Notes under the pieces: model-generated
What the model saw: only the letters and a program-made list of their open reading frames with translations
Database searches by the model: none
Told to the model about the DNA's origin: nothing
Shown here: in pieces, positions 1 through 64,000 of the stretch
Layout: every line of letters starts with the position of its first letter
Numbering within the stretch: the stretch's first letter is position 1
NCBI RefSeq assembly: GCF_900078335.1
Contig: NZ_FKBR01000006.1
Span: 1 to 64,000, forward strand
Length of the DNA stretch: 64,000 bases
Source of the DNA: Bordetella trematum
Lineage (GTDB): Bacteria > Pseudomonadota > Gammaproteobacteria > Burkholderiales > Burkholderiaceae_B
Reading direction: 5' to 3'
Program-made: the position numbers and the translations under genes

Positions 1-150
1 GCGGCCGCGGCCGCCGCCGCCCTGCAGGAGCAATCCCAGCAACTGGCCGAGGCGGTGGCGATATTCAAGCTCAGCGGGGGCGAAGTCATTGACGTGCCGA
101 GCGCGCAACTGGAAGGCAGCTACGGCCGCCCCATGGTGGCCCAGGGTTAA
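1..150 (+). CDS. methyl-accepting chemotaxis protein, C-terminal end (partial)
   Basis: The first 49 codons of the window are an open frame ending at TAA 148-150; the gene begins upstream. The peptide opens with an alanine run, continues LQEQSQQLAEAVAIFKL and ends in a short polar tail. This is how the cytoplasmic coiled coil of methyl-accepting chemotaxis proteins ends, where the helix bundle stops after the last methylation helix and a flexible tail follows. No NWETF-like CheR-tethering pentapeptide is visible at the C-terminus. A strong terminator follows at 206-235, so this looks like the last gene of its transcript. Which receptor it is cannot be told from the tail. Confidence 0.85.
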   Translation, partial: AAAAAAALQEQSQQLAEAVAIFKLSGGEVIDVPSAQLEGSYGRPMVAQG

Positions 151-171
151 GCCGTCCCGCACGGGAACACG

Positions 172-193
172 GCTGCCGCAGGCATGCGGCAGC
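172..193 (+). other. perfect stem-loop after the MCP gene
   Basis: A 9 bp perfect stem (GCTGCCGCA with TGCGGCAGC) closes a 4-base loop, starting 21 bases after the chemoreceptor stop codon. No T-run follows, so it is not a terminator on its own; it may protect the mRNA 3' end ahead of the real terminator at 206-235. Confidence 0.5.
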
Positions 194-205
194 GTTCAGA
201 TCGAT

Positions 206-235
206 GACGATCCGGGTAGGCCGGATCGTCTTTTT
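206..235 (+). terminator. Rho-independent terminator of the upstream MCP gene
   Basis: Perfect 10 bp stem GACGATCCGG / CCGGATCGTC with a 5-base loop (GTAGG), followed at once by TTTTT. It separates the upstream chemoreceptor from the Aer-like gene. Confidence 0.9.
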
Positions 236-286
236 CAATGCAGGTGACGGGCCTAGGCGCTCAAGATTCATGACAGGAGACAGCTC

Positions 287-1921
287 GTGCGTGTGAACCT
301 TCCTATCTATGATGTCGAAACCCGGCTGCGGGATGATCAGTATCTGATCTCGCGTACCGACACGAAGGGCCGCATCGTCTATGCCAACCCGGCATTTGTC
401 GAGGTCAGCGGCTTCGAACGCGATGAGTTGATGGGGAAGGCCCACAACATCGTGCGTCATCCCGACATGCCTTCGCAGGCCTTCGAGGATTTCTGGAACA
501 CCCTGCAGGCCGGCCGCTCCTGGCTGGGCGTGGTCAAGAACCGCCGCAAGGACGGCGGCTATTACTGGGTGCTGGCCAATGCCACGCCCATCTTCGAGGA
601 TGGCGAAGTGGTGGCCTACTCCTCGGTGCGGGTGCGCGCCAGCGACGAGCAGATCGAGCAGGCCGAGGAACTATACGCGCAGTTGCGCGAGAACCGCGCC
701 CGTGGCTGGCGCCTGAAGGGCGGGCAGCCGGTCTACACCGGCTGGCGGCGTTTGCTGCGCATGACCGTCGCGCCCCTGCGGCGCGGCGTGCGCGGGCGCA
801 TGCTGCGCTCGGCCTTGATATCGGGCGGCCTGTTCGGGGGCCTGGCCGGTTGGCTGCTGTACGAGAACTGGTCGGCGCTGAGTCCGCTTCAGGCCGGCCT
901 GGGGACCGGCGCCGCGGCGCTGGGGGTGCTGGCGATCCTGGTGGCGCAATGGCGCGCCGCGCGCGGCGTGCTGGGCCCGATGCACGAGGCGGCGGACATG
1001 GCGCGCCAGGTGGCCGCCGGCAACCTGACCACCCGCATGTTCTTCGATTCGCACGATGAAGTGGGCAGTCTGGCCTTTTCCCTGGACGTGATGCGCAAAA
1101 GCCTGATCGGCATTGCAAGCGATGTGCACGAAGGCATCGCCGGCACCGCGCGCGCCGCCATGGAAATCGAACAGGGCAATCAATCCCTGTCCCAGCGCAC
1201 CGAAGATCAGATGGCCTCGCTGCAGAACACGGCGGCCAGCATGCAGGAGATGACCTCCACCGTGCGCCAGAACGCCGATCATGCCCGGCAGGCCAATTCG
1301 CTGGCGGCCACCAGCATGCAGGTGGCGCGCCGGGGCGGCGAAGTGGTCGATCAGGTGGTGCATACCATGCACGGCATCTCCGACAGTTCGCGCCGCATCG
1401 CCGATATCGTCACCATCATCGAGGGCATCGCCTTCCAGACCAACATCCTGGCGCTGAACGCGGCGGTCGAGGCCGCGCGCGCCGGCGAGTCCGGCAAGGG
1501 CTTCGCCGTCGTGGCCGGCGAGGTCCGCAGCCTGGCGCAGAAAAGCGCTCAGGCGGCCCGCGAGATCAAGGACCTGATCGAGGACTCGGTACAGCGCGTC
1601 ACCGAAGGATCCTCGCAGGCCGAGCGCGCCGGCGCCACCATGCAGGAAATCGTCGAGGCGGTGCAGCGCGTTACCGACATCATCGGCGAGATCTCGGTGG
1701 CTTCGCAGCAACAGGCCAGCGGCATCGAGCAGATCGATCAGGCCGTCTCCGAAATGGACGGCATGACGGTGCAGAACAGCAGTCTGGTGCAGGAGCTGGG
1801 CGCGGCCGTGGCGCAACTGGGCGGCCAGTCGGCCACATTGCATGAAACCATCCAGGTCTTCCGGCTGGAGCGCGGCGCAGGATCCCCGGCGCCGATCGCG
1901 AACGTACGCCGTCTGTCCTGA
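287..1921 (+). CDS. aer: Aer-type PAS/HAMP methyl-accepting chemotaxis (aerotaxis) receptor
   Basis: 544 aa. Residues about 10-115 form a PAS domain of the Aer type (DTKGRIVYANPAFVEVSGF, then NIVRHPDMP), which in Aer holds FAD and senses redox or energy state. Two hydrophobic segments at about 174-194 and 202-222 make a membrane hairpin with almost no periplasmic loop, as in Aer. A HAMP linker (about 220-272) leads into the signalling bundle, whose hairpin tip (IEGIAFQTNILALNAAVEA, 378-396) contacts CheA and CheW. The GTG start at 287 is chosen because AGGAGA (275-280) sits 6 bases upstream and the PAS domain begins straight after it. Oxygen or energy taxis is inferred from family architecture; FAD binding is not proven by sequence. 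Confidence 0.88.
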   Translation: MRVNLPIYDVETRLRDDQYLISRTDTKGRIVYANPAFVEVSGFERDELMGKAHNIVRHPDMPSQAFEDFWNTLQAGRSWLGVVKNRRKDGGYYWVLANATPIFEDGEVVAYSSVRVRASDEQIEQAEELYAQLRENRARGWRLKGGQPVYTGWRRLLRMTVAPLRRGVRGRMLRSALISGGLFGGLAGWLLYENWSALSPLQAGLGTGAAALGVLAILVAQWRAARGVLGPMHEAADMARQVAAGNLTTRMFFDSHDEVGSLAFSLDVMRKSLIGIASDVHEGIAGTARAAMEIEQGNQSLSQRTEDQMASLQNTAASMQEMTSTVRQNADHARQANSLAATSMQVARRGGEVVDQVVHTMHGISDSSRRIADIVTIIEGIAFQTNILALNAAVEAARAGESGKGFAVVAGEVRSLAQKSAQAAREIKDLIEDSVQRVTEGSSQAERAGATMQEIVEAVQRVTDIIGEISVASQQQASGIEQIDQAVSEMDGMTVQNSSLVQELGAAVAQLGGQSATLHETIQVFRLERGAGSPAPIANVRRLS

Positions 1922-2071
1922 GCGACCTGCGGCCCGCCAGGCCGGCAATCCGGTGTGGGAACGGCAGGGCAGCCTGCCGCGCGGGGCCGGCCGATGTCGG
2001 GCCGGCCTAGCCCCTGCAGCCGCATCCGGGGTGCGCTGAGCGCCGCCTTGCGGCGTTTGCGGTGTTGCGGC

Positions 2072-2875
2072 TCAGCGTCCGGGCGACGCCGGGCTGGAGA
2101 ATCCGTTGGCCACTTCACTCATGGCGTGCAGGCCGCGCTGGAACAGATGCTCCAGGAAGGGGGCGGCATGGGGCAGCACGGCGGTCAGCACCAGCAGGCC
2201 GACGATCAGCATGATGGGGAAGCCCACCGCAAAGACGGTCAGCTGGGGCGCGGCGCGGTTGAGGATGCCCATGGCAAGGTTGATGGTCAACAACGCGCAG
2301 ATCAGGGGCAGGGCGAGCAACAGGCCGCTGGTGAAGACCACGCCGCCCCATTGCACCAGCACGCCCCAGCCTTCGCGGTGCATGACGCCGGGGCTGAGCG
2401 GCAGGACGTCGAAACTGCGCACCAGGGCGGCCAGCACCAGCAGGTGGCCGTCCAGCGCCAGAAATACCAGCATCGCCAGGATGTTCAGCAGCCGCGACAG
2501 CACGGCGGTGTTGGAGCCGGTGGCCGGATCGAAGAACGAGGCGAACGACAGGCCCATCTGCAGGCCGATGTATTCCCCGGCCGTTTGCACGGCGGCGAAG
2601 ACCAGCCGCATCGTGAAACCCATGGCCACGCCGATGAGCACCTGCTGCGCGAGCAGCAGCAGGCCTTCGTAGCTGCTGGGCGGCACCGGCGGCAAGGCCG
2701 GCAGGCCGGGGGCGATGGCGGCGGTGAGCACAAAGGCCAGGCCGATCTTCACCTTGATGGGAATGGCCGATTCCGAAAACAGCGGCGCGGTGCCCACCAG
2801 GGCGAGCAGGCGCACGAAAGGCCAGAGGAACTGCGCCATCCAGCCGTTGAGCTGCTCGATGGTGACCTGCAGCAC
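2072..2875 (-). CDS. fliR: flagellar export gate protein FliR
   Basis: 267 aa, very hydrophobic, with about six transmembrane segments and the family pattern LWPFVRLLALVGTAPLFSES near the N-terminus. FliR joins FliP and FliQ in the helical export gate inside the MS ring, through which rod, hook and filament subunits leave the cell. It is the last gene of the fliF-to-fliR operon and starts with GTG 3 bp past the fliQ stop. A GC-rich hairpin overlapping its stop codon (arms GCTGAGC 2035-2041 and GCTCAGC 2070-2076) lies between it and the convergent aer gene but has no T-run. Confidence 0.95.
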   Translation of the reverse strand: MLQVTIEQLNGWMAQFLWPFVRLLALVGTAPLFSESAIPIKVKIGLAFVLTAAIAPGLPALPPVPPSSYEGLLLLAQQVLIGVAMGFTMRLVFAAVQTAGEYIGLQMGLSFASFFDPATGSNTAVLSRLLNILAMLVFLALDGHLLVLAALVRSFDVLPLSPGVMHREGWGVLVQWGGVVFTSGLLLALPLICALLTINLAMGILNRAAPQLTVFAVGFPIMLIVGLLVLTAVLPHAAPFLEHLFQRGLHAMSEVANGFSSPASPGR

Positions 2876-2878
2876 GGT

Positions 2879-3148
2879 CTAGGAAACCAGCATGGGAATG
2901 CCGCCGATGAGCTGGCGGATGTAGTCGACCAGCATATCGATCAGCCAGGGACCCAGCAGCACCAGCACGCCACACATGGCCAATAGCTTCGGGATGAAGG
3001 ACAGCGTCATCTCGTTGATCTGGGTGGCAGCCTGGAAGATGGCGATGGCCAGGCCGACCACGAGCGTCACCAGCAGCAGCGGCCCGGCCAGCGCCAGGGC
3101 GACTTTCATGGCCTGGTAGGCCATGGTCATGACGGTTTCGGCAGTCAT
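2879..3148 (-). CDS. fliQ: flagellar export gate protein FliQ
   Basis: 89 aa, the usual length, with two hydrophobic helices (ALALAGPLLLVTLVVGLAIA near residue 17, then LLAMCGVLVLLGPWL) and the conserved FQAATQINEMTLSFIPK linker between them. FliQ subunits pack round the FliP-FliR core of the export gate. The gene lies 16 bp after fliP and 3 bp before fliR, consistent with co-translation. Confidence 0.96.
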   Translation of the reverse strand: MTAETVMTMAYQAMKVALALAGPLLLVTLVVGLAIAIFQAATQINEMTLSFIPKLLAMCGVLVLLGPWLIDMLVDYIRQLIGGIPMLVS

Positions 3149-3164
3149 TGTGCGGGATTCCGGG

Positions 3165-3932
3165 TCACAGATAGAAGCTCTTGGCCAGCGAACCCAACAG
3201 CAGGTTCCAGCCGTCGGCCAGCACGAACAGCATCAGCTTGAACGGCAGCGATACCGTGACCGGCGGCACCATCATCATGCCCAGCGCCATGAGCACGCTG
3301 GCCACGACCAGGTCGATGATCAGGAACGGAATGAAAATGGTGAAGCCGATCTGGAAGGCGGTCTTCAGCTCGCTGGTGATGAAAGCCGGAATGAGGATGC
3401 GCATCGGCACGGCCTGGGGGTCTTCGATCTTGCCCTGGTTGGACAGATCGGCGAACAGCGCCAGGTCGGTCTCGCGGGTCTGGTGCAGCATGAAGCCATG
3501 CAGCGGCTTGGCCGCCCGTTCGACGGCCGCCTCGAAGGTGATGCTGCCCTGGCTCAGCGGCTGGTAAGCCTCGGTGTAAATGCTGTCGAACACCGGCGAC
3601 ATGGTGTAGAACGTCAGGAACAGCGCCAGGCCCACCAGCACGTGGTTGGGGGGAGACATTGCCGTCCCCATGGCGCTGCGCAGCAGGCCCAGCACGATGA
3701 TGATGCGGGTGAAGCCCGTCATCATCAGCAGCGCGGCTGGCAGGAAGGACAGCGAGGTCATCAGCAGCAGGGTCTGCATGCTGAGCGAGTAGGTCTGCGA
3801 GCCGCCCGGCCCCGGGGTCGCGGTCAGCGCGGGCAGGGCGGCCTGGGCCAGTGCGGCGCCTGGCGCCAGCAGCAGGGCGGCCAGGGCGGCAAGCCCGAGA
3901 CGGGGCAAATACGAAGAAAAAGCAGCGGTCAT
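3165..3932 (-). CDS. fliP: flagellar export gate protein FliP
   Basis: 255 aa. It has a cleavable signal peptide, usual for FliP (hydrophobic core around [18 protein letters not shown]), then the four-helix membrane protein with family hallmarks: [20 protein letters not shown]-like run near residue 58, [20 protein letters not shown], and a C-terminal [20 protein letters not shown]. Five FliP copies with one FliR and four FliQ form the export channel. FliO, encoded 19 bp upstream, stabilises FliP during assembly in other bacteria. Confidence 0.96.
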
Positions 3933-3951
3933 GGCGGGAGGCGGCGGCCGG

Positions 3952-4260
3952 TCAGGAGCGCTTGAGCGCCTGGCCCAGTACCTGCGCGAACGCGGCCGGC
4001 TCAGGGGCCTGTCCGGCGGGCAGGGTGTGCAGCGTGGTGATCTGGCCGGGCGTCACACCCAGCACCAGCCAGGTCTGTTCGACTTCGACGATCACCACGC
4101 GCTGGCGCGGCCCCAGACTCTGGGAGGCAATCTGACGCAACAGCGGACCGCCGGCGCGCCGGCCCAGGCCCGCGCGGCGTGCCAGCCAGCCGGCCGCCAG
4201 GATGGCGGCCAGCACCAGCAGCAGGCCGATGATCATGCGCGTCAGGCTGGCGTCCGGCAT
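3952..4260 (-). CDS. fliO: flagellar assembly protein FliO
   Basis: 102 aa: a short N-terminus, one transmembrane helix (about 9-27, [19 protein letters not shown]), then a cytoplasmic beta-rich part ([20 protein letters not shown]) typical of FliO/FliZ proteins. FliO is a facilitator of FliP complex formation and is poorly conserved, so position between fliN and fliP supports the call as much as sequence does. It starts 4 bp after the fliN stop. Confidence 0.88.
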
Positions 4261-4264
4261 GGTG

Positions 4265-4801
4265 TCAGCGGCGGTTGTTCAGGCGATTGATGCGTTCGGA
4301 CGGGGTGATGATGTCCGTCAGGCGGATGCCGTACTTTTCCTCGACCACGACCACTTCGCCCTGGGCGATCAGATAGCCATTGACGAAGATGTCCATCGGC
4401 TCGCCAGCCAGGCCGTCGAGCTCGACCACCGAACCCTGGCCCAGTTGCAGCAGGTTCTTGATGGTCAGGCGGGTGCGGCCCAGTTCGACCGTCAGCTGGA
4501 CCGGCACGTCCATGATCATGTCGATATCGTTGACGCCTGCGCCGCCTTTCTGGTCCAGAGGCTTGAAGACGGCCTGGCCGGCAGGCTGGGCCTGGGGCGG
4601 CGTCGGCTGCGCGGCGGCCGGGGGCGTGTCGGCGGGCTGCGCGGCCGCCTGCTGTTCAGCCATGGCGCTGGCCCAGTCATCTTCGGCCCGCAGGCCGTCG
4701 GCCTGGGTGGCGGGCGCCGCGCCGCGTGCCTGTTCGGCCAGTGCGTCGGCCCAGTCGTCAACTGCGCTGCCGGCGTCCGGCCGCTGGGTGTTGTCATTCA
4801 T
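4265..4801 (-). CDS. fliN: flagellar motor switch protein FliN
   Basis: 178 aa from ATG 4801 (MNDNTQRPD). Upstream in-frame codons only read the end of fliM, so this start, overlapping the fliM stop by 8 bp, is preferred. The C-terminal 80 residues are the conserved SpoA/FliN domain (IMDVPVQLTVELGRTRLTIK, then QGEVVVVEEKYGIRLTDIIT). The N-terminal 85 or so residues are an acidic Ala/Pro/Gln-rich tail, longer than in E. coli FliN (137 aa) but common in betaproteobacteria. FliN builds the lower C-ring with FliM and also docks the FliH-FliI export complex. Confidence 0.95.
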   Translation of the reverse strand: MNDNTQRPDAGSAVDDWADALAEQARGAAPATQADGLRAEDDWASAMAEQQAAAQPADTPPAAAQPTPPQAQPAGQAVFKPLDQKGGAGVNDIDMIMDVPVQLTVELGRTRLTIKNLLQLGQGSVVELDGLAGEPMDIFVNGYLIAQGEVVVVEEKYGIRLTDIITPSERINRLNNRR

Positions 4802-5798
4802 GGTCGGAAGCCTCGTGGATATCGTCTTGATTGAGCATGTTCTGCACGCGCAGCGCGTAGCGTCCGTTGAAGACGCCATAGCCGCACTCCATCAACGGCA
4901 CGCCGTCGACATGGGCAGTCAGGGTTTGGGGGATGTCCAGCGGCAGCACATCGCCGGGCTTGAGGTTCATCAGCATGCCGATGGTCGCCGGGATGCGGCC
5001 GAACTCGGCCACCAGGTCGATGTCGGCGCTGCGCACCTGCCGCGAAAGCTGTTGCGCCCAGCGCTGGTCCACCTCTTCGAGCGCGGTGTCCTGCAATGGC
5101 CGGGTGAGCAGGTCGCGCACCGGCTCGATCATGGAATAGGGCAGGCAAATGTTCAGGTCGCCGCCAGTGGCCCCGAACTCGATATGGAAGGATGACACGA
5201 CCACCACTTCGTTGTTGCCGGTGATGCTGGCAAACTTGGTGTGCATCTCCGAACGCACATACTCGAATTCGATCGGGTAGACGGGCTCCCAGGATTTGCC
5301 GTAGCTCTCCAGGGTCAGGTTGAGCAGACGGCGGATGATGCGCTGCTCGGTGGTGGTGAAGTCGCGACCCTCGACGCGTGTGTGATAGCGGCCATCTCCG
5401 CCGAACAGGCTGTCGATCACCAGGAACACCAGGCTGGGGTCGTAGGTGAACAGCGCCGTGCCGCGCAGCGGTTTCATCTGAATCATGTTCAGATTGCTGG
5501 GTACCGGCAGATTGCGCTCGAAGTCGGCGTACTTGAGGATCTTGATCGACCCGACCGTGATATCGGCGCTGCGCCGCATGAAGTTCAACAGCACGTGGCG
5601 CATGGTGCGCGCAAAACGTTCGTTGATCAGCTCCAGCGTTTGCATGCGGCGGCGCACGACGCGGTCGGGCGAACTCAGGTCATAGGCGCGCGGGCCTTCC
5701 TGCTCGTTCGGCTGGCGTTGCTTGTCGTCGCTTTCGCCGGTGACGCCTGCCAACAGGGCGTCGACTTCGTCCTGGGAAAGAAATGACTCGTAGGCCAT
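4794..5798 (-). CDS. fliM: flagellar motor switch protein FliM
   Basis: 334 aa, the family length. The N-terminus SFLSQDEVDALLAGV is the conserved CheY-P binding peptide, so this switch can answer chemotaxis signals. The middle domain (RMQTLELINERFARTMRHVL, then DPSLVFLVIDSLFGGDGRY) binds FliG, and the C-terminal SpoA domain (LKPGDVLPLDIPQTLTAHVD) pairs with FliN. The gene begins 2 bp past the fliL stop and overlaps fliN by 8 bp. Confidence 0.97.
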   Translation of the reverse strand: MAYESFLSQDEVDALLAGVTGESDDKQRQPNEQEGPRAYDLSSPDRVVRRRMQTLELINERFARTMRHVLLNFMRRSADITVGSIKILKYADFERNLPVPSNLNMIQMKPLRGTALFTYDPSLVFLVIDSLFGGDGRYHTRVEGRDFTTTEQRIIRRLLNLTLESYGKSWEPVYPIEFEYVRSEMHTKFASITGNNEVVVVSSFHIEFGATGGDLNICLPYSMIEPVRDLLTRPLQDTALEEVDQRWAQQLSRQVRSADIDLVAEFGRIPATIGMLMNLKPGDVLPLDIPQTLTAHVDGVPLMECGYGVFNGRYALRVQNMLNQDDIHEASDHE

Positions 5799-5800
5799 GC

Positions 5801-6382
5801 TTATTGCACCACGAAGGCCGTGAACAGAACGTCGGTGACGTACTGCCCGTCAGGCAGGGGCGCGAACGGCCTGTTGATGCTGGCCTGCAGGGCCTTGGCC
5901 ATCGCCAGCTTGCCGTCGAGCGACTGCACCACCTGCGGCTTCTGCGAAGACAGCACCATCAGCACGCGATTGCGGACCTCCGGCATGTAGCGCTCGATGC
6001 GCTGGCGGCTCTGGTCATCGCTCACGCGCAGGGTCAGGCCCAGATGCAGGATGCGTTCATTGTCACCGTCGCTGAGCGTCACGGTGAACGCTTCCAGCGG
6101 GATGAAGATGGGCGCCGGCACGACCGCCGGCTGGGCCGGAGGCGGCACGAAAGTGGTCGGCATCGCTCCCGTCATCTGCCCCGGGGCCTGGCCAGGGCCC
6201 TGGTTCTGGCCGACGCCCAGCTGCACCGCATACTGCTGCTGTTGCTGGTAGCGCGACAGGAAGTACCAGGTGCCCGCCACGCTGGCCACGACCACGATCA
6301 ACAGGAGCAGGAGCGCCAGCACGATGCGCAGCAGCTTGCCGGAGCCGCCGGCGGGTGCGGTGGAGGATTTGTTAGTGGCCAT
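5801..6382 (-). CDS. fliL: flagellar basal body protein FliL
   Basis: 193 aa. A short basic cytoplasmic start is followed by one transmembrane helix (about 20-40, LLRIVLALLLLLIVVVASVA), a Gln/Pro-rich linker and the periplasmic FliL domain (IFIPLEAFTVTLSDGDNERI, then LHLGLTLRV). FliL forms rings round the stator units and supports their torque. It is the first gene after a 138 bp gap following fliK, the largest gap inside this operon, so an internal promoter is possible although I could not recognise one. Confidence 0.93.
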   Translation of the reverse strand: MATNKSSTAPAGGSGKLLRIVLALLLLLIVVVASVAGTWYFLSRYQQQQQYAVQLGVGQNQGPGQAPGQMTGAMPTTFVPPPAQPAVVPAPIFIPLEAFTVTLSDGDNERILHLGLTLRVSDDQSRQRIERYMPEVRNRVLMVLSSQKPQVVQSLDGKLAMAKALQASINRPFAPLPDGQYVTDVLFTAFVVQ

Positions 6383-6520
6383 CGGTATTGGTGTGTCGGG
6401 GCGAGGCGCCGGGGTTGATCGAAACCGGTTGATTCTGCCCCAAGTCGCGCTGCCCCAGGCAGGCGAAAAACAGGGCGAAAGCAGGGTATCTCAGGCTATT
6501 GCCGCCAAAGCGGGGCGCGC

Positions 6521-7729
6521 TCAGGCATAGGTATTGACCAGTCCGTCGTGGTGTACGGCCTTGCGGGCGGCGGCAATGGTCTGCGGAAGGGCTTCCGGCG
6601 TGTCCGGCACGCTGCCGGAAGCCGTCGCCGTGGGCGCACCGTTGCCTTGCTGTTGCCGGGGCTGCTCCTGGCTGCCCACATCGGCCTGGCCCAGGGCGAT
6701 ACCGGCCTCGGCCAGCGCCTGCTGCAGTTGGGGCAGGGCGGATTCCACCGCCTGGCGTACGCTGGCATGGGCCGAGACGAAGCTGGCGCTTGCCACGCCG
6801 TCATGCAGGCTGAGCGTCACGCGCAGCGGCCCCAGATCGGGTGGATCCAGGCGCAGCTCGGCCGTATGCGTGCCGTGTTGTGCCGCGACGCTGAAACGGG
6901 TGACTTCGCGACCCAGTTCATTGCCCCACTGGCTCGCGCCGACCGGCAAGGCAAGCTGCATCGCTGGCGTGGCGGGGGTGGCGATGGGCGCCGACGGCGT
7001 GGCCGCGAAGAAGCCGGCCTGGCCCATCGCCGGCAGCATATCGGGGGTGTCGCGCTCACGGGGAGCTGGCGCTGCGTTGAGCGTCTCGGTCGCCGGCTGG
7101 GCGGGCGGCAAGAGCGCAGTCAGCCCGGGGCCGGGCGGCAGGGCCGCCGCCGGCAGAGATTGTTCTGAGGCCTGAGGCGGCGCCGGCTCAGGCGGCAGGC
7201 GCAGGGTCGGCCCGGTGGCGGCGGGCGTCGCCGGCATGGCGGGCGTCATGGCCAGGTCTGCAGGCGCCAACGGGGGAGCTGGCGGCGCCGGTCGGGCCGC
7301 CGTGGCCTGCGGCAGGACCGGCTGCGGCGTGGCGGCGGCTGCCGTCGTTGCCCGCATCTGCGCCTGCAGGTCGGCTGCCTGGCTGGCGATTTCCAGGGCC
7401 TGTTGCGGCAGGGCCGGTGCCAGGTCGCCCGGCGCGGGTAGGGCCACGGCCTCGACGGGCAGCGCCAGCACCGGCGTCTCCGCGGGCAGCGTCTGGGGCG
7501 TCAGGGGCGCGTCGCTGTCGTCCGTGCCCGTGTCCGCCCGGGCGGGGAGCGTGCCGGTTGCGGTCGCCGGGGTGGGCGTGCGCGGGGCGCTGCTGTCTTG
7601 CTGGCGAGCCAGCGTCTGGGCAAAGCCGTCGCGCTTGTCGCGCGCAGCGGCCGTGTTGTTGGAGGCGGCAGCATTGCCCGGCGTGGGCGCGGCGTTGGCC
7701 AGAGGGATCGGCAAGGCGGGACTGGTCAT
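6521..7729 (-). CDS. fliK: flagellar hook-length control protein FliK
   Basis: 402 aa. The N-terminal 250 or so residues are low-complexity Ala/Pro/Gln, the disordered ruler part of FliK. The C-terminal Flg_hook domain is recognisable (HTAELRLDPPDLGPLRVTLS, then VRQAVESALPQLQQALAEAG), followed by a Gln-rich tail. FliK is secreted while the hook grows and signals FlhB to switch export from hook to filament subunits. It lies 9 bp after fliJ in its usual place. A second FliK-like gene exists at 14387-15583; this copy matches the canonical domain better. Confidence 0.93.
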   Translation of the reverse strand: MTSPALPIPLANAAPTPGNAAASNNTAAARDKRDGFAQTLARQQDSSAPRTPTPATATGTLPARADTGTDDSDAPLTPQTLPAETPVLALPVEAVALPAPGDLAPALPQQALEIASQAADLQAQMRATTAAAATPQPVLPQATAARPAPPAPPLAPADLAMTPAMPATPAATGPTLRLPPEPAPPQASEQSLPAAALPPGPGLTALLPPAQPATETLNAAPAPRERDTPDMLPAMGQAGFFAATPSAPIATPATPAMQLALPVGASQWGNELGREVTRFSVAAQHGTHTAELRLDPPDLGPLRVTLSLHDGVASASFVSAHASVRQAVESALPQLQQALAEAGIALGQADVGSQEQPRQQQGNGAPTATASGSVPDTPEALPQTIAAARKAVHHDGLVNTYA

Positions 7730-7738
7730 GGCAGAGCC

Positions 7739-8185
7739 TTAAAAACCGGCCCGGCGATGCGCCAGGCGGGCGGAGATTTCGTCATTGGCGCGCTGCTCGC
7801 GGCGCGCTTCGGTCAGGGCGCGTGAACGCGCATCGCGTTGGGCCAGGGTGTCGAAGGAGTTGAGCCGGCGCTTTTCCTGCTGCCAGTGCAGGCGCGCCTG
7901 GGCCAGCTGCTGTTCGGCCTGGTGCAAGACGTTGTATTGCTGGCGTATGGCGTCATCCAGGGTGTTGATGAAGCGCTGGTAGTTCTGGCAATCGGCGGCC
8001 GACATGCCGGCGAGCATGGCGTCCTGCAGGCGCTTCAGGTAATCCTGCCGGTAATCCTGCAGCATTTCGAGCTGCTGGCCGGCGCGCGCGTGTTCGGCGC
8101 TCAGACGGCCCAGTTCGCGCGAGGCGGCATCGGTGCTGTCCTGCGCCAGGCCGATGAGCATATCCAGCGGCAGTTGACTAGGCAT
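7739..8185 (-). CDS. fliJ: flagellar export chaperone/ATPase stalk protein FliJ
   Basis: 148 aa from ATG 8185 ([15 protein letters not shown]); a longer reading frame would start inside fliI in an unrelated sequence. The protein is almost entirely a charged alpha-helical coiled coil (for example [20 protein letters not shown]), the normal FliJ build. FliJ inserts into the FliI hexamer like the gamma stalk of F-ATPase and links it to FlhA. The start overlaps the fliI stop (TAG 8178-8180) by 8 bp. Confidence 0.93.
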
Positions 8186-9629
8186 GAGCGTCTCCGAGGG
8201 CGAAAGTGGCGCGTAGGATTTCCTGCGCATCGGCGTAGCTCACGCTCTCGCCGATGTTCTGCTGCAGAAAAGCCTCCAGGCGCGGATAGCGCGCGATGGC
8301 TTCGTCCAGCTGGGGGTCGGCGCCGGCGACATAGGCTCCCACGGAGATCAGGTCGCGGTTGCGCTGGTAGCGTGACAGCATCTGCTTGAAGCGTCGCACC
8401 AGGTTGAACTGCTGCGGCGGGATGAGCGACGTCATGGCGCGCGAGATCGAGGCTTCGATGTCGATGGCCGGGTAGTGCCCGGCTTCGGCCAGCTGGCGCG
8501 ACAGCACGACGTGGCCGTCCAGGATGGCGCGGGCTGAGTCGGCGATCGGATCCTGCTGGTCATCGCCTTCGGCCAGCACGGTATAGAAGGCCGTGATGGA
8601 GCCGGCTTTGCCGTCCGGCCCCGGAGCGCCCATGCCGGTGCGCTCGACCAGCGCCGGCAGCTTGGCGAACACCGATGGCGGATAGCCCTTGGTGGCCGGC
8701 GGCTCGCCGATGGCCAGCGCGATCTCGCGTTGCGCCATGGCGTAGCGGGTGAGCGAATCCATGATCAGCAACACATCCAGGCCCTGGTCGCGGAAGTACT
8801 CGGCCAGACGGGTGGCGTAGGCGGCCCCCTGCAGGCGCAGCAAGGGCGACACGTCAGCCGGCGCGGCCACGACGACCGCGCGCGCCAGGCCTTCGGCGCC
8901 CAGGTTGTGCTCGATGAATTCCTTGACTTCGCGGCCGCGCTCGCCGATCAGCCCGACCACGATGACGTCGGCCCGCGTGTAGCGGGCCATCATGCCCAGC
9001 AGCACGCTCTTGCCCACCCCGGAGCCGGCAAACAGCCCCATGCGCTGGCCGCGCCCGACGGTGAGCAGGCCGTTGATGGCGCGCACGCCGACATCCAGCA
9101 CCGAATCGATCGGCGCACGCGACAGGGGGTTGATGGGCTGGGCCGCCAGGGGCGCGAGTTGCGCTCCGACCAGCGGGCCCAGACCGTCCAGGGGGCGGCC
9201 GGCGCCATCGACCACCCGCCCCAGCAGGGCATTGCCGACCGGCAGGTGGCGGCCCAGCTGGGGCTGGGCGTTGCCATTGAGCTCGGCTTTGCGGGGCAGC
9301 GGAATCGCCTGCTGTACGGCGGGTTCGGCCGGTACCACGCGAGCGCCGGGCGGCAGGCCGGAAATATCCGCCTGCGGCATGAGGTACAGCGTATTGCCAT
9401 CGAAGCCGACCACTTCGGCATCGGCCCAGTAGTCATGGCCGCGCGCGATTTCGATACGGCAGGCCGCAGCAACCGGCAGACGCAGGCCCGTGGCGTGCAA
9501 CACCAGGCCGGTGGCCCGCGTGATGCGTCCGGTCGCCAGCGTCGGCTCGATCGAGGCGGCCCGGATCGAGCCGATCTGCAGCTGGGTGCGCCAGCGTTCG
9601 ATCACCGGTACGGCAGGCGGCGTACTCAT
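8178..9629 (-). CDS. fliI: flagellum-specific ATPase FliI
   Basis: 483 aa. F1-beta-like type III export ATPase with Walker A AGSGVGKS at 201-208, the downstream [15 protein letters not shown] block, and the Walker B region [20 protein letters not shown]. The N-terminal beta-barrel (about 25-110) and C-terminal helical bundle are both present. FliI energises loading of export substrates at the FlhA-FlhB platform together with FliH and FliJ. Its ATG overlaps the fliH stop codon in an ATGA arrangement (9626-9629). Confidence 0.97.
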
Positions 9630-10366
9630 GCCGTTTCCTCCCAGGGCTGGTTACGGCCCAGCGCGGCGGCCACCCGCCGCCAGCGGGTCTGCAACGTGGC
9701 ATCGATGTCGCCATACGGGGTCTCGGCGCGGCAGCCGCCGCGCGCGATCGATTCGTCGCTGAGCACGCGCCAGTTGCCGTCGCGCAGCTCGTCGGCCAGA
9801 TGCAGACGCACCAGCTCCAGATCGTCGGGGTGCACCCACAGGCGCAGCACCGCAGCCTGACTGGCGGGCGGAGTCTGCAGCACCTCGCGCAAGGCGGGCA
9901 GAAGGCTTTCGGGTTGCTCGCGCAGGGTGGTGCGCAACACCTGTCCGGCAATATCCAGGGCCAGCGTCAGCAGGTCCTGGCCCAGCTTCTCTTCGATCTG
10001 CGTCAGGGCGCCTGCGCAGGCCGTGGCCAGCGTGGCCAGGCGTTGCGCCTCCTCGCGCGCCTGGGCGCGACCCTCGGCCAGGCCGGCGGCCAGACCGGCC
10101 TCGTGGCCGGTGTTCCAGCCTTGTTCCTGGCCTTGCTGCAAGCCGGCCTCCAGGCCCTCGGCATGGCCCTGGGCGTGACCCTGGGCATGTCCTTCGGCTT
10201 CGGCCTCGGCGCGCCACTGGCGCAGCAATTCGGCCGGATCCGGCCCGCAGGGTTCCTGCGCCTCGGGAGCCGGCGCGGGCTCGGCCGGTACAGGGTCGAA
10301 CGAGGTCATCTGCCAACGCCGCCAGGGTTGGCCGAAGTTCCCATCGTGCAACGGCGTCTCAGACAT
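9626..10366 (-). CDS. fliH: flagellar export regulator FliH
   Basis: 246 aa from ATG 10366 ([20 protein letters not shown]); longer in-frame extension falls inside fliG and looks unrelated. The middle carries the glycine-zipper AxxxG/GxxxG repeats typical of FliH ([20 protein letters not shown], then [10 protein letters not shown]), and the C-terminal third ([25 protein letters not shown]) is the FliI-binding domain. FliH dimers hold FliI and anchor it to FliN. The start overlaps the fliG stop by 8 bp and the stop overlaps fliI by 4 bp. Confidence 0.94.
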
Positions 10367-11369
10367 AGGTGTCGTCGCCCTGGTTGCCCAGGGTAATCTG
10401 GCCGCTCTCGGCCAGACGGCGGGCGATCTGCAGGATCTTCTTCTGTTCGCTCTCGACCTTGGACATGCGGATGGGCCCCTGCGCGTCCAGATCCTCGCGC
10501 AGCATCTCGGCCGCACGGCTGGACATGTTGCGCAGGAACTTGGCGCGCAGCTCTTCCGGCGCGCCCTTGAGCGCCACCATGAGGGTGTCGTTGTCGATTT
10601 CCTTGAGGATGAGCTGGATGCCCCGGTCCTCGACCTCGATGAGGTTGTCGAAGACGAACATCTCGTCGACGATTTTCTGCGCCAGGTCAGCGTCGCGTTC
10701 GCGCAGGCTGACCACCACGGCCTCTTCCTGGGCCGAGTTCATCATGTTGAGGATCTCGGCGGCGGTACGCACGCCGCCCATCTTGCTGCGCTTGGCGCCC
10801 TGGCCGGCCAGCACGGAGTTCAGTACTTCGGTCAGTTCGGACAGCGCCGCCGGCTGTACGCCGCCGAACGTCGCAATGCGCAGCATGACGTCGTTGCGCA
10901 GGCGTTCCGAGAGCATGCCCAGCACGCCTGCGGCGCGGTCGCGCTCCAGGTGCACCAGAATGGTGGCGATGATCTGCGGGTGTTCCTCGCCGATCAGCTC
11001 GGCCACGGTATGCGCGTCGAGCCAGTTCAGGGCGTCGATGCCGCTGCTGCCGTCGCTGGCTTCCAGGATGTCCTCGATCAGGCCGGCGGCGCGGTCGCTG
11101 CCCAGCGCCTTGGTCAGCACGGTGCGGATGTAGTCATCCGAGCCCAGGGTCACCGCCATGAACTGATCGGCCTCCTGGCGGAACTCCTCGAGCACGTTGG
11201 CCACATCGCCGCGCGTGACCTGCTTGAGCGTGGCCATGGTGGCGCCAACCTGCTGGACCTCGCGGGCCGTGAGGTACTTGAAGACTTCGGCGGCCGCGTC
11301 CTCGCCCAAGGACATGAGCAGCACGGCGCTACGGGTCAGGCCGTTCAGGGCATTGCTTTCAGGTTTCAT
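10359..11369 (-). CDS. fliG: flagellar motor switch protein FliG
   Basis: 336 aa. It carries the N-terminal FliF-binding domain (RSAVLLMSLGEDAAAEVFKY), the middle domain with the EHPQ motif (IGEEHPQIIATILVHL) that binds FliM, and the C-terminal torque domain with alternating charged residues that meet MotA (DNLIEVEDRGIQLILKEID, RAAEMLREDLDAQGP). FliG turns stator force into rotation. Its start overlaps the 3' end of fliF by 11 bp. Confidence 0.97.
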   Translation of the reverse strand: MKPESNALNGLTRSAVLLMSLGEDAAAEVFKYLTAREVQQVGATMATLKQVTRGDVANVLEEFRQEADQFMAVTLGSDDYIRTVLTKALGSDRAAGLIEDILEASDGSSGIDALNWLDAHTVAELIGEEHPQIIATILVHLERDRAAGVLGMLSERLRNDVMLRIATFGGVQPAALSELTEVLNSVLAGQGAKRSKMGGVRTAAEILNMMNSAQEEAVVVSLRERDADLAQKIVDEMFVFDNLIEVEDRGIQLILKEIDNDTLMVALKGAPEELRAKFLRNMSSRAAEMLREDLDAQGPIRMSKVESEQKKILQIARRLAESGQITLGNQGDDTYV

Positions 11370-13002
11370 CGTTCGTCATCCAGGCACGCAGCACCATGGC
11401 CACGGCGCGCGGGTCCTTGGTGGCCATTTCTCGGGCGCGTTGCAGGTTGTCTTCGTAGCGGCTGATCTCCTTGGCGCGGGCGGTGGCCTGTGCTTCGCGC
11501 TCGGCTTCCTGGCGGGCGATGGCGGCCAGCTCCGGATCTTCCTGCGGATAGAAGTGCTCGCTGATCATGGGGCGCACCTTGCGATAGGCCCAGAACACGA
11601 TCAGCAGGCCGAACACCCAGGCCAGGGCCGTCTTCACCATGTCGATCAGTTCCGGGTCGCGCCACAGCGGCGTGCTCGGCTGAACGTCGTTGAACTGGCT
11701 GTTGACCACGTTGAGCGAATCGCCGCGCGCGTCGGAGTAGCCCATGGCCTCACGCACCAGATTGGTCAGCTTGTTGAGTTCGTCGGCCGGCAGGGCCTGC
11801 GGCTCGCCGTCCTTGTCGGGCAGGTGATTGACCACCACGGCGACCGACAGCCGCTTGATCTGGCCGGTCGCCTGTTTGACGTGGCTGATGGTGCGGTCCA
11901 CTTCATAGTTGGTGGTCGCATCGTGACGTTCGGTGCCTGGCGCGGCGTTGGCCTGGCCTGCCGCGTTGGCCTGGCCGGCGGCATTGCCCTGGCCGGCGGC
12001 AGGGGCCGGATTGGCGATCGGCGCCTGCGGGGCGGCCGGCGGCTGGTTGCTCAGCGCGCCCGGCACGCCCACGGCCGGCGCCACGCCAACCTGGCGCGAA
12101 TTGCTGGTCTGCTGGCTGCGCACGGCGGCCTGGCCGGGTTCCTGGTTGGGGCGGTAGATCTCGGAGGTTTCTTCGCGGCGTGCGAAGTCGACCTCGGCGC
12201 TGGCCTGAGCGTGGACGTTGCCGGGGCCCACCAGCGGATTGAGGATGGTCAGGATGCGTTCGACCGTGCGCTGCTCGACCTCGCGCACAAAACGCATCTG
12301 GTCGGCATCCATGCCCATGCCTTCGCCGGCCGGCGCCGACAGCAGGCGGCCGTTCTGGTCCACGATGGACACATTGTCCACATTCAGGTCCGGCACGCTC
12401 GATGCCACCAGCCACGCGATGGCCGACACCTGCGCATCGGCCAGGCCGCGGCCCGGATAGAGATTGAGCAGTACCGAGGCGGTCGGCGGCTGGCGGTCAC
12501 GCACGAACAGCGATTGACGCGGCATGGCCAGGTGCACCCGGGCGCGTTGCACCGAATGCATGGCCTCGATGGAACGCGCCAGCTCGCCTTCCAGGCCGCG
12601 CTGGTAATTGATCTGCTCGGCGAACTGGCTGGCCCCGAAGCGGGCGTTGTCCATCAGCTCGAAGCCCACCGAGCCGCCGCGCGGCAGGCCCTGGGCGGCC
12701 AGCTGCATGCGCGCGTCGTAGACCCGGTTGGCCGGCACGAGAATGGCGCCGCCGTTGTCGCTGAAGCGGTAGGGAACGTTCATTTGGCCCAGCGCGGAGA
12801 CGATGGCGCCGCCATCGCGGTCTTCCAGATTGGAAAACAGCACTTTGTAGTCAGGCTCGCGGCCCCAGAGCGCCAGGGCCACGATCACCGCCACCACGGC
12901 GGCCGCGGCGCCCATCAGCACGGGTTTGGGCAGGGTGCGCAGTTTTTCCAGAACGGGAAACCTGGCCAGCAAGGACGAGCTCAGGGTGGCCTGCTGGTTC
13001 AT
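11359..13002 (-). CDS. fliF: flagellar MS-ring protein FliF
   Basis: 547 aa. Transmembrane helix 1 at about 28-47 (PVLMGAAAAVVAVIVALALW), a large periplasmic ring-building region with the YscJ/FliF core (GGSVGFELMDNARFGASQFA, then RARVHLAMP), a low-complexity Ala/Gly/Gln/Pro insert around residues 310-355, and a second helix (ALAWVFGLLIVFWAYRKV). The cytoplasmic C-terminus binds FliG. As first gene of the fliF-R operon it diverges from fliE. A candidate promoter lies at 13098-13125. Confidence 0.97.
   Translation of the reverse strand: MNQQATLSSSLLARFPVLEKLRTLPKPVLMGAAAAVVAVIVALALWGREPDYKVLFSNLEDRDGGAIVSALGQMNVPYRFSDNGGAILVPANRVYDARMQLAAQGLPRGGSVGFELMDNARFGASQFAEQINYQRGLEGELARSIEAMHSVQRARVHLAMPRQSLFVRDRQPPTASVLLNLYPGRGLADAQVSAIAWLVASSVPDLNVDNVSIVDQNGRLLSAPAGEGMGMDADQMRFVREVEQRTVERILTILNPLVGPGNVHAQASAEVDFARREETSEIYRPNQEPGQAAVRSQQTSNSRQVGVAPAVGVPGALSNQPPAAPQAPIANPAPAAGQGNAAGQANAAGQANAAPGTERHDATTNYEVDRTISHVKQATGQIKRLSVAVVVNHLPDKDGEPQALPADELNKLTNLVREAMGYSDARGDSLNVVNSQFNDVQPSTPLWRDPELIDMVKTALAWVFGLLIVFWAYRKVRPMISEHFYPQEDPELAAIARQEAEREAQATARAKEISRYEDNLQRAREMATKDPRAVAMVLRAWMTNDET
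11942..12003 (-). repeat. short imperfect tandem repeat inside fliF (Ala-Gly-Gln-Ala-Asn units)
   Basis: About three copies of a 15 bp unit encode AAGQGNAAGQANAAGQANAA in the periplasmic linker of FliF. The copies keep the reading frame. Such units can vary in number between strains by slipped replication, and the protein region looks disordered, so length change would probably be tolerated. Confidence 0.6.
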
Positions 13003-13097
13003 TGGCGGCCCCCGCAGGCAACGCGGAGCGTGGAGTGAAGCGACATGGACGGGATGGGCAAGTTACAGATGCAACCAGCTTTGACTAGGGACGCTGG

Positions 13098-13125
13098 ATT
13101 ATGGCTGTGGCCCCGGTTATCCCAA
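13098..13125 (-). promoter_or_regulatory. candidate sigma-70-like promoter for fliF operon
   Basis: Read on the minus strand: TTGGGA (13125-13120), 16 bases, CATAAT (13103-13098), four and five matches of six to the sigma-70 boxes, ending about 95 bases before the fliF start. No sigma-28 or correctly spaced sigma-54 element was found between fliF and fliE (13003-13315). The rest of that 313 bp gap shows nothing else I can name apart from the fliE ribosome-binding site (AAGGAAGAG, 13301-13309). Confidence 0.4.
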
Positions 13126-13315
13126 TCGATGAACACAAGCGGTTTTCTGGCGTTATTTGCGCGCCAGACCCGGGCGCCGGCCTGGACCTGCAGGGCTGGC
13201 GCAGGCAAACGGCGAAGTGCGGCGCAATTTGCCTGCTATTGATGCCACTGCGCGCGTGCGGGCCCTGATAGGCTTGCCGCCATCGTGTGTAAATGACGGC
13301 AAGGAAGAGAACGCC

Positions 13316-13648
13316 ATGACGCCAGCGGGTATTTCGGGCATCGAAAACATGTTGCAGCAAATGCGTGCCGTGGTGCGCGTGGCCCAGAATCAGGCCGCCA
13401 GCCCGGCAGAGCTGGCTCCCGCCTCCGGAGGCTTTGCGGCCGAACTGCAGGGGGCGATCCGACGGGTATCGCAGACGCAGAACGCCGCGACCGCGCAAGC
13501 CAAGGCGTTCGAGCTGGGTTCGCCCGATGTCTCGCTCAACGATGTGATGATCGATCTTCAGAAGGCCAGCCTGGGGTTCCAGGCCGCCGTGCAGGTACGC
13601 AACCGCCTGGTTGCCGCCTATAAGGAAATTTCGTCGATGTCGATCTGA
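13316..13648 (+). CDS. fliE: flagellar hook-basal body protein FliE
   Basis: 110 aa from ATG 13316 ([20 protein letters not shown]), with AAGGAAGAG 7 bases upstream; the open frame extends further 5' but has no credible start there. The C-terminal part ([20 protein letters not shown], then [17 protein letters not shown]) is the diagnostic FliE domain. FliE joins the MS ring to the proximal rod and is the first axial protein exported. It is transcribed alone, divergent from fliF and convergent with the late operon (23 bp between stop codons). Confidence 0.96.
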
Positions 13649-13671
13649 CGGCCGCGCAGGCCGGGCGCGCT

Positions 13672-14079
13672 TCAGTGCGGGGGCGCCAGGGGTGTGTCGC
13701 GCTGCAGCAGTGTCGGGAAGTCGCTCACCATGGCCACGCTATTGTCGGCAAAGTGCAGCACCAGCGGACGTCCGGCCTCGAACAGCAGCTTGCCGCCGTG
13801 GCCGGCATCAAGGACCAGATTGATCGACAGCCTGCCGCCCAGCAACTGGACGCCGCTCGAGGTAGCGCCGGTCTGAAGCAGGTCTTCGGGGCGCCAGAAC
13901 AGAATGCGCGCCTGGGCATCGGCGCCCAGCACGCGGATCGCCCATTCATGGCCCTGCCCATCGTTGGCGCGTGCTGCCTGGAAGGCGCTGGCGGCACTAT
14001 GCAGGGCGAGGTCGATTTCGTCCTGATCGCGCAGCAACTCGGTATGCATCAAGCCTTGCGGATAACGGGTGGAGGGCAT
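13672..14079 (-). CDS. hypothetical protein, last gene of the late flagellar operon
   Basis: 135 aa, family not recognised. It has no signal peptide and no transmembrane helix. The sequence reads as a small soluble alpha/beta protein: a helical start (RDQDEIDLALHSAASAFQAA) followed by strands such as WAIRVLGADAQARILFW, GGRLSINLVLDAG, GKLLFEAGRPLVLHFA and VAMVSDFPTLLQ. I see no PilZ, CheW or FliK signature. Its ATG shares one base with the stop of the FlhB-like gene (TAATG), so it is translationally coupled to it and to fliDST-fliK2. A role in flagellar export or assembly is inferred from that position only. ATG at 14049 (MHTELL) is an alternative start. Confidence 0.75.
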   Translation of the reverse strand: MPSTRYPQGLMHTELLRDQDEIDLALHSAASAFQAARANDGQGHEWAIRVLGADAQARILFWRPEDLLQTGATSSGVQLLGGRLSINLVLDAGHGGKLLFEAGRPLVLHFADNSVAMVSDFPTLLQRDTPLAPPH

Positions 14080-14390
14080 TACGGCCTCGCGGCAGAAGCG
14101 GCTGTGGACGCGGCGGCTTGCGCATCCAGTTGATAGAGCCAGGCCAGCAACTGCGCCACAGCGGTATACAGCTGCGGCGGAATGTGTGAATCCAGATCGA
14201 CCTGCATCAGCAACCCCACCAATTCCGGAGATTCATGGACATAGAGGCCGTGCTCCTGCGCGCTGCGCACAATGGCATCGGCCAGTTGGCCATAGCCTTT
14301 GGCAACCACGCGAGGCGCGGTTTCATTGGCATCGTAGCGCAAAGCGATCGCACTGGAGCGCTCGGCCGGCGTGAGATCGTCTTGGCTCAT
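14079..14390 (-). CDS. stand-alone FlhB C-terminal-domain protein (FhlB-like)
   Basis: 103 aa. From residue 15 it follows the cytoplasmic C-terminal domain of FlhB: AIALRYDANETAPRVVAKGY, then LADAIVRSAQEHG, HESPELVGLLMQVDLDSHIP and PQLYTAVAQLLAWLYQL. It lacks the membrane part and the autocleavage NPTH motif; ERSS stands at the matching place just before AIALRYD. Bacillus YlqH is a known relative, often next to a FliK-like gene, as here. FlhB-C sets export substrate specificity in interplay with FliK, so this may modulate or substitute that domain. Start overlaps the FliK-like stop by 4 bp. Confidence 0.85.
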   Translation of the reverse strand: MSQDDLTPAERSSAIALRYDANETAPRVVAKGYGQLADAIVRSAQEHGLYVHESPELVGLLMQVDLDSHIPPQLYTAVAQLLAWLYQLDAQAAASTAASAARP

Positions 14391-15583
14391 GGATCCAGGA
14401 AGGAGTAGTCGGTGGTCAGGAAGGGGCGCGGCGCCTCTGTCTGCACCGTCAGGCTGCCGACTGCCAGGCCTGCCGCGTCCAGGCTCTGGCGCAGCGCGGG
14501 GGCGTGCGCGTCCAGAAGGACCGCGCTTTGCGGTGCAATCAACTGCAGCACGACTTGCTGGCCTGCCAGGGTCAGGCGTGCCTGGACTTCACCCAGTTGC
14601 GGCAGGCGCAGCGTCAGGCGGGTCGACCAGTGGCTGTCCGGATCTTCGGGCGCCTCGCCATACGGGTCGCGGCGGACTTCCCATTCCATTTCCGCGCCCG
14701 GCCAGGGTTGGCCTTGCCACTGGATTACCTGGTTGGCGAGGATCTCCAGTTGCTGGCGCACCAGCGCATTGCTCTCGGGGTGGACCCCCGGCACCGGCGT
14801 GCCTGCTGCCGTGGGCGCGGCCTCGGGCGAGCTGGCCGCCGGCGACAGGGAGACAGCGCTGCCGCCGGGGGGCGGCAGCGTCGGCGGGTCTTTGCGCGCG
14901 GCCGCGGCAGTCGGGGTGGTCAGCGGCATGGGCGGCGGCTGTGGCAGCCTGGCCTGCGGTTCGGCGCGCAGGCTGTCCGGGGTGCGTTTGCCGAAGGCCA
15001 GGTCGCTCAGGTGGGATTCATAGAAAAGCCCGCTGTTTTCCAGGCTCTGGCGCAACGCCTGCGCAAAGTGCGGGGCGTCGGGGCGGGCCATCACCGCTGC
15101 GCCAGCCGGTTGCACGCCGGGGCCGCTTGCGGCGACCCGAGCGTTGGCGAGCTGGGTCGCGCCCGCCTGGGCAGTCGTGCCGGCGGGCGGCGTCCACAGT
15201 GGTGTGCGGCCCTGCGCAGGCGGGGCCGTCTCGGGATACTGCGCCAGCAAGGCCAGGATCACCCGCGCCGTGCCGCCCAGGGTGGTGGGCGCCGAAGCGG
15301 TGCTGTCCTGGCGTGTGACGAGCAGCCGGCTGGCCAGCAAGGCGGCGCTGCGGGCGTCCAGCGCCGGAGCCTGCCGCTCGCTGCGCAGGCCCTGTGCGTC
15401 GGCCTGGCGCGGGCCGCGGGTGGCATGCTCGCTCTGCCCGGGTCTGGCCGCCTCGCCGGGGCGGGAGACGGCGTCGGGTCGCGCGCCTGTGACCAGATTG
15501 GCATGGGCAGCCATGGTGGTGCCCAGCACGGCGTCCAGGCGCTGCACCAGGACGTTGCCCAGTGCGGGCGGGCCGACGCTCAT
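14387..15583 (-). CDS. second FliK-like protein (hook-length control domain)
   Basis: 398 aa. The N-terminal two thirds are low-complexity Ala/Pro/Gly/Gln. The C-terminal 130 residues resemble the FliK Flg_hook domain: WSTRLTLRLPQLGEVQARLT, LAGQQVVLQLIAPQSAVLLD, then APALRQSLDAAGLAVGSLTV. It is distinct from the canonical fliK at 6521-7729. Coupling to the downstream FlhB-C gene (ATGA, 14387-14390) and upstream to fliT (ATGA, 15580-15583) argues that the pair works together, perhaps as in the Bacillus ylqG-ylqH pair. Whether it is exported or measures anything is unknown. Confidence 0.85.
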   Translation of the reverse strand: MSVGPPALGNVLVQRLDAVLGTTMAAHANLVTGARPDAVSRPGEAARPGQSEHATRGPRQADAQGLRSERQAPALDARSAALLASRLLVTRQDSTASAPTTLGGTARVILALLAQYPETAPPAQGRTPLWTPPAGTTAQAGATQLANARVAASGPGVQPAGAAVMARPDAPHFAQALRQSLENSGLFYESHLSDLAFGKRTPDSLRAEPQARLPQPPPMPLTTPTAAAARKDPPTLPPPGGSAVSLSPAASSPEAAPTAAGTPVPGVHPESNALVRQQLEILANQVIQWQGQPWPGAEMEWEVRRDPYGEAPEDPDSHWSTRLTLRLPQLGEVQARLTLAGQQVVLQLIAPQSAVLLDAHAPALRQSLDAAGLAVGSLTVQTEAPRPFLTTDYSFLDP

Positions 15584-15930
15584 GCGTCGCCTGCCGTGCC
15601 GCCGTAGGTCGCCAGCAGCGTGTGCTGGCGCTTCATGCGGCCCAGCAGGTCGCTCAGGCGCGCCAGTTGCGGCATCGCCAGGTCGCGCACGGCAGCGTCA
15701 TTTTCCAGAATGCGGACCAGCAGGTCGTACTTCATGGCGCGTGACGCCTCATCCAGGGGCATGCCTGGTTCCAGTGCGCGCAAGTGTTCGACCCGCTCGA
15801 CGTACTGGTGGCCGTACAGCAGCACGCGGCCCCAGTCGCCGTCGCGGGCGGCGGCCAGCATGTCGCCGGTCGCCGTGGCGATGTCCTGGTAAATGTCGAG
15901 CACAGGGACTTGCTGCGTGAGAGCCATCAT
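15580..15930 (-). CDS. fliT: flagellar export chaperone FliT
   Basis: 116 aa, all alpha-helical, near the usual FliT size (121 aa in enterics). The pattern VLDIYQDIATATGDMLAAAR near the N-terminus and the charged C-terminal helix (ARLSDLLGRMKRQHTLLATY) fit FliT. FliT binds the cap protein FliD and in enterics also the FlhDC regulator. Sequence identity in this family is low, so the order fliD-fliS-fliT is a main support. The start may be the first or second of two adjacent ATG codons. Confidence 0.87.
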   Translation of the reverse strand: MMALTQQVPVLDIYQDIATATGDMLAAARDGDWGRVLLYGHQYVERVEHLRALEPGMPLDEASRAMKYDLLVRILENDAAVRDLAMPQLARLSDLLGRMKRQHTLLATYGGTAGDA

Positions 15931-15971
15931 GGAAATCTCGCAATCGGAGGCGAAGGGGGAGGAAGGGGCGG

Positions 15972-16397
15972 TCAGGTGGGCGTGTCCGGAATGACCGGAT
16001 CCACAGAGGTCTGCCAGGCCGAGGAGAGCTCGAGCAGCAACTGATCGGCGAGGTCCAGCTGCGCTGTGTCGGCGTGCAGGTTGGCCTTGAGCAGGGTACG
16101 GGTAATGAAGTCGTAGAGTTCCGAGAGGTTGCGGGCGATCTCCCCGCCTGCCTCCAGATTGAGCCCTTGCTTGAGGCCTTCGTCAACGATCCGGGTTGCC
16201 TTGGCAATCGCCAGGCCGCGCTCGGGCACCCGCCCGGCTTCCATGTGCAGCCGCGCCTGCGCGATGGCGGCGCGCGCGCCCCGGTACAGCAAGGTGATGA
16301 GGCGCTCGGGGGCGGCGCTCATCACTTCGGTCTCCAGGCCGATATCCTGGTACGAACGGGCTGAATAGCCCGAGGGGCGGCGCATGGCGTAGGTCAT
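15972..16397 (-). CDS. fliS: flagellin export chaperone FliS
   Basis: 141 aa. The first helix YQDIGLETEVMSAAPERLIT matches the FliS signature (Y at the start, then a LLYRGARAAIAQARLHME helix), and the rest is the four-helix chaperone fold. FliS binds the C-terminus of flagellin and keeps it unfolded until export. It starts 12 bp after the fliD stop. Confidence 0.95.
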   Translation of the reverse strand: MTYAMRRPSGYSARSYQDIGLETEVMSAAPERLITLLYRGARAAIAQARLHMEAGRVPERGLAIAKATRIVDEGLKQGLNLEAGGEIARNLSELYDFITRTLLKANLHADTAQLDLADQLLLELSSAWQTSVDPVIPDTPT

Positions 16398-16409
16398 GAT
16401 GGCGTATCG

Positions 16410-17786
16410 CTACTTCTTGGTGTTGTTCAGGGCGGCGAACTGCTGATTCAGATACTCGCTGGTGCCCTTCATCTGGACGACCAGGGCGTCCAGCTTGGCG
16501 AACTGCGTGCGGTAAAGGCTCATGGTTCCGGCGATCTGCTGCTCGGTGGATTTGTATTGCTTCTCCAGCGAGGCGAGCTGTTTTTCCAGCCCGGTGGTGC
16601 GACTCTTGATCGAACCCTCGGCGCCGAGGATCTTCGAGGTCGCCTCGTTCATCTTGGCAGACAGGCCATCCGGGCCCGCGAAAACGCGCGTCACATCGGT
16701 GATGTTCTCGGCGGCGACCTTGTTGAACTTCTCGCTATCGAACTTGAGCTGGCCGTTGTTCGGATCGATGCTGATGCCCAGCCCGGTCAGCGTGCGGATA
16801 TCGCCTTCCGGCGTGGCCACGCGCAATGCCGCCGCCACCGACGCCTGGATGCCGCGCACCGTGCCGTCGCCGGTCAGGGGGCTCTGGCTCTCCTTCTGCA
16901 CGTCGAAGGCGGTCAGGCCGGAAATCGTCACCTGCAAGGCGTTGTAGGCATTCACGAAAGCCTGGGTCAGCGTGTGGACTTTGGTCACGTCCATCGCGAT
17001 CTTGACTGTGGCGCCCGGGCTGTCCTCGGCCGTCACGGCGCTCAGATTCAGCGTCACCCCGTCGATGGCCTGGGTGACCGTGTTCGACTGGCTGATGACG
17101 GCCACGCCGTTGATGGTCAACTCGGCGTTCCTGGCCTTGACCTGTTCCTGCATGCCGGTGCCGCTGGCGCCGGCGGTGAAGTTCAGCTTGTCGGCCAGCT
17201 CGCTGTTGCCGCTGATCTCCAGCTTGGTGACCGCGGCTTTCTCGCCTTCGCTCTTGGCCGTCAGCATCAGGTAGAAATTGTCCTGGCCGTCATTGATGAC
17301 GGTCGCGCTCAGGCCCAGCGAACTGTCGCCATTGATGGTCTTGGCGATACCGTTGAGCGAAGTGTCCGAGCCAAGCTCCAGGGTTTTCACCTTGCCGTCG
17401 ATCGTCACGTTCAGGGTGCCGCCGGTGCCGTTGTCTGCGGTACGGCTGCTGAAGGCGCCCGAGCGCAGCGATTGCGCCATGGCCAACTGGGTCACCTTGA
17501 CCGTGTAGTTGCCGGCCGACGCCTTGTTGTCGGTCGAGGCGGTCAGGCCATCTCCGGTGACCGTCGTGCTCAGGGTGCTGGCGCTGCCCATCTTTCCCAG
17601 GTCGGCGGCGGCTTTCTGTACGGCTTCGACCGCGCCTTGAACCTTGCCGAAGGCGGAGATCCGCGTCTCCTGACTGGCCTGCTGATTGGCAATCAGTTGC
17701 AGGCGCCGGTTTTCTGCCTTCTCCAGCTTGTCGAGCGTCTCTTGCAACGGCAAGCCGGACGAGCCGAGCGACGAAATGGTGGCCAT
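16410..17786 (-). CDS. fliD: flagellar filament cap protein FliD (HAP2)
   Basis: 458 aa. The N-terminus (ATISSLGSSGLPLQETLDKL) begins at the start codon as in other FliD proteins and forms a coiled coil with the C-terminal helices (RTTGLEKQLASLEKQYKSTE, then YRTQFAKLDALVVQMKGTSE). The central part is beta-rich and Thr/Ser/Asn-rich. FliD is exported through the filament and forms the pentameric cap under which flagellin folds. GGAAGGAG lies 6 bases upstream of the ATG. The 122 bp gap to flaG shows no recognised promoter. Confidence 0.96.
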   Translation of the reverse strand: MATISSLGSSGLPLQETLDKLEKAENRRLQLIANQQASQETRISAFGKVQGAVEAVQKAAADLGKMGSASTLSTTVTGDGLTASTDNKASAGNYTVKVTQLAMAQSLRSGAFSSRTADNGTGGTLNVTIDGKVKTLELGSDTSLNGIAKTINGDSSLGLSATVINDGQDNFYLMLTAKSEGEKAAVTKLEISGNSELADKLNFTAGASGTGMQEQVKARNAELTINGVAVISQSNTVTQAIDGVTLNLSAVTAEDSPGATVKIAMDVTKVHTLTQAFVNAYNALQVTISGLTAFDVQKESQSPLTGDGTVRGIQASVAAALRVATPEGDIRTLTGLGISIDPNNGQLKFDSEKFNKVAAENITDVTRVFAGPDGLSAKMNEATSKILGAEGSIKSRTTGLEKQLASLEKQYKSTEQQIAGTMSLYRTQFAKLDALVVQMKGTSEYLNQQFAALNNTKK

Positions 17787-17908
17787 GGGGTACTCCTTCC
17801 AGGGAATGCGATTTTGTCAAATTCTTTGCTGTGGCGAAGCGTCGTGAAAGGGCATAAGGTCGGGCTAGTTCTGGCTTTTCAGGCCCGCGCGACCCGCGCC
17901 CCGGCGGT

Positions 17909-18295
17909 TCAGACGCTCGTGCTTACGGCGTTGCCTTGCATCGACACGATCATCTTGGCGATGCGGATGACGGCATCCGAAGGGATGGTGCGAAGCACCT
18001 CGCCGCTTTCCGCGTCACGGACCGACACCACGATTTTCTGCAGTTCCGGGTCCATTTCGAATTGCAGCTCGGTCGACCAGGCGCGCAACTGCTTGTTGAT
18101 TTCATCCAGGGCGGCCTCGGATGAGGCGGGCTGATCGCCGCCCGACCGGGGGTCGGGCGAGGCATTGTTGTGGCTGCCCTGGCTGCTGGCGCCGGCGGCC
18201 GCCGGAGTGGCCAGGGCGGCAGGATCGGGCGGCAGCGCCGGCGCGGCCGGCGCCGAGGCGACATGCAGGGCAGGGCTGATGGGGCTGACTTCCAT
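17909..18295 (-). CDS. flaG: flagellar protein FlaG
   Basis: 128 aa from ATG 18295 (MEVSPISPALHVAS), chosen because GGAG stands 6 bases upstream; the open frame extends 26 codons further but without a comparable site and across the leader. The N-terminal half is Ala/Pro-rich and disordered, the C-terminal 60 residues are the FlaG domain (LQFEMDPELQKIVVSVRDAE, then SGEVLRTIPSDAVIRIAKMI). FlaG influences filament length in other bacteria. It is the first gene after the sigma-28-type promoter at 18379-18405. Confidence 0.92.
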   Translation of the reverse strand: MEVSPISPALHVASAPAAPALPPDPAALATPAAAGASSQGSHNNASPDPRSGGDQPASSEAALDEINKQLRAWSTELQFEMDPELQKIVVSVRDAESGEVLRTIPSDAVIRIAKMIVSMQGNAVSTSV

Positions 18296-18378
18296 GGTCA
18301 CTCCAGCAAGCGATGACGGCATAGGGGATACGGCCTGGCGCGTGGACCGGGCGGTTCGGCTGGCTATTCTCACGCTAC

Positions 18379-18405
18379 ATAACGGCCGCGCTGCGCCAAA
18401 CTTTA
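18379..18405 (-). promoter_or_regulatory. sigma-28 (FliA) promoter of the flaG-fliDST operon
   Basis: On the minus strand TAAAGTTT (18405-18398), 11 bases, GCCGTTAT (18386-18379). The known FliA consensus is TAAAGTTT-N11-GCCGATAA, so the first box is exact and the second matches six of eight, with exact spacing. The leader to the flaG ATG would be roughly 75 nt. This marks the operon as late-class flagellar. Confidence 0.88.
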
Positions 18406-18478
18406 GGCGCGCGGCGAACTTGGTCGCCAGGCGGGGGGCGCCTGCTAAAATGTCGGTTGTCTTACTCTAGTCGTCGCC

Positions 18479-19783
18479 ATGCTTTCTCGCCCCGACGCCT
18501 CGGCCAGCCTGGCCGATTGGCTGCAATACCTGGAATCCCTGCATGCCAAGCCCATCGACATGGGCCTGGATCGCGTCAAGGCGGTGGCTGAACGCCTCGC
18601 GCTCAAACTCGACGCCGTGACCTTCGTGGTCGGAGGCACCAACGGCAAGGGCTCGACCTGTGCCATGCTCGAAGCGATTCTGCAGGCGGCGGGCTACCGG
18701 GTGGGTCTGTACACCTCGCCGCACCTGATCGATTTCAACGAGCGCGCGCGCGTCAACGGCCAGATTGCCTCGGATGCCGACCTGATCGCCCAGTTCCAGG
18801 CGGTCGAAGCGGCTCGCGGCGACATCAGCCTGACCTATTTCGAGTTCACCACGCTGGCCATCATGCGCCTGTTCGCGCAGTCGCCCCTGGATGCGGTCAT
18901 CCTGGAGGTCGGCCTGGGCGGGCGGCTGGACGCCGTCAACATCGTGGACGCCGACTGTGCCATCGTCACCAGCGTGGATCTGGATCATCAGGACTATCTG
19001 GGCGATACCCGCGAACAGATCGGCCTCGAGAAGGCCCACATCTTCCGTCCCGGGCGCGCAGCCATCTGCAGCGATCCGGTGCCGCCGCAAAGCCTGCTGG
19101 ACCATGCCGCTGCCATCGGCGCCGATCTGTGGCTGTTCGGCCGTGATTTCAATTACTCCGGCGATCGCCAGCAGTGGGCTTATGGCGGGCGCGAGACGCG
19201 CCGCAATTCGCTCGGCTACCCGGCGCTGCGCGGCGCCAATCAATTGCTCAACGCCTCGGCCGCGCTGGCGGCCCTGGAGTCGGTGCGCATGCGCCTGCCG
19301 GTGCCGCAGCAGGCCGTGCGGCTGGGTCTGTTGCAGGCTGCCTTGCCGGGCCGCTTCCAGATCCTGCCCGGCCAGCCTCTGATCATCCTCGACGTGGCGC
19401 ACAACCCGCATGCTGCCGCCGTGCTGGCTCAGAACCTCGACAACATGGGCTATCACCCCTACACCCACGCGGTATTCGGGATGCTCAACGACAAAGACCT
19501 GGCCGGCGTGGTCGGCAAGCTCGGCACGCGCATCGACCACTGGTACTGCGCCGGCTTGCCGGGGCCGCGCGGGCTGTCGGGGCCGCAGCTGTGCGAGCGC
19601 GTGCAGCAGGCGCTGGGTGATGCCGCGCAAGGCCCCGATGCGCCGACCCTCAATGCGTACGAGGATGTAACTCAGGCGCTTGCGGCGGCCCGCGAAAAGG
19701 CGGGTGAGGGTGATAGAATCGTAGTGTTCGGGTCCTTTTTTACGGTGGCCGGCGTTTTGCAGGCCCTGGGGCGCCGAGCTTGA
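18479..19783 (+). CDS. folC: bifunctional dihydrofolate/folylpolyglutamate synthase
   Basis: 434 aa. Mur-ligase-like: ATP-binding loop VGGTNGKGSTCAMLEAILQA (P-loop GTNGKGS, 53-59), LYTSPHLIDFNERARVNGQI, the metal/ATP region VILEVGLGGRLDAVNIVDAD, and the C-terminal glutamate-ligase domain (ILDVAHNPHAAAVLAQNLDN). It adds glutamate to dihydropteroate to give dihydrofolate and extends the polyglutamate tail. It starts the plus-strand folC-SPOR-cvpA-purF group, divergent from the flagellar operon. Confidence 0.96.
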   Translation: MLSRPDASASLADWLQYLESLHAKPIDMGLDRVKAVAERLALKLDAVTFVVGGTNGKGSTCAMLEAILQAAGYRVGLYTSPHLIDFNERARVNGQIASDADLIAQFQAVEAARGDISLTYFEFTTLAIMRLFAQSPLDAVILEVGLGGRLDAVNIVDADCAIVTSVDLDHQDYLGDTREQIGLEKAHIFRPGRAAICSDPVPPQSLLDHAAAIGADLWLFGRDFNYSGDRQQWAYGGRETRRNSLGYPALRGANQLLNASAALAALESVRMRLPVPQQAVRLGLLQAALPGRFQILPGQPLIILDVAHNPHAAAVLAQNLDNMGYHPYTHAVFGMLNDKDLAGVVGKLGTRIDHWYCAGLPGPRGLSGPQLCERVQQALGDAAQGPDAPTLNAYEDVTQALAAAREKAGEGDRIVVFGSFFTVAGVLQALGRRA

Positions 19784-19868
19784 ACGCAACCGCCGTCTGG
19801 CCCGCAGCCAAACGCCTGCAACGACCGCCGGTCTTGCGCGCAGACCTGGCCGCTAGGATGTGAGTTCC

Positions 19869-20669
19869 ATGGGTTTGTTCACACGCAAAGATTCCGCCTC
19901 CGAATCCTCGCCTTCCCGGCCGCGTCCGTCGGTCTCCAGCGAGGCTCAGGCGGCCGAGTTGCGGGGCCGTGCAAGGCGCCGCCTGGCCGGCGCCATCGCC
20001 CTGGTGCTGGCGGCCGTGATCATCCTGCCCATGGTGCTCGATTCCGAGCCCGTGCCGGTGGCCGATGATATCCCCATCAATATTCCCAGCCGCAATACGC
20101 CGTTCCAGCCCAATCTGGCTGAGCCGGCGCCCGCGCCCGCCGAGCCCGGGGGCGATGGCCAGCCGGCCGGCGAGGGCGGGGCGCCTGCCACGGTCACGCC
20201 GCCGCCGGCGGTGACGACCCCTGCGCCCGCCGTCACGCCGCCGCCGGCGCCGCCCGTGGCGCCGCTTGCGCCGGCTCCCAAGCCCGAGCCGCGCCCGGTG
20301 GAAAAGCCGGTCCCGCCCAAGCCGGTCGAAAAACCCAAGCCCGAAACCCGCTCCGATGACGGCGCGCGCGCCCTCGCGCTGCTGGAGGGCCGCAGTCCGG
20401 CCGAGGCGCCCAAGCCCAAGCCTGCGGCCACCAAAGGCAATTTCGTGTTGCAGGTGGCGGCGTACACCACCCAGGCAGACGCCCAGGAGCGGCGCAGCAA
20501 ATTGCATCAGGCCGGCGTCACCAACGCCTTTGTCGAGCAGGCCAACATCAATGGCAAACAGCAGTACCGCTTGCGCGTGGGGCCCTTCCCCTCGCGTGAG
20601 GCGGCCCAGGCTGCCCAGGCGCGTCTGCGCACGCTGGGTTACGACAACGGCTTCATCGCTGCACAGTGA
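19869..20669 (+). CDS. SPOR-domain inner-membrane protein (DedD-like)
   Basis: 266 aa from ATG 19869; AGGA at 19856-19859 favours this over the in-frame GTG at 19860. Cytoplasmic N-terminus, one transmembrane helix (about residues 40-57, LAGAIALVLAAVIILPMVL), a long Pro/Ala/Lys linker, then a C-terminal SPOR domain (FVLQVAAYTTQADAQERRSK, then YRLRVGPFPSREAAQAAQAR). SPOR domains bind denuded septal peptidoglycan, so a cell-division role like DedD is likely. It overlaps cvpA by 4 bp; the neighbours folC, cvpA and purF match the E. coli dedD locus. Confidence 0.9.
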   Translation: MGLFTRKDSASESSPSRPRPSVSSEAQAAELRGRARRRLAGAIALVLAAVIILPMVLDSEPVPVADDIPINIPSRNTPFQPNLAEPAPAPAEPGGDGQPAGEGGAPATVTPPPAVTTPAPAVTPPPAPPVAPLAPAPKPEPRPVEKPVPPKPVEKPKPETRSDDGARALALLEGRSPAEAPKPKPAATKGNFVLQVAAYTTQADAQERRSKLHQAGVTNAFVEQANINGKQQYRLRVGPFPSREAAQAAQARLRTLGYDNGFIAAQ

Positions 20670-21154
20670 CCGGCTTCGACTTCGTCGTCATTGCAATACT
20701 GATCGTGTCCGGCACGTTGGGGCTGGTGCGCGGGCTGCTCAAGGAAATGCTGTCGCTGGTCGCGTATCTGGTCGCTTTCGCGGCAGCGATCTGGTGGGGG
20801 CCGACGGTCTATACCTGGCTGCAGCCGTATATCGAAACCGATCTGCTGCGCATGGGCCTGTCGTATGCGGCCGTCTTCATCATCGTGCTGCTGGGCGTGG
20901 GGCTGGTCAACATGACGCTGTCGGCGCTGATACGGACTACCGGCCTGTCGCCGGCCGATCACGGGCTGGGCGGGGTATTCGGGCTGGCGCGCGGCCTGCT
21001 CATCATCGTGGTGCTGGTATCGCTGGCCGGTTACACGCCGCTGCCCGAAGAGCCCTGGTGGAAGGACGCGATGTTTTCGCCGTCGGCCATGGATGCCGTA
21101 CGCAAGATCAAGGCCGCGCTGCCGCCGTCGCTGGCCGCCTGGCTGCCGTACTGA
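20666..21154 (+). CDS. cvpA: CvpA family membrane protein
   Basis: 162 aa with four hydrophobic segments and the family opening DFVVIAILIVSGTLGLVRGL followed by LLKEMLSLVAYLVAF. CvpA is needed for colicin V production in E. coli, but its ordinary cellular role is uncertain. It begins with GTG overlapping the SPOR-gene stop (GTGA, 20666-20669) and lies 47 bp before purF, as in many proteobacteria. Confidence 0.92.
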   Translation: MTGFDFVVIAILIVSGTLGLVRGLLKEMLSLVAYLVAFAAAIWWGPTVYTWLQPYIETDLLRMGLSYAAVFIIVLLGVGLVNMTLSALIRTTGLSPADHGLGGVFGLARGLLIIVVLVSLAGYTPLPEEPWWKDAMFSPSAMDAVRKIKAALPPSLAAWLPY

Positions 21155-21201
21155 ACTGCGGTTTGTTTTACGTTTCACCTCTATATATCTAGGAACTCAC
21201 C

Positions 21202-22725
21202 ATGTGTGGAATCGTCGGGGTCATTGGGCGCGGGCCGGTCAACCAGCTGCTCTATGACAGCCTGCTCCTTTTGCAGCATCGTGGCCAGGACGCTGCGGGC
21301 ATCGCAACGGTGCATGGCAATCACTTCAACATGTACAAGGCGCACGGCCTGGTACGCGACGTGTTCCGCACGCGCAATATGCGCGCCCTGCCGGGTTCCA
21401 GCGGCCTGGGGCAGGTGCGTTACCCCACCGCCGGCTCCAGCGCCAGCGAAGAGGAAGCCCAGCCGTTCTACGTCAATGCTCCGTTCGGCATCATGTTCGC
21501 CCACAACGGCAACCTGACCAACTGGCGCGAGCTGCGCGAATCGCTCTATCGCGTCGATCGCCGGCACATCAACACCAATTCCGACTCCGAAGTGCTGCTC
21601 AACGTGCTCGCGCACGAGCTGCAGTCGGCCGCCAATGGCGTGTCGCTCGACGAGGACGCCATCTTCCGCGCCGTCTCGGCCTTGCACAACCGCGTGCGGG
21701 GCGCCTATGCCGTGGTGGCGCAGATTTCCGGCTACGGCATGCTGGCCTTTCGTGACCCGCATGGCATCCGGCCGCTGTGCATCGGGCGTCAGGACACCGA
21801 CGAGGGCGTCGAGTGGATGGTGGCCTCGGAGTCTGTTGCCCTCGACGGCAATGGCTTTACCTTTGTGCGCGACGTCCAGCCGGGCGAGGCGGTCTTCATC
21901 GACCTCGACGGGCGTCTGGTCAGCCGTCAGTGCGCCGACAACGCCGAGCTGGTTCCCTGCATATTCGAGTACGTTTATTTCGCCCGTCCGGACTCCCTGA
22001 TCGATGGCGTCTCGGTCTATGCCGCGCGTCTGCGCATGGGCGAGTATCTGGCCGACAAGGTGGCGCGCAATATGCGGCTGGGCGATATCGATGTGGTGAT
22101 GCCCATTCCCGACTCCTCGCGCCCGGCCGCCATGCAGCTGGCCGCGCGCCTGAATCTCGATTACCGCGAGGGCCTGATCAAGAACCGGTACGTGGGCCGC
22201 ACGTTCATCATGCCCGGTCAGGCGGTGCGCCGTAAGTCGGTGCGCCAAAAACTCAATGCCATCGGCATGGAGTTCAAGGGCAAGAACGTGCTGCTGGTCG
22301 ATGACTCCATCGTCCGTGGCACCACCAGCCGTGAAATCGTAGACATGGCCCTGGCCGCGGGGGCCAACAAGGTGTATTTCGCCTCGGCGGCGCCTCCGGT
22401 GCGCTACCCCAATGTCTACGGCATCGACATGCCGACCCAGGCCGAACTGATCGCCACCGGCCGCGACGACCAGGAAATCGCTCGCGCCATTGGTGCTGAC
22501 GGTCTGGTCTATCAGGATCTGGCGGACATGCAGCAGGCGGTGCGGGATTTCAATCCGACCCTCAAGCGTTTTGAGGCGTCCTGCTTCGACGGGCAATATG
22601 TCACCGGCGACATCACGCCGGAGTATCTGGCGCGCCTGGGCGAGCAGGCCCGCAGCGAGGTCGATCCCGAGCTGGTGGCCAGCGGTCTGCAGTCGAACAT
22701 GGGTTACGCCGCCAACCGCGGTTGA
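21202..22725 (+). CDS. purF: amidophosphoribosyltransferase
   Basis: 507 aa. It starts MCGIVGVIG, so Cys2 becomes the N-terminal glutaminase nucleophile after Met removal, with no propeptide (E. coli-type enzyme). The Ntn-hydrolase domain ([30 protein letters not shown]) is followed by the phosphoribosyltransferase domain with PRPP loop [12 protein letters not shown] at 364-375. It catalyses the first committed step of purine synthesis, PRPP plus glutamine to phosphoribosylamine. A terminator follows directly. Confidence 0.98.
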
Positions 22726-22761
22726 GCGTCACTCGAAAAGCGGCTTGATGCCGCTGAAAGA

Positions 22762-22793
22762 AAAACAGGGGCGCCTCGTGGCGCCCCTGTTTT
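22762..22793. terminator. bidirectional Rho-independent terminator, purF / dsbB
   Basis: Stem AAAACAGGGGCGCC / GGCGCCCCTGTTTT (14 bp) with a TCGT loop; T-runs on both strands. It sits between the convergent purF and dsbB genes and can serve both. Confidence 0.95.
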
Positions 22794-22808
22794 GTGCCGA
22801 GAGCGGAC

Positions 22809-23285
22809 TCAGCGCGCGACCCGCCCCAGGGCCACCGGCAGCGCCATCAGGAACAGGATCACGAACAAGGCCAGGCTCCAGAGGGCGTATTCGATGCCCA
22901 GCACGCTCACCACGGCATCCATGCAGGTGGCGTAGATGCCGAAAACCCAGGGCAGGGCGGATTCCAGGCCCGTGCCGGTCATGAAGCGGTCGGCGAAGGT
23001 CTGGTCGCAGGACAGCATATTGGCCGCGACGGTGTACTGGTACAGGGCTGCGGCCATGCCGCAAAGCGCCAGCAGGCTGGCCAGGGCGGCGCCCAGACGC
23101 GCCAGCGCCGGCGCCAGCGCCCCGATCAGGCTCACCACGCCAATGACCACGAACACCAGTCGTTGCAGCACGCACCAGGCGCAGGGGGGCATGTCGAAGA
23201 CATGCTGGGACAGCAGGGCCAGACCGACTGCCGCAAAGCAGAACAGGGCGATCAGCAGCAGTAGGCGTTGTCGGGTGAAGGTCAT
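22809..23285 (-). CDS. dsbB: disulfide bond formation protein DsbB
   Basis: 158 aa with four transmembrane helices. The redox pairs are visible: CAWC at 35-38 in the first periplasmic loop, and Cys93 with Cys121 in the second. DsbB reoxidises DsbA in the periplasm and passes electrons to quinones. It lies downstream of glnD on the same strand (36 bp gap). Confidence 0.95.
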   Translation of the reverse strand: MTFTRQRLLLLIALFCFAAVGLALLSQHVFDMPPCAWCVLQRLVFVVIGVVSLIGALAPALARLGAALASLLALCGMAAALYQYTVAANMLSCDQTFADRFMTGTGLESALPWVFGIYATCMDAVVSVLGIEYALWSLALFVILFLMALPVALGRVAR

Positions 23286-23321
23286 GGGCGATACCGGCCG
23301 GGAAAAGGCCGATTGTATGCC

Positions 23322-25931
23322 TCAGGCCGGCTTCTGGGGGGCGACGTGGCGCGAATCTTCGCCTGCCAGCGCATCGAGCACCGCATATTCGAACTGCATC
23401 TGGCTGCGCGGGCGTTCCAGCGCGGCGCCGGAAATGATGAAAACGTCTTCCACCCGATCGCCCAGCGTCATGATCTTGGCGGTGACCAGGTCCACGTCGT
23501 GGTCGGCCATGACCCTGGCCAGGGCATACAGCAGGCCGGGACGGTCGGTCGCGGTGACCGACAGCCGCCAGGAACGGCTGCGTTCGTCGGGTTGCAGTTC
23601 AGCCTGGGGGCGCACCGGAAAGACGCGCGACAGCCGCGAAGGGCGGCTGCGCATCAGCGTGCGTGACGGCGCGGCGCGCGGGTTGCTGCTGATCTGCAGC
23701 AGCCGCTCGCCCAGCTCATGTTCGACCAGCGTGGCCTGGGCGCGCAGATCCGTGTCGGGGCTGGTGGGCAGCACGATGAAGCTGTCCAGCGCCCAGCCAT
23801 GGCGCGTGGTGTGGATGCGGGCATCCTGGATATTGAGCGCCTTGCCGTCGAAGTAGCCGCAGATGTTGACGAACAGGTCCGGCATGTCGCGGGTATAGAC
23901 CATGATCTGCAACCCACCACCCTGTTCGGTCAGGCGCACCCGCACCACCGGATTCTCGGGCTGCACCTGGTAGTACAGGTGGCGGGTGTGCCAGGCGATC
24001 TCAGAGGCGTCATGGCGCAGGAAATAGGCCACGTCCAGTTGCGCCCAGAAGGCATCGCGGGCGTCATCGCGCAGCCCGGCCAGGCGCGTCAGGCGGGCGG
24101 CTTCTTCCTTGCGCTCGGCCAGCACCGTGTTGGCGTCCTGCGGGCCGCCCAGGGCGTTCAGGGTCAGGCGGTAAAGGTCTTCCAGCAGTTTGCCTTTCCA
24201 GGCGTTCCAGACCTTGGGGCTGGTGCCGCGGATATCGGCCACCGTCAGCAGGTAGAGGGCGCTCAGCCGACGCTGGCTGCCAACCTTCAGCGCGAAGGCG
24301 TTGATGACCTCCGGGTCGGAGAGGTCGCGTTTCTGCGCCACATTGGACATGGCGAGGTGTTCGCGCACCAGGAACTCGGCCAGTTCGGCGTCTTCGGGGG
24401 CCAGCCCGTGCTCGTGGGCGAAACGCCGCACGTCGCGCGCGCCCAGTTCGGAGTGGTCGCCGCCGCGTCCCTTGGCGATATCGTGAAACAGCGCAGCCAC
24501 ATACAGCAACCAGTGCCGCTCCAGTCCGGCCATCAGCTGGCTGGCCAGCGGATACTCGGAGGCATGCTCGGGCATGGTGAAGCGGCGCAGATTGCGAATC
24601 ACCGTGAGGATGTGCTGGTCCACCGTGTAGACGTGGAACAGGTCATGCTGCATCTGGCCGACGATGCGGCGGAACACCGGCAGGTAGCGCGGCAGGATGT
24701 TCAGCATGGTCATGCGCCGCAGCTCATGCACGATGCCGCGCGGCTGCTGCAGAATCTGCAGGAACAGCTTGCGGTTCACCGGATTGCGTCGGAACTGGGC
24801 GTCGATGCGGTGGCGCGAGTGCCAGATGGCGCGCAGCGTGCGCGCCGACATGCCGCTGAGCTCCGGGTGCTGCTGCATCACCAGGAAGGCGCGCAGCAGC
24901 AGCTGCGGTTTGCGCTCGAAACAATCCTCCCGGATGATGTCCAGGCGCTCGTGCAGGCTGCGGAAATCCTCGTCGATGGCGCGGGCATCGCTGTCCGGAC
25001 GCGGGAAGAGTCTTTCCTCTATGTTCTGCACCAGGATCACATTGAGCTGGGTGACCAGCCGCGCGGCCCAGTAATAGCGCTGCATCAACAGCTCGCTGGC
25101 GCGCCGCGTGGCGGTGGATTTGATCCCATAGACCTCGGCCAGCGCCGGTTGCAGGTCAAACAGCAGGCGATCTTCGCGTCGCTCGGTCAGCAGGTGCAGT
25201 TCGATGCGCAGGCGCTTGAAGGCCTGTTCGGCGCGGCGCAGGTCGCGCGCCTCGGAGGACGTCAGCAGCCCGGCGCGCGCGACGGCGCGCCAATTCTGGC
25301 CGAAGCCGGCCGCGCGTGCCATCCACAGGATCACCTGCAGGTCGCGCAGGCCGCCCGGCGACTCCTTGGCGTTGGGCTCCAGCGCGTAGGGGGTGTCCTG
25401 GTAGCGCACGTGGCGCTGCTGCATCTCGACCCGCTTGGCCTGAAAGAAGGCGCGCGCATCCAGCCGGGCCGCCATGGCCGCCTCGAACTGCTTCATGAGG
25501 CTGCGGCTGCCGGCCAGCCAGCGCGACTCGAGCAGCGCAGTCTCGACTGTGATATCGGCGTTGGCTTCGGTTTCGCACTCGGCGATGGTGCGCACGCTGT
25601 GCCCGGGCTCCAGCCCCAGGTCCCAGAGCGCGGCCACCAGGGCCTCGACGGAGGCGGCGTCGGCTGCGGCGGGGGGCGCGGGCAGCAGGATCAGCAGGTC
25701 CACGTCGGACCCGGGGTAAAGTTCGCCGCGCCCATAGCCGCCCACGGCAGCCAGGGTGGCGCCGACCGGCAGGGGGCGCAGCTTGATCAGCTCGCGCAGC
25801 GCCTGATCGACGATGCGGCGCAACTCGGACAGCAGGGTGTCCGGCCGTGGGTGCGCGCGGAACGCCATCAGCGCGTTGGTGCGCGCCGTCTGCATGCGCG
25901 TCTTGATGGGGGTGAGATCAAGCGGGCTCAT
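23322..25931 (-). CDS. glnD: [protein-PII] uridylyltransferase / uridylyl-removing enzyme
   Basis: 869 aa, normal length. The nucleotidyltransferase site GGYGRGELYPGSDVDLL (64-80), a central helical region, the HD-type uridylyl-removing domain near residue 482 (HDIAKGRGGDHSELGARDVR) and two C-terminal ACT domains (LQIMVYTRDMPDLFVNICGY, then WRLSVTATDRPGLLYALARV) are all present. GlnD senses glutamine and (de)uridylylates PII to control nitrogen metabolism. It follows map after 28 bp. Confidence 0.97.
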   Translation of the reverse strand: MSPLDLTPIKTRMQTARTNALMAFRAHPRPDTLLSELRRIVDQALRELIKLRPLPVGATLAAVGGYGRGELYPGSDVDLLILLPAPPAAADAASVEALVAALWDLGLEPGHSVRTIAECETEANADITVETALLESRWLAGSRSLMKQFEAAMAARLDARAFFQAKRVEMQQRHVRYQDTPYALEPNAKESPGGLRDLQVILWMARAAGFGQNWRAVARAGLLTSSEARDLRRAEQAFKRLRIELHLLTERREDRLLFDLQPALAEVYGIKSTATRRASELLMQRYYWAARLVTQLNVILVQNIEERLFPRPDSDARAIDEDFRSLHERLDIIREDCFERKPQLLLRAFLVMQQHPELSGMSARTLRAIWHSRHRIDAQFRRNPVNRKLFLQILQQPRGIVHELRRMTMLNILPRYLPVFRRIVGQMQHDLFHVYTVDQHILTVIRNLRRFTMPEHASEYPLASQLMAGLERHWLLYVAALFHDIAKGRGGDHSELGARDVRRFAHEHGLAPEDAELAEFLVREHLAMSNVAQKRDLSDPEVINAFALKVGSQRRLSALYLLTVADIRGTSPKVWNAWKGKLLEDLYRLTLNALGGPQDANTVLAERKEEAARLTRLAGLRDDARDAFWAQLDVAYFLRHDASEIAWHTRHLYYQVQPENPVVRVRLTEQGGGLQIMVYTRDMPDLFVNICGYFDGKALNIQDARIHTTRHGWALDSFIVLPTSPDTDLRAQATLVEHELGERLLQISSNPRAAPSRTLMRSRPSRLSRVFPVRPQAELQPDERSRSWRLSVTATDRPGLLYALARVMADHDVDLVTAKIMTLGDRVEDVFIISGAALERPRSQMQFEYAVLDALAGEDSRHVAPQKPA

Positions 25932-25959
25932 GCGGAACGGCGGCGCGGGTCGGGCGGGT

Positions 25960-26781
25960 TCAGAGGGTCGGAACGATGACCGTCTCGGGCACGAAGGCCG
26001 GCGGGCGCGGCATGCCGGAGGACACCGTCAGCACCTCGCAGCCGGTGTCCGTCACGCAGATGGCGTGCTCCCACTGGGCCGACAGGCTGTGATCGCGCGT
26101 GACCACGGTCCAGCCGTCCGAAAGCTGGCGGATTTCGCGCCGGCCGGCGTTGATCATCGGCTCGATGGTGAACAGCATGCCGGTCTTGAGTTTCACGCCG
26201 CTGCCGGGTTTGCCGTAGTGCAGCACCTGCGGATCTTCGTGAAAGCGCTGGCCGATGCCGTGGCCGCAGAACTCGCGCACCACGGAAAAGCCCTGCGCCT
26301 CGGCGTACTTCTGGATGGCGTGGCCGACATCGCCCAGCGTGGCGCCATTGCGCACGGCGGAAATGCCCTTCCACATGCATTCGAAGGTGACGTCGGTCAG
26401 GCGGCGTGCCAGGATGCTGGGTTCGCCGACGTAGTACATGCGGCTGGTGTCGCCGAACCAGCCATCCTTGATGATGGTGACGTCGATATTGAGCACATCC
26501 CCGTTCTTCAGCACCTTGTCGCCCGGCACCCCGTGGCAGACCTGATGGTTCACGGAGGTGCACAGCGCGCCAGGGAAGGGCGGGTAGCCCGGAGGAGCGT
26601 AGCCGACGGTGGCCGATTTGACCTTCAGTTCATTGGTGAGGAAATCGAGGGCGAGCTTGTCGAGTTCGCCCGTGGTCACGCCGGGCTTTACGTGCGGCGT
26701 GATGAAATCGAGAATCTTGGCCGCATCCCGGCAGGCGGCGCGCATCTTGTCCAGGTCGGCGGGGTCGGTAACTATGCCCAT
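25960..26781 (-). CDS. map: type I methionine aminopeptidase
   Basis: 273 aa. It has the metal-binding pattern of MetAP: NIDVTIIKDGWFGDTSRMYY with the two Asp ligands, GHGIGQRFHEDPQVLHYG with the His ligand and MLFTIEPMINAG with the Glu ligand. It removes initiator Met from nascent proteins. Start ATG 26781 (MGIVTDPADLDKMR). It heads the minus-strand map-glnD-dsbB group and is divergent from rpsB, a frequent arrangement in proteobacteria. Confidence 0.97.
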   Translation of the reverse strand: MGIVTDPADLDKMRAACRDAAKILDFITPHVKPGVTTGELDKLALDFLTNELKVKSATVGYAPPGYPPFPGALCTSVNHQVCHGVPGDKVLKNGDVLNIDVTIIKDGWFGDTSRMYYVGEPSILARRLTDVTFECMWKGISAVRNGATLGDVGHAIQKYAEAQGFSVVREFCGHGIGQRFHEDPQVLHYGKPGSGVKLKTGMLFTIEPMINAGRREIRQLSDGWTVVTRDHSLSAQWEHAICVTDTGCEVLTVSSGMPRPPAFVPETVIVPTL

Positions 26782-26817
26782 GTATCAGCTTGAGTATCGG
26801 CTTTGAAAAATAGTACA

Positions 26818-26823
26818 ATTATA
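26818..26823 (-). promoter_or_regulatory. candidate -10 box of the map promoter
   Basis: A perfect TATAAT on the minus strand, 36 bases before the map ATG. No convincing -35 box stands 16-18 bases upstream, so the promoter call rests on the -10 and the location only. Confidence 0.4.
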
Positions 26824-27718
26824 GGCTTGCCAAAAAACCTTGCCCTTTTAGTTTTGGTTTTGACAGTTCAGCGGCATTGCGGATCCCCTTGTAAAGGCTT
26901 TTTTCGGGGTGCTCCGCTAAGCCTGTCCGGAGTGTCGGGCGTGGTCAGCAGGATAGTGTAACGAAAGAGATCGGCGCAGATGTTTCGCGCGGGCGCTTCG
27001 CAAGGCGCTGGCGTGCCGGCATCGTACCGTGGATGTGGCGAAGGCATGTCCCGGGCGTGTGGTTTCCTTGCGTTTGCCAAGGTGGTTTTTGTTTTGGGTC
27101 TGCCCATGCGGGAAGGCCGGGTGCTCAGGCGCGGGCGCCGTCGTTGCGAAGGAACGGCGGGGGTTGCAATCGAGGTCCGGGCGGCTTGCGCGGCCAGGCA
27201 TCAGGGCACGGACAGGGCCGGGCATCGCCGCTTTCCGCCGATTGCTCACGATGTGACGGGCTGGCTCGATCAACCGGGCTGCAAGGATGATGTTTCAGGC
27301 AAGAAAGCAGTAAAGCAGAAATCGGGCGCGGTGGATGCGGCGCGAAGGTATGGCCGGTAGGCTGTCCAGGCACGTCCACAAGCAATCTCGATCACGTTTT
27401 AGAGCGGCGGTGCAGGCGCGGTGTGGGCGCCCGGCTTAAGTTCTCGCGGATCCTCCGGGTTTCGCTGGAGAAATGCCCCGGGCCCTGATGCGGGCAGCCG
27501 GATTCCGTCGCCAACAAAACGGCCGAGATTCGCCGTGGTCTAGCACCACGACGGTCGTCTGGGTTTGTCGCGAGCGCAATATCGGCGTGTTGCGATCGGC
27601 CGGCCCGTTTCTGTTTCTACCCCTGCCGGGTTGCCGGCAGGTAATCGCGTGTCAAGCCACCCAGGGTGCCGCAATGACGGTGCAGGCTTGATGCAAGACC
27701 CAACCCTCGGAGATAGTT
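26824..27718. other. long non-coding gap between map and rpsB
   Basis: Nearly 900 bases without a credible gene. The open frames here (for example 26980-27360 plus) lack domain character and a good ribosome-binding site. Visible structure: a hairpin CGTGGT/ACCACG (27534-27550), and CCTGCCGG/CCGGCAGG with a GTTG loop (27622-27641) close to rpsB, which may belong to the ribosomal-protein mRNA leader. The first 130 bases are clearly more AT-rich than the surroundings and hold the map promoter region. Confidence 0.5.
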
Positions 27719-28465
27719 ATGTCCCTTATGCGTGAAATGCTCGAAGCCGGTGTCCACTTCGGTCACCAGACCCGTTACTGGAACCCGAAGATGGCTCCCT
27801 ACATCTTCGGTCACCGCAACAAGATCCACATCATCAACCTGGAACAGACGGTCGCCAAGTTCCAGGAAGCCGCCAAGTTCGCCAAGCAGATCGCTGCCCG
27901 CGGTGGCAACATCCTGTTCGTCGGCACCAAGCGCGCCGCCCGTGAGCTGGTCGCTGCCGAAGCCGAACGCTGCGGCATGCCCTACGTCGACGCCCGCTGG
28001 CTCGGCGGCATGCTGACCAACTTCAAGACGGTCAAGAGCTCGATCAAGCGCCTGAAGGACATGGAAGCCATGGTTGCCGACGGCAGCGTCGAGCGCCTGA
28101 CCAAGAAGGAAGGCCTGTTGTTCCAGCGCGAGCTGGACAAGCTGAACAAGTCCATCGGCGGCATCAAGGACATGCCCGGCCTGCCCGACGCCCTGTTCGT
28201 GATCGACGTCGGCTACCACAAGATTGCCGTGGCCGAAGCCCGCACGCTGGGCATCCCGGTCGTGGCCGTGGTCGATACCAACCACTCGCCCGACGGCGTT
28301 GACTACGTCATCCCCGGCAACGACGACTCGGCCCGCGCCATCGCCCTGTATGCCAAGGGCATCGCCGACGCCGTGCTGGAAGGCCGCGAGCAGAGCCTGA
28401 ACGGCCTGGTGGAAGAAATCACCGAAGCCGAAGAGTTCGTCGAAGTGCAGGAAGACCAGGCCTGA
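27719..28465 (+). CDS. rpsB: 30S ribosomal protein S2
   Basis: 248 aa. It starts [20 protein letters not shown] and continues [20 protein letters not shown], the S2 signature. S2 binds the 30S head-body junction late in assembly. Codon use is strongly biased to C/G-ending optimal codons, as in highly expressed genes. It is followed by tsf, the almost universal order. Confidence 0.99.
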
Positions 28466-28507
28466 TAGGCCGGTCCGGCCCGCCGGTCATCCGGCGGCGC
28501 CCACGCC

Positions 28508-28559
28508 GAGGCGGGCTCCCGCCTCTGACCCTGCGGGCGGCTAACGCTGCCTGCAGGGT
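28508..28559 (+). other. two hairpins in the rpsB-tsf spacer
   Basis: GAGGCGGG/CCCGCCTC (28508-28525) and ACCCTGC/GCAGGGT with an internal GGCGGC/GCTGCC-type pairing (28528-28559). No T-run follows. They may protect rpsB mRNA 3' ends or reduce read-through into tsf. Confidence 0.5.
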
Positions 28560-28624
28560 GTCTCAAAGAATCAAACCGATGTCCCGGTGCTGTCCGGGGC
28601 ATGTCTTAGCGAATTGGAGCAAAC

Positions 28625-29500
28625 ATGGCTGAAATTACCGCTGCCCTGGTCAAGGAACTGCGCGAGAAGACCGACGCACCCATGATGGAGTGCAAGAAAG
28701 CGCTGACCGAAGCTGACGGCGATCTGGCCCGTGCCGAAGAAATCCTGCGCGTCAAGCTGGGCAACAAGGCCAGCAAGGCCGCCACGCGTGTGACCGCCGA
28801 AGGTCTGGTCGGCCTGTTCATCGCCGCCGACGGCAAGCAAGGCGCCGTCATCGAAGTCAACTGCGAAACCGACTTCGTTGCCAAGAACCCGGACTTCATC
28901 GAGTTCGTCAGCAAGCTGGCCGAACTGGTTGCCGCCAAGAACCCGGCCGACGTGGCTGCCCTGTCCGAACTGGCCTTCGGCGAAGGCACCGTCGACACGA
29001 CCCGTACCGCTCTGGTCGGCAAGATCGGCGAGAACATCTCGATCCGTCGTTTCCAGCGCATCGAAACCCCGAACTCGCTGGCCAGCTACCTGCACGGCGG
29101 TCGTATCGGCGTGCTGGTCGAATACGCCGGCGCCGAAGAAGTGGGCAAGGACCTGGCGATGCACATCGCCGCCACCAAGCCCAAGGCCCTGAATGCCGAC
29201 GGCGTGCCTGCCGCCGACATCGAAGCCGAGCGTTCGGTCGCCGCCCAGAAGGCCGCCGAATCGGGCAAGCCGGCCGAAATCGTCGCCAAGATGGTTGACG
29301 GTTCGGTGCAGAAGTTCCTGAAGGAAGTCACGCTGCTGTCGCAGCCCTTCGTCAAGAACGACAAGCAAACGGTTGAGCAGATGCTCAAGGAAAAGGGCGC
29401 TTCGATTTCGCAGTTCGCTCTGTACGTCGTTGGTGAAGGCATCGAGAAGAAGACCACCGATTTCGCCGCTGAAGTCGCCGCCGCCGTTGGCCAGGCCTGA
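28625..29500 (+). CDS. tsf: translation elongation factor Ts
   Basis: 291 aa. N-terminal UBA-like part ([38 protein letters not shown]) and the EF-Tu contact [12 protein letters not shown] are present, with the C-terminal dimer domain after that. EF-Ts exchanges GDP for GTP on EF-Tu. Start ATG 28625 with GGAG 7 bases upstream. Codon bias is high, as in rpsB. Confidence 0.99.
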
Positions 29501-29518
29501 CGCGTCAATCGAGCCTGT

Positions 29519-30321
<803 letters not shown>

Positions 30322-30335
30322 GAAGAGGAAAATCC

Positions 30336-30896
30336 ATGAGCGTCGCAGACATTCGTAATTCGGCCGAGACCAGGATGAGCAAGTCCCTGGAAACGCTCAA
30401 GACCAACCTGTCCAAGATCCGCACCGGTCGTGCCCACGCCGGTATCCTGGATCATGTGCTGGTGGACTATTACGGTTCGCCGGTGCCGGTCAGCCAGGTT
30501 GCCAACCTCAACCTGGTCGATGCCCGCACCATCAGCGTGCAGCCCTACGAAAAACAGATGGCCGGCCCGATCGAGAAGGCCATCCGTGAGTCGGATCTGG
30601 GCCTGAACCCCATCTCGATGGGCGACACCCTGCGTGTGCCGATGCCGGCCCTCACCGAAGAGCGCCGCCGCGACCTGACCAAAGTGGTCAAGAGCGAAGG
30701 CGAGGACGCCAAGGTGGCGGTGCGCAACCTGCGCCGCGAAGCCAACGAAGGCCTGAAGAAGCTGGTCAAGGACAAGACCATCTCCGAGGACGACGAGCGT
30801 CGCGCCCAGGATGAAGTCCAGAAGCTGACCGACCGCGCTGTTACCGATATTGACAAGATGGTGGCGCAGAAAGAAGCGGAAATCATGACTGTCTGA
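30336..30896 (+). CDS. frr: ribosome recycling factor
   Basis: 186 aa, the family size, with the RRF pattern [20 protein letters not shown] near residue 30 and the conserved [20 protein letters not shown]. It splits post-termination ribosomes together with [15 protein letters not shown] gives the ribosome-binding site before ATG 30336. A terminator follows the stop codon. Confidence 0.98.
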
Positions 30897-30900
30897 GAAA

Positions 30901-30942
30901 ATCCCGCTGCGGTGCAAAAAAATTTGCGCCGCAGCGGATTTT
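30901..30942 (+). terminator. Rho-independent terminator after frr
   Basis: Long hairpin: CGCTGCGG pairs CCGCAGCG, extended inward by TGCAAA/TTTGCG and outward by AATC/GATT, then TTTT. The remaining gap to uppS (30943-31188) holds no recognised promoter or gene; a frame at 30944-31378 runs into uppS in another phase and looks spurious. Confidence 0.88.
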
Positions 30943-31188
30943 CATGGACGATGGGTTTTTCAGGCGTCCGGCCTGCTTTGCAGCCAGGGCTTTGCTTTTA
31001 AACGCAAAACCCGCCGCAAGCCGGGTCAGGCGCAGATTCTTGGCGCCGCCGCGCCGCTGTCCGTTTGAGCGGGCGGCAGAATTTGCGGCGGCGTTTGGTT
31101 TTACGGCCGAGGCCGGCCTTGCCGCAGGCCAGCATTTGCGGCCCTCTTGCACGCCTCCGTGGAAAAGACGGGGCGTGAAACATTTCAC

Positions 31189-31947
31189 ATGGCAACCAGT
31201 TCCACTCAGGCGATTCCCGAGGCAGCCGCGATTCCGCAGCATGTGGCCATCATCATGGATGGCAATGGCCGTTGGGCCACGCGACGCCATCTGCCGCGTA
31301 CCGCGGGCCATGCCAAGGGAGTCCAGGCGGTGCGTCGGGTGGTCGAGGCCTGCGGGCGACGCGGGGTTCGCTATCTGACCCTGTTCGCCTTCAGCTCCGA
31401 GAACTGGCGCCGGCCGGCCGAAGAAGTGTCGCTGCTGATGCGGCTGTTCATGCAGGCGCTCGAGCGCGAAGTGGACAAGCTGCAGGAGCAGGGCGTGCGC
31501 CTGCACGTCATCGGCGACCTGAGCGCCTTCGAGCCGCGCCTGCAGACCCTGATTCACGAGGCCCAGGAGCGTACGCGCCACAACGACCGCCTGCACCTGA
31601 GCGTGGCTGCCAACTATGGCGGGCGCTGGGACATCCTTCAGGCCACGCGCGCCCTGCTGACGGCCGAGCCGGAACTGGCGGCGCGGCCCCAGGACCTCGA
31701 CGAGGCCCGGCTGGCGCGTCACCTGTCCATGGCCTGGGCGCCCGAGCCGGATCTGTTCATCCGTACCGGCGGCGAGCAGCGCATCTCGAATTTTCTGATC
31801 TGGCAGCTCGCCTATACCGAGCTGTTTTTCACCGATGCTTTCTGGCCGGATTTCGGCGCCGCGCAACTGGATGAGGCCATCGCCTGGTACCAGGGTCGCG
31901 AACGCCGTTTCGGCCGAACCAGCGAGCAGCTGCGCGCCGCGCGCTGA
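31189..31947 (+). CDS. uppS: undecaprenyl diphosphate synthase
   Basis: 252 aa from ATG 31189 ([16 protein letters not shown]); the ribosome-binding site there is weak. Cis-prenyltransferase motifs: [20 protein letters not shown] with the catalytic Asp, [20 protein letters not shown], and the C-terminal [20 protein letters not shown]. It makes the C55 lipid carrier for peptidoglycan and LPS. It opens a run of envelope genes: uppS-cdsA-dxr-rseP-bamA. Confidence 0.97.
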
Positions 31948-31979
31948 TCGGCTGGCGATACCGACAAGGAGACAGGTTC

Positions 31980-32831
31980 ATGCTGGGTCAGCGTATCGTT
32001 ACCGCCATCGTGCTTCTGGCCGTACTGGCCGCCACGCTGGCCAGTGCCAACCCCTGGTGGTTCGTCGCGCTGCTGGCGCTGGGCGCTGCGTGCGCGGCCT
32101 GGGAGTGGCTGCGTCTGACGCTGCCTCGCGGCAGCGGCGTGGTGGCCGTCGGCGTGTCGGCGCTGCTGTTTCTCGGCATGCTGTGGCTGGCCGACCTGTG
32201 GCTCACAGGGGAGGGCGCCGCCGCCCTGACGCAGGATTGGGTCCGGCAGGGCCTGGCGCCGGTGGTCTCCGTCGTCTGGATTGTCTTCGCCTGGGTGGCC
32301 GTGTTCCGTGGCCGCTCGGATGCCGAGCCGGCCAGCCTGGGCTGGTCGGTGTTCGCCGTTTTTGCCGCGCTGGCCGCCTGGTCGGCGCTGGCGCTCTTTT
32401 TCATCCGGCATGGCGCGCTCTACGTGGTGTCGCTGCTGGCGCTGGTGTGGGTGGCCGACGTGGCCGCCTACTTCGCCGGCCGGGCCTTCGGCAAACGCAA
32501 GCTGGCCCCCAAGGTCAGCCCGGGCAAGACGCAGGCCGGTGCGGTCGCCGGCGTGCTGGGCGCCGTGGTCTGGACGCTGGCCAGCGGCCAGTACGAAGGC
32601 ACCTTCGGGCATGACCTGCTGCAGGCCGGCTGGGCGGCAGCCATCATCGCCTCGGCCTTGCTGGGTGTATTGTCCATCGTCGGCGACCTGTTCGAGTCGC
32701 TGCTCAAGCGCCGCGCCGGCCGCAAGGATTCGAGCAATCTCTTGCCGGGGCATGGCGGTGTCTATGATCGTCTGGACGCCGTTCTGCCGGTCGCGCCTGT
32801 GGCCTTGCTTATGTCTGGAGTCCTGTTTTGA
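31980..32831 (+). CDS. cdsA: phosphatidate cytidylyltransferase
   Basis: 283 aa with about seven to eight hydrophobic helices. The CDP-diglyceride synthase signature stands near the C-terminus ([20 protein letters not shown], then [11 protein letters not shown]). It makes CDP-diacylglycerol for phospholipid synthesis at the inner membrane. GGAG lies 8 bases upstream of the ATG, and the stop codon overlaps the dxr start. Confidence 0.97.
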
Positions 32832-34027
32832 CCGGTTTTCAACGCATCGCGGTGCTGGGCTCGACCGGGTCGGTCGGCGAAAGCACCCTGGATGTCATTG
32901 CGCGCTACCCGGAGCAGCTGCGGGTATATGCGCTGTCGGCCTATAGCCGCATGGATAAGCTCGCGCTGCAGGCGGCGGCGACCGGGGCCGAGGTCGTGGT
33001 GGTGCCCGATGCCGCCGCCGCGCAGCGCTTTCGCCGCGCCTGGGCGGGCACAGGGCCGATGCCGCAGCTGCGGGTCGGTGCGCAGGCGCTGGCCGACACG
33101 GCCGCCGATCCCGGCTGCACCACCGTCATGGCCGCCATCGTCGGCGCCGCCGGCCTGCCTGCCGCGCTGGCTGCCGCGCAAGCCGGCAAGCGCGTGCTGC
33201 TGGCCAACAAAGAGGCGCTGGTGGCTGCCGGCTCGCTCTTCATGGCAGCGGTGCGCCAGTCGGGCGCCGAACTGCTGCCCATCGACAGCGAACACAACGC
33301 CATTTTCCAATGCCTGCCGCAAGGCGGGCACGCCGGGGCTCCGCAGCGTCCGGCCGAGGGGGTGCGCAAACTCATCCTGACCGCCTCGGGCGGGCCGTTT
33401 CGCCGCATGGACCTGGAAGACCTGCACCAGGTGACGCCTGCGCAGGCCTGCGCGCATCCCAACTGGAGCATGGGGCGCAAGATTTCCGTCGATTCGGCCA
33501 CCATGGTCAACAAGGGCCTGGAGGTCATCGAGGCGCACTGGCTGTTCGCCATGCCGGCCGACCGCATCGAGGTGGTGATCCACCCGCAGAGCGTGGTGCA
33601 CTCCATGGTCGAGTACGAAGACGGCTCGGTGCTGGCGCAACTGGGCCAGCCCGACATGCGTACTCCCATTGCCTACGGGCTGGGTTTCCCGCAGCGGCTG
33701 CGCTCCGGCGTCAGCCCGCTGGACTTCGCCCGCCTGGGACGGCTCGATTTCGAAGCGCCGGATCTCAAGCGCTTTCCGTGTCTGGCGCTGAGCTATGCGG
33801 CCTTGCGCGCAGGGCAGGCCGCATGCATCACGCTCAACGCCGCCAACGAGGTCGCGGTGGCCGCCTTTCTTGAGGGGCGTCTGCCTTACACCTGGATTGC
33901 GCGGGTGATCGAGGCGGCGCTTGAGTGGCAGGCCGGACGGCCTTCTGTTACGCTTGACAGCCTTGGCGACGTGCTGTCGCTGGATGGTCAGGTGCGTGTT
34001 TTTGCCGGCAATCTCGGCCTTGCCTGA
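32828..34027 (+). CDS. dxr: 1-deoxy-D-xylulose 5-phosphate reductoisomerase
   Basis: 399 aa. Start is TTG at 32828, overlapping the cdsA stop as TTGA, with GGAG 7 bases upstream; the peptide [20 protein letters not shown] then gives the NADPH-binding start at the normal distance, which supports this rare codon. Also seen are [13 protein letters not shown], the metal site [13 protein letters not shown] and the flexible loop [10 protein letters not shown]. It converts DXP to MEP in the non-mevalonate isoprenoid route, feeding uppS. Confidence 0.96.
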
Positions 34028-34049
34028 TATCCCGGGCCAGGCCTCTCAT

Positions 34050-34073
34050 CCAGGCCCGCGGCGCCGGGCCTGG
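34050..34073 (+). other. GC-rich hairpin between dxr and rseP
   Basis: Nine-bp stem CCAGGCCCG/CGGGCCTGG with a six-base loop in the 136 bp dxr-rseP spacer. No T-run, so termination is uncertain. Confidence 0.4.
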
Positions 34074-34163
34074 TTGCCGTGCCACATTCCCGGCGCACGG
34101 CCTGCCACGCTTTTCCTTCCTGCTGTCCGGCAGGAGCCGCTACTGTCCGGGGCTGCCTGAAAC

Positions 34164-35498
34164 ATGATTTTTACCCTGCTGGCTTTTGTCATTGCGCTGG
34201 GCACGCTCATCACCTTTCACGAGCTGGGGCACTACTGGGTTGCGCGCCTGTGTGGCGTACGCGTTTTGCGTTTCTCGGTCGGCTTCGGCCGCGTGCTGCT
34301 GCGTCGTCGCGACCGACACGGCACCGAGTGGGCCGTCTCGGCCATTCCCCTGGGTGGCTACGTCAAGATGCAGGACGAACCGCCTGCCGGTGCGACGCCG
34401 GCGCAGGTGGCTGAGTCGTTCAACGCCAAATCGGTATGGCAACGTTTTGCCATCGTGGCGGCCGGGCCGGTCTTCAATCTGATCCTGGCGGTTGTGCTGT
34501 ATGCCGGGCTGGGCATGGCAGGCACCGAAGTGCCGGCGCCCGTGCTGGGTCAGCCGGCCGCCGGCACGCCGGCCCAGCAGGCGGGGGTGCGCGCCGGGGA
34601 CATCATCGAAGACATCGACGGTCGGCCGGTGTTGTCCTGGACCGAGGCGCGCTGGCGCTTGTTCGAGCGCCTGTCCTCCGACCAGCCGGTCAGTCTGACG
34701 CTCAAGGACGCCGACGGTGCGCGACGCGACCTGACGCTGGCGCTGCCGGCCGGGCTGCGGCTAGACCCTTCCCAGGCGGATCCGGTGCAGGTCATCGGGC
34801 TGCGCCTGCAGCAGGCCCGGCCCGTGGTGCGCAAGGTCATCGAGGGCGGCGTGGGCGAGGCGGCCGGCCTGCAGCCCGGCGACCTGATCCTCAGCGCCGC
34901 AGGGCGCGAGGTGCCCAACGCGGACGCCCTGGTGCAGGCAATCCAGCAGCATGCCGGCGAGCCTCTGGCTCTGGTGCTCAGCCGCGACGGCACGCCGATC
35001 AACCTTACGCTGACGCCGCGGGCCGAAACGGTTGACGGCCGGCGCATCGGTCGCGTCGGCGTGGAGATCGGCGGGCAGGTGCCCATGGTGGTCGAGCGTT
35101 TCGGGCCCGTGGACAGCCTCTGGCGTGGTGTCGAGCGCACTTGGGATACTGCATGGCTGTCGCTGCGCATGATGGGGCGCATGGTCATGGGTGAAGTGTC
35201 GCTGCGCAATATCAGCGGCCCGGTGACCATCGCCGACTATGCCGGGCAGACGGCCCGCATCGGGCTGGAGGCCTATATTGCCTACCTGGCCTTGATCAGC
35301 ATCAGTCTCGGCGTGCTCAACCTCCTGCCGATTCCTATGCTGGATGGCGGGCATCTGCTGTACTATCTCGTCGAAATCGTAAGAGGCCGACCCCTGTCCG
35401 ATCGCTGGGTCGATATCGGGCAGCGGGCCGGTATCGGTTTGCTGGCCTGCCTTATGGGGCTGGCCTTGTTCAATGATTTGACGCGCCTGTTCACGTAG
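34164..35498 (+). CDS. rseP: RIP zinc metalloprotease RseP (site-2 protease)
   Basis: 444 aa. Zinc motif HELGH at 19-23 lies in the first membrane helix (FVIALGTLITFHELGHYWVA), two PDZ domains sit in the periplasm (around 120-200 and 210-290, with AGVRAGDIIEDIDGRPVLSW and EAAGLQPGDLILSAAGREVP), and the third zinc ligand region LLPIPMLDGGHLLYYLVEI is near the C-terminus. RseP cleaves anti-sigma-E RseA and clears signal-peptide remnants. It precedes bamA by 52 bp. Confidence 0.97.
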   Translation: MIFTLLAFVIALGTLITFHELGHYWVARLCGVRVLRFSVGFGRVLLRRRDRHGTEWAVSAIPLGGYVKMQDEPPAGATPAQVAESFNAKSVWQRFAIVAAGPVFNLILAVVLYAGLGMAGTEVPAPVLGQPAAGTPAQQAGVRAGDIIEDIDGRPVLSWTEARWRLFERLSSDQPVSLTLKDADGARRDLTLALPAGLRLDPSQADPVQVIGLRLQQARPVVRKVIEGGVGEAAGLQPGDLILSAAGREVPNADALVQAIQQHAGEPLALVLSRDGTPINLTLTPRAETVDGRRIGRVGVEIGGQVPMVVERFGPVDSLWRGVERTWDTAWLSLRMMGRMVMGEVSLRNISGPVTIADYAGQTARIGLEAYIAYLALISISLGVLNLLPIPMLDGGHLLYYLVEIVRGRPLSDRWVDIGQRAGIGLLACLMGLALFNDLTRLFT

Positions 35499-35550
35499 GC
35501 GCGAATCGAATAAAATCCCCCGCCATTTGCACGACCAAGGATAGCAAAGG

Positions 35551-37920
35551 ATGTCTTTACGCCGGATGTTTGATCCCCAACGGGGCGCAAGGCACACGCA
35601 AGGGCGCGCGTTCAAAGCCGCCCGTCTGCCCAGCCTGGTTGCGGCGCTGCTGTTGCCGGCCTTGGCCCACGCTTTCGATCCCTTCGTGGTGCGCGATATC
35701 CGCGTCGAAGGCATTCAGCGGACCGATGCCGGCACGGTTTTCGGATACCTGCCCGTCAAGGTAGGCGAGACCTTCAGCGAGGCCGATGCCACCGAGGCCA
35801 TCCGCCGGCTGTACGCCACGGGCTTCTTCAGCGACGTGCAGATCCGCACCGAGAACCATGTGGTGGTGGTGGCGGTGCAGGAGCGCCCGACCATCGCCTC
35901 GATCAGCTTCAACGGCATGCGTGAGTTCGATTCCAAGAACATCATCCAGTCGCTGGCGCAGGTCGGTTTCGGCGAAGGCCGCATTTTCGACCAGTCCATG
36001 CTCGAGCGCGCCGAGTACGAGCTCAAGGAGCAGTACCTCAGCAAGGGCAAGTACGGCGTCGAGGTCACGGCGACCGTCACGCCGTTGCCGCGCAATCGCG
36101 TCGGCGTCAGCTTTGACGTGTTCGAGGGCGACGTCGCCAAGATCCGCGAAATCCGCGTGGTCGGCAACAAGGCCTTCTCGGAAAGCGAACTGCTCGATCA
36201 GTTCGACCTGAGCACCCCGGGCTGGCTGACCTGGTACACCAATACCGACAAGTATTCGCGCGAAAAGCTCGAAGGCGATATCGAGCGCCTGCGCTCCTTC
36301 TACCTCGATCGCGGCTACCTGGAGTTTTCGGTCGAGCCGCCGCAGGTGACCATTTCGCCGGACCGCAAGGACATCTACATCACCGTCACTCTGCACGAAG
36401 GCGAGCCCTACAAGGTGCGCAGCGTCAAGCTGGCGGGCAACCTGCTGGGGCTGAACAAAGAAATCGAGCAGCTCATCGAGATCAAGCCCGATGAACTGTT
36501 CTCGGCGGCCAAGGCCAACAACTCGGCCAAGGCCATCACCGATTACCTGGGTGATCTGGGCTATGCGTTCGCCAACGTGAACCCGAACCCGCAGCTGGAC
36601 CGCGAAAAGCACGAAGCCGATGTGACGTTCTACATCGACCCGAGCCGCCGCGTGTACGTGCGCCGCATCCAGATCGGCGGCAACACACGTACCCGTGATG
36701 AAGTCGTGCGCCGCGAGATGCGCCAGCAAGAGGCCGCCTGGTACGACGCCTCCGACATCAAGGTGTCGCGCGACCGGGTCGACCGTCTGGGCTACTTCAA
36801 CGACGTCAACGTCAAGACGGACCCGGTGCCGGGCTCGCCCGACCAGGTCGACATCAACGTCGACGTGAAGGAGAAGCCCACCGGCATGATCAACCTCGGG
36901 GTCGGCTATGGCTCGTCCGAAAAGGCCATTCTGTCGGCCGGGATCAGCGAGGACAACGTCTTCGGCAGCGGCACCAACCTGTCCTTGCAGGTAAACACCA
37001 GCAAGAGCAACCGCGCCGCGGTGCTCTCGCATACCGACCCGTACTTCACCAAGGAAGGCATCAGCCGCACGACGTCGCTGTACTACCGCGTCACCGAGCC
37101 CTGGAACAACAACGACGGTGACTACCGCGTGAAGTCCATGGGTCTGGGCATGAACTTCGGCGTGCCGATCTCCGAGTACGACCGCATCTTCCTGGGCGCC
37201 AACTACGAACGCAACCAGATCGATCTGTACAACAACTCGCCGCAGGCGTATCGCGACTTCGTCAATCAGTACAGCGATACGACCAACGCGATGATCTTCA
37301 ACGTGGGCTGGTCCAAGGACACGCGTGACAGCGCGCTGGCGCCGACCAAGGGCGGATACACCCGCCTGAAGGGCGACTTCTCCACCATGGATCTGAAGTA
37401 CTACCTGCTGAGCGCTCAGCAGCAGTACTACATCCCGCTGGGTCGCGACTACACCTTTGCGCTCAACGGCCTGGTCGATTACGGCCATTCGTATGGCGGC
37501 AAGGACTATCCGGTCATCAAGAACGTCTACGGTGGCGGCATCGGCACGGTGCGTGGCTACGATGGCGCCTCGCTGGGTCCGCGCGACCCGCTCACGGGCG
37601 ACTACCTCGGTGGCTCGCGCCGCATCGTTGCCAATGCCCAGCTCTACCTGCCGTTCCCGGGCGCCAACAAGGACCGCACGCTGCGCTGGTTCGTGTTCGC
37701 CGATGCGGGTCAGGTGTCGGCAGGCAGCGGCATGAGCTGCACGGCAGGCAAGTCCAGCAGCCCCGTGGAAGATCCTTGCGGCTGGCGTTATTCGGCCGGT
37801 ATCGGCCTGTCGTGGCAGTCGCCGCTGGGTCCGCTGCAGCTGTCCTATGCTCGTCCGCTCAACTCCAAGTCGGGCGACGATACGCAGAGCTTCCAGTTCC
37901 AGATCGGCACCGGATTCTGA
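35551..37920 (+). CDS. bamA: outer membrane protein assembly factor BamA
   Basis: 789 aa. A signal peptide (core SLVAALLLPALAHAF) leads to five POTRA domains (starting FVVRDIRVEGIQRTDAGTVF) and a C-terminal 16-strand barrel with the conserved lid motif VRGYDGASLGPRD and the final aromatic FQFQIGTGF. BamA inserts barrel proteins into the outer membrane. The n-region is about 25 residues long; ATG at 35566 (MFDPQRG) is an alternative start. Next to skp and lpxD as in most Gram-negatives. Confidence 0.98.
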   Translation: MSLRRMFDPQRGARHTQGRAFKAARLPSLVAALLLPALAHAFDPFVVRDIRVEGIQRTDAGTVFGYLPVKVGETFSEADATEAIRRLYATGFFSDVQIRTENHVVVVAVQERPTIASISFNGMREFDSKNIIQSLAQVGFGEGRIFDQSMLERAEYELKEQYLSKGKYGVEVTATVTPLPRNRVGVSFDVFEGDVAKIREIRVVGNKAFSESELLDQFDLSTPGWLTWYTNTDKYSREKLEGDIERLRSFYLDRGYLEFSVEPPQVTISPDRKDIYITVTLHEGEPYKVRSVKLAGNLLGLNKEIEQLIEIKPDELFSAAKANNSAKAITDYLGDLGYAFANVNPNPQLDREKHEADVTFYIDPSRRVYVRRIQIGGNTRTRDEVVRREMRQQEAAWYDASDIKVSRDRVDRLGYFNDVNVKTDPVPGSPDQVDINVDVKEKPTGMINLGVGYGSSEKAILSAGISEDNVFGSGTNLSLQVNTSKSNRAAVLSHTDPYFTKEGISRTTSLYYRVTEPWNNNDGDYRVKSMGLGMNFGVPISEYDRIFLGANYERNQIDLYNNSPQAYRDFVNQYSDTTNAMIFNVGWSKDTRDSALAPTKGGYTRLKGDFSTMDLKYYLLSAQQQYYIPLGRDYTFALNGLVDYGHSYGGKDYPVIKNVYGGGIGTVRGYDGASLGPRDPLTGDYLGGSRRIVANAQLYLPFPGANKDRTLRWFVFADAGQVSAGSGMSCTAGKSSSPVEDPCGWRYSAGIGLSWQSPLGPLQLSYARPLNSKSGDDTQSFQFQIGTGF

Positions 37921-38101
37921 TGCGGATCAAACGGCTTGAAGACTTTGCGTGATTAACTGCACGATCGCCGGCGAATATGCCCCTTGAGCCTGCCCTTGCC
38001 GGTAACGCTTGAAACATGGGGTCATAGGCCGGCGCTCGCGCCTATTCGAATTAGTGGCACAATATTGTCTTTGCCCTTTACCTTTCAAAGGTGAGATTTT
38101 C

Positions 38102-38650
38102 ATGATGTCTGATTTCGCACTCAACACCTCGGGCCGCCGCGCCGGCAAACTGAGCATGTCGCTTGCGCTGGCGGGCGCGCTGTTGTTCGGCTCCGCCGCG
38201 GTGACGACGGTGCAGGCCCAAGGCACGAAGATCGGCTTCGTGAACACGGAGCGGATCCTGCGTGAGTCGGGTCCGGCCAAGGCCGCCCAAAGCAAGATCG
38301 AAAGCGAATTCAAGCGTCGCGACGACGAACTGCAGCGCCTGAGCACCACGCTGCGCACGCAGGCCGAGAAGTTCGACAAGGACGCTCCGGTGCTGTCGGA
38401 GTCCGATCGCGTCAAGCGTCAGCGCGAGCTGTCCAACCTCGACATGGACCTGCAGCGCAAGCGCCGTGAATTCCAGGAAGACTTCAACCGTCGCCGCAAC
38501 GAAGAGTTCTCCGGCATCGTGACCAAGGCCGACGACGCCATCAAGCGCATCGCCGAGCAGGAAAACTACGACCTGATCATCCAGGACGCCGTGACCGTGA
38601 ATCCGCGTGTCGACATCACCGACAAAGTGATCCAGGCACTGGGTCGCTGA
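38102..38650 (+). CDS. skp: periplasmic chaperone Skp/OmpH
   Basis: 182 aa from ATG 38102 (a second ATG follows directly); AAGGTGAG at 38088-38095 sets this start. Signal peptide ends at VQAQG, giving a mature protein starting near TKIGFVNTERILRESGPAKA. The middle is two long charged helices (KRQRELSNLDMDLQRKRREF), the tentacles of the Skp trimer that hold unfolded outer-membrane proteins on the way to BamA. The 181 bp upstream gap holds a near-palindrome CACAATATTGTC (38056-38067) of unknown meaning. Confidence 0.95.
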   Translation: MMSDFALNTSGRRAGKLSMSLALAGALLFGSAAVTTVQAQGTKIGFVNTERILRESGPAKAAQSKIESEFKRRDDELQRLSTTLRTQAEKFDKDAPVLSESDRVKRQRELSNLDMDLQRKRREFQEDFNRRRNEEFSGIVTKADDAIKRIAEQENYDLIIQDAVTVNPRVDITDKVIQALGR

Positions 38651-38656
38651 TCCGGT

Positions 38657-39742
38657 ATGCCGGTTCTGCTGGAACTCGGCCGCGCGCCGCGGCTGGACAC
38701 GCTGCTGTCGCAAGCCAACACCCAGGGTCTGGATCCCACGCTGGATCTGAATGCCGATACGCCGCCGCAGGTGGCCGGCATTGGCACCCTGGCCGGCGCC
38801 GGCCCGCATGAAATCGCTTTTCTGGCCAACCCGCGCTATCAAAGCCAGGTTGCCACGACCGCCGCGGCGGCCGTGATCGTGACGCCCGAGGTGGCGCAGG
38901 CCCTGCGAGAGCAGGGGTTTGCCGCCGCGCTGGTGCTCTGCAAGCATCCCTATCTGCTGTTTGCCCGCCTGGCTCAATGGTTTGATGCCGAACGTCGCGG
39001 CGTGCCCGCCGCCGGCGTCCATCCCAGCGCCGTGGTGGCGGCGGATGCGGTGATCGAATCCGGCGCCTGTATCGGGCCGCAGTGCGTGATCGAGGCGGGC
39101 GCCCACATCGGCCGTGGCACGGTGCTGGGCCCCGGCTGTGTGATCGGCGCCGGCAGCCATGTCGGGCCGGACAGCCGCCTGCATGCCCGCGTGACCCTCT
39201 ATGAGGGCGTACGCGTCGGGGCCCGCGCCATTTTGCACAGTGGCGTGGTGCTGGGCGCCGATGGCTTCGGTTTTGCGCCCGACCCGGCCCTGGGCAAGGG
39301 CGCCTGGGGCAAGATTCCGCAGTTGGGCGGCGTAACGCTGGGCGACGATGTCGAAGTCGGCGCCAACACCACCATCGACCGCGGCGCCCTCGAAGACACG
39401 CTGGTGGGCGACGGCGTCAAGCTCGACAATCTGATCATGATCGCGCACAACGTGCGTATCGGGGCGCATACGGCGATTGCCGCCTGTGTCGGTGTGGCCG
39501 GTTCGACCGTGATCGGCGAGCGCTGCATCATCGGCGGGGCCGCCATGCTGTCCGGTCATCTCACGATCTGCGATGATGTGACCATCTCGGGCGGCACTCC
39601 GGTGACCTCGAGCATTCACAAGCCCGGACGTTACACTGGCGTCTATCCCTATGCCGAGCATGGCGAGTGGCAGCGCAACGCCGCTGTGATACAACAGCTT
39701 GGCTCCTTGCGCCGTCGTATCCGCTCACTCGAAAAGACGTAA
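38657..39742 (+). CDS. lpxD: UDP-3-O-(3-hydroxyacyl)glucosamine N-acyltransferase
   Basis: 361 aa. N-terminal uridine-binding domain ([20 protein letters not shown]) followed by a left-handed beta-helix of hexapeptide repeats ([20 protein letters not shown] and on), with catalytic His in [20 protein letters not shown]. It adds the second acyl chain in lipid A synthesis. Starts 6 bp after skp. Confidence 0.97.
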
Positions 39743-39820
39743 CCGCCGCTGTCGCGGAAAACTCTAGGCAAGGCGCTCGCGGGCGCCTTGCGCCATCTTA
39801 AAACTGCAGGAACGAAAGTC

Positions 39821-40276
39821 ATGGAACTCGATATCAAGGGGATTATGGAGCGTCTGCCGCATCGTTATCCGATGCTGCTGATCGACCGCGTGCTGGAAAT
39901 GGTGCCGGGGAAATCCATTGTCGCCATCAAAAACGTTTCCATTAATGAGCCGTTTTTTACCGGCCATTTTCCGCACCATCCGGTCATGCCCGGAGTCCTG
40001 ATCGTGGAGGCCATGGCGCAGGCGTCGGCGCTGTTTTCGTTCACGGATGAAAATGGCGGCCTGAAATGCGAAGGCGGCAAGACGGCGTATTATCTTGTGG
40101 GTATCGACGGCGCGCGTTTCCGCCGTCCGGTGGTGCCGGGCGACCAATTGCGCATCGAGGTCGAGGCGGAGCGCCTGAGCCGCACGATCTGCAAGTATCA
40201 GGGCCGTGCCCTGGTCGATGGCCAACTGGTGGCCGAGGCCAAACTCATGTGCGCCGTTCGCAGCCTGGAAGAGTAA
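39821..40276 (+). CDS. fabZ: 3-hydroxyacyl-[acyl-carrier-protein] dehydratase FabZ
   Basis: 151 aa from ATG 39821 ([20 protein letters not shown]). Hot-dog fold with catalytic [20 protein letters not shown] (His plus downstream Glu). It dehydrates 3-hydroxyacyl-ACP, competing with LpxA/LpxD for the same 3-hydroxyacyl pool, which may be why they are linked. Its TAA abuts the lpxA ATG with no spacer. Confidence 0.97.
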
Positions 40277-41071
40277 ATGTCCGCAAACATCCATCCCACC
40301 GCAGTCGTTGATCCGGCCGCCCGTATCGATAGCTCAGTCATTATCGGGCCTTACAGTGTGGTGGGGCCGGACGTGACGATCGGCGCAGGTACCGAAATCG
40401 GTCCGCATTGTGTCATCGATGGCGTGACGACCATCGGTCGCGATAATCGTTTCTATCGTTTCTGCTCCATCGGCGGCATGCCGCAGGACAAGAAATATGC
40501 CGGCGAGCCTACCCGGCTGGTGATCGGCGATCGCAATACGGTGCGTGAGTTCACCACGTTCAATACCGGCACCGTCCAGGATGGCGGCGCCACCACGGTG
40601 GGCGACGACAACTGGATCATGGCCTACGTGCACATTGCGCATGACTGCCATATCGCCAGCAATACCATCCTGGCCAATGCCGTGCAGCTGGGCGGTCACG
40701 TGCACGTGGGCGATTTCGCCATCGTGGGCGGCCTGACCGGCGTGCACCAGTTCTCCAAGATCGGGGCGCACAGCATGACCGGGGGCAACAGTTCGCTGAT
40801 GCAGGACGCGCCGCCGTTCATGCTGAGCGCGGGCAATCCTTGCCGTCCGGTCGGCATCAATGTCGAAGGGCTCAAGCGTCGGGGTTTTTCGCCGGCCAGT
40901 CTTTCGGCGCTGCGCGAAGCCTACAAAATCCTCTATCGCCGTGGGTTGACCCTGGATCAGGCGCGTGAAGCCTTGCGCGAGCGCCAGCAACAGGAGCCCG
41001 AGGTGGCAGGGCCGCTGCAGGTCATCCTTGATTTCCTGGACGCCTCCAACCGAGGCATCATCCGCCCATGA
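40277..41071 (+). CDS. lpxA: UDP-N-acetylglucosamine acyltransferase
   Basis: 264 aa. Hexapeptide beta-helix from the start ([20 protein letters not shown]), catalytic His region [20 protein letters not shown], and the C-terminal helical domain. It performs the first acyl transfer of lipid A synthesis. Overlaps lpxB by 4 bp (ATGA). Confidence 0.97.
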
Positions 41072-42249
41072 CGCTATCCATCGGGATGGTGGCCGGCGAG
41101 CCTTCGGGCGATCTGCTGGCCGGGCGCATCATCGGCGGCCTGCAGGCGCGCGCCGCCGATCTGCATACCGCCGGCATTGGCGGGCCGCAGATGCAGGCGC
41201 GTGGATTCGAGGCCTGGCATCCGATGCACGCCCTGAGCGTGTTCGGCTACGTCGATGCGCTCAAGCGTCTGCCCAGCCTGCTGTCCATTTATCGCAATAC
41301 CCGCGACCGCTTCCTGGCTGAGCGCCCCGCAGCCTTCGTGGGCATCGATGCGCCGGACTTCAATCTGCGGCTGGAGCTGCAGATGCGGCAGGCCGGCATT
41401 CCCACGGTGCATTTCGTGGGGCCGTCGATCTGGGCCTGGCGTTACGAGCGCATCCACAAGATCCGGGCTGCGGTGTCCCACATGCTGGTGCTTTTTCCCT
41501 TCGAGGAAGAGATCTACCGCAAGGAAGGGATCCCGGTGACCTATGTCGGCCATCCGCTGGCCGGTGTCATACCGATGCAGCCGGATCGTGCGGCGGCGCG
41601 CCGCCGGCTCGGCCTGCAGCCCGATGAGCGGGTGCTGGCGATCCTGCCGGGCAGCCGTTCCTCAGAAATCCGCATTCTGGCGCCCCGCTTCCTGCAGGCG
41701 GCCGCGCTGCTGCGCCAGCGTGATCCGACCTTGCGTTGCGTGGTGCCCATGGTCAACGCGCAGCGCAAGGCCGAATTCGAACAGATCCTGGCGCAACATC
41801 CGGTGCCGGGCCTGCGTTGCGTGACTGCCGAACAGGAGCCGGGCGGCACGCCGGTGGCCTGGAGCGTCATGGAGGCGGCCGACGCCGTGCTGGTCGCCAG
41901 CGGTACCGCGACGCTCGAGACGGCGCTGTTCAAGCGCCCCATGGTGATTTCCTATGTGCTGTCGCCGTGGATGCGGCGCATCATGGCCTGGAAGTCCGGC
42001 CAGCAGCGGCCATATCTGCCGTGGGTGGGCTTGCCCAACGTACTGCTCAAGGACTTCGCCGTTCCCGAGTTGCTGCAGGACGACGCCACGCCCGAAAAAC
42101 TGGCCGAGGCGTGCTGGACGTCCCTGACCGATGCGGCCGGCGCGGCCCGCATCGAGGCACGCTTCACGGCGCTGCACCAGGAGCTGCTGCGCGATACGCC
42201 GACGCTGGCGGCCCAGGCCATCCTGGAGGTTGCGCATGGACCAGCCTGA
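41068..42249 (+). CDS. lpxB: lipid-A-disaccharide synthase
   Basis: 393 aa, GT19 family. It begins [20 protein letters not shown], and has [20 protein letters not shown] and [12 protein letters not shown] blocks and a C-terminal sugar-nucleotide half ([20 protein letters not shown]). It joins UDP-diacyl-GlcN with lipid X at the inner membrane. Coupled to lpxA and overlapping rnhB by 14 bp. Confidence 0.97.
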
Positions 42250-42844
42250 CCTCTTTGGCGAAATCATTCCGGCCGGCGCGGATGTCGCCGGCGTCGATGA
42301 GGCGGGCCGCGGGCCCTTGGCCGGCGCCGTTTATGCGGCGGCCGTGATCCTCGACCCCTCGCGGCCGATCGCCGGGCTGGCCGACTCCAAGGCCCTCAAG
42401 GCGCAGACGCGCGAAGCGCTGGCTGCCGAGATCAAGGCCCATGCGCTCAGCTGGTGCATCGCCAGCGCCAGCGTCGCGGAGATCGACAGCATGAATATCC
42501 TGCGCGCCACCATGCTGGCCATGCAGCGTGCGGTCCAGGGGTTGGCGCAGGCGCCCAGGGTGGCGCTGGTCGATGGCAATCAGGCGCCCCATCTGGCCTG
42601 CACGGTACAGACTGTCATCAAGGGCGATGCAAAGGTGCCGGCGATCTCGGCCGCCTCCATCCTCGCCAAGACAGCGCGCGATGCCGATCTGCTGCGTCTG
42701 CATGCCGAGTATCCGCAATATGCCTTTGACCAGCACAAAGGCTACGGTACGGCCTTGCATCTGAGCCGTCTGCGCGAACACGGTCCGTGTCCCGAGCACC
42801 GGCGCAGCTTTGCCCCCATCAAAGCCTTCGGCCAGGCCGCATGA
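42236..42844 (+). CDS. rnhB: ribonuclease HII
   Basis: 202 aa from ATG 42236 ([20 protein letters not shown]), inside the last codons of lpxB. Active-site carboxylates are in [20 protein letters not shown] and [12 protein letters not shown], with a further [20 protein letters not shown] block. It removes misincorporated ribonucleotides and RNA in RNA-DNA hybrids. Overlaps the next gene in ATGA. Confidence 0.96.
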
Positions 42845-43623
42845 AACTGATTTCCTCGCGAGACAATCCGGCCGTCAAGGCCTTGTACCGGCTGGCCGAA
42901 CAGGCCGGGCGGCGCGGACAGGCAGTGCTGCTGGAAGGCGTGCATCTGTGCCAGGCGTGGCTGCAGCGCCATGGCGCTCCCGATCAGGCCGTGTTCGATG
43001 CGGCGCGGCTGGAGCGCCCGGAACTGGCGGCCCTGGCCGCCCAGGTGCCCGAGGCGCGCTGCCTGGCGCTGGAATCGCGTCTGATGCGTGGGCTGGGCAG
43101 CGTCGAGGCCGACCAGGGCGTCGCCTTCGTGGTGCAGCCGCCGGTGGCAGTCTTGCCGGCGCGCATCGAAGACAATTGCGTGCTGATCGACCGCATCCAG
43201 GATCCCGGCAATGTCGGCACCTTGCTGCGCACCTGCGCGGCCGCCGGCGTCCGCTCGGTCTATCTGGCGCCTGGCAGCGCCTCGGCCTGGTCGCCCAAGG
43301 TGCTGCGCAGCGGGCAGGGCGCGCATTTCGCGCTTACCCTGCATGAGCAGGTCGATCTGCATGCCCTGATCGACCGTCTGGCGGTGCCGTTGGCGGTCAC
43401 CACCCTGGAAGATGCCCAAAGTCTGTTTGGCGCGCCCCTGCCGGCGGCGCTGGCCTGGGTGTTCGGCCACGAAGGGCAGGGCGTCGATGCCGCGCTGCAG
43501 GCGCGCGCGCAGTGGCGACTGCACATCCCGCATGACGCGCAGGCGGTGGAATCGCTCAATGTGGGAGCGGCCGCGGCGGTCTGTCTGTTCGAGCAGCGCC
43601 GCCAGCGTATGACGGCCCCCTGA
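42841..43623 (+). CDS. SpoU/TrmH-family RNA 2'-O-methyltransferase
   Basis: 260 aa from ATG 42841 ([20 protein letters not shown]), overlapping the rnhB stop. N-terminal RNA-binding substrate domain, then the SPOUT knot motifs [36 protein letters not shown] and [19 protein letters not shown]. It probably methylates 23S rRNA (RlmB/TsnR-like); the exact nucleotide cannot be told. It is the last gene of the plus-strand block. Confidence 0.9.
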
Positions 43624-43633
43624 GCGGGGGCCG
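43613..43633. terminator. hairpin between convergent methyltransferase and ppsR genes
   Basis: Eight-bp stem CGGCCCCC/GGGGGCCG with a TGAGC-type loop that contains the TGA stop of the methyltransferase gene. No T-run on either strand, so a terminator is possible but not certain. Confidence 0.45.
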
Positions 43634-43639
43634 CGTGCC

Positions 43640-44464
43640 TTACAGATCCAGCCCCACTTCCTGAAGTACGGTCGTGGCGATTTCTTCGATCGACTTGGTG
43701 GTGGTGGACAGCCACGGGATGCCTTCGCGTCGCATCATGCGTTCTGCCTCGGCGACTTCGTAGCGGCATTGTTCCAGCTTGGCATAGCTGCTGTTGGGTC
43801 GACGCTCGTTGCGCACCTCGGCCAGACGTTCCGGCTGGATCGACAGGCCGAACAGCTTGTCGCGGTAGGGCGCGATGGTCTTGGGAAGGGTGCCGCGCTC
43901 GAAGTCATCGGGCGTGAGCGGGAAGTTGGCCGCCTTGATGGCGTACTGCATGGCCAGATAGAGGCTGGTGGGGGTTTTGCCGCAACGCGACACGCCCACC
44001 AGGATAACCTCGGCCTGGTCCAGCTGGTTGATGAATTGGCCGTCGTCGTGGGCCAGGCTGAAGTTGATGGCATCGATGCGGGTGCGGTAGCGCTCCGAGT
44101 CCACCGCCATGTGCGAACGGCCGATGGAATGGCTGGATTTCTGGCCCAGCGCCTGTTCGATATGGCTGACGAAAGTACCGAAAAGATCCAGGAAAATGCC
44201 GTTGGCCTGGCGCACGCGAGCCAGGATTTCAGGATGAACCAGGGTGCTGAAGACGATGGGCGGCACGCCGGTTTCCTCGGCGTTGCGGTTGATGCGCGCC
44301 GCAGTATCCTCGGCTTTCTGGAGGGTGTCGATGTAGGGCAGCCGGATGGGCTTGAATTCGACCTGGTCGAATTGCGAAAGCACTGATTGGCTGAAGGTTT
44401 CGGCGGTGATGCCGGTACTATCGGAGACGATATAAACAGTGCGGACGATCGGGCTAGTGCTCAT
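43640..44464 (-). CDS. ppsR: PEP synthetase regulatory protein (bifunctional kinase/pyrophosphorylase)
   Basis: 274 aa from ATG 44464 (MSTSPIVRTVYIVSDSTGIT). The DUF299 core has the P-loop-like LVGVSRCGKTPTSLYLAMQY and downstream AANFPLTPDDFERGTLPKTI. The enzyme uses ADP to phosphorylate a Thr of PEP synthase (inactivation) and removes it by phosphorolysis. It is divergent from ppsA, its target, with a 160 bp shared upstream region where I found no clear promoter pair. Confidence 0.95.
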   Translation of the reverse strand: MSTSPIVRTVYIVSDSTGITAETFSQSVLSQFDQVEFKPIRLPYIDTLQKAEDTAARINRNAEETGVPPIVFSTLVHPEILARVRQANGIFLDLFGTFVSHIEQALGQKSSHSIGRSHMAVDSERYRTRIDAINFSLAHDDGQFINQLDQAEVILVGVSRCGKTPTSLYLAMQYAIKAANFPLTPDDFERGTLPKTIAPYRDKLFGLSIQPERLAEVRNERRPNSSYAKLEQCRYEVAEAERMMRREGIPWLSTTTKSIEEIATTVLQEVGLDL

Positions 44465-44624
44465 ATGTAAAAAATTCCAACCATGGACAGGCCTAAGAGG
44501 ACCCGAGCGGGTACAATCACAGCCCTGAAAAAGAGTCACCCCAAGGGCGCCGAGGCCAGTTTGGCCAGCACAGGTTTTCTGTTCTGACCAAACTCGCTTT
44601 CTTCCATTGTAAAAGGTGACTTCA

Positions 44625-46991
44625 ATGTCGTATGTGGTTAGTTTCGAGCAGCTCCGCATGACGGACGTGGACTCGGTAGGGGGTAAGAACGCATCGCTAG
44701 GTGAAATGATCAGTCAGCTGTCTGGCGCGGGCGTCCGCGTTCCGGGCGGCTTTGCCACGACTGCAGAAGCCTTTCGCGATTTTCTGACCGCCTCGGGCCT
44801 GGACAAGCGCATCGCCGATCGCCTGGCGACGCTCAACCCCGAAGACGTGCGTGAGCTGGCTGCCGCCGGTGCCGAGATCCGTCAATGGATCGTCGATGCG
44901 CCGTTCTCGGCCAAGTTCGAGGAGTCCATCCGCGAAGCCTTCGCCAAGCTGGATGCCGACGGCAAGGGTTCCTTCGCCGTGCGCTCGTCGGCCACCGCCG
45001 AAGACCTGCCCGACGCTTCGTTCGCCGGCCAGCAGGAAACCTTCCTGAACGTGGTGGGCATCGACGACGTGCTGGACAAGATCCGCCACGTGTTTGCCTC
45101 GCTCTACAACGACCGCGCCATCTCCTATCGCGTGCACAAGGGCTATGCCCACGCCGAAGTCGCTTTGTCGGCCGGCGTGCAGCGCATGGTGCGTTCCGAC
45201 AAGGGCAGCGCCGGCGTGATGTTCACCATCGACACCGAGTCGGGTTTCGAAGAAGTCGTGTTCATCACCTCGTCGTACGGCCTGGGCGAAACCGTCGTGC
45301 AGGGCGCCGTCAACCCGGACGAGTTCTACGTCTTCAAGGGCGCGCTGGAGCGCGGCCACTACCCGATCCTGAGCCGCCGCATCGGCTCCAAGCTGATCAA
45401 GATGGAATTCGACCCGGAGCGTCCGGAAGGCCGCGCCGTGCGTACGGTCGATGTGCCGGTCTCCGAGCGCAACCGTTACTCGCTCACCGACGAAGAAGTC
45501 ATCGAGCTGGCCCGCTACGCGGTCATCATCGAGAAGCACTACCAGCGCCCGATGGACATCGAGTGGGGCCGTGACGGCATCGACGGCAAGATCTACATCC
45601 TGCAGGCGCGTCCGGAAACCGTGAAGTCGCAGCAGTCGAGCAATGACGTGCAGTTGCGCTACCGCCTGAAGGCCACCGGCGAGGTGCTGATCACCGGCCG
45701 TGCCATCGGCCAGAAGATCGGTTCGGGCCCGGTGCGCATCGTGGGCGACGTCTCCGAAATGGACAAGGTGCAGCCGGGCGACGTGCTGGTCACCGACATG
45801 ACCGACCCCAACTGGGAGCCGGTGATGAAGCGTGCCTCGGCCATCGTTACCAACCGTGGCGGGCGTACCTGCCACGCCGCCATCATCGCGCGCGAACTGG
45901 GCATCCCGGCCGTGGTCGGCTGCGGCGAAGCCACCGATGTGCTCAAGGAAGGCCAGCCGGTGACGGTGTCCTGCGCCGAGGGCGACGAAGGCCGCATCTA
46001 TGACGGCCTGATCGAGACCGAAGTCGAGGAAGTGCGCCGTGGCGCCATGCCCCCGATCGACGTCAAGATCATGATGAACGTGGGCAATCCGCAGCTGGCT
46101 TTCGACTTCGCGCAGATTCCCAATGCCGGTGTGGGCCTGGCCCGCCTGGAATTCATCATCAACAACAACATCGGCATTCACCCGAAGGCCGTGCTTGACT
46201 ACCCGAACGTCGACGCCGAGCTCAAGCAGGCGGTCGAGTCGGCCGCCCGTGGCCACGCCGGCCCGCGCGCTTTCTTCGTCGACAAGCTGGCCGAAGGCGT
46301 GGCGACCATCGGCGCGGCCTTCTGGCCGCAACCCGTCATCGTGCGCATGTCGGACTTCAAGTCCAACGAATACCGCAAGCTGGTGGGCGGTTCGCGCTAT
46401 GAGCCCGAGGAAGAGAACCCGATGCTGGGCTTCCGCGGCGCGTCGCGTTATATCGCCGAGGACTTCGCCGAGTGCTTCCGCATGGAATGCGAGGCCCTCA
46501 AGAAGGTGCGCGACGAGATGGGCCTGACCAACGTCGAGATCATGGTGCCCTTCGTCCGTACGGTCGGCCAGGCCAAGCGCGTGGTCGAGCTGTTGGCGGC
46601 CCATGGCCTGAAACGCGGCGAGAACGGCCTGCGTCTGGTCATGATGTGCGAAGTGCCGTCCAACGCCATTCTGGCCGAGCAGTTCCTCGAGTACTTCGAC
46701 GGCTTCTCGATCGGCTCCAACGACATGACCCAGCTGACCCTGGGCCTGGACCGCGACTCCGGCATGGAGCTGCTGGCGGCCGACTTCGATGAGCGTGACG
46801 AGGCCGTCAAGTTCATGCTGCGCCGTGCCATCCAGGCTTGCCTGTCGGCAGGCAAGTACGTCGGCATCTGCGGCCAGGGCCCCAGCGACCATCCCGACTT
46901 TGCCGATTGGCTCAAGGCCGAAGGCATTCTGTCGATGTCGCTGAACCCCGATACGGTGGTCGATACCTGGCAGCGTCTGGCCAAGAACTGA
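44625..46991 (+). CDS. ppsA: phosphoenolpyruvate synthase
   Basis: 788 aa from ATG 44625 ([20 protein letters not shown], then KNASLGEM). Domains in order: N-terminal ATP-grasp ([20 protein letters not shown]), phosphohistidine domain with [20 protein letters not shown] (catalytic His417), and C-terminal PEP-binding barrel ([33 protein letters not shown]). It converts pyruvate and ATP to PEP, AMP and Pi for gluconeogenesis. Regulated by the divergent ppsR product. Strong terminator downstream. Confidence 0.98.
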
Positions 46992-47010
46992 GGCCGGGCG
47001 ATGTCAGCAG

Positions 47011-47032
47011 GCATGGGCGGCGCCGCCCATGC
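47011..47032 (+). other. perfect palindrome just after ppsA
   Basis: GCATGGGCGG-CG-CCGCCCATGC, ten-bp arms, 20 bases past the stop and just before the terminator at 47039. Probably an mRNA 3'-end hairpin. Confidence 0.5.
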
Positions 47033-47038
47033 CGCCGA

Positions 47039-47070
47039 AAACGGCAGGAGCGATCCTGCCGTTTCTTTTT
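47039..47070 (+). terminator. Rho-independent terminator of ppsA
   Basis: Stem AAACGGCAGGA/TCCTGCCGTTT (11 bp) with GCGA loop, then CTTTTT. Confidence 0.93.
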
Positions 47071-47176
47071 AGGCGGGGTCGGATCATGCAGGGCCGCAGC
47101 GAAGGGGGCAGGCGAAAGCCGTGCCGCCGGGCCCCAGTGTCCGTACAATCGTGGAATCGACTTTCCGGAGGCAGCT

Positions 47177-47608
47177 ATGTGGATCTGGTTTGGCCTGGCG
47201 GCGCTCGCCCTTATCGGCGAGGTGGCCTCGGGTACGTTCTATCTGCTGCTGGTGGCCCTGGGCCTGGCAGCAGGCGGCCTGGCGTCCTGGGCCGGTCTGA
47301 TGTTCGAGTGGCAGTTGCTCGCCTGCGCAGGGGTGGCGGTGCTGGGCCTGCTGTTGCTGCGTCGTCGCGGCATCCTGAAAAAGCGCGAGATCGACGCCTC
47401 GCGCAATGCCGATGTCAATCTGGATATCGGCCAGACCGTCATGGTGCAGACGTGGTCGCCCGAGGGGCGCACACGCGTGCAGTATCGGGGTGCGCAATGG
47501 CAGGCGCAGCTGGCCGCGGGCCAGCCGCAGGCCGGCGGCCTGCATGTGATCACGGCCATCCGGGGCGCAGTGCTGGTGCTGGCGCCCAAATCCGAAGCCG
47601 CGCGCTGA
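47177..47608 (+). CDS. NfeD-family membrane protein (short form)
   Basis: 143 aa from ATG 47177 with GGAGG 8 bases upstream; an upstream open extension is non-coding in character. Two or three hydrophobic helices (MWIWFGLAALALIGEVASGT, then LLLVALGLAAGGLASWAGLM and LLACAGVAVLGLLLLRRRG) and a C-terminal OB-fold-like domain (NLDIGQTVMVQTWSPEGRTR). Short NfeD proteins pair with SPFH proteins, as in E. coli ybbK(qmcA)-ybbJ, and the partner lies 34 bp downstream. Confidence 0.9.
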   Translation: MWIWFGLAALALIGEVASGTFYLLLVALGLAAGGLASWAGLMFEWQLLACAGVAVLGLLLLRRRGILKKREIDASRNADVNLDIGQTVMVQTWSPEGRTRVQYRGAQWQAQLAAGQPQAGGLHVITAIRGAVLVLAPKSEAAR

Positions 47609-47642
47609 GCGTGCGGCCCGTTCATCTTCAGTAGGGGGAATC

Positions 47643-48578
47643 ATGCAGTTCGACACATCTACCACGGCCCTGGTGGTCATCGTCGTCCTGGCGTTGCTGG
47701 TGGTCATCAAGGCCATCGCGATCGTGCCGCAGCAACACGCCTGGGTGGTCGAACGCCTGGGCAAGTTCGACCGCGTCCTGTCGCCGGGCGCCGGCTTCGT
47801 CATTCCGTTCATCGAGCGGGTGGCCTACAAGCATTCGCTCAAGGAAATCCCGCTGGACGTTCCCAGCCAGGTTTGCATCACGCGCGACAACACGCAGCTG
47901 CAGGTCGACGGCGTGCTGTATTTCCAGGTGACCGATCCGATGCGTGCTTCGTACGGCGCGTCCAACTATATTTCCGCCATCACGCAACTGGCCCAGACCA
48001 CGCTGCGTTCGGTGATCGGCAAACTTGAGCTCGACCGCACCTTCGAAGAGCGCGATTTCATCAATACCACCATCGTGGCGTCGCTGGACGAGGCGGCCCT
48101 GAACTGGGGAGTGAAGGTGCTGCGCTACGAGATCAAGGATCTGACGCCGCCCAATGAGATTCTGCGTGCCATGCAGGCGCAGATCACGGCAGAGCGTGAA
48201 AAGCGCGCCCTGATCGCCGCTTCCGAAGGCCGCCGCCAGGAGCAGATCAACATCGCCACCGGCGAGCGCGAGGCCGCGATTGCCCGCTCCGAGGGAGAGA
48301 AGCAGGCGCAGATCAACAAGGCCCAGGGTGAGGCGGCCGCGGTGCTGGCGATTGCCGAAGCCACGGCCAAGGCCATTACGCAGGTCGGCGATGCGGTGCA
48401 GCAGCCGGGCGGGATGCAAGCGGTCAACCTGAAGGTGGCCGAGCGTTATGTCGATGCCTTCGGCGCGGTAGCCAAGGAGGGCAACACCCTCATCCTGCCG
48501 TCCAATCTGTCGGATGTGGGCGGCCTGGTGGCTTCGGCCATGACCATCGTCAAGGGTACCCAGGGCACGCGCGCCTGA
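47643..48578 (+). CDS. SPFH/stomatin-like membrane protein (QmcA-like)
   Basis: 311 aa. One N-terminal membrane helix (TALVVIVVLALLVVIKAIAI), an SPFH/band-7 domain (ERLGKFDRVLSPGAGFVIPF, then LDRTFEERDFINTTIVASLD) and a long charged helix ending in Ala/Glu-rich coiled coil (EKQAQINKAQGEAAAVLAIA). Such proteins form large rings in the membrane and regulate proteases such as FtsH. Paired with the NfeD gene upstream. Confidence 0.93.
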   Translation: MQFDTSTTALVVIVVLALLVVIKAIAIVPQQHAWVVERLGKFDRVLSPGAGFVIPFIERVAYKHSLKEIPLDVPSQVCITRDNTQLQVDGVLYFQVTDPMRASYGASNYISAITQLAQTTLRSVIGKLELDRTFEERDFINTTIVASLDEAALNWGVKVLRYEIKDLTPPNEILRAMQAQITAEREKRALIAASEGRRQEQINIATGEREAAIARSEGEKQAQINKAQGEAAAVLAIAEATAKAITQVGDAVQQPGGMQAVNLKVAERYVDAFGAVAKEGNTLILPSNLSDVGGLVASAMTIVKGTQGTRA

Positions 48579-48587
48579 GCACGGAAA

Positions 48588-48609
48588 GGGCGCGCCAGGC
48601 GGCGCGCCC
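48588..48609. terminator. hairpin between convergent SPFH and smpB genes
   Basis: Stem GGGCGCGCC/GGCGCGCCC (9 bp) with AGGC loop. On the minus strand it is followed by TTTCC, so it may end smpB; the plus-strand side lacks a T-run. Confidence 0.6.
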
Positions 48610-48619
48610 GATGCCGGAC

Positions 48620-49081
48620 TCAGCCGTCGCGGCGGCGGGTATCGTGCTTCATGATGCGTTCACGCTCGCGTTCCCAGTCTTTCTCGCGGGCGGTGTCACG
48701 CTTGTCGTAGAGCTTCTTGCCCCGGCCCAGGGCAAAATCCAGCTTGATGCGGCCATTCTTGTAGTGCAGGTTCAGCGGCACGAGCGTGAAGCCGCGCTGC
48801 TCGACCTTGCCGATCAGTTTGTGGATTTCCTCGGCCTTGAGCAACAGCTTGCGCGTGCGCATGGCGTCGGGATGGATATGGGTTGAGGCGGTGGCCAGCG
48901 GGCTTACATGCATGCCCAGCAGGTATAGTTCACCGTCGCGTACGATGACGTAGCTCTCTTTGAGTTGGACGCGACCGGCGCGGATCGCCTTCACTTCCCA
49001 GCCTTCGAGCACAATGCCGGCTTCGTAGCGATCCTCGATGAAATAGTCGTGCGTGGCCTTGCGGTTGTCGATAATGCTCAT
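48620..49081 (-). CDS. smpB: SsrA-binding protein SmpB
   Basis: 153 aa. Signature [20 protein letters not shown], then [19 protein letters not shown], the tmRNA-binding OB fold, and a basic tail ([20 protein letters not shown]) that enters the mRNA channel. SmpB with tmRNA rescues stalled ribosomes. Divergent from ratA, the same arrangement as in E. coli and relatives. Confidence 0.97.
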
Positions 49082-49146
49082 AGACGCAATGAATGGGGCA
49101 CGTGATGCCGGTAAAATCCGATCATTCTAGCCATTTGCGGTAGGCG

Positions 49147-49581
49147 ATGCACAAAGTACAACGTTCCGTCCTGGTTCCTTATAGCGCGGCCCAGATGTTT
49201 GACCTGGTGGCCGAGGTGGAAAAGTACCCGGAATTCATGCCATGGTGCGGCGGCGCCGAAGTCCAGACCCGTGATGAACACGGGATGCAGGCTTCGGTGA
49301 TGATCAGCTTTGCGGGAATGAAGCAGCGCTTCACCACCCGCAATACGCATGATTATCCCCATCGCATCGATCTTCAACTGGTGGACGGCCCATTTTCCAG
49401 CCTGGTGGGCCATTGGGTGTTCGAGCCGCTGGCCGAGGACGCCTGCAAGGTGCTGTTCACCATGGAGTATGCCTTCTCCAATCGGGCGCTTGAGATGGTG
49501 GTCGGCCCGGTGTTCAACCGAATCGCCACCAGTTTCATCGAGTCCTTTACCAAGCGGGCCCAGCAGGTCTATGGCGAATGA
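49147..49581 (+). CDS. ratA: START/coenzyme Q-binding-like protein RatA
   Basis: 144 aa, a single polyketide cyclase/START-like domain (VLVPYSAAQMFDLVAEVEKY, then PEFMPWCGGAEV). E. coli RatA was described as a toxin that blocks 70S assembly, while mitochondrial Coq10 relatives bind ubiquinone; the true role is debated. Next to smpB and overlapping ratB by 11 bp. Confidence 0.92.
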   Translation: MHKVQRSVLVPYSAAQMFDLVAEVEKYPEFMPWCGGAEVQTRDEHGMQASVMISFAGMKQRFTTRNTHDYPHRIDLQLVDGPFSSLVGHWVFEPLAEDACKVLFTMEYAFSNRALEMVVGPVFNRIATSFIESFTKRAQQVYGE

Positions 49582-49912
49582 ACTGACTGTCTCGGTCTGT
49601 TATGCACGCCCGCCGCAGGCGGGTGGCATCTGGGAGCGCACCCTGCAGTTGCCCGGCGGCGCCACGCTGGAACAGGCTCTGCAGGCCAGCGGCTTTGCCC
49701 AGGCGTTCGGCGGGCAGGATCCCTGGCAGCACGGGGCAGGGGTGTTCGGCCGGCGTGCCGGGCCGCAGACGCGCCTGCGTGATGGCGACCGGGTGGAAAT
49801 CTACCGCGCCCTGAGCTTCGACCCGAAAGAGTCGCGCCGCCGGCGCGACGCGCACCGTCGCGCGCGCATCGCCGAGACGGGCGGACGCGTGCGTCCGGCG
49901 GGACTGCTCTAG
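49571..49912 (+). CDS. ratB: RnfH/RatB family ubiquitin-like protein
   Basis: 113 aa from ATG 49571 (MANELTVSVCYARPPQAGGI), within the end of ratA. A beta-grasp fold of the RnfH family (LQLPGGATLEQALQASGFAQ, then RLRDGDRVEIYRALSFDPKE) with a basic Arg-rich tail. Function is not established; it follows ratA in many genomes. Confidence 0.9.
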   Translation: MANELTVSVCYARPPQAGGIWERTLQLPGGATLEQALQASGFAQAFGGQDPWQHGAGVFGRRAGPQTRLRDGDRVEIYRALSFDPKESRRRRDAHRRARIAETGGRVRPAGLL

Positions 49913-49987
49913 CCGCTTCATTTTGCATTGCAGCAATGTCGCCGTCGAGACAAGCTGGCGGCGCAAGCTGGCTTATCATCGCTCAGT

Positions 49988-50010
49988 TGTTTACGTTTAC
50001 GTTAACGTCA
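49988..50010. promoter_or_regulatory. triple ACGT operator-like repeat upstream of the valine-catabolism operon
   Basis: TTTACGTTTACGTTAACGTCA holds ACGT three times at 6-base steps (49993, 49999, 50005). The block ACGTTAACGT (49999-50008) is a perfect palindrome. It lies 80 bases before the acyl-CoA dehydrogenase start. LiuR-type MerR regulators of branched-chain amino-acid breakdown are known, from memory, to use ACGT-containing palindromes, so this may be their operator. Confidence 0.6.
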
Positions 50011-50089
50011 TGCCAAAATGGCTGACGCCAGGTTCCGGATGCCGGCGCAGGCTGGCCCGAACCGTACCGACAAAAACAGGAGACAGGCT

Positions 50090-51244
50090 GTGGATCTCGA
50101 ACTCAACGACGAACAGCGGGCGTTTGCGCAAGCCGCGCGCGATTATGCGCAGGGCGTGCTGGCGCCGCACGCTGCCCAGTGGGATGCAGAAGGGATTTTT
50201 CCGCGCGAGGCGTTTGCCAGCGCCGGCGAGCTGGGTTTTTGCGCCATCTATGCCAATGAAAGCATCGGCGGGCTCGGTCTGCCGCGTCTGGATGCCACGC
50301 TGGTCTTCGAGGAGATGGCCGCTGTCGATCCTTCCACCACGGCCTTTCTCACCATCCACAACATGGCTACCTGGATGGTCGGGCAGTGGGGCGGCGAGGC
50401 GCTGCGCGCCGAGTGGGGCGAGGCCCTGGCCAGCGGGCAGAAACTGGCCTCCTACTGCCTGACCGAACCCAATGCCGGCTCGGATGCCGGATCGCTCACC
50501 ACACGTGCCGAGCGCGATGGCGACGCCTTCGTGCTCAACGGCGCCAAGGCCTTCATCTCGGGCGGCGGCGACACCGACCTGCTGGTGGTCATGGCGCGCA
50601 CCGGCGGCCCCGGCCCCAATGGCGTGTCGGCCTTTGCCGTGCCGGCCGACGCCGCCGGCATCACCTATGGCCGCAAGGAAGAGAAAATGGGCTGGAACAG
50701 CCAGTCCACCCGTCCAATCACTTTCGAGAACGTCCGGGTGCCGGCAGCCAATATGCTGGGCGCCGAGGGCGAGGGTTTCAAGATCGCCATGAAGGGCCTG
50801 GATGGCGGACGCATCAACATCGCCACCTGCTCGGTAGGCGCGGCCCAGGGGGCGCTGGATGCGGCGCGCCGCTACATGGACGAACGACGCCAGTTCAATC
50901 GCAAGCTGTCCGAGTTCCAGGCTTTGCAGTTCAAGCTGGCCGACATGGCCACCCACCTGGTGGCGGCGCGCCAGATGGTGCGGCTGGCCGCCTGCAAGCT
51001 CGATGGCGGCTCGCCCGATGCCAGCACCTATTGCGCCATGGCCAAGCGCTTCGCCACGGACATGGGCTTCCAGATCTGCCTGGACGCGCAGCAGATCCAT
51101 GGCGGGTATGGGTATTTGCGTGACTATCCGCTGGAGCGTCTGGTGCGCGATACTCGTGTACACCAGATTCTGGAGGGCACCAACGAGATCATGCGCGTGA
51201 TCGTGGCCCGCCAGTTGCTCGACAAGGGAGCGGATATCCGATGA
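50090..51244 (+). CDS. acyl-CoA dehydrogenase (probable isobutyryl-CoA dehydrogenase)
   Basis: 384 aa from GTG 50090, chosen for AGGAGA 6 bases upstream. Family blocks: ASYCLTEPNAGSDAGSLTTR, MGWNSQSTRPITFENVRVPA and the C-terminal QIHGGYGYLRDYPLERLVRD, RVHQILEGTNEIMRVIVARQ with the catalytic Glu. The FAD enzyme oxidises an acyl-CoA to the 2-enoyl-CoA. The next two genes act on 3-hydroxyisobutyryl-CoA and 3-hydroxyisobutyrate, so isobutyryl-CoA is the likely substrate. Overlaps the next gene by ATGA. Confidence 0.9.
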   Translation: MDLELNDEQRAFAQAARDYAQGVLAPHAAQWDAEGIFPREAFASAGELGFCAIYANESIGGLGLPRLDATLVFEEMAAVDPSTTAFLTIHNMATWMVGQWGGEALRAEWGEALASGQKLASYCLTEPNAGSDAGSLTTRAERDGDAFVLNGAKAFISGGGDTDLLVVMARTGGPGPNGVSAFAVPADAAGITYGRKEEKMGWNSQSTRPITFENVRVPAANMLGAEGEGFKIAMKGLDGGRINIATCSVGAAQGALDAARRYMDERRQFNRKLSEFQALQFKLADMATHLVAARQMVRLAACKLDGGSPDASTYCAMAKRFATDMGFQICLDAQQIHGGYGYLRDYPLERLVRDTRVHQILEGTNEIMRVIVARQLLDKGADIR

Positions 51245-52413
51245 GTGACGCAGTATTGTTCGAAGAGCGTGTCGCCGACAATGGCGCGCGCCTGGGCGTA
51301 GCCACGCTGAATGCGCCCCAGACCCTCAATGGCCTGTCGCTGGAAATGGTGGATCTGCTCGATGAGCGCCTGCAGGCCTGGGCGCGCGATCCTGCCATCG
51401 CCGTGGTGATCCTGCAGGGCGCGGGCGGCAAGGCCTTCTGCGCCGGGGGCGATCTGCACGGTCTGTACGCCAGCATGCGCGAGCACCAGGGGCAGGGCCC
51501 TTGGGCCAATCCCTATGCGCGCGACTTCTTCGAGCGTGAATACCGCCTGGACTACCGCATCCACACGTATTCCAAACCCTTGCTGTGCTGGGGCCACGGG
51601 ATCGTGATGGGCGGCGGCATGGGCCTGATGATGGGCGCCAGCCATCGCGTGGTCAGCGAGACCTCGCGCATGGCCATGCCCGAGATCACCATCGGCCTGT
51701 TTCCGGATGTGGGCGGCAACTGGTTGCTCAACCGCATGCCTGGGCGCAGCGGGCTGTTCCTTGCCCTGACTGGCGCCAACGTCAATACGTCGGACGCCTT
51801 TTTTGCGGGCATTGCCGACTTCCGCCTGGATTCGGCCGACTGGCCGGCATTCTGCGAAGATCTGTTGCGCCAGCCCTGGGCCGCCCAGCCGGGCGGGCCG
51901 GGCAGCGGCAATCTGGCGCCGCGCTCGATCAATGACGGCCTGCTGCGCCAGGCGCTGCTGGCCCGCGAGCCGGCCACGCCGCTGGAGCCGGGGCCGCTGC
52001 GTCAGCATGCCTTTCTGATCAACAGCCTGTGCGGCTCGAATCGCCTCGAAGAGGTCTATGGCGAGATCGCCACGCTCAAGGATCATGACGATCCGTGGCT
52101 GGCGCGCGCGGCCTCGACCATGCTGGCAGGCGCGCCGGGCTCGGCCCGCCTGGCTTTCGCCCTGTTGCAGCACACCCGCATGCGCTCGCTGGGCGACGTA
52201 TTCCGGGCCGAGTATGTAGCGGTGCTGGCCAGCGTCGCCGAGGGCGACTTCCAGGAAGGGATACGCGCCTTGCTGATCGACAAGGACAGGCAGCCGCGCT
52301 GGCGGCCGGCCACGTTGGCCGAGGCCGACGAGGCCTGGGTTCAGCGCTTCTTCCAGGAGCCATGGCCGCAAGGCACGCCGCATCCGCTGGCGGATCTGGG
52401 GCAGGGCATCTGA
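51241..52413 (+). CDS. 3-hydroxyisobutyryl-CoA hydrolase (enoyl-CoA hydratase/isomerase family)
   Basis: 390 aa, longer than simple enoyl-CoA hydratases (about 260 aa) and the size of HIBCH. Crotonase oxyanion-hole segments GAGGKAFCAGGDLHGLYASM and LCWGHGIVMGGGMGLMMGAS, then MPEITIGLFPDVGGNWLLNR with the catalytic Glu/Asp, are typical of this branch. It releases free 3-hydroxyisobutyrate, which mmsB oxidises. A simple enoyl-CoA hydratase role is less likely, although the hydratase step has no separate gene in this window. Confidence 0.9.
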   Translation: MSDAVLFEERVADNGARLGVATLNAPQTLNGLSLEMVDLLDERLQAWARDPAIAVVILQGAGGKAFCAGGDLHGLYASMREHQGQGPWANPYARDFFEREYRLDYRIHTYSKPLLCWGHGIVMGGGMGLMMGASHRVVSETSRMAMPEITIGLFPDVGGNWLLNRMPGRSGLFLALTGANVNTSDAFFAGIADFRLDSADWPAFCEDLLRQPWAAQPGGPGSGNLAPRSINDGLLRQALLAREPATPLEPGPLRQHAFLINSLCGSNRLEEVYGEIATLKDHDDPWLARAASTMLAGAPGSARLAFALLQHTRMRSLGDVFRAEYVAVLASVAEGDFQEGIRALLIDKDRQPRWRPATLAEADEAWVQRFFQEPWPQGTPHPLADLGQGI

Positions 52414-52473
52414 ACCGGGCGGGCGAGCGCCCGCCGACTTCCATTTTCAAACAAGAAGCAGGAGACAGGCGTC

Positions 52474-53364
52474 ATGAGCAGTATTGCATTCATTGGGCTG
52501 GGCAACATGGGCGCGCCGATGGCGCTGAACCTGGTCAAGGCCGGCCACGCGCTTACCGTGTTCGATCTGAGCCCCAACGCCGTGCGCCAGCTGACCGACG
52601 CCGGCGCGCGTGCGGCCGGCTCGGCCGCCGACGCGGTCAAGGGCGCAGACATCGTCATCACCATGCTGCCCGCCAGCAAGCATGTCGAAGGGGTCTACCT
52701 GGAGCAGGATCTGCTGGGCCAGATCGGCGCCGGCACCCTGGTGATCGATTGCAGCACCATTGCGCCCGATTCGGCCCGCAAAGTGGCTCAGGCCGCCCAG
52801 GCGCGCGGCCTGGAAATGATCGATGCGCCGGTGTCGGGAGGCACGGGCGGCGCGGCCGCCGGCACGCTGACCTTCATCGTGGGCGGCCCGCAGGCGGCGC
52901 TGGAGCGCGCCCGTCCGGTGCTGGAGAAGATGGGCAAGAACATCTTCCATGCCGGGGATGCGGGTGCGGGCCAGGTCGCCAAGATCTGCAACAACATGCT
53001 CCTGGGCATCCTGATGGCCGGCACGGCCGAGGCGCTCGCGTTGGGCGTGGCCAACGGCCTGGACCCCAAGGTGCTGTCGGACATCGTCGCCAAGAGCTCC
53101 GGGCGCAACTGGGCCACCGAACTGTACAACCCGTGGCCCGGCGTGATGGAACATGCCCCGGCGTCCAAGGGCTATGCGGGCGGTTTCGGCGTGGACCTCA
53201 TGCTCAAGGATCTGGGGCTGGCCGCCGAATCGGCGCTCAGCTCGCGCAGCGCCATTCCCCTGGGTGAGCTGGCGCGCAACCTTTACAGCCTGCACAGCAA
53301 CGGCGGCAGCGGCGGGCTGGACTTCTCCAGCATCGTCAACCTCTACGCCAGCGAGCGCGACTGA
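52474..53364 (+). CDS. mmsB: 3-hydroxyisobutyrate dehydrogenase
   Basis: 296 aa. Rossmann start IAFIGLGNMGAPMALNLVKA, substrate motif DAPVSGGTGGAAAGTLTFIV and catalytic-Lys segment GAGQVAKICNNMLLGILMAG define the beta-hydroxyacid dehydrogenase family; the HIBADH type is supported by its neighbours. It makes methylmalonate semialdehyde with NAD. No mmsA is in the window, so the pathway finishes elsewhere. Confidence 0.93.
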   Translation: MSSIAFIGLGNMGAPMALNLVKAGHALTVFDLSPNAVRQLTDAGARAAGSAADAVKGADIVITMLPASKHVEGVYLEQDLLGQIGAGTLVIDCSTIAPDSARKVAQAAQARGLEMIDAPVSGGTGGAAAGTLTFIVGGPQAALERARPVLEKMGKNIFHAGDAGAGQVAKICNNMLLGILMAGTAEALALGVANGLDPKVLSDIVAKSSGRNWATELYNPWPGVMEHAPASKGYAGGFGVDLMLKDLGLAAESALSSRSAIPLGELARNLYSLHSNGGSGGLDFSSIVNLYASERD

Positions 53365-53549
53365 GCATGCGCGCGTCGTGCCCTGCAACGGGGCGCGGCG
53401 CGCCGGGCGCATCGGGCCTGCGGGCCGCCCGGACCAATACTTAAACCCGATGCGCACCAGAGGAATTCGCATTTACGAGATGCGGCCCCATATCTATCGC
53501 GAATAGGTCAAGCCTCCTATACTTGATGCGACTTGTATCAGGAGGACAC

Positions 53550-54239
53550 ATGCCCGCCGCCAGTCATCACCGTATTTTCCGAGCCAATTGGTTGCGCGCT
53601 GCCGTGCTGGGCGCCAATGATGGGATCGTGTCGACCGCGAGCCTGATCACCGGCGTGGCCGCGGCACAGTCCTCGCCGATGGTGATCCTGACCTCGGGGG
53701 TGGCGGCGCTGGTCGCCGGCGCCTTGTCGATGGCGGCAGGCGAGTACGTGTCGGTGCATTCCCAGGCCGACATCGAGGCCGCCGATCTGCGCATGGAACA
53801 GCGCTCGCTCAAGGTCAACTCGGCCAGCGAGCTGCAGGAGCTGACGGACATCTATACCGAGCGCGGCGTGGAGCCCGCCCTGGCGCGCCAGGTGGCCGAA
53901 CAGTTGACGCGCCATGACGCGCTGGATGCGCATGCGCGCGATGAGCTTGGCATTTCCGCCTACAACCGCGCCCAGCCGGTGCAGGCTGCGCTGGCCTCGG
54001 CGGCCTCATTCGCGGCCGGCGCGGCTTTGCCGCTCGCCGTGGCCGTGAGCGTGCCGGTGCACGGCGTGATTCCCTGGGTGATCGGCGCCTCGGTCACCGG
54101 TTTGTGCATTCTTGGCGCCGTGGCCGCCCGCACCGGCGGCGCGCCGATGGGGCGCGCTGCCTTGCGGGTCGGGGTGCTGGGCGCTTTGGCAATGGCGCTG
54201 ACCGCCGGGGTCGGCGCCTTGTTCGACGTATCTGTCTGA
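53550..54239 (+). CDS. VIT1/CCC1-family transporter
   Basis: 229 aa from ATG 53550 with AGGAGG 5 bases before. Opening helix region NWLRAAVLGANDGIVSTASL and VAGALSMAAGEYVSVHSQAD are the VIT1/CCC1 signature; five transmembrane helices with a cytoplasmic charged middle. Plant and yeast relatives move Fe and Mn into vacuoles; bacterial members probably export these metals. The upstream 185 bp holds TATACT (53518-53523) followed by TGAT-N9-ATCA, a possible promoter and operator. Confidence 0.88.
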   Translation: MPAASHHRIFRANWLRAAVLGANDGIVSTASLITGVAAAQSSPMVILTSGVAALVAGALSMAAGEYVSVHSQADIEAADLRMEQRSLKVNSASELQELTDIYTERGVEPALARQVAEQLTRHDALDAHARDELGISAYNRAQPVQAALASAASFAAGAALPLAVAVSVPVHGVIPWVIGASVTGLCILGAVAARTGGAPMGRAALRVGVLGALAMALTAGVGALFDVSV

Positions 54240-54245
54240 AGACCG

Positions 54246-55217
54246 TCAGTTGATGGCGTAGGGCAGCGCTTGCAGCGTGATGGCCGGGCCATCCGCTGCG
54301 CCGACGCGCAACTGGCCGGCCGGCAGCGCCGCCAGCGTGGTTTCGAACAGCAGCCAGGCTTGCTCGCCGGCGCCGGCGGCATCGACCACGCGGCCGACCG
54401 GCTCGCCGCCTTCCTGGGCTGCGTCATAGACGTCGGTGCCCGGGGCCGCTGCGGGCAGGGCGGTGGTGCCCAGGGCCATGCGGCGCTTGACGGTGCCGCG
54501 GTAATGGCTGCGTGCGACGACTTCCTGGCCCGGATAACAGCCTTTGGTGAAACTGACGCCGTCGATCAGTTCGAGGTTGACGGTCTGGGGAATGAACAGA
54601 TCCTGGGTGGCGGCACTGATCCAGGGCAGGCCGGCGGCCAGGTCGGCGGCCTGCCAGCTTTGTTCGTCGCCGTGTGACAGACGGGCGGCGAGCGCGGCGC
54701 CATGGCTGGCCAGCTGCTCGGGGCTGGCGATCCACCACCAGCGGCGTTGGGCGCCGGGGGCGGCGATCCAGGTGCCGCTGGGCAGCTCGGCCAGGGCCCA
54801 TGGCGCGGTCGGCAGGTCGCCGCCGGCTGCCTGGGCAAGCGCCGGGATGTCTTCGGCCTGGGCGCTGATGCCGGCCACGGCCAGCTCAGGCAGGCTGAAC
54901 TTCACCTTGGCGCGCAGCACGAACATGGACAGACGCTTGAGCAGGCTCTCGGCCAGGTCGGCGCGCACCAGCGCGCGCCAGCCTTCGGGTTGCCCGCGCC
55001 ACATCACCAGGGTGGCCAGCAGACGGCCTTTGGCCGTGCAGTAGCCGGCGAAACGGGCGGCATCAGGCGGCAGGCCGGTGACGTCCTGGGTCAACTGACC
55101 GTGCAGAAAGGCGAGGGTATCGTCGCCGCTGGCGGCCAGCACGCGCAACCCGGGCAGGGCCGCGAAGCGGGCGGAACCCGGCGTGCCGGAGGGAATCGAA
55201 TCTGACAAAGGATGCAT
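54246..55217 (-). CDS. ygfZ: folate-binding iron-sulfur protein YgfZ
   Basis: 323 aa, GcvT-like fold with the YgfZ signature KGCYPGQEVVARSHYRGTVK. It helps maintain certain Fe-S enzymes such as MiaB in a folate-dependent way. It diverges from mltG, as in many proteobacteria, and converges on the VIT gene with only 6 bp between stop codons. Confidence 0.94.
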   Translation of the reverse strand: MHPLSDSIPSGTPGSARFAALPGLRVLAASGDDTLAFLHGQLTQDVTGLPPDAARFAGYCTAKGRLLATLVMWRGQPEGWRALVRADLAESLLKRLSMFVLRAKVKFSLPELAVAGISAQAEDIPALAQAAGGDLPTAPWALAELPSGTWIAAPGAQRRWWWIASPEQLASHGAALAARLSHGDEQSWQAADLAAGLPWISAATQDLFIPQTVNLELIDGVSFTKGCYPGQEVVARSHYRGTVKRRMALGTTALPAAAPGTDVYDAAQEGGEPVGRVVDAAGAGEQAWLLFETTLAALPAGQLRVGAADGPAITLQALPYAIN

Positions 55218-55359
55218 GGCGCAGGAACTTGAAGGCAGGCGGCGCGCCGCAGGGCGCGCCAGGGGTCAACAAAACTCCGATGATACCCGCCCGGCATGCC
55301 CTTAGGCAGCGTCCCGGCAGCGACGTGCGGCGGCGCGATCCATTACACTGCGCACTCTT

Positions 55360-56379
55360 ATGAAAAAACGTTTTGGTTTCTATTTCCTGCTGCTGGCCTT
55401 GATCGCCGTGCTGGCGGCCGCCATCGCGGCCGGCGGCGCCTGGTATTGGGTCAACAAACCCATGCAGCTGTCCGCCGACCGGGTCGATTTCGTGGTTGAT
55501 CCGGGCGCCACGCCGCGCGCGATCGCGCGCACCCTGAACGAGGCCGGCGTGCCGGTCTGGGAACCCGGTTTCGTATGGCTGGCCCGTCTGTCCGAGCGCG
55601 ACAAGCTGATCAAGGCCGGCGGCTACCAGGCCATCAATGGCGACAGCCCCTGGCTGTTGCTCGAACGGCTGGCGCGCGGCGACATGTCGCAACGCCAGAT
55701 CACCTTTCCGGAGGGCTGGACCTACCGGCAGATCCGCCTGGCGCTGCGCGAGCATCCGGACGTCAAGCAGACGCTTGGCGAGGTCAGCGATGCGCAGCTG
55801 CTGCAGCGCCTGGGTTCGACGCATACCTCCCCCGAAGGCTTGTTCTTCCCGGACACCTATGTGTTCACGCCGGGCAGCACCGATTACGATATCCTGCGCC
55901 GCGCCTACCAGGAGGGGCAGCGCGTGTTGCAGCAGGCCTGGGAGCAGCGCCAGCCCGACCTGCCGTTCACCACGCCCTACGAGGCCTTGATCATGGCGTC
56001 CATCATCGAGAAGGAAACCGGCCACGGCCCGGAGCGGGGGCGCATTTCCGGGGTATTCAGCAACCGCCTGCGCCTGGGCATGCTGCTGCAGACCGACCCC
56101 ACCGTGATCTACGGCATGGGCGACGCCTATCAGGGCCGCATCCGCCGGCGCGACCTGCAGACCGATACGCCCTGGAATACCTATACGCGCCCGGGCCTGC
56201 CGCCCACGCCTATTGCTTCGCCCGGACGGGCGGCCTTGCTGGCGGCGGTGCAGCCGGAGCGGCACAAGTTTCTGTATTTCGTTTCGCGCGGCAATGGCAC
56301 CAGCGAGTTCTCCGTCAATCTGTCGGAACACAACCGCAACGTGGCGCGCTACATTCTCGGGCAAGGGCAAAGCAAATGA
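55360..56379 (+). CDS. mltG: endolytic murein transglycosylase MltG
   Basis: 339 aa. One N-terminal membrane helix ([20 protein letters not shown]), a LysM-like segment, and the YceG domain with catalytic-Glu region [20 protein letters not shown] and [20 protein letters not shown]. It cuts nascent glycan strands and so limits their length. The stop overlaps tmk (ATGA). The 142 bp ygfZ-mltG gap has the GC-rich inverted repeat GGCGCGCC-GCAG-GGCGCGCC and no clear promoter. Confidence 0.96.
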
Positions 56380-56996
56380 CCGGACGTTTCATAACCCTGG
56401 AAGGTGTCGACGGGGCGGGCAAGAGCACCCATATCGAATGGCTGGTGCAGACTTTGCGCGCCCACGGACTGGACGTGGTCTCGACCCGCGAGCCGGGCGG
56501 CACGCCGCTGGGCGAACGTCTGCGCACCTTGCTGCTGTCCGAGCCCATGGGCCTGGACACCGAGACGCTGCTGATGTTTGCGGCCCGCTGCGAACACGTG
56601 CAGCAGGTCATCGCGCCGGCGCTGGCGCGAGGTGCCTGGGTCGTCTGCGACCGCTATACGGATGCCACCTACGCCTACCAGGGGGGCGGCCGGGAACTCG
56701 GTGCGGCCCGCGTGGCCGCGCTGGAGCAATGGCTGCAACCGGCCCTGCGTCCGGACCTCACCTGGCTGTTCGACGTGCCGCTTGAGGTGGCGCGTGCGCG
56801 CATGGCCGGCGAGCGTCAGCTTGACCGCTTCGAGCAGGAAGGCCAGGCCTTCTTCGAGCGTACCCGCCAGGCCTATCACGCCCGCGTGCAGGCTGACCCC
56901 GAACGTATCCATGTCATCGACGCCAGCCAGCCGCTGGCGGCCGTGCGTGCCGCCCTGGAGGCGGATCTGCAACGCTTTCTGGCCGGCGCGGCATGA
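56376..56996 (+). CDS. tmk: thymidylate kinase
   Basis: 206 aa from ATG 56376 ([20 protein letters not shown]). P-loop GVDGAGKST at 10-18, [20 protein letters not shown], and [20 protein letters not shown]. It phosphorylates dTMP to dTDP. Overlaps both mltG and holB by 4 bp, consistent with tight coupling. Confidence 0.97.
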
Positions 56997-58048
56997 GCCT
57001 GGTTCCGTTTCCCCCCTGGCATCTCGCGACGGCGCAGCAGTGGCTGGGCCAACGCGAACGCTTTGCGCATGCCTGGCTGGTTCACGGCGCGGCCGGCATC
57101 GGCAAACTGGATTTCGCGGCGGCCGCCGCGGCCAGCCTGTTATGCGAGTCGCCACAACAGGGATTGGCCTGTGGTCAGTGCGCCGCCTGCACCTGGGTCG
57201 CCAGCGGCAATCACCCGGATCTGCGGCGTATCCGCCCGGACGCCGTGGCCGACCAGGAAGGGCAGGCCAACGCCGAGGCGTCAACCGAGGCTGACGATGC
57301 GCCGGCCGGCGGCAGCGCCAAGAAAACCCTCTCCAAGGAAATCCGTATCGACCAGATCCGCGCTCTGGAGTCCTGGTTCAATACGGCCACCCACCGGGGC
57401 GGCTGGCGCGTGGCGCTGGTTTATCCGGCTCAGGCACTGAACGTGATTTCCGCCAACGCCTTGCTCAAGGTGCTGGAGGAGCCGCCGCCGCATACTGTTT
57501 TCCTATTGGTGGCCGACGCCCCGGACCGCCTGCTGCCGACGCTGGTGTCGCGCTGCCGTCGTTTGCCGCTGGCCATGCCCGACCGCCAGACGGCCCTGCA
57601 ATGGCTGCAGGCGCAGGGCGTGGCGCAGGGCGAAGACTGGCTGGCCGCCGCGGGCGGCGCGCCGCTGGCTGCACGCCGCCAGGCTGCCCAGGCAGACAGC
57701 CCCGTGCCGGGCTGGCTCGCGAGCCTGCTCAAGGGGTTGGCCGAGGGCGCGTCCACCGACGTGGGCACGCTGGCCGAAACCCTCGAGAAAATGCCGGCAG
57801 CCGAATGGCTCGACGCCTTGCTGCGGGCCTTCACGGACCTCAATCTGGCGGCCCATGGCGCGCCGGTGCGTTATTTTCCCAGCCTGGCGCAGGCCGCAGG
57901 CGCCGTCGCGGCCCGCGCGCAGCCCGGGCGGCTGGCGGAAACGGCACGCTGGCTGCTGCGCCAGCGCGCGCTGGCCGGGCATCCGCTCAATGGCAAATTG
58001 TTCGCTCACTCGGCCTTGCAGCGCGTGGTGCTATCCTGCCAGGCATAG
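56993..58048 (+). CDS. holB: DNA polymerase III subunit delta'
   Basis: 351 aa, AAA+ clamp-loader subunit: [20 protein letters not shown], the four-Cys zinc site (LLC, then [18 protein letters not shown]), and the sensor region [20 protein letters not shown]. It carries an acidic Ala/Glu insert (about 85-110) before [12 protein letters not shown], absent in E. coli. The modified P-loop GAAGIGKL is usual for delta'. Downstream of tmk in the common order. Confidence 0.94.
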
Positions 58049-58069
58049 CCGTCTATCGTATCTGCCTTC

Positions 58070-58840
58070 ATGTTTGTCGATTCACACTGTCATCTGAATT
58101 TCCCCGAACTGGCCGCCGACCTGCCCGGCATCCTGCAGCGCATGGAGGCCAACCAGGTCACGCATGCGCTGGTGGTCAGCGTCAATATGCCCGAATGGCC
58201 CGGCCTGATGGAGCTCGTGCGCCCGCATCAGAATCTGTGGGCCTCGGTCGGCGTGCATCCCGATTACGAAGACACGCCCGACCCCCAGCCCGAGGAGTTG
58301 CTGCGCCTGGCCCAGGACCCCAAGGTGGTCGCCATCGGCGAAACCGGCCTGGATTACTATCGCCTGAGCGAGCCGCTGGACTGGCAGCGTGAACGTTTCC
58401 GTCGCCATATCCGGGCTGCGCGTCAGGCAGGCCTGCCGCTCATCATCCATACGCGCAATTCCGCTGAAGACACCGTGCGCATCCTCAAGGAAGAGGGCGC
58501 CGAGGAAGTCGGCGGGGTGATGCACTGCTTCACCGAGACCTGGGAACTCGCTCAGGCCGCGATGGCGCTGAATTTCCATATTTCGCTCTCGGGCATCGTG
58601 ACCTTCAAGAATGCGGCCGTGGTGCACGAGGTGGCGCGCAACATGCCGCTGGACCGGCTGCTGATCGAGACGGATTCTCCCTTCCTTGCGCCGGTGCCGT
58701 ATCGCGGCAAACTCAACGACCCTGCCAAGGTCATCCATGTGGCCGAGAAGGTCGCTGACCTGAAGGGCCTGCCGGTGGCTCAGATCGCGCAGGCCTCGAC
58801 CGAAAATTTCTTCCGGCTTTTCAGCAAGATCAGGCGTTGA
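58070..58840 (+). CDS. TatD family metal-dependent hydrolase
   Basis: 256 aa. The N-terminal FVDSHCHLNF with metal-binding His pair, later PLIIHTRNSAEDTVRILKEE, GGVMHCFTETWELAQAAM and LLIETDSPFLAPVPYRGKLN are the TatD set. Members act as 3'-5' DNases; it may be TatD or YcfH by position after holB (E. coli holB-ycfH). Not a part of the Tat secretion system. Confidence 0.92.
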   Translation: MFVDSHCHLNFPELAADLPGILQRMEANQVTHALVVSVNMPEWPGLMELVRPHQNLWASVGVHPDYEDTPDPQPEELLRLAQDPKVVAIGETGLDYYRLSEPLDWQRERFRRHIRAARQAGLPLIIHTRNSAEDTVRILKEEGAEEVGGVMHCFTETWELAQAAMALNFHISLSGIVTFKNAAVVHEVARNMPLDRLLIETDSPFLAPVPYRGKLNDPAKVIHVAEKVADLKGLPVAQIAQASTENFFRLFSKIRR

Positions 58841-58880
58841 GGCGGGTTTCTTCTTTGGTTTTTCTGTGCAGGAGATGGCG

Positions 58881-59690
58881 ATGACGGGACGGACTTGGAT
58901 CGCGGCAGTGGCGCTGGCGCTGCCGCTGGCGGCAGGCTGGGCGGCAGAGCCGCCGGCCAATTGGTGGTTCTACGTACACAACGACAAGGTGGCCGATCTG
59001 CAGACCCTGCTCAAGCAGGGGGCCGACCCCAATGTGCGTTTCAAGAATGGCCAGCCCGCCATCATGCGTGCGGTGGTCGACCAGGCCTGGAAGGTCTTCG
59101 ATGCGCTGGCCGCCGACCCGCGAACCGATGTCAATGCGGTCAACCCGGCGGGCGAAACCCCGTTGATGTATCTGGCCGTGGCGGGCCAGACCGAGCGGGC
59201 CCGGAAACTGATTGCGCGTGGCGCCGAGGTCAACCGTTTGGGTTGGACGCCGCTGCACTATGCTGCCTCCAAGGGGCACGTCGATACGGCCAAGCTGCTG
59301 ATGTCCAAGGGGGCCCTGATCAATGCGCCCTCCTCGGAGGGGCGCACGCCTCTCATGATGGCCGCCTTGTCCGGCAATCGCGAGATGGTCCAGCTTCTGC
59401 TGGACGCCGGCGCGGACCCGACCACCCAGGATCTCAAGGGGCAGACGGCGGCGGACTGGGCGCTGACCGGTAAGTGGGGAGGGCTTTCCAAGGCGCTGGC
59501 CGAAGTGTCCGAGAGCACCTGGCGCCAGCGCGAGGCGGCGCGCGGCGGGGCCGCCTTGCCGGCGGCGGCAAGCCCGGCGACGGCCGCGCCTTCGTCCGAA
59601 ACCGCCCCGAAGGCGGCGGCGCAGACGGACACCCCCGCCGCCGGCTCGGTGCAAGGGGTTTCCGGTCTGAAGTTAGGCACGTATGATTGA
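58881..59690 (+). CDS. secreted ankyrin-repeat protein
   Basis: 269 aa from ATG 58881, set by GGAG 6 bases upstream; in-frame GTG 58866 and ATG 58875 are alternatives. Signal peptide (WIAAVALALPLAAGWAA), then about five ankyrin repeats (PLMYLAVAGQTERARKLIAR, TPLHYAASKGHVDTAKLLMS, TPLMMAALSGNREMVQLLLD), and an Ala/Pro-rich disordered tail. Probably a periplasmic protein-binding factor; partner unknown. Last gene of the mltG group, closed by a terminator. Confidence 0.88.
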   Translation: MTGRTWIAAVALALPLAAGWAAEPPANWWFYVHNDKVADLQTLLKQGADPNVRFKNGQPAIMRAVVDQAWKVFDALAADPRTDVNAVNPAGETPLMYLAVAGQTERARKLIARGAEVNRLGWTPLHYAASKGHVDTAKLLMSKGALINAPSSEGRTPLMMAALSGNREMVQLLLDAGADPTTQDLKGQTAADWALTGKWGGLSKALAEVSESTWRQREAARGGAALPAAASPATAAPSSETAPKAAAQTDTPAAGSVQGVSGLKLGTYD

Positions 59691-59729
59691 GCCTGACGGG
59701 CGTCCCTGACGCCCACGCCTGCATCTGCC

Positions 59730-59754
59730 GCCCCGGCCATGAGCCGGGGCTTTT
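59730..59754 (+). terminator. Rho-independent terminator after ankyrin gene
   Basis: Stem GCCCCGGC/GCCGGGGC with CATGA loop, followed by TTTT. Confidence 0.88.
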
Positions 59755-59770
59755 CATTCAGCCCGAAGGT

Positions 59771-59847
59771 TGTCCTTTCCTGGGGAGGGAGGGACAATCT
59801 TTTTTATTCTGTCCCCATTATATTTTTTAAATATTCTCTCGGGGACA
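59771..59847. promoter_or_regulatory. inverted TGTCC/GGACA half-sites upstream of gdhA
   Basis: TGTCC (59771), GGACA (59792), TGTCCCC (59810-59816) and GGGGACA (59841-59847) make two nested-free inverted repeats. The outer pair of seven-base arms flanks an AT-rich block (TATATTTTTTAAATAT), a likely promoter core in an otherwise GC-rich region. The arrangement looks like an operator; the regulator is unknown. Confidence 0.5.
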
Positions 59848-59899
59848 AATAGAACTCGTAGGTAGAATTATCGTCAACCAAAGCCAGGAGAAGTCCTTT

Positions 59900-61189
<1,290 letters not shown>

Positions 61190-61247
61190 CCGGCGCCTGA
61201 ACGCCAGCGCCAGGCGCGGCCCGCAAGGGTCTGCGCCAGCATGACAT

Positions 61248-61287
61248 CCCGCCGACCGGGCCCAGGCCTGGTCGGCGGGTTTTTTTG
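61248..61287 (+). terminator. Rho-independent terminator of gdhA
   Basis: Perfect 10 bp stem CCCGCCGACC/GGTCGGCGGG followed by TTTTTTT. Confidence 0.95.
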
Positions 61288-61739
61288 TTTTACGCTGATC
61301 CCAGCACCGAAATTCGCTGGACTGCGACAAGGCTAAATACCGCTGTTTTATCAAAAACTTAGCCTAGTTCAATATATGCCGGTGCTTTCCTGGGCTTGAT
61401 CCGGCTTCCGGGCAGCCGTCCTGGCAAGAATCGAACTCGCCAAGTCTGCCGCGGGGGAGGCTTCATCAAGGGCAGGCTGGCAGGGCGCCTTCATGGTATG
61501 TGTGCCGGCCACTATCGCCGCGAACGCGCGCGGCCCCGGGCCGGTGCCGTTCCGTGACGAGGGCAATGAGAGGGCACCGACCTCGCCCTGTCTTGGTGTC
61601 GGCCCTCACGATTCTGTTCGTTACGCTCGTCGGGTAATTTGTCTCATACATGAGAATGCGTCTTGATCGTATTTATTATGGGGCGCATTGTCCTTCCTGA
61701 ACACTGCTGAGCGGTCGCTACGCAGTCAAGGCTGGATGG
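61288..61739. other. non-coding gap before the TonB-dependent receptor
   Basis: About 450 bases without a credible gene. An AT-richer stretch lies at 61300-61380. On the minus strand 61440-61424 forms a perfect tRNA T-arm (GCGAG-TTCGATT-CTTGC) but no other tRNA arms are found. The 3' end holds the Fur-like repeat at 61642-61657. Confidence 0.5.
61642..61657. promoter_or_regulatory. Fur-box-like inverted repeat upstream of the TonB receptor
   Basis: TCTCAT-AC-ATGAGA (61642-61655), continuing to ATGAGAAT. ATGAGAAT and TCTCAT are familiar Fur half-site variants, and the site lies about 85 bases before the receptor start. Spacing differs from the classical 7-1-7 arrangement, so binding is uncertain. 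Confidence 0.4.
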
Positions 61740-63875
61740 ATGACGATCATGGCTATATCGAAACTTCCCGGCGGAGGGCGTATCGCTCTGCCATTGCAGG
61801 CCATGCTGGCCGCGCATCTGGCGGGTGCCGCCCAAGCGGCAAGCGCACCGGCGCCCGCCACGCTGCCCCCGGTCGTGGTCACGGGCTCCTTGCCGGAAGG
61901 TCTGCAGAACTACCGGGTCGAGGCCAGCGAGACCGCCACGCTTACGGATACCCCGCTGCGTGACATCCCCCAGACGATCAACGTCATCGGCCGCGAGGAG
62001 ATCCGCGACCGGCAGGCGCGCGAGGTCGGTCAGGTGCTCGAGGGCGTGCCCAACGTGGTCAAGGCCGGCAGCTCGGCCAATCGCAGCGAGAACTTCATTC
62101 TGCGCGGCTTTCGCGCCGTCGGCTATGCGGTGGACGGCATGCCGCTGAACGCGGTGGCCGATCGTCCCGAGGTCATGCTCGATCTGGCTGGCGTGCAAGC
62201 GGTGGAGGTGCTCAAGGGGCCGGCATCGGTGCTTTATGGCGCAGCCGAGCCGGGCGGCATCATCAACATCGTGACGCGGCCGGCCCAAGCCGAGCCCGGC
62301 TTCGAGGGTTCGCTGAGCTACGGAGGCTTCGGCGCCCGGCGCGCTGAAGCCTCCGCGACGGGGGCGCTTACTGCTGATGGCCGCCTGCGGGCGCGCCTGA
62401 CGGGCGCGGCCCAGAAGGAGGACGGCTGGGTCCCGGGGCGGCCAGGCAGCGAACGGCGGTACGTCGGCGGCACCCTGGCCTGGGATCCTTCCGTGGACAC
62501 CCGGCTGAGGTTCACCCTCGAGCACACCGCCAGCGAGCAGCCGTTTGATCGAGGTCTGGTGATCGTGCCCGGCACCGGCGAGGTGCTGCGGCCTTACGAC
62601 AGCTGGCTGGCCGAGCCCTGGTCCCGGGTCGCGGGCAGGAAGACGCGCGCGCTGCTCAGGGTCGAGAACACGGTGTCCGATGCGCTGACGTTGCGCGCCA
62701 GCATCGGTGTGGATGCTGGCCGCGTGCGCGACACCGGCATCGACTTCCAGGGCTTTCGCAGCGACGGCCGCACGTTGCGCCGCCGCTATAGCGATCGCAG
62801 TGAAGACACCGATACGCGCGATGTCCGCCTGGAGGCGCTCTGGCACTTTGAGACCGGCCGCGTGGAACATCGACTGCTCACGGGCATACAGCAGGTACGC
62901 TCGCGCATGCTGTTTGAGCGCGCGCGGGCGAACATTGCCGACATCGACATCCACGATCCGGTCCAGGGCGCGCCGCGCCGGCCGGCGAAGATCAACAGTA
63001 GCTACGATGAGCGGGTTCACACCCGCGCGGCCTACGCGCAGGATCAGATCGCGTTGTCCGAGCGCTGGAAGGCGCTGGCCGGCGTGCGATGGGACGAGTA
63101 CCGCTCGCGGCGCGACGCCACGGTGGGCGACAGCGTCGACCCGCGAACCGATCACGCCCTGACCGGCCGGCTGGGGCTGGTGTGGCAGCCGCGCACGGAT
63201 CTGGCCCTGTACGGCAGCGGGTCGCAGAGCTTCCGGCCGCAGAGGGGATACGACCGCAGCGGAGCATCGCTGGCGCCGGAAAAGGGCACGCAATATGAGC
63301 TGGGCGTCCGGTGGGACGTGATCCCGGATCGTCTGAGCGCCAATCTCGCGGTTTTTCAGATCACCAAGAAGAACGTCGCCGTGAGCGATCCGGCCGATCC
63401 GGGCGCGGATTATCGCCTGCTGACGGGCGAGCAGCGCTCGCGCGGGGCAGAACTGGATCTGGCGGGAGAGATCCTGCCCGGCTGGAAGGTGCATCTGGGC
63501 GTGGGCTATGTCGATGCGACCGTCACCCGGGACACCACGGGACTTGCCGGCAACCGGCTGGCCGGGGTGCCGTCGGTCAGCGCCTGGTTCTGGAGCACCT
63601 ACACCGTGCGCACCGGCGCAGCGCGCGGCCTGAGCTTGGGCGGCGGCATCACGCACGTCGGCTCCCGCCAGGGCGATCTGGGCAACACGTTCAAGGTGGC
63701 GGCCTACCAGCGTGTCGATGCCATGGTCCGTTATGCCCTGGGGCATGGCGTGGAAGTTTCGCTGGCTGTCAAAAACGTCTTCGACAAGGCCTACATCGTC
63801 TCCACGCAGAGCGCCCGCGAAGTCCTCGCCGGGGCGCCGCGCTCGGTGCAGCTTTCGCTGAGCTGGACTTACTGA
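61740..63875 (+). CDS. TonB-dependent siderophore receptor
   Basis: 711 aa from ATG 61740. Signal peptide (hydrophobic stretch LPLQAMLAAHLAGAAQAAS), TonB box-like LPPVVVTGS, plug domain (TDTPLRDIPQTINVIGREEI, SENFILRGFRAVGYAVDGMP, VEVLKGPASVLYGAAEPGGI) and a 22-strand barrel ending in aromatic LSLSWTY. The plug is of the ferrichrome/ferric-hydroxamate/pyoverdine class (TIGR01783-like). The ligand cannot be told. ATG 61749 is an alternative start. Confidence 0.95.
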   Translation: MTIMAISKLPGGGRIALPLQAMLAAHLAGAAQAASAPAPATLPPVVVTGSLPEGLQNYRVEASETATLTDTPLRDIPQTINVIGREEIRDRQAREVGQVLEGVPNVVKAGSSANRSENFILRGFRAVGYAVDGMPLNAVADRPEVMLDLAGVQAVEVLKGPASVLYGAAEPGGIINIVTRPAQAEPGFEGSLSYGGFGARRAEASATGALTADGRLRARLTGAAQKEDGWVPGRPGSERRYVGGTLAWDPSVDTRLRFTLEHTASEQPFDRGLVIVPGTGEVLRPYDSWLAEPWSRVAGRKTRALLRVENTVSDALTLRASIGVDAGRVRDTGIDFQGFRSDGRTLRRRYSDRSEDTDTRDVRLEALWHFETGRVEHRLLTGIQQVRSRMLFERARANIADIDIHDPVQGAPRRPAKINSSYDERVHTRAAYAQDQIALSERWKALAGVRWDEYRSRRDATVGDSVDPRTDHALTGRLGLVWQPRTDLALYGSGSQSFRPQRGYDRSGASLAPEKGTQYELGVRWDVIPDRLSANLAVFQITKKNVAVSDPADPGADYRLLTGEQRSRGAELDLAGEILPGWKVHLGVGYVDATVTRDTTGLAGNRLAGVPSVSAWFWSTYTVRTGAARGLSLGGGITHVGSRQGDLGNTFKVAAYQRVDAMVRYALGHGVEVSLAVKNVFDKAYIVSTQSAREVLAGAPRSVQLSLSWTY

Positions 63876-63879
63876 CACC

Positions 63880-64000
63880 ATGATCCATGCGCGCAAGCTT
63901 CGCCAGCCCTGGTCCGGGGGGACGGGCCTGCGCCTGGCCGTGGGTCTGCTCGCGCTGCCCGGCGCCTCGTCAGCGAGCGAGCAGCGCACCGTGGTGGACC
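63880..64000 (+). CDS. secreted protein, N-terminal part (possible siderophore-binding periplasmic protein; partial)
   Basis: Only 40 codons are inside the window (MIHARKLRQPWSGGTGLRLA, then VGLLALPGASSASEQRTVVD). The start is a signal peptide with a cleavage site near SSA-SE. A mature N-terminus of the RTVVD type is common in iron-siderophore ABC transporter binding proteins, and the gene is 4 bp after the TonB receptor, but the fragment is too short to prove this. Confidence 0.6.
   Translation, partial: MIHARKLRQPWSGGTGLRLAVGLLALPGASSASEQRTVVD

Follow-up and report, generated by a model that had tools for sequence, protein, structure and literature searches.

Late flagellar operon

On the minus strand of the window (the whole 64-kb stretch of DNA analysed, from a genome of 4.44 Mb in 50 contigs), the genes flaG, fliD, fliS, fliT, fliK2, fhlX and ycgR2-N lie head to tail and probably form one operon read from a sigma-28 promoter. 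The features are as follows.

18379..18405, minus strand: sigma-28-like promoter TAAAGTTT-N11-GCCGTTAT, upstream of flaG (consensus match)
17909..18373, minus strand: flaG, first gene of the operon (Pfam FlaG 60.8 bits; frame counted from GTG)
16410..17786, minus strand: fliD, filament cap (Pfam FliD_C 175.3 bits)
15972..16397, minus strand: fliS, export chaperone (Pfam FliS 110.1 bits)
15580..15930, minus strand: fliT, export chaperone (Pfam FliT 76.3 bits)
14387..15583, minus strand: fliK2, 398 aa, the second protein of FliK type (Flg_hook 61.9 bits over residues 313-385)
14942..15076, minus strand: SGLFYESHL...EPQ motif region of FliK2, approximately residues 170-214 (pattern, profile 87.8 bits, AF2 model)
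14079..14390, minus strand: fhlX, soluble FlhB-CC-like protein, 103 aa (PF01312 positions 262-335 only)
13672..14079, minus strand: ycgR2-N, PilZ-less YcgR N-terminal (PilZN) protein, 135 aa (syntenic homologs, AF2, Foldseek)
6521..7729, minus strand: canonical fliK, 3' of fliJ (Flg_hook 84.3 bits at 6650-6892)

A previous reading made from the sequence alone had described the last three genes of the operon as a trio following fliT with overlaps of one to four bases, and the coordinates bear this out: fliT/fliK2, fliK2/fhlX and fhlX/ycgR2-N overlap by 4, 4 and 1 bases, respectively. The neighbour beyond the 135-aa gene is fliE, which is convergent and ends at 13648. The same order is found again in relatives, so the arrangement is more than a chance one.

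The promoter-like site TAAAGTTT-N11-GCCGTTAT is the sole one in the 64-kb window with three or fewer mismatches to the sigma-28 consensus, 0.03 such sites being expected from shuffled sequences; it lies just before flaG and supports the earlier remark that these genes are transcribed late by sigma-28. Sites with an 11-base spacer and up to four mismatches occur in the fetched stretches of 16 of 17 relatives, the exception being L267. Under a stricter check, which demanded the site within 700 bp before the start of the flaG match, 13 of the 17 relatives retain it, and at most 3 of 200 shuffles equalled the real sequences; L256, L265 and L268 have no site in those 700 bp, theirs being placed at or beyond the match start. 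Regarding flaG itself, its likelier start is an ATG near 18295, preceded by GGAG, and not the GTG of the longest frame at 18373, a position 6 bases away from the promoter-like site.

FliK2 and FhlX, a linked pair

FliK2 carries the Flg_hook C-domain of the FliK switch proteins (61.9 bits against a Pfam cut-off of 29.8), and a profile of this domain matches the structures of FliK-C (2rrl) and PscP (5cuk). The AF2 model has a pLDDT of 70.6 overall, of 80-91 over residues 171-220, and is good over most of the C-domain. A Foldseek search with the whole model returned nothing at E<=0.001; its best matches, both weak, were again PscP 5cuk (E=4.3e-3) and FliK-C 2rrl (E=6.7e-3), and the others, mostly metallo-beta-lactamases, were taken as noise. 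Ahead of the C-domain sits the element SGLFYESHL...EPQ. Searches for its core, written as G[LMIV]F[YF]E, find it in 117 of 120 FliK2 frames longer than 300 aa and not in the other three, nor in the canonical FliK of the window (6521-7729). With a 46-column profile built from the motif region alone, matches were obtained in 117 of the 200 genomes sampled from Burkholderiales and in 31 of 397 from Pseudomonadota, non-flagellated members having been left in both samples. Judged by its sequence, FliK2 can be described as a switch-type C-domain joined to a motif of its own. The genome of the window contains a third match to Flg_hook (L031, G000:C35:25345-25557; 41.3 bits, above the cut-off), beside lpxC; it appears by eye to be of the DciA/DUF721 type, likely a cross-family match, and was not counted as another FliK.

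FhlX matches Bac_export_2 (PF01312) with 66.2 bits (cut-off 24.4) at profile positions 262-335 of 335 only, and its 103 residues include no membrane part, which leaves the C-terminal portion of FlhB and nothing else. Both adjacent genes are thus the relatives of FliK and of the FlhB C-domain that had been proposed from the sequence, each scoring above its cut-off. Compared with crystallized FlhB C-domains, FhlX matches 3b0z (E=1.5e-12). FhlX has no NPTH cleavage motif, and in a pattern search the motif was absent from all of 140 frames from relatives. Within NCBIfam the best match is TIGR00789 (E=2.9e-24), at 85.1 bits, which is below the cut-off of 117.35. The full-length flhB is a separate gene of the same genome, outside the window (G000:C45:225943-226962, 431.1 bits). 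FhlX evidently corresponds to what would be left of FlhB after the NPTH cut, minus the membrane part.

The FlhB-C-like protein has matches in 109 of 151 sampled genomes of the family (E<=0.001); in 104 of these FhlX, the small protein, is present, with a best E of 2.8e-24 or lower, and the other five hold FlhB only. Two sets of loci were chosen by FhlX, namely 60 of the 103 family places other than the window, and the best 80 of 553 confirmed named loci; the sets have at least 7 genomes in common. A FliK2 frame lies directly upstream of FhlX in every one (60/60 and 80/80, 140/140 loci), usually after fliS-fliT. The association holds from the other side too: all 39 distinct loci that were picked with nothing but the motif profile, one of them being the window, contain FhlX, in three of them (L242-L244) beside a weak motif match, and fliS or fliT was also recognised in 31 of the 38 non-window loci, within flanks of 1.5 kb. 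In the reverse test, none of the five genomes with FlhB but without FhlX shows a motif match, and each of nine congeners that have FhlX does. Two of the five joint absences are weak, since G079 and G124 are fragmented draft assemblies. A fused FliK2-FhlX frame, sought as proof of contact, did not occur in the loci examined. By these counts fliK2 and fhlX form a tightly linked pair that exists besides the canonical fliK and flhB, and a second FliK/FlhB-C pair in the late flagellar operon does recur in other Burkholderiales, where a survey of gene order had been suggested. A lack of joint conservation had been named beforehand as counting against the trio; the first two genes are conserved together, and the 135-aa gene accompanies them in 18 of the 60 and 31 of the 80 loci only.

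The third gene, a PilZN protein

The 135-aa protein had been thought to have no recognisable family, and indeed the window protein itself matches no Pfam family at E<=1, while a phmmer search against PDB sequences gave chance-level matches only. Its relatives point elsewhere: 19 of 26 aligned homologs match PilZN at E<=1, a match that the window protein itself lacks. The AF2 model, built on 26 sequences all from its own family, has a pLDDT of 86.8, and the top four Foldseek matches are 3kyf (PP4397, E=2e-6), 5y6h, 2gjg and 5y6f, of which 5y6h, the N-domain of E. coli YcgR, gives a TM of 0.77 over the target. The frame at the syntenic position in other genera has about 250-310 aa and contains PilZN followed by PilZ, both of which score weakly in Pfam (17-28 bits for PilZN, cut-off 23; 15.8-20.8 bits for PilZ, cut-off 22.5). 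RxxxR and D/NxSxxG, the c-di-GMP motifs of PilZ, are both present in 28 of 28 distinct long forms and in none of 15 short ones. The 135-aa protein was filed as an N-terminal half and not as a YcgR because, although fold and homologs identify PilZN, the PilZ domain with these motifs is missing. On the sequence and model comparisons it is the N-terminal, PilZN part of a brake of the YcgR type, and the PilZ part, to which c-di-GMP relates, is missing in Bordetella. A match of this protein to a known, unrelated family had been named beforehand as counting against a joint role of the trio, and it is what the profile and structure searches returned.

The gene is present in one copy in its own genome, and its homologs occur in 26 of the 151 family genomes. 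Some genomes of the window's genus have third genes identical to those of B. hinzii and B. pseudohinzii, in line with a place among Bordetella. The 18 family loci that have it comprise 10 short and 8 long forms; in the named set (best 80 of 553) there are 9 short forms, all of Bordetella, and 22 long ones, 21 from Achromobacter and one from Schauerella. When the N-domains are placed on a tree, all long forms fall into a single group (87/99) and several short forms are on long branches. A single loss of PilZ in Bordetella is possible, the short forms requiring one or two changes on the tree. The short PilZN forms diverge fast and may accordingly be only weakly functional. Between ycgR2 and fliE, convergent to the long ycgR2, four loci from two genera (L080, L081, L082 and L085) have a gene read as encoding an EAL domain (c-di-GMP phosphodiesterase type); the one of the four that was run through Pfam gave EAL 243.7 bits.

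A canonical YcgR encoded apart from the operon is present in all seven genomes of the window's genus (79.9-106.5 bits). That of the window's genome is at G000:C12:172969-173619 (L033; PilZN 94.5 bits, plus PilZ), so that the genus possesses a complete brake alongside a PilZ-less copy. No PilZN was detected outside the operon in seven of seven genomes from four long-form genera, so that in Achromobacter and its allies the operon gene, ycgR2, seems to be the flagellar brake itself. In a second Bordetella-type genus (g16) none was detected outside the operon either, at E<=0.01 in 5 of 5 genomes; four of these accordingly hold the PilZ-less operon protein only and the fifth, G015, holds neither. 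The locus of this last genome (L091) is also unlike those of its congeners in that its FhlX is just 52% identical and the third gene is missing, and its flagellar cluster has possibly been replaced.

Proposed function and comparison with known systems

We propose that the late operon supplies two separate activities: FliK2 and FhlX would act on export at the filament stage, and the PilZN protein would be a half-brake at the rotor, outside the switch. To this reading as a whole we give a probability of about 0.5; confidence is high in the identities of the proteins and moderate to low in their functions. The pair would be made after completion of the hook, and FliK2 would bind FhlX, perhaps via the SGLFYESHL...EPQ motif. 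The two could then keep the export gate set, or set it anew, for substrates of the filament type; alternatively, they could replace FlhB-CC. According to PMC12713396, the C-domain of YcgR binds MotA and the N-domain has been proposed to contact FliG. The PilZN-only protein would be located at the rotor (FliG), independently of c-di-GMP, and in genomes that have a full-length YcgR the two would compete; the transcript, and not the switch, would be what the PilZN-only protein has in common with the pair.

It could be argued that FhlX is a mere backup of FlhB-CC and FliK2 a redundant FliK, so that the pair would matter only if FlhB were damaged. The likeness of FhlX to the cleaved FlhB-CC is in keeping with this, as is the term “spare part” that Wand et al. 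reportedly used in the title of their 2006 paper for HP1575 of H. pylori. Such a backup, however, would not be expected to need a FliK of its own, with a private and strongly conserved motif, that always travels with it, and the dN/dS of FhlX, 0.04-0.26 over nine pairs (values without a significance test), argues in the same direction; we regard this explanation as unlikely. Concerning the third gene, the loss of the PilZ half, the fast divergence in Bordetella seen as long branches, and the absence of the gene from one of ten Bordetella loci (L169) and from G015 might suggest a decaying, functionless remnant of ycgR2. Yet an open frame of 128-137 aa with a common end point is kept in all 15 distinct short sequences, the predicted fold is confident, and the short forms look constrained, with a dN/dS of 0.15-0.36 in four close pairs versus 0.08-0.19 for long forms (no significance test was applied). 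One further pair, from B. ansorpii, was set aside, its 174-codon alignment having run into the overlapping upstream frame. Decay is, in our view, a doubtful account of the gene. Finally, the idea that the trio is one functional unit, with the 135-aa protein as the third partner of the export switch, draws on the one-base overlap, on co-transcription and on the fact that the gene adjoins the pair in all 49 of the 140 loci where it is present, but it is improbable, given that the protein belongs to the PilZN family of YcgR, that 91 of the 140 pair loci do without it, that its homologs are confined to 6 of 43 genera of the family and that PilZN domains are known, from PMC12713396, for contacts with the motor and not with export.

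The reading in which the FliK2-FhlX pair acts on export and the PilZN protein on the rotor can be extended, tentatively and with less confidence than in the reading itself. Most flagellated Burkholderiales and some Gammaproteobacteria might run a second, filament-stage switch that is expressed together with the genes for the cap and the chaperones and in which FliK2 recognises FhlX, a mimic of cut FlhB, via SGLFYESHL; Bordetella might, in addition, have trimmed an operon-joined c-di-GMP brake to its rotor-facing half, yielding a signal-blind motor regulator that is the sole YcgR-family protein detected in the second Bordetella clade. The role of soluble FlhB-C copies is an old question, and here FhlX is accompanied by a partner in all of the loci examined; the short conserved motif offers a handle that makes the question of the FhlX partner directly testable. 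The PilZN-only proteins, for their part, constitute a natural experiment on a brake after the loss of its signal sensor.

FhlX, FliK and YcgR are already known proteins. Searches of open-licence PMC papers yielded no account of the SGLFYESHL element, the string “GLFYE” occurring there in a single unrelated paper, nor of PilZN-only proteins in this operon. FhlX shares with FhlX/FlhX proteins (HP1575, Bacillus YlqH; TIGR00789 flhB_rel) the nature of a small soluble FlhB C-terminal domain in its post-cut form, and differs from them in its location in a fliDST operon, in its dedicated FliK paralogue with a motif of its own and in its score below the TIGR00789 cut-off. PMC9321776 and PMC10746217 count FlhX among the flagellar export components, and PMC9321776 mentions an “flhX-fliK” neighbour pair for Nitratiruptor. 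FliK2 has in common with canonical FliK (2rrl; PscP 5cuk) an above-cut-off Flg_hook C-domain and profile matches to the same two structures, but it is a second copy, lies beside fliT and fhlX instead of fliJ, and contains SGLFYESHL...EPQ. The 135-aa protein has the PilZN fold of YcgR and of PP4397 FlgZ (PilZN plus PilZ), and Achromobacter and allies encode the full protein at the same place; the Bordetella form differs in its missing PilZ domain and c-di-GMP motifs and in its fliDST operon, and the PilZN of the window protein is too diverged for Pfam. In Bacillus, a FliK-like gene, ylqG, is found beside an FlhB-C-like gene, ylqH. The window pair resembles this arrangement in the two kinds of neighbour and differs from it in the operon context.
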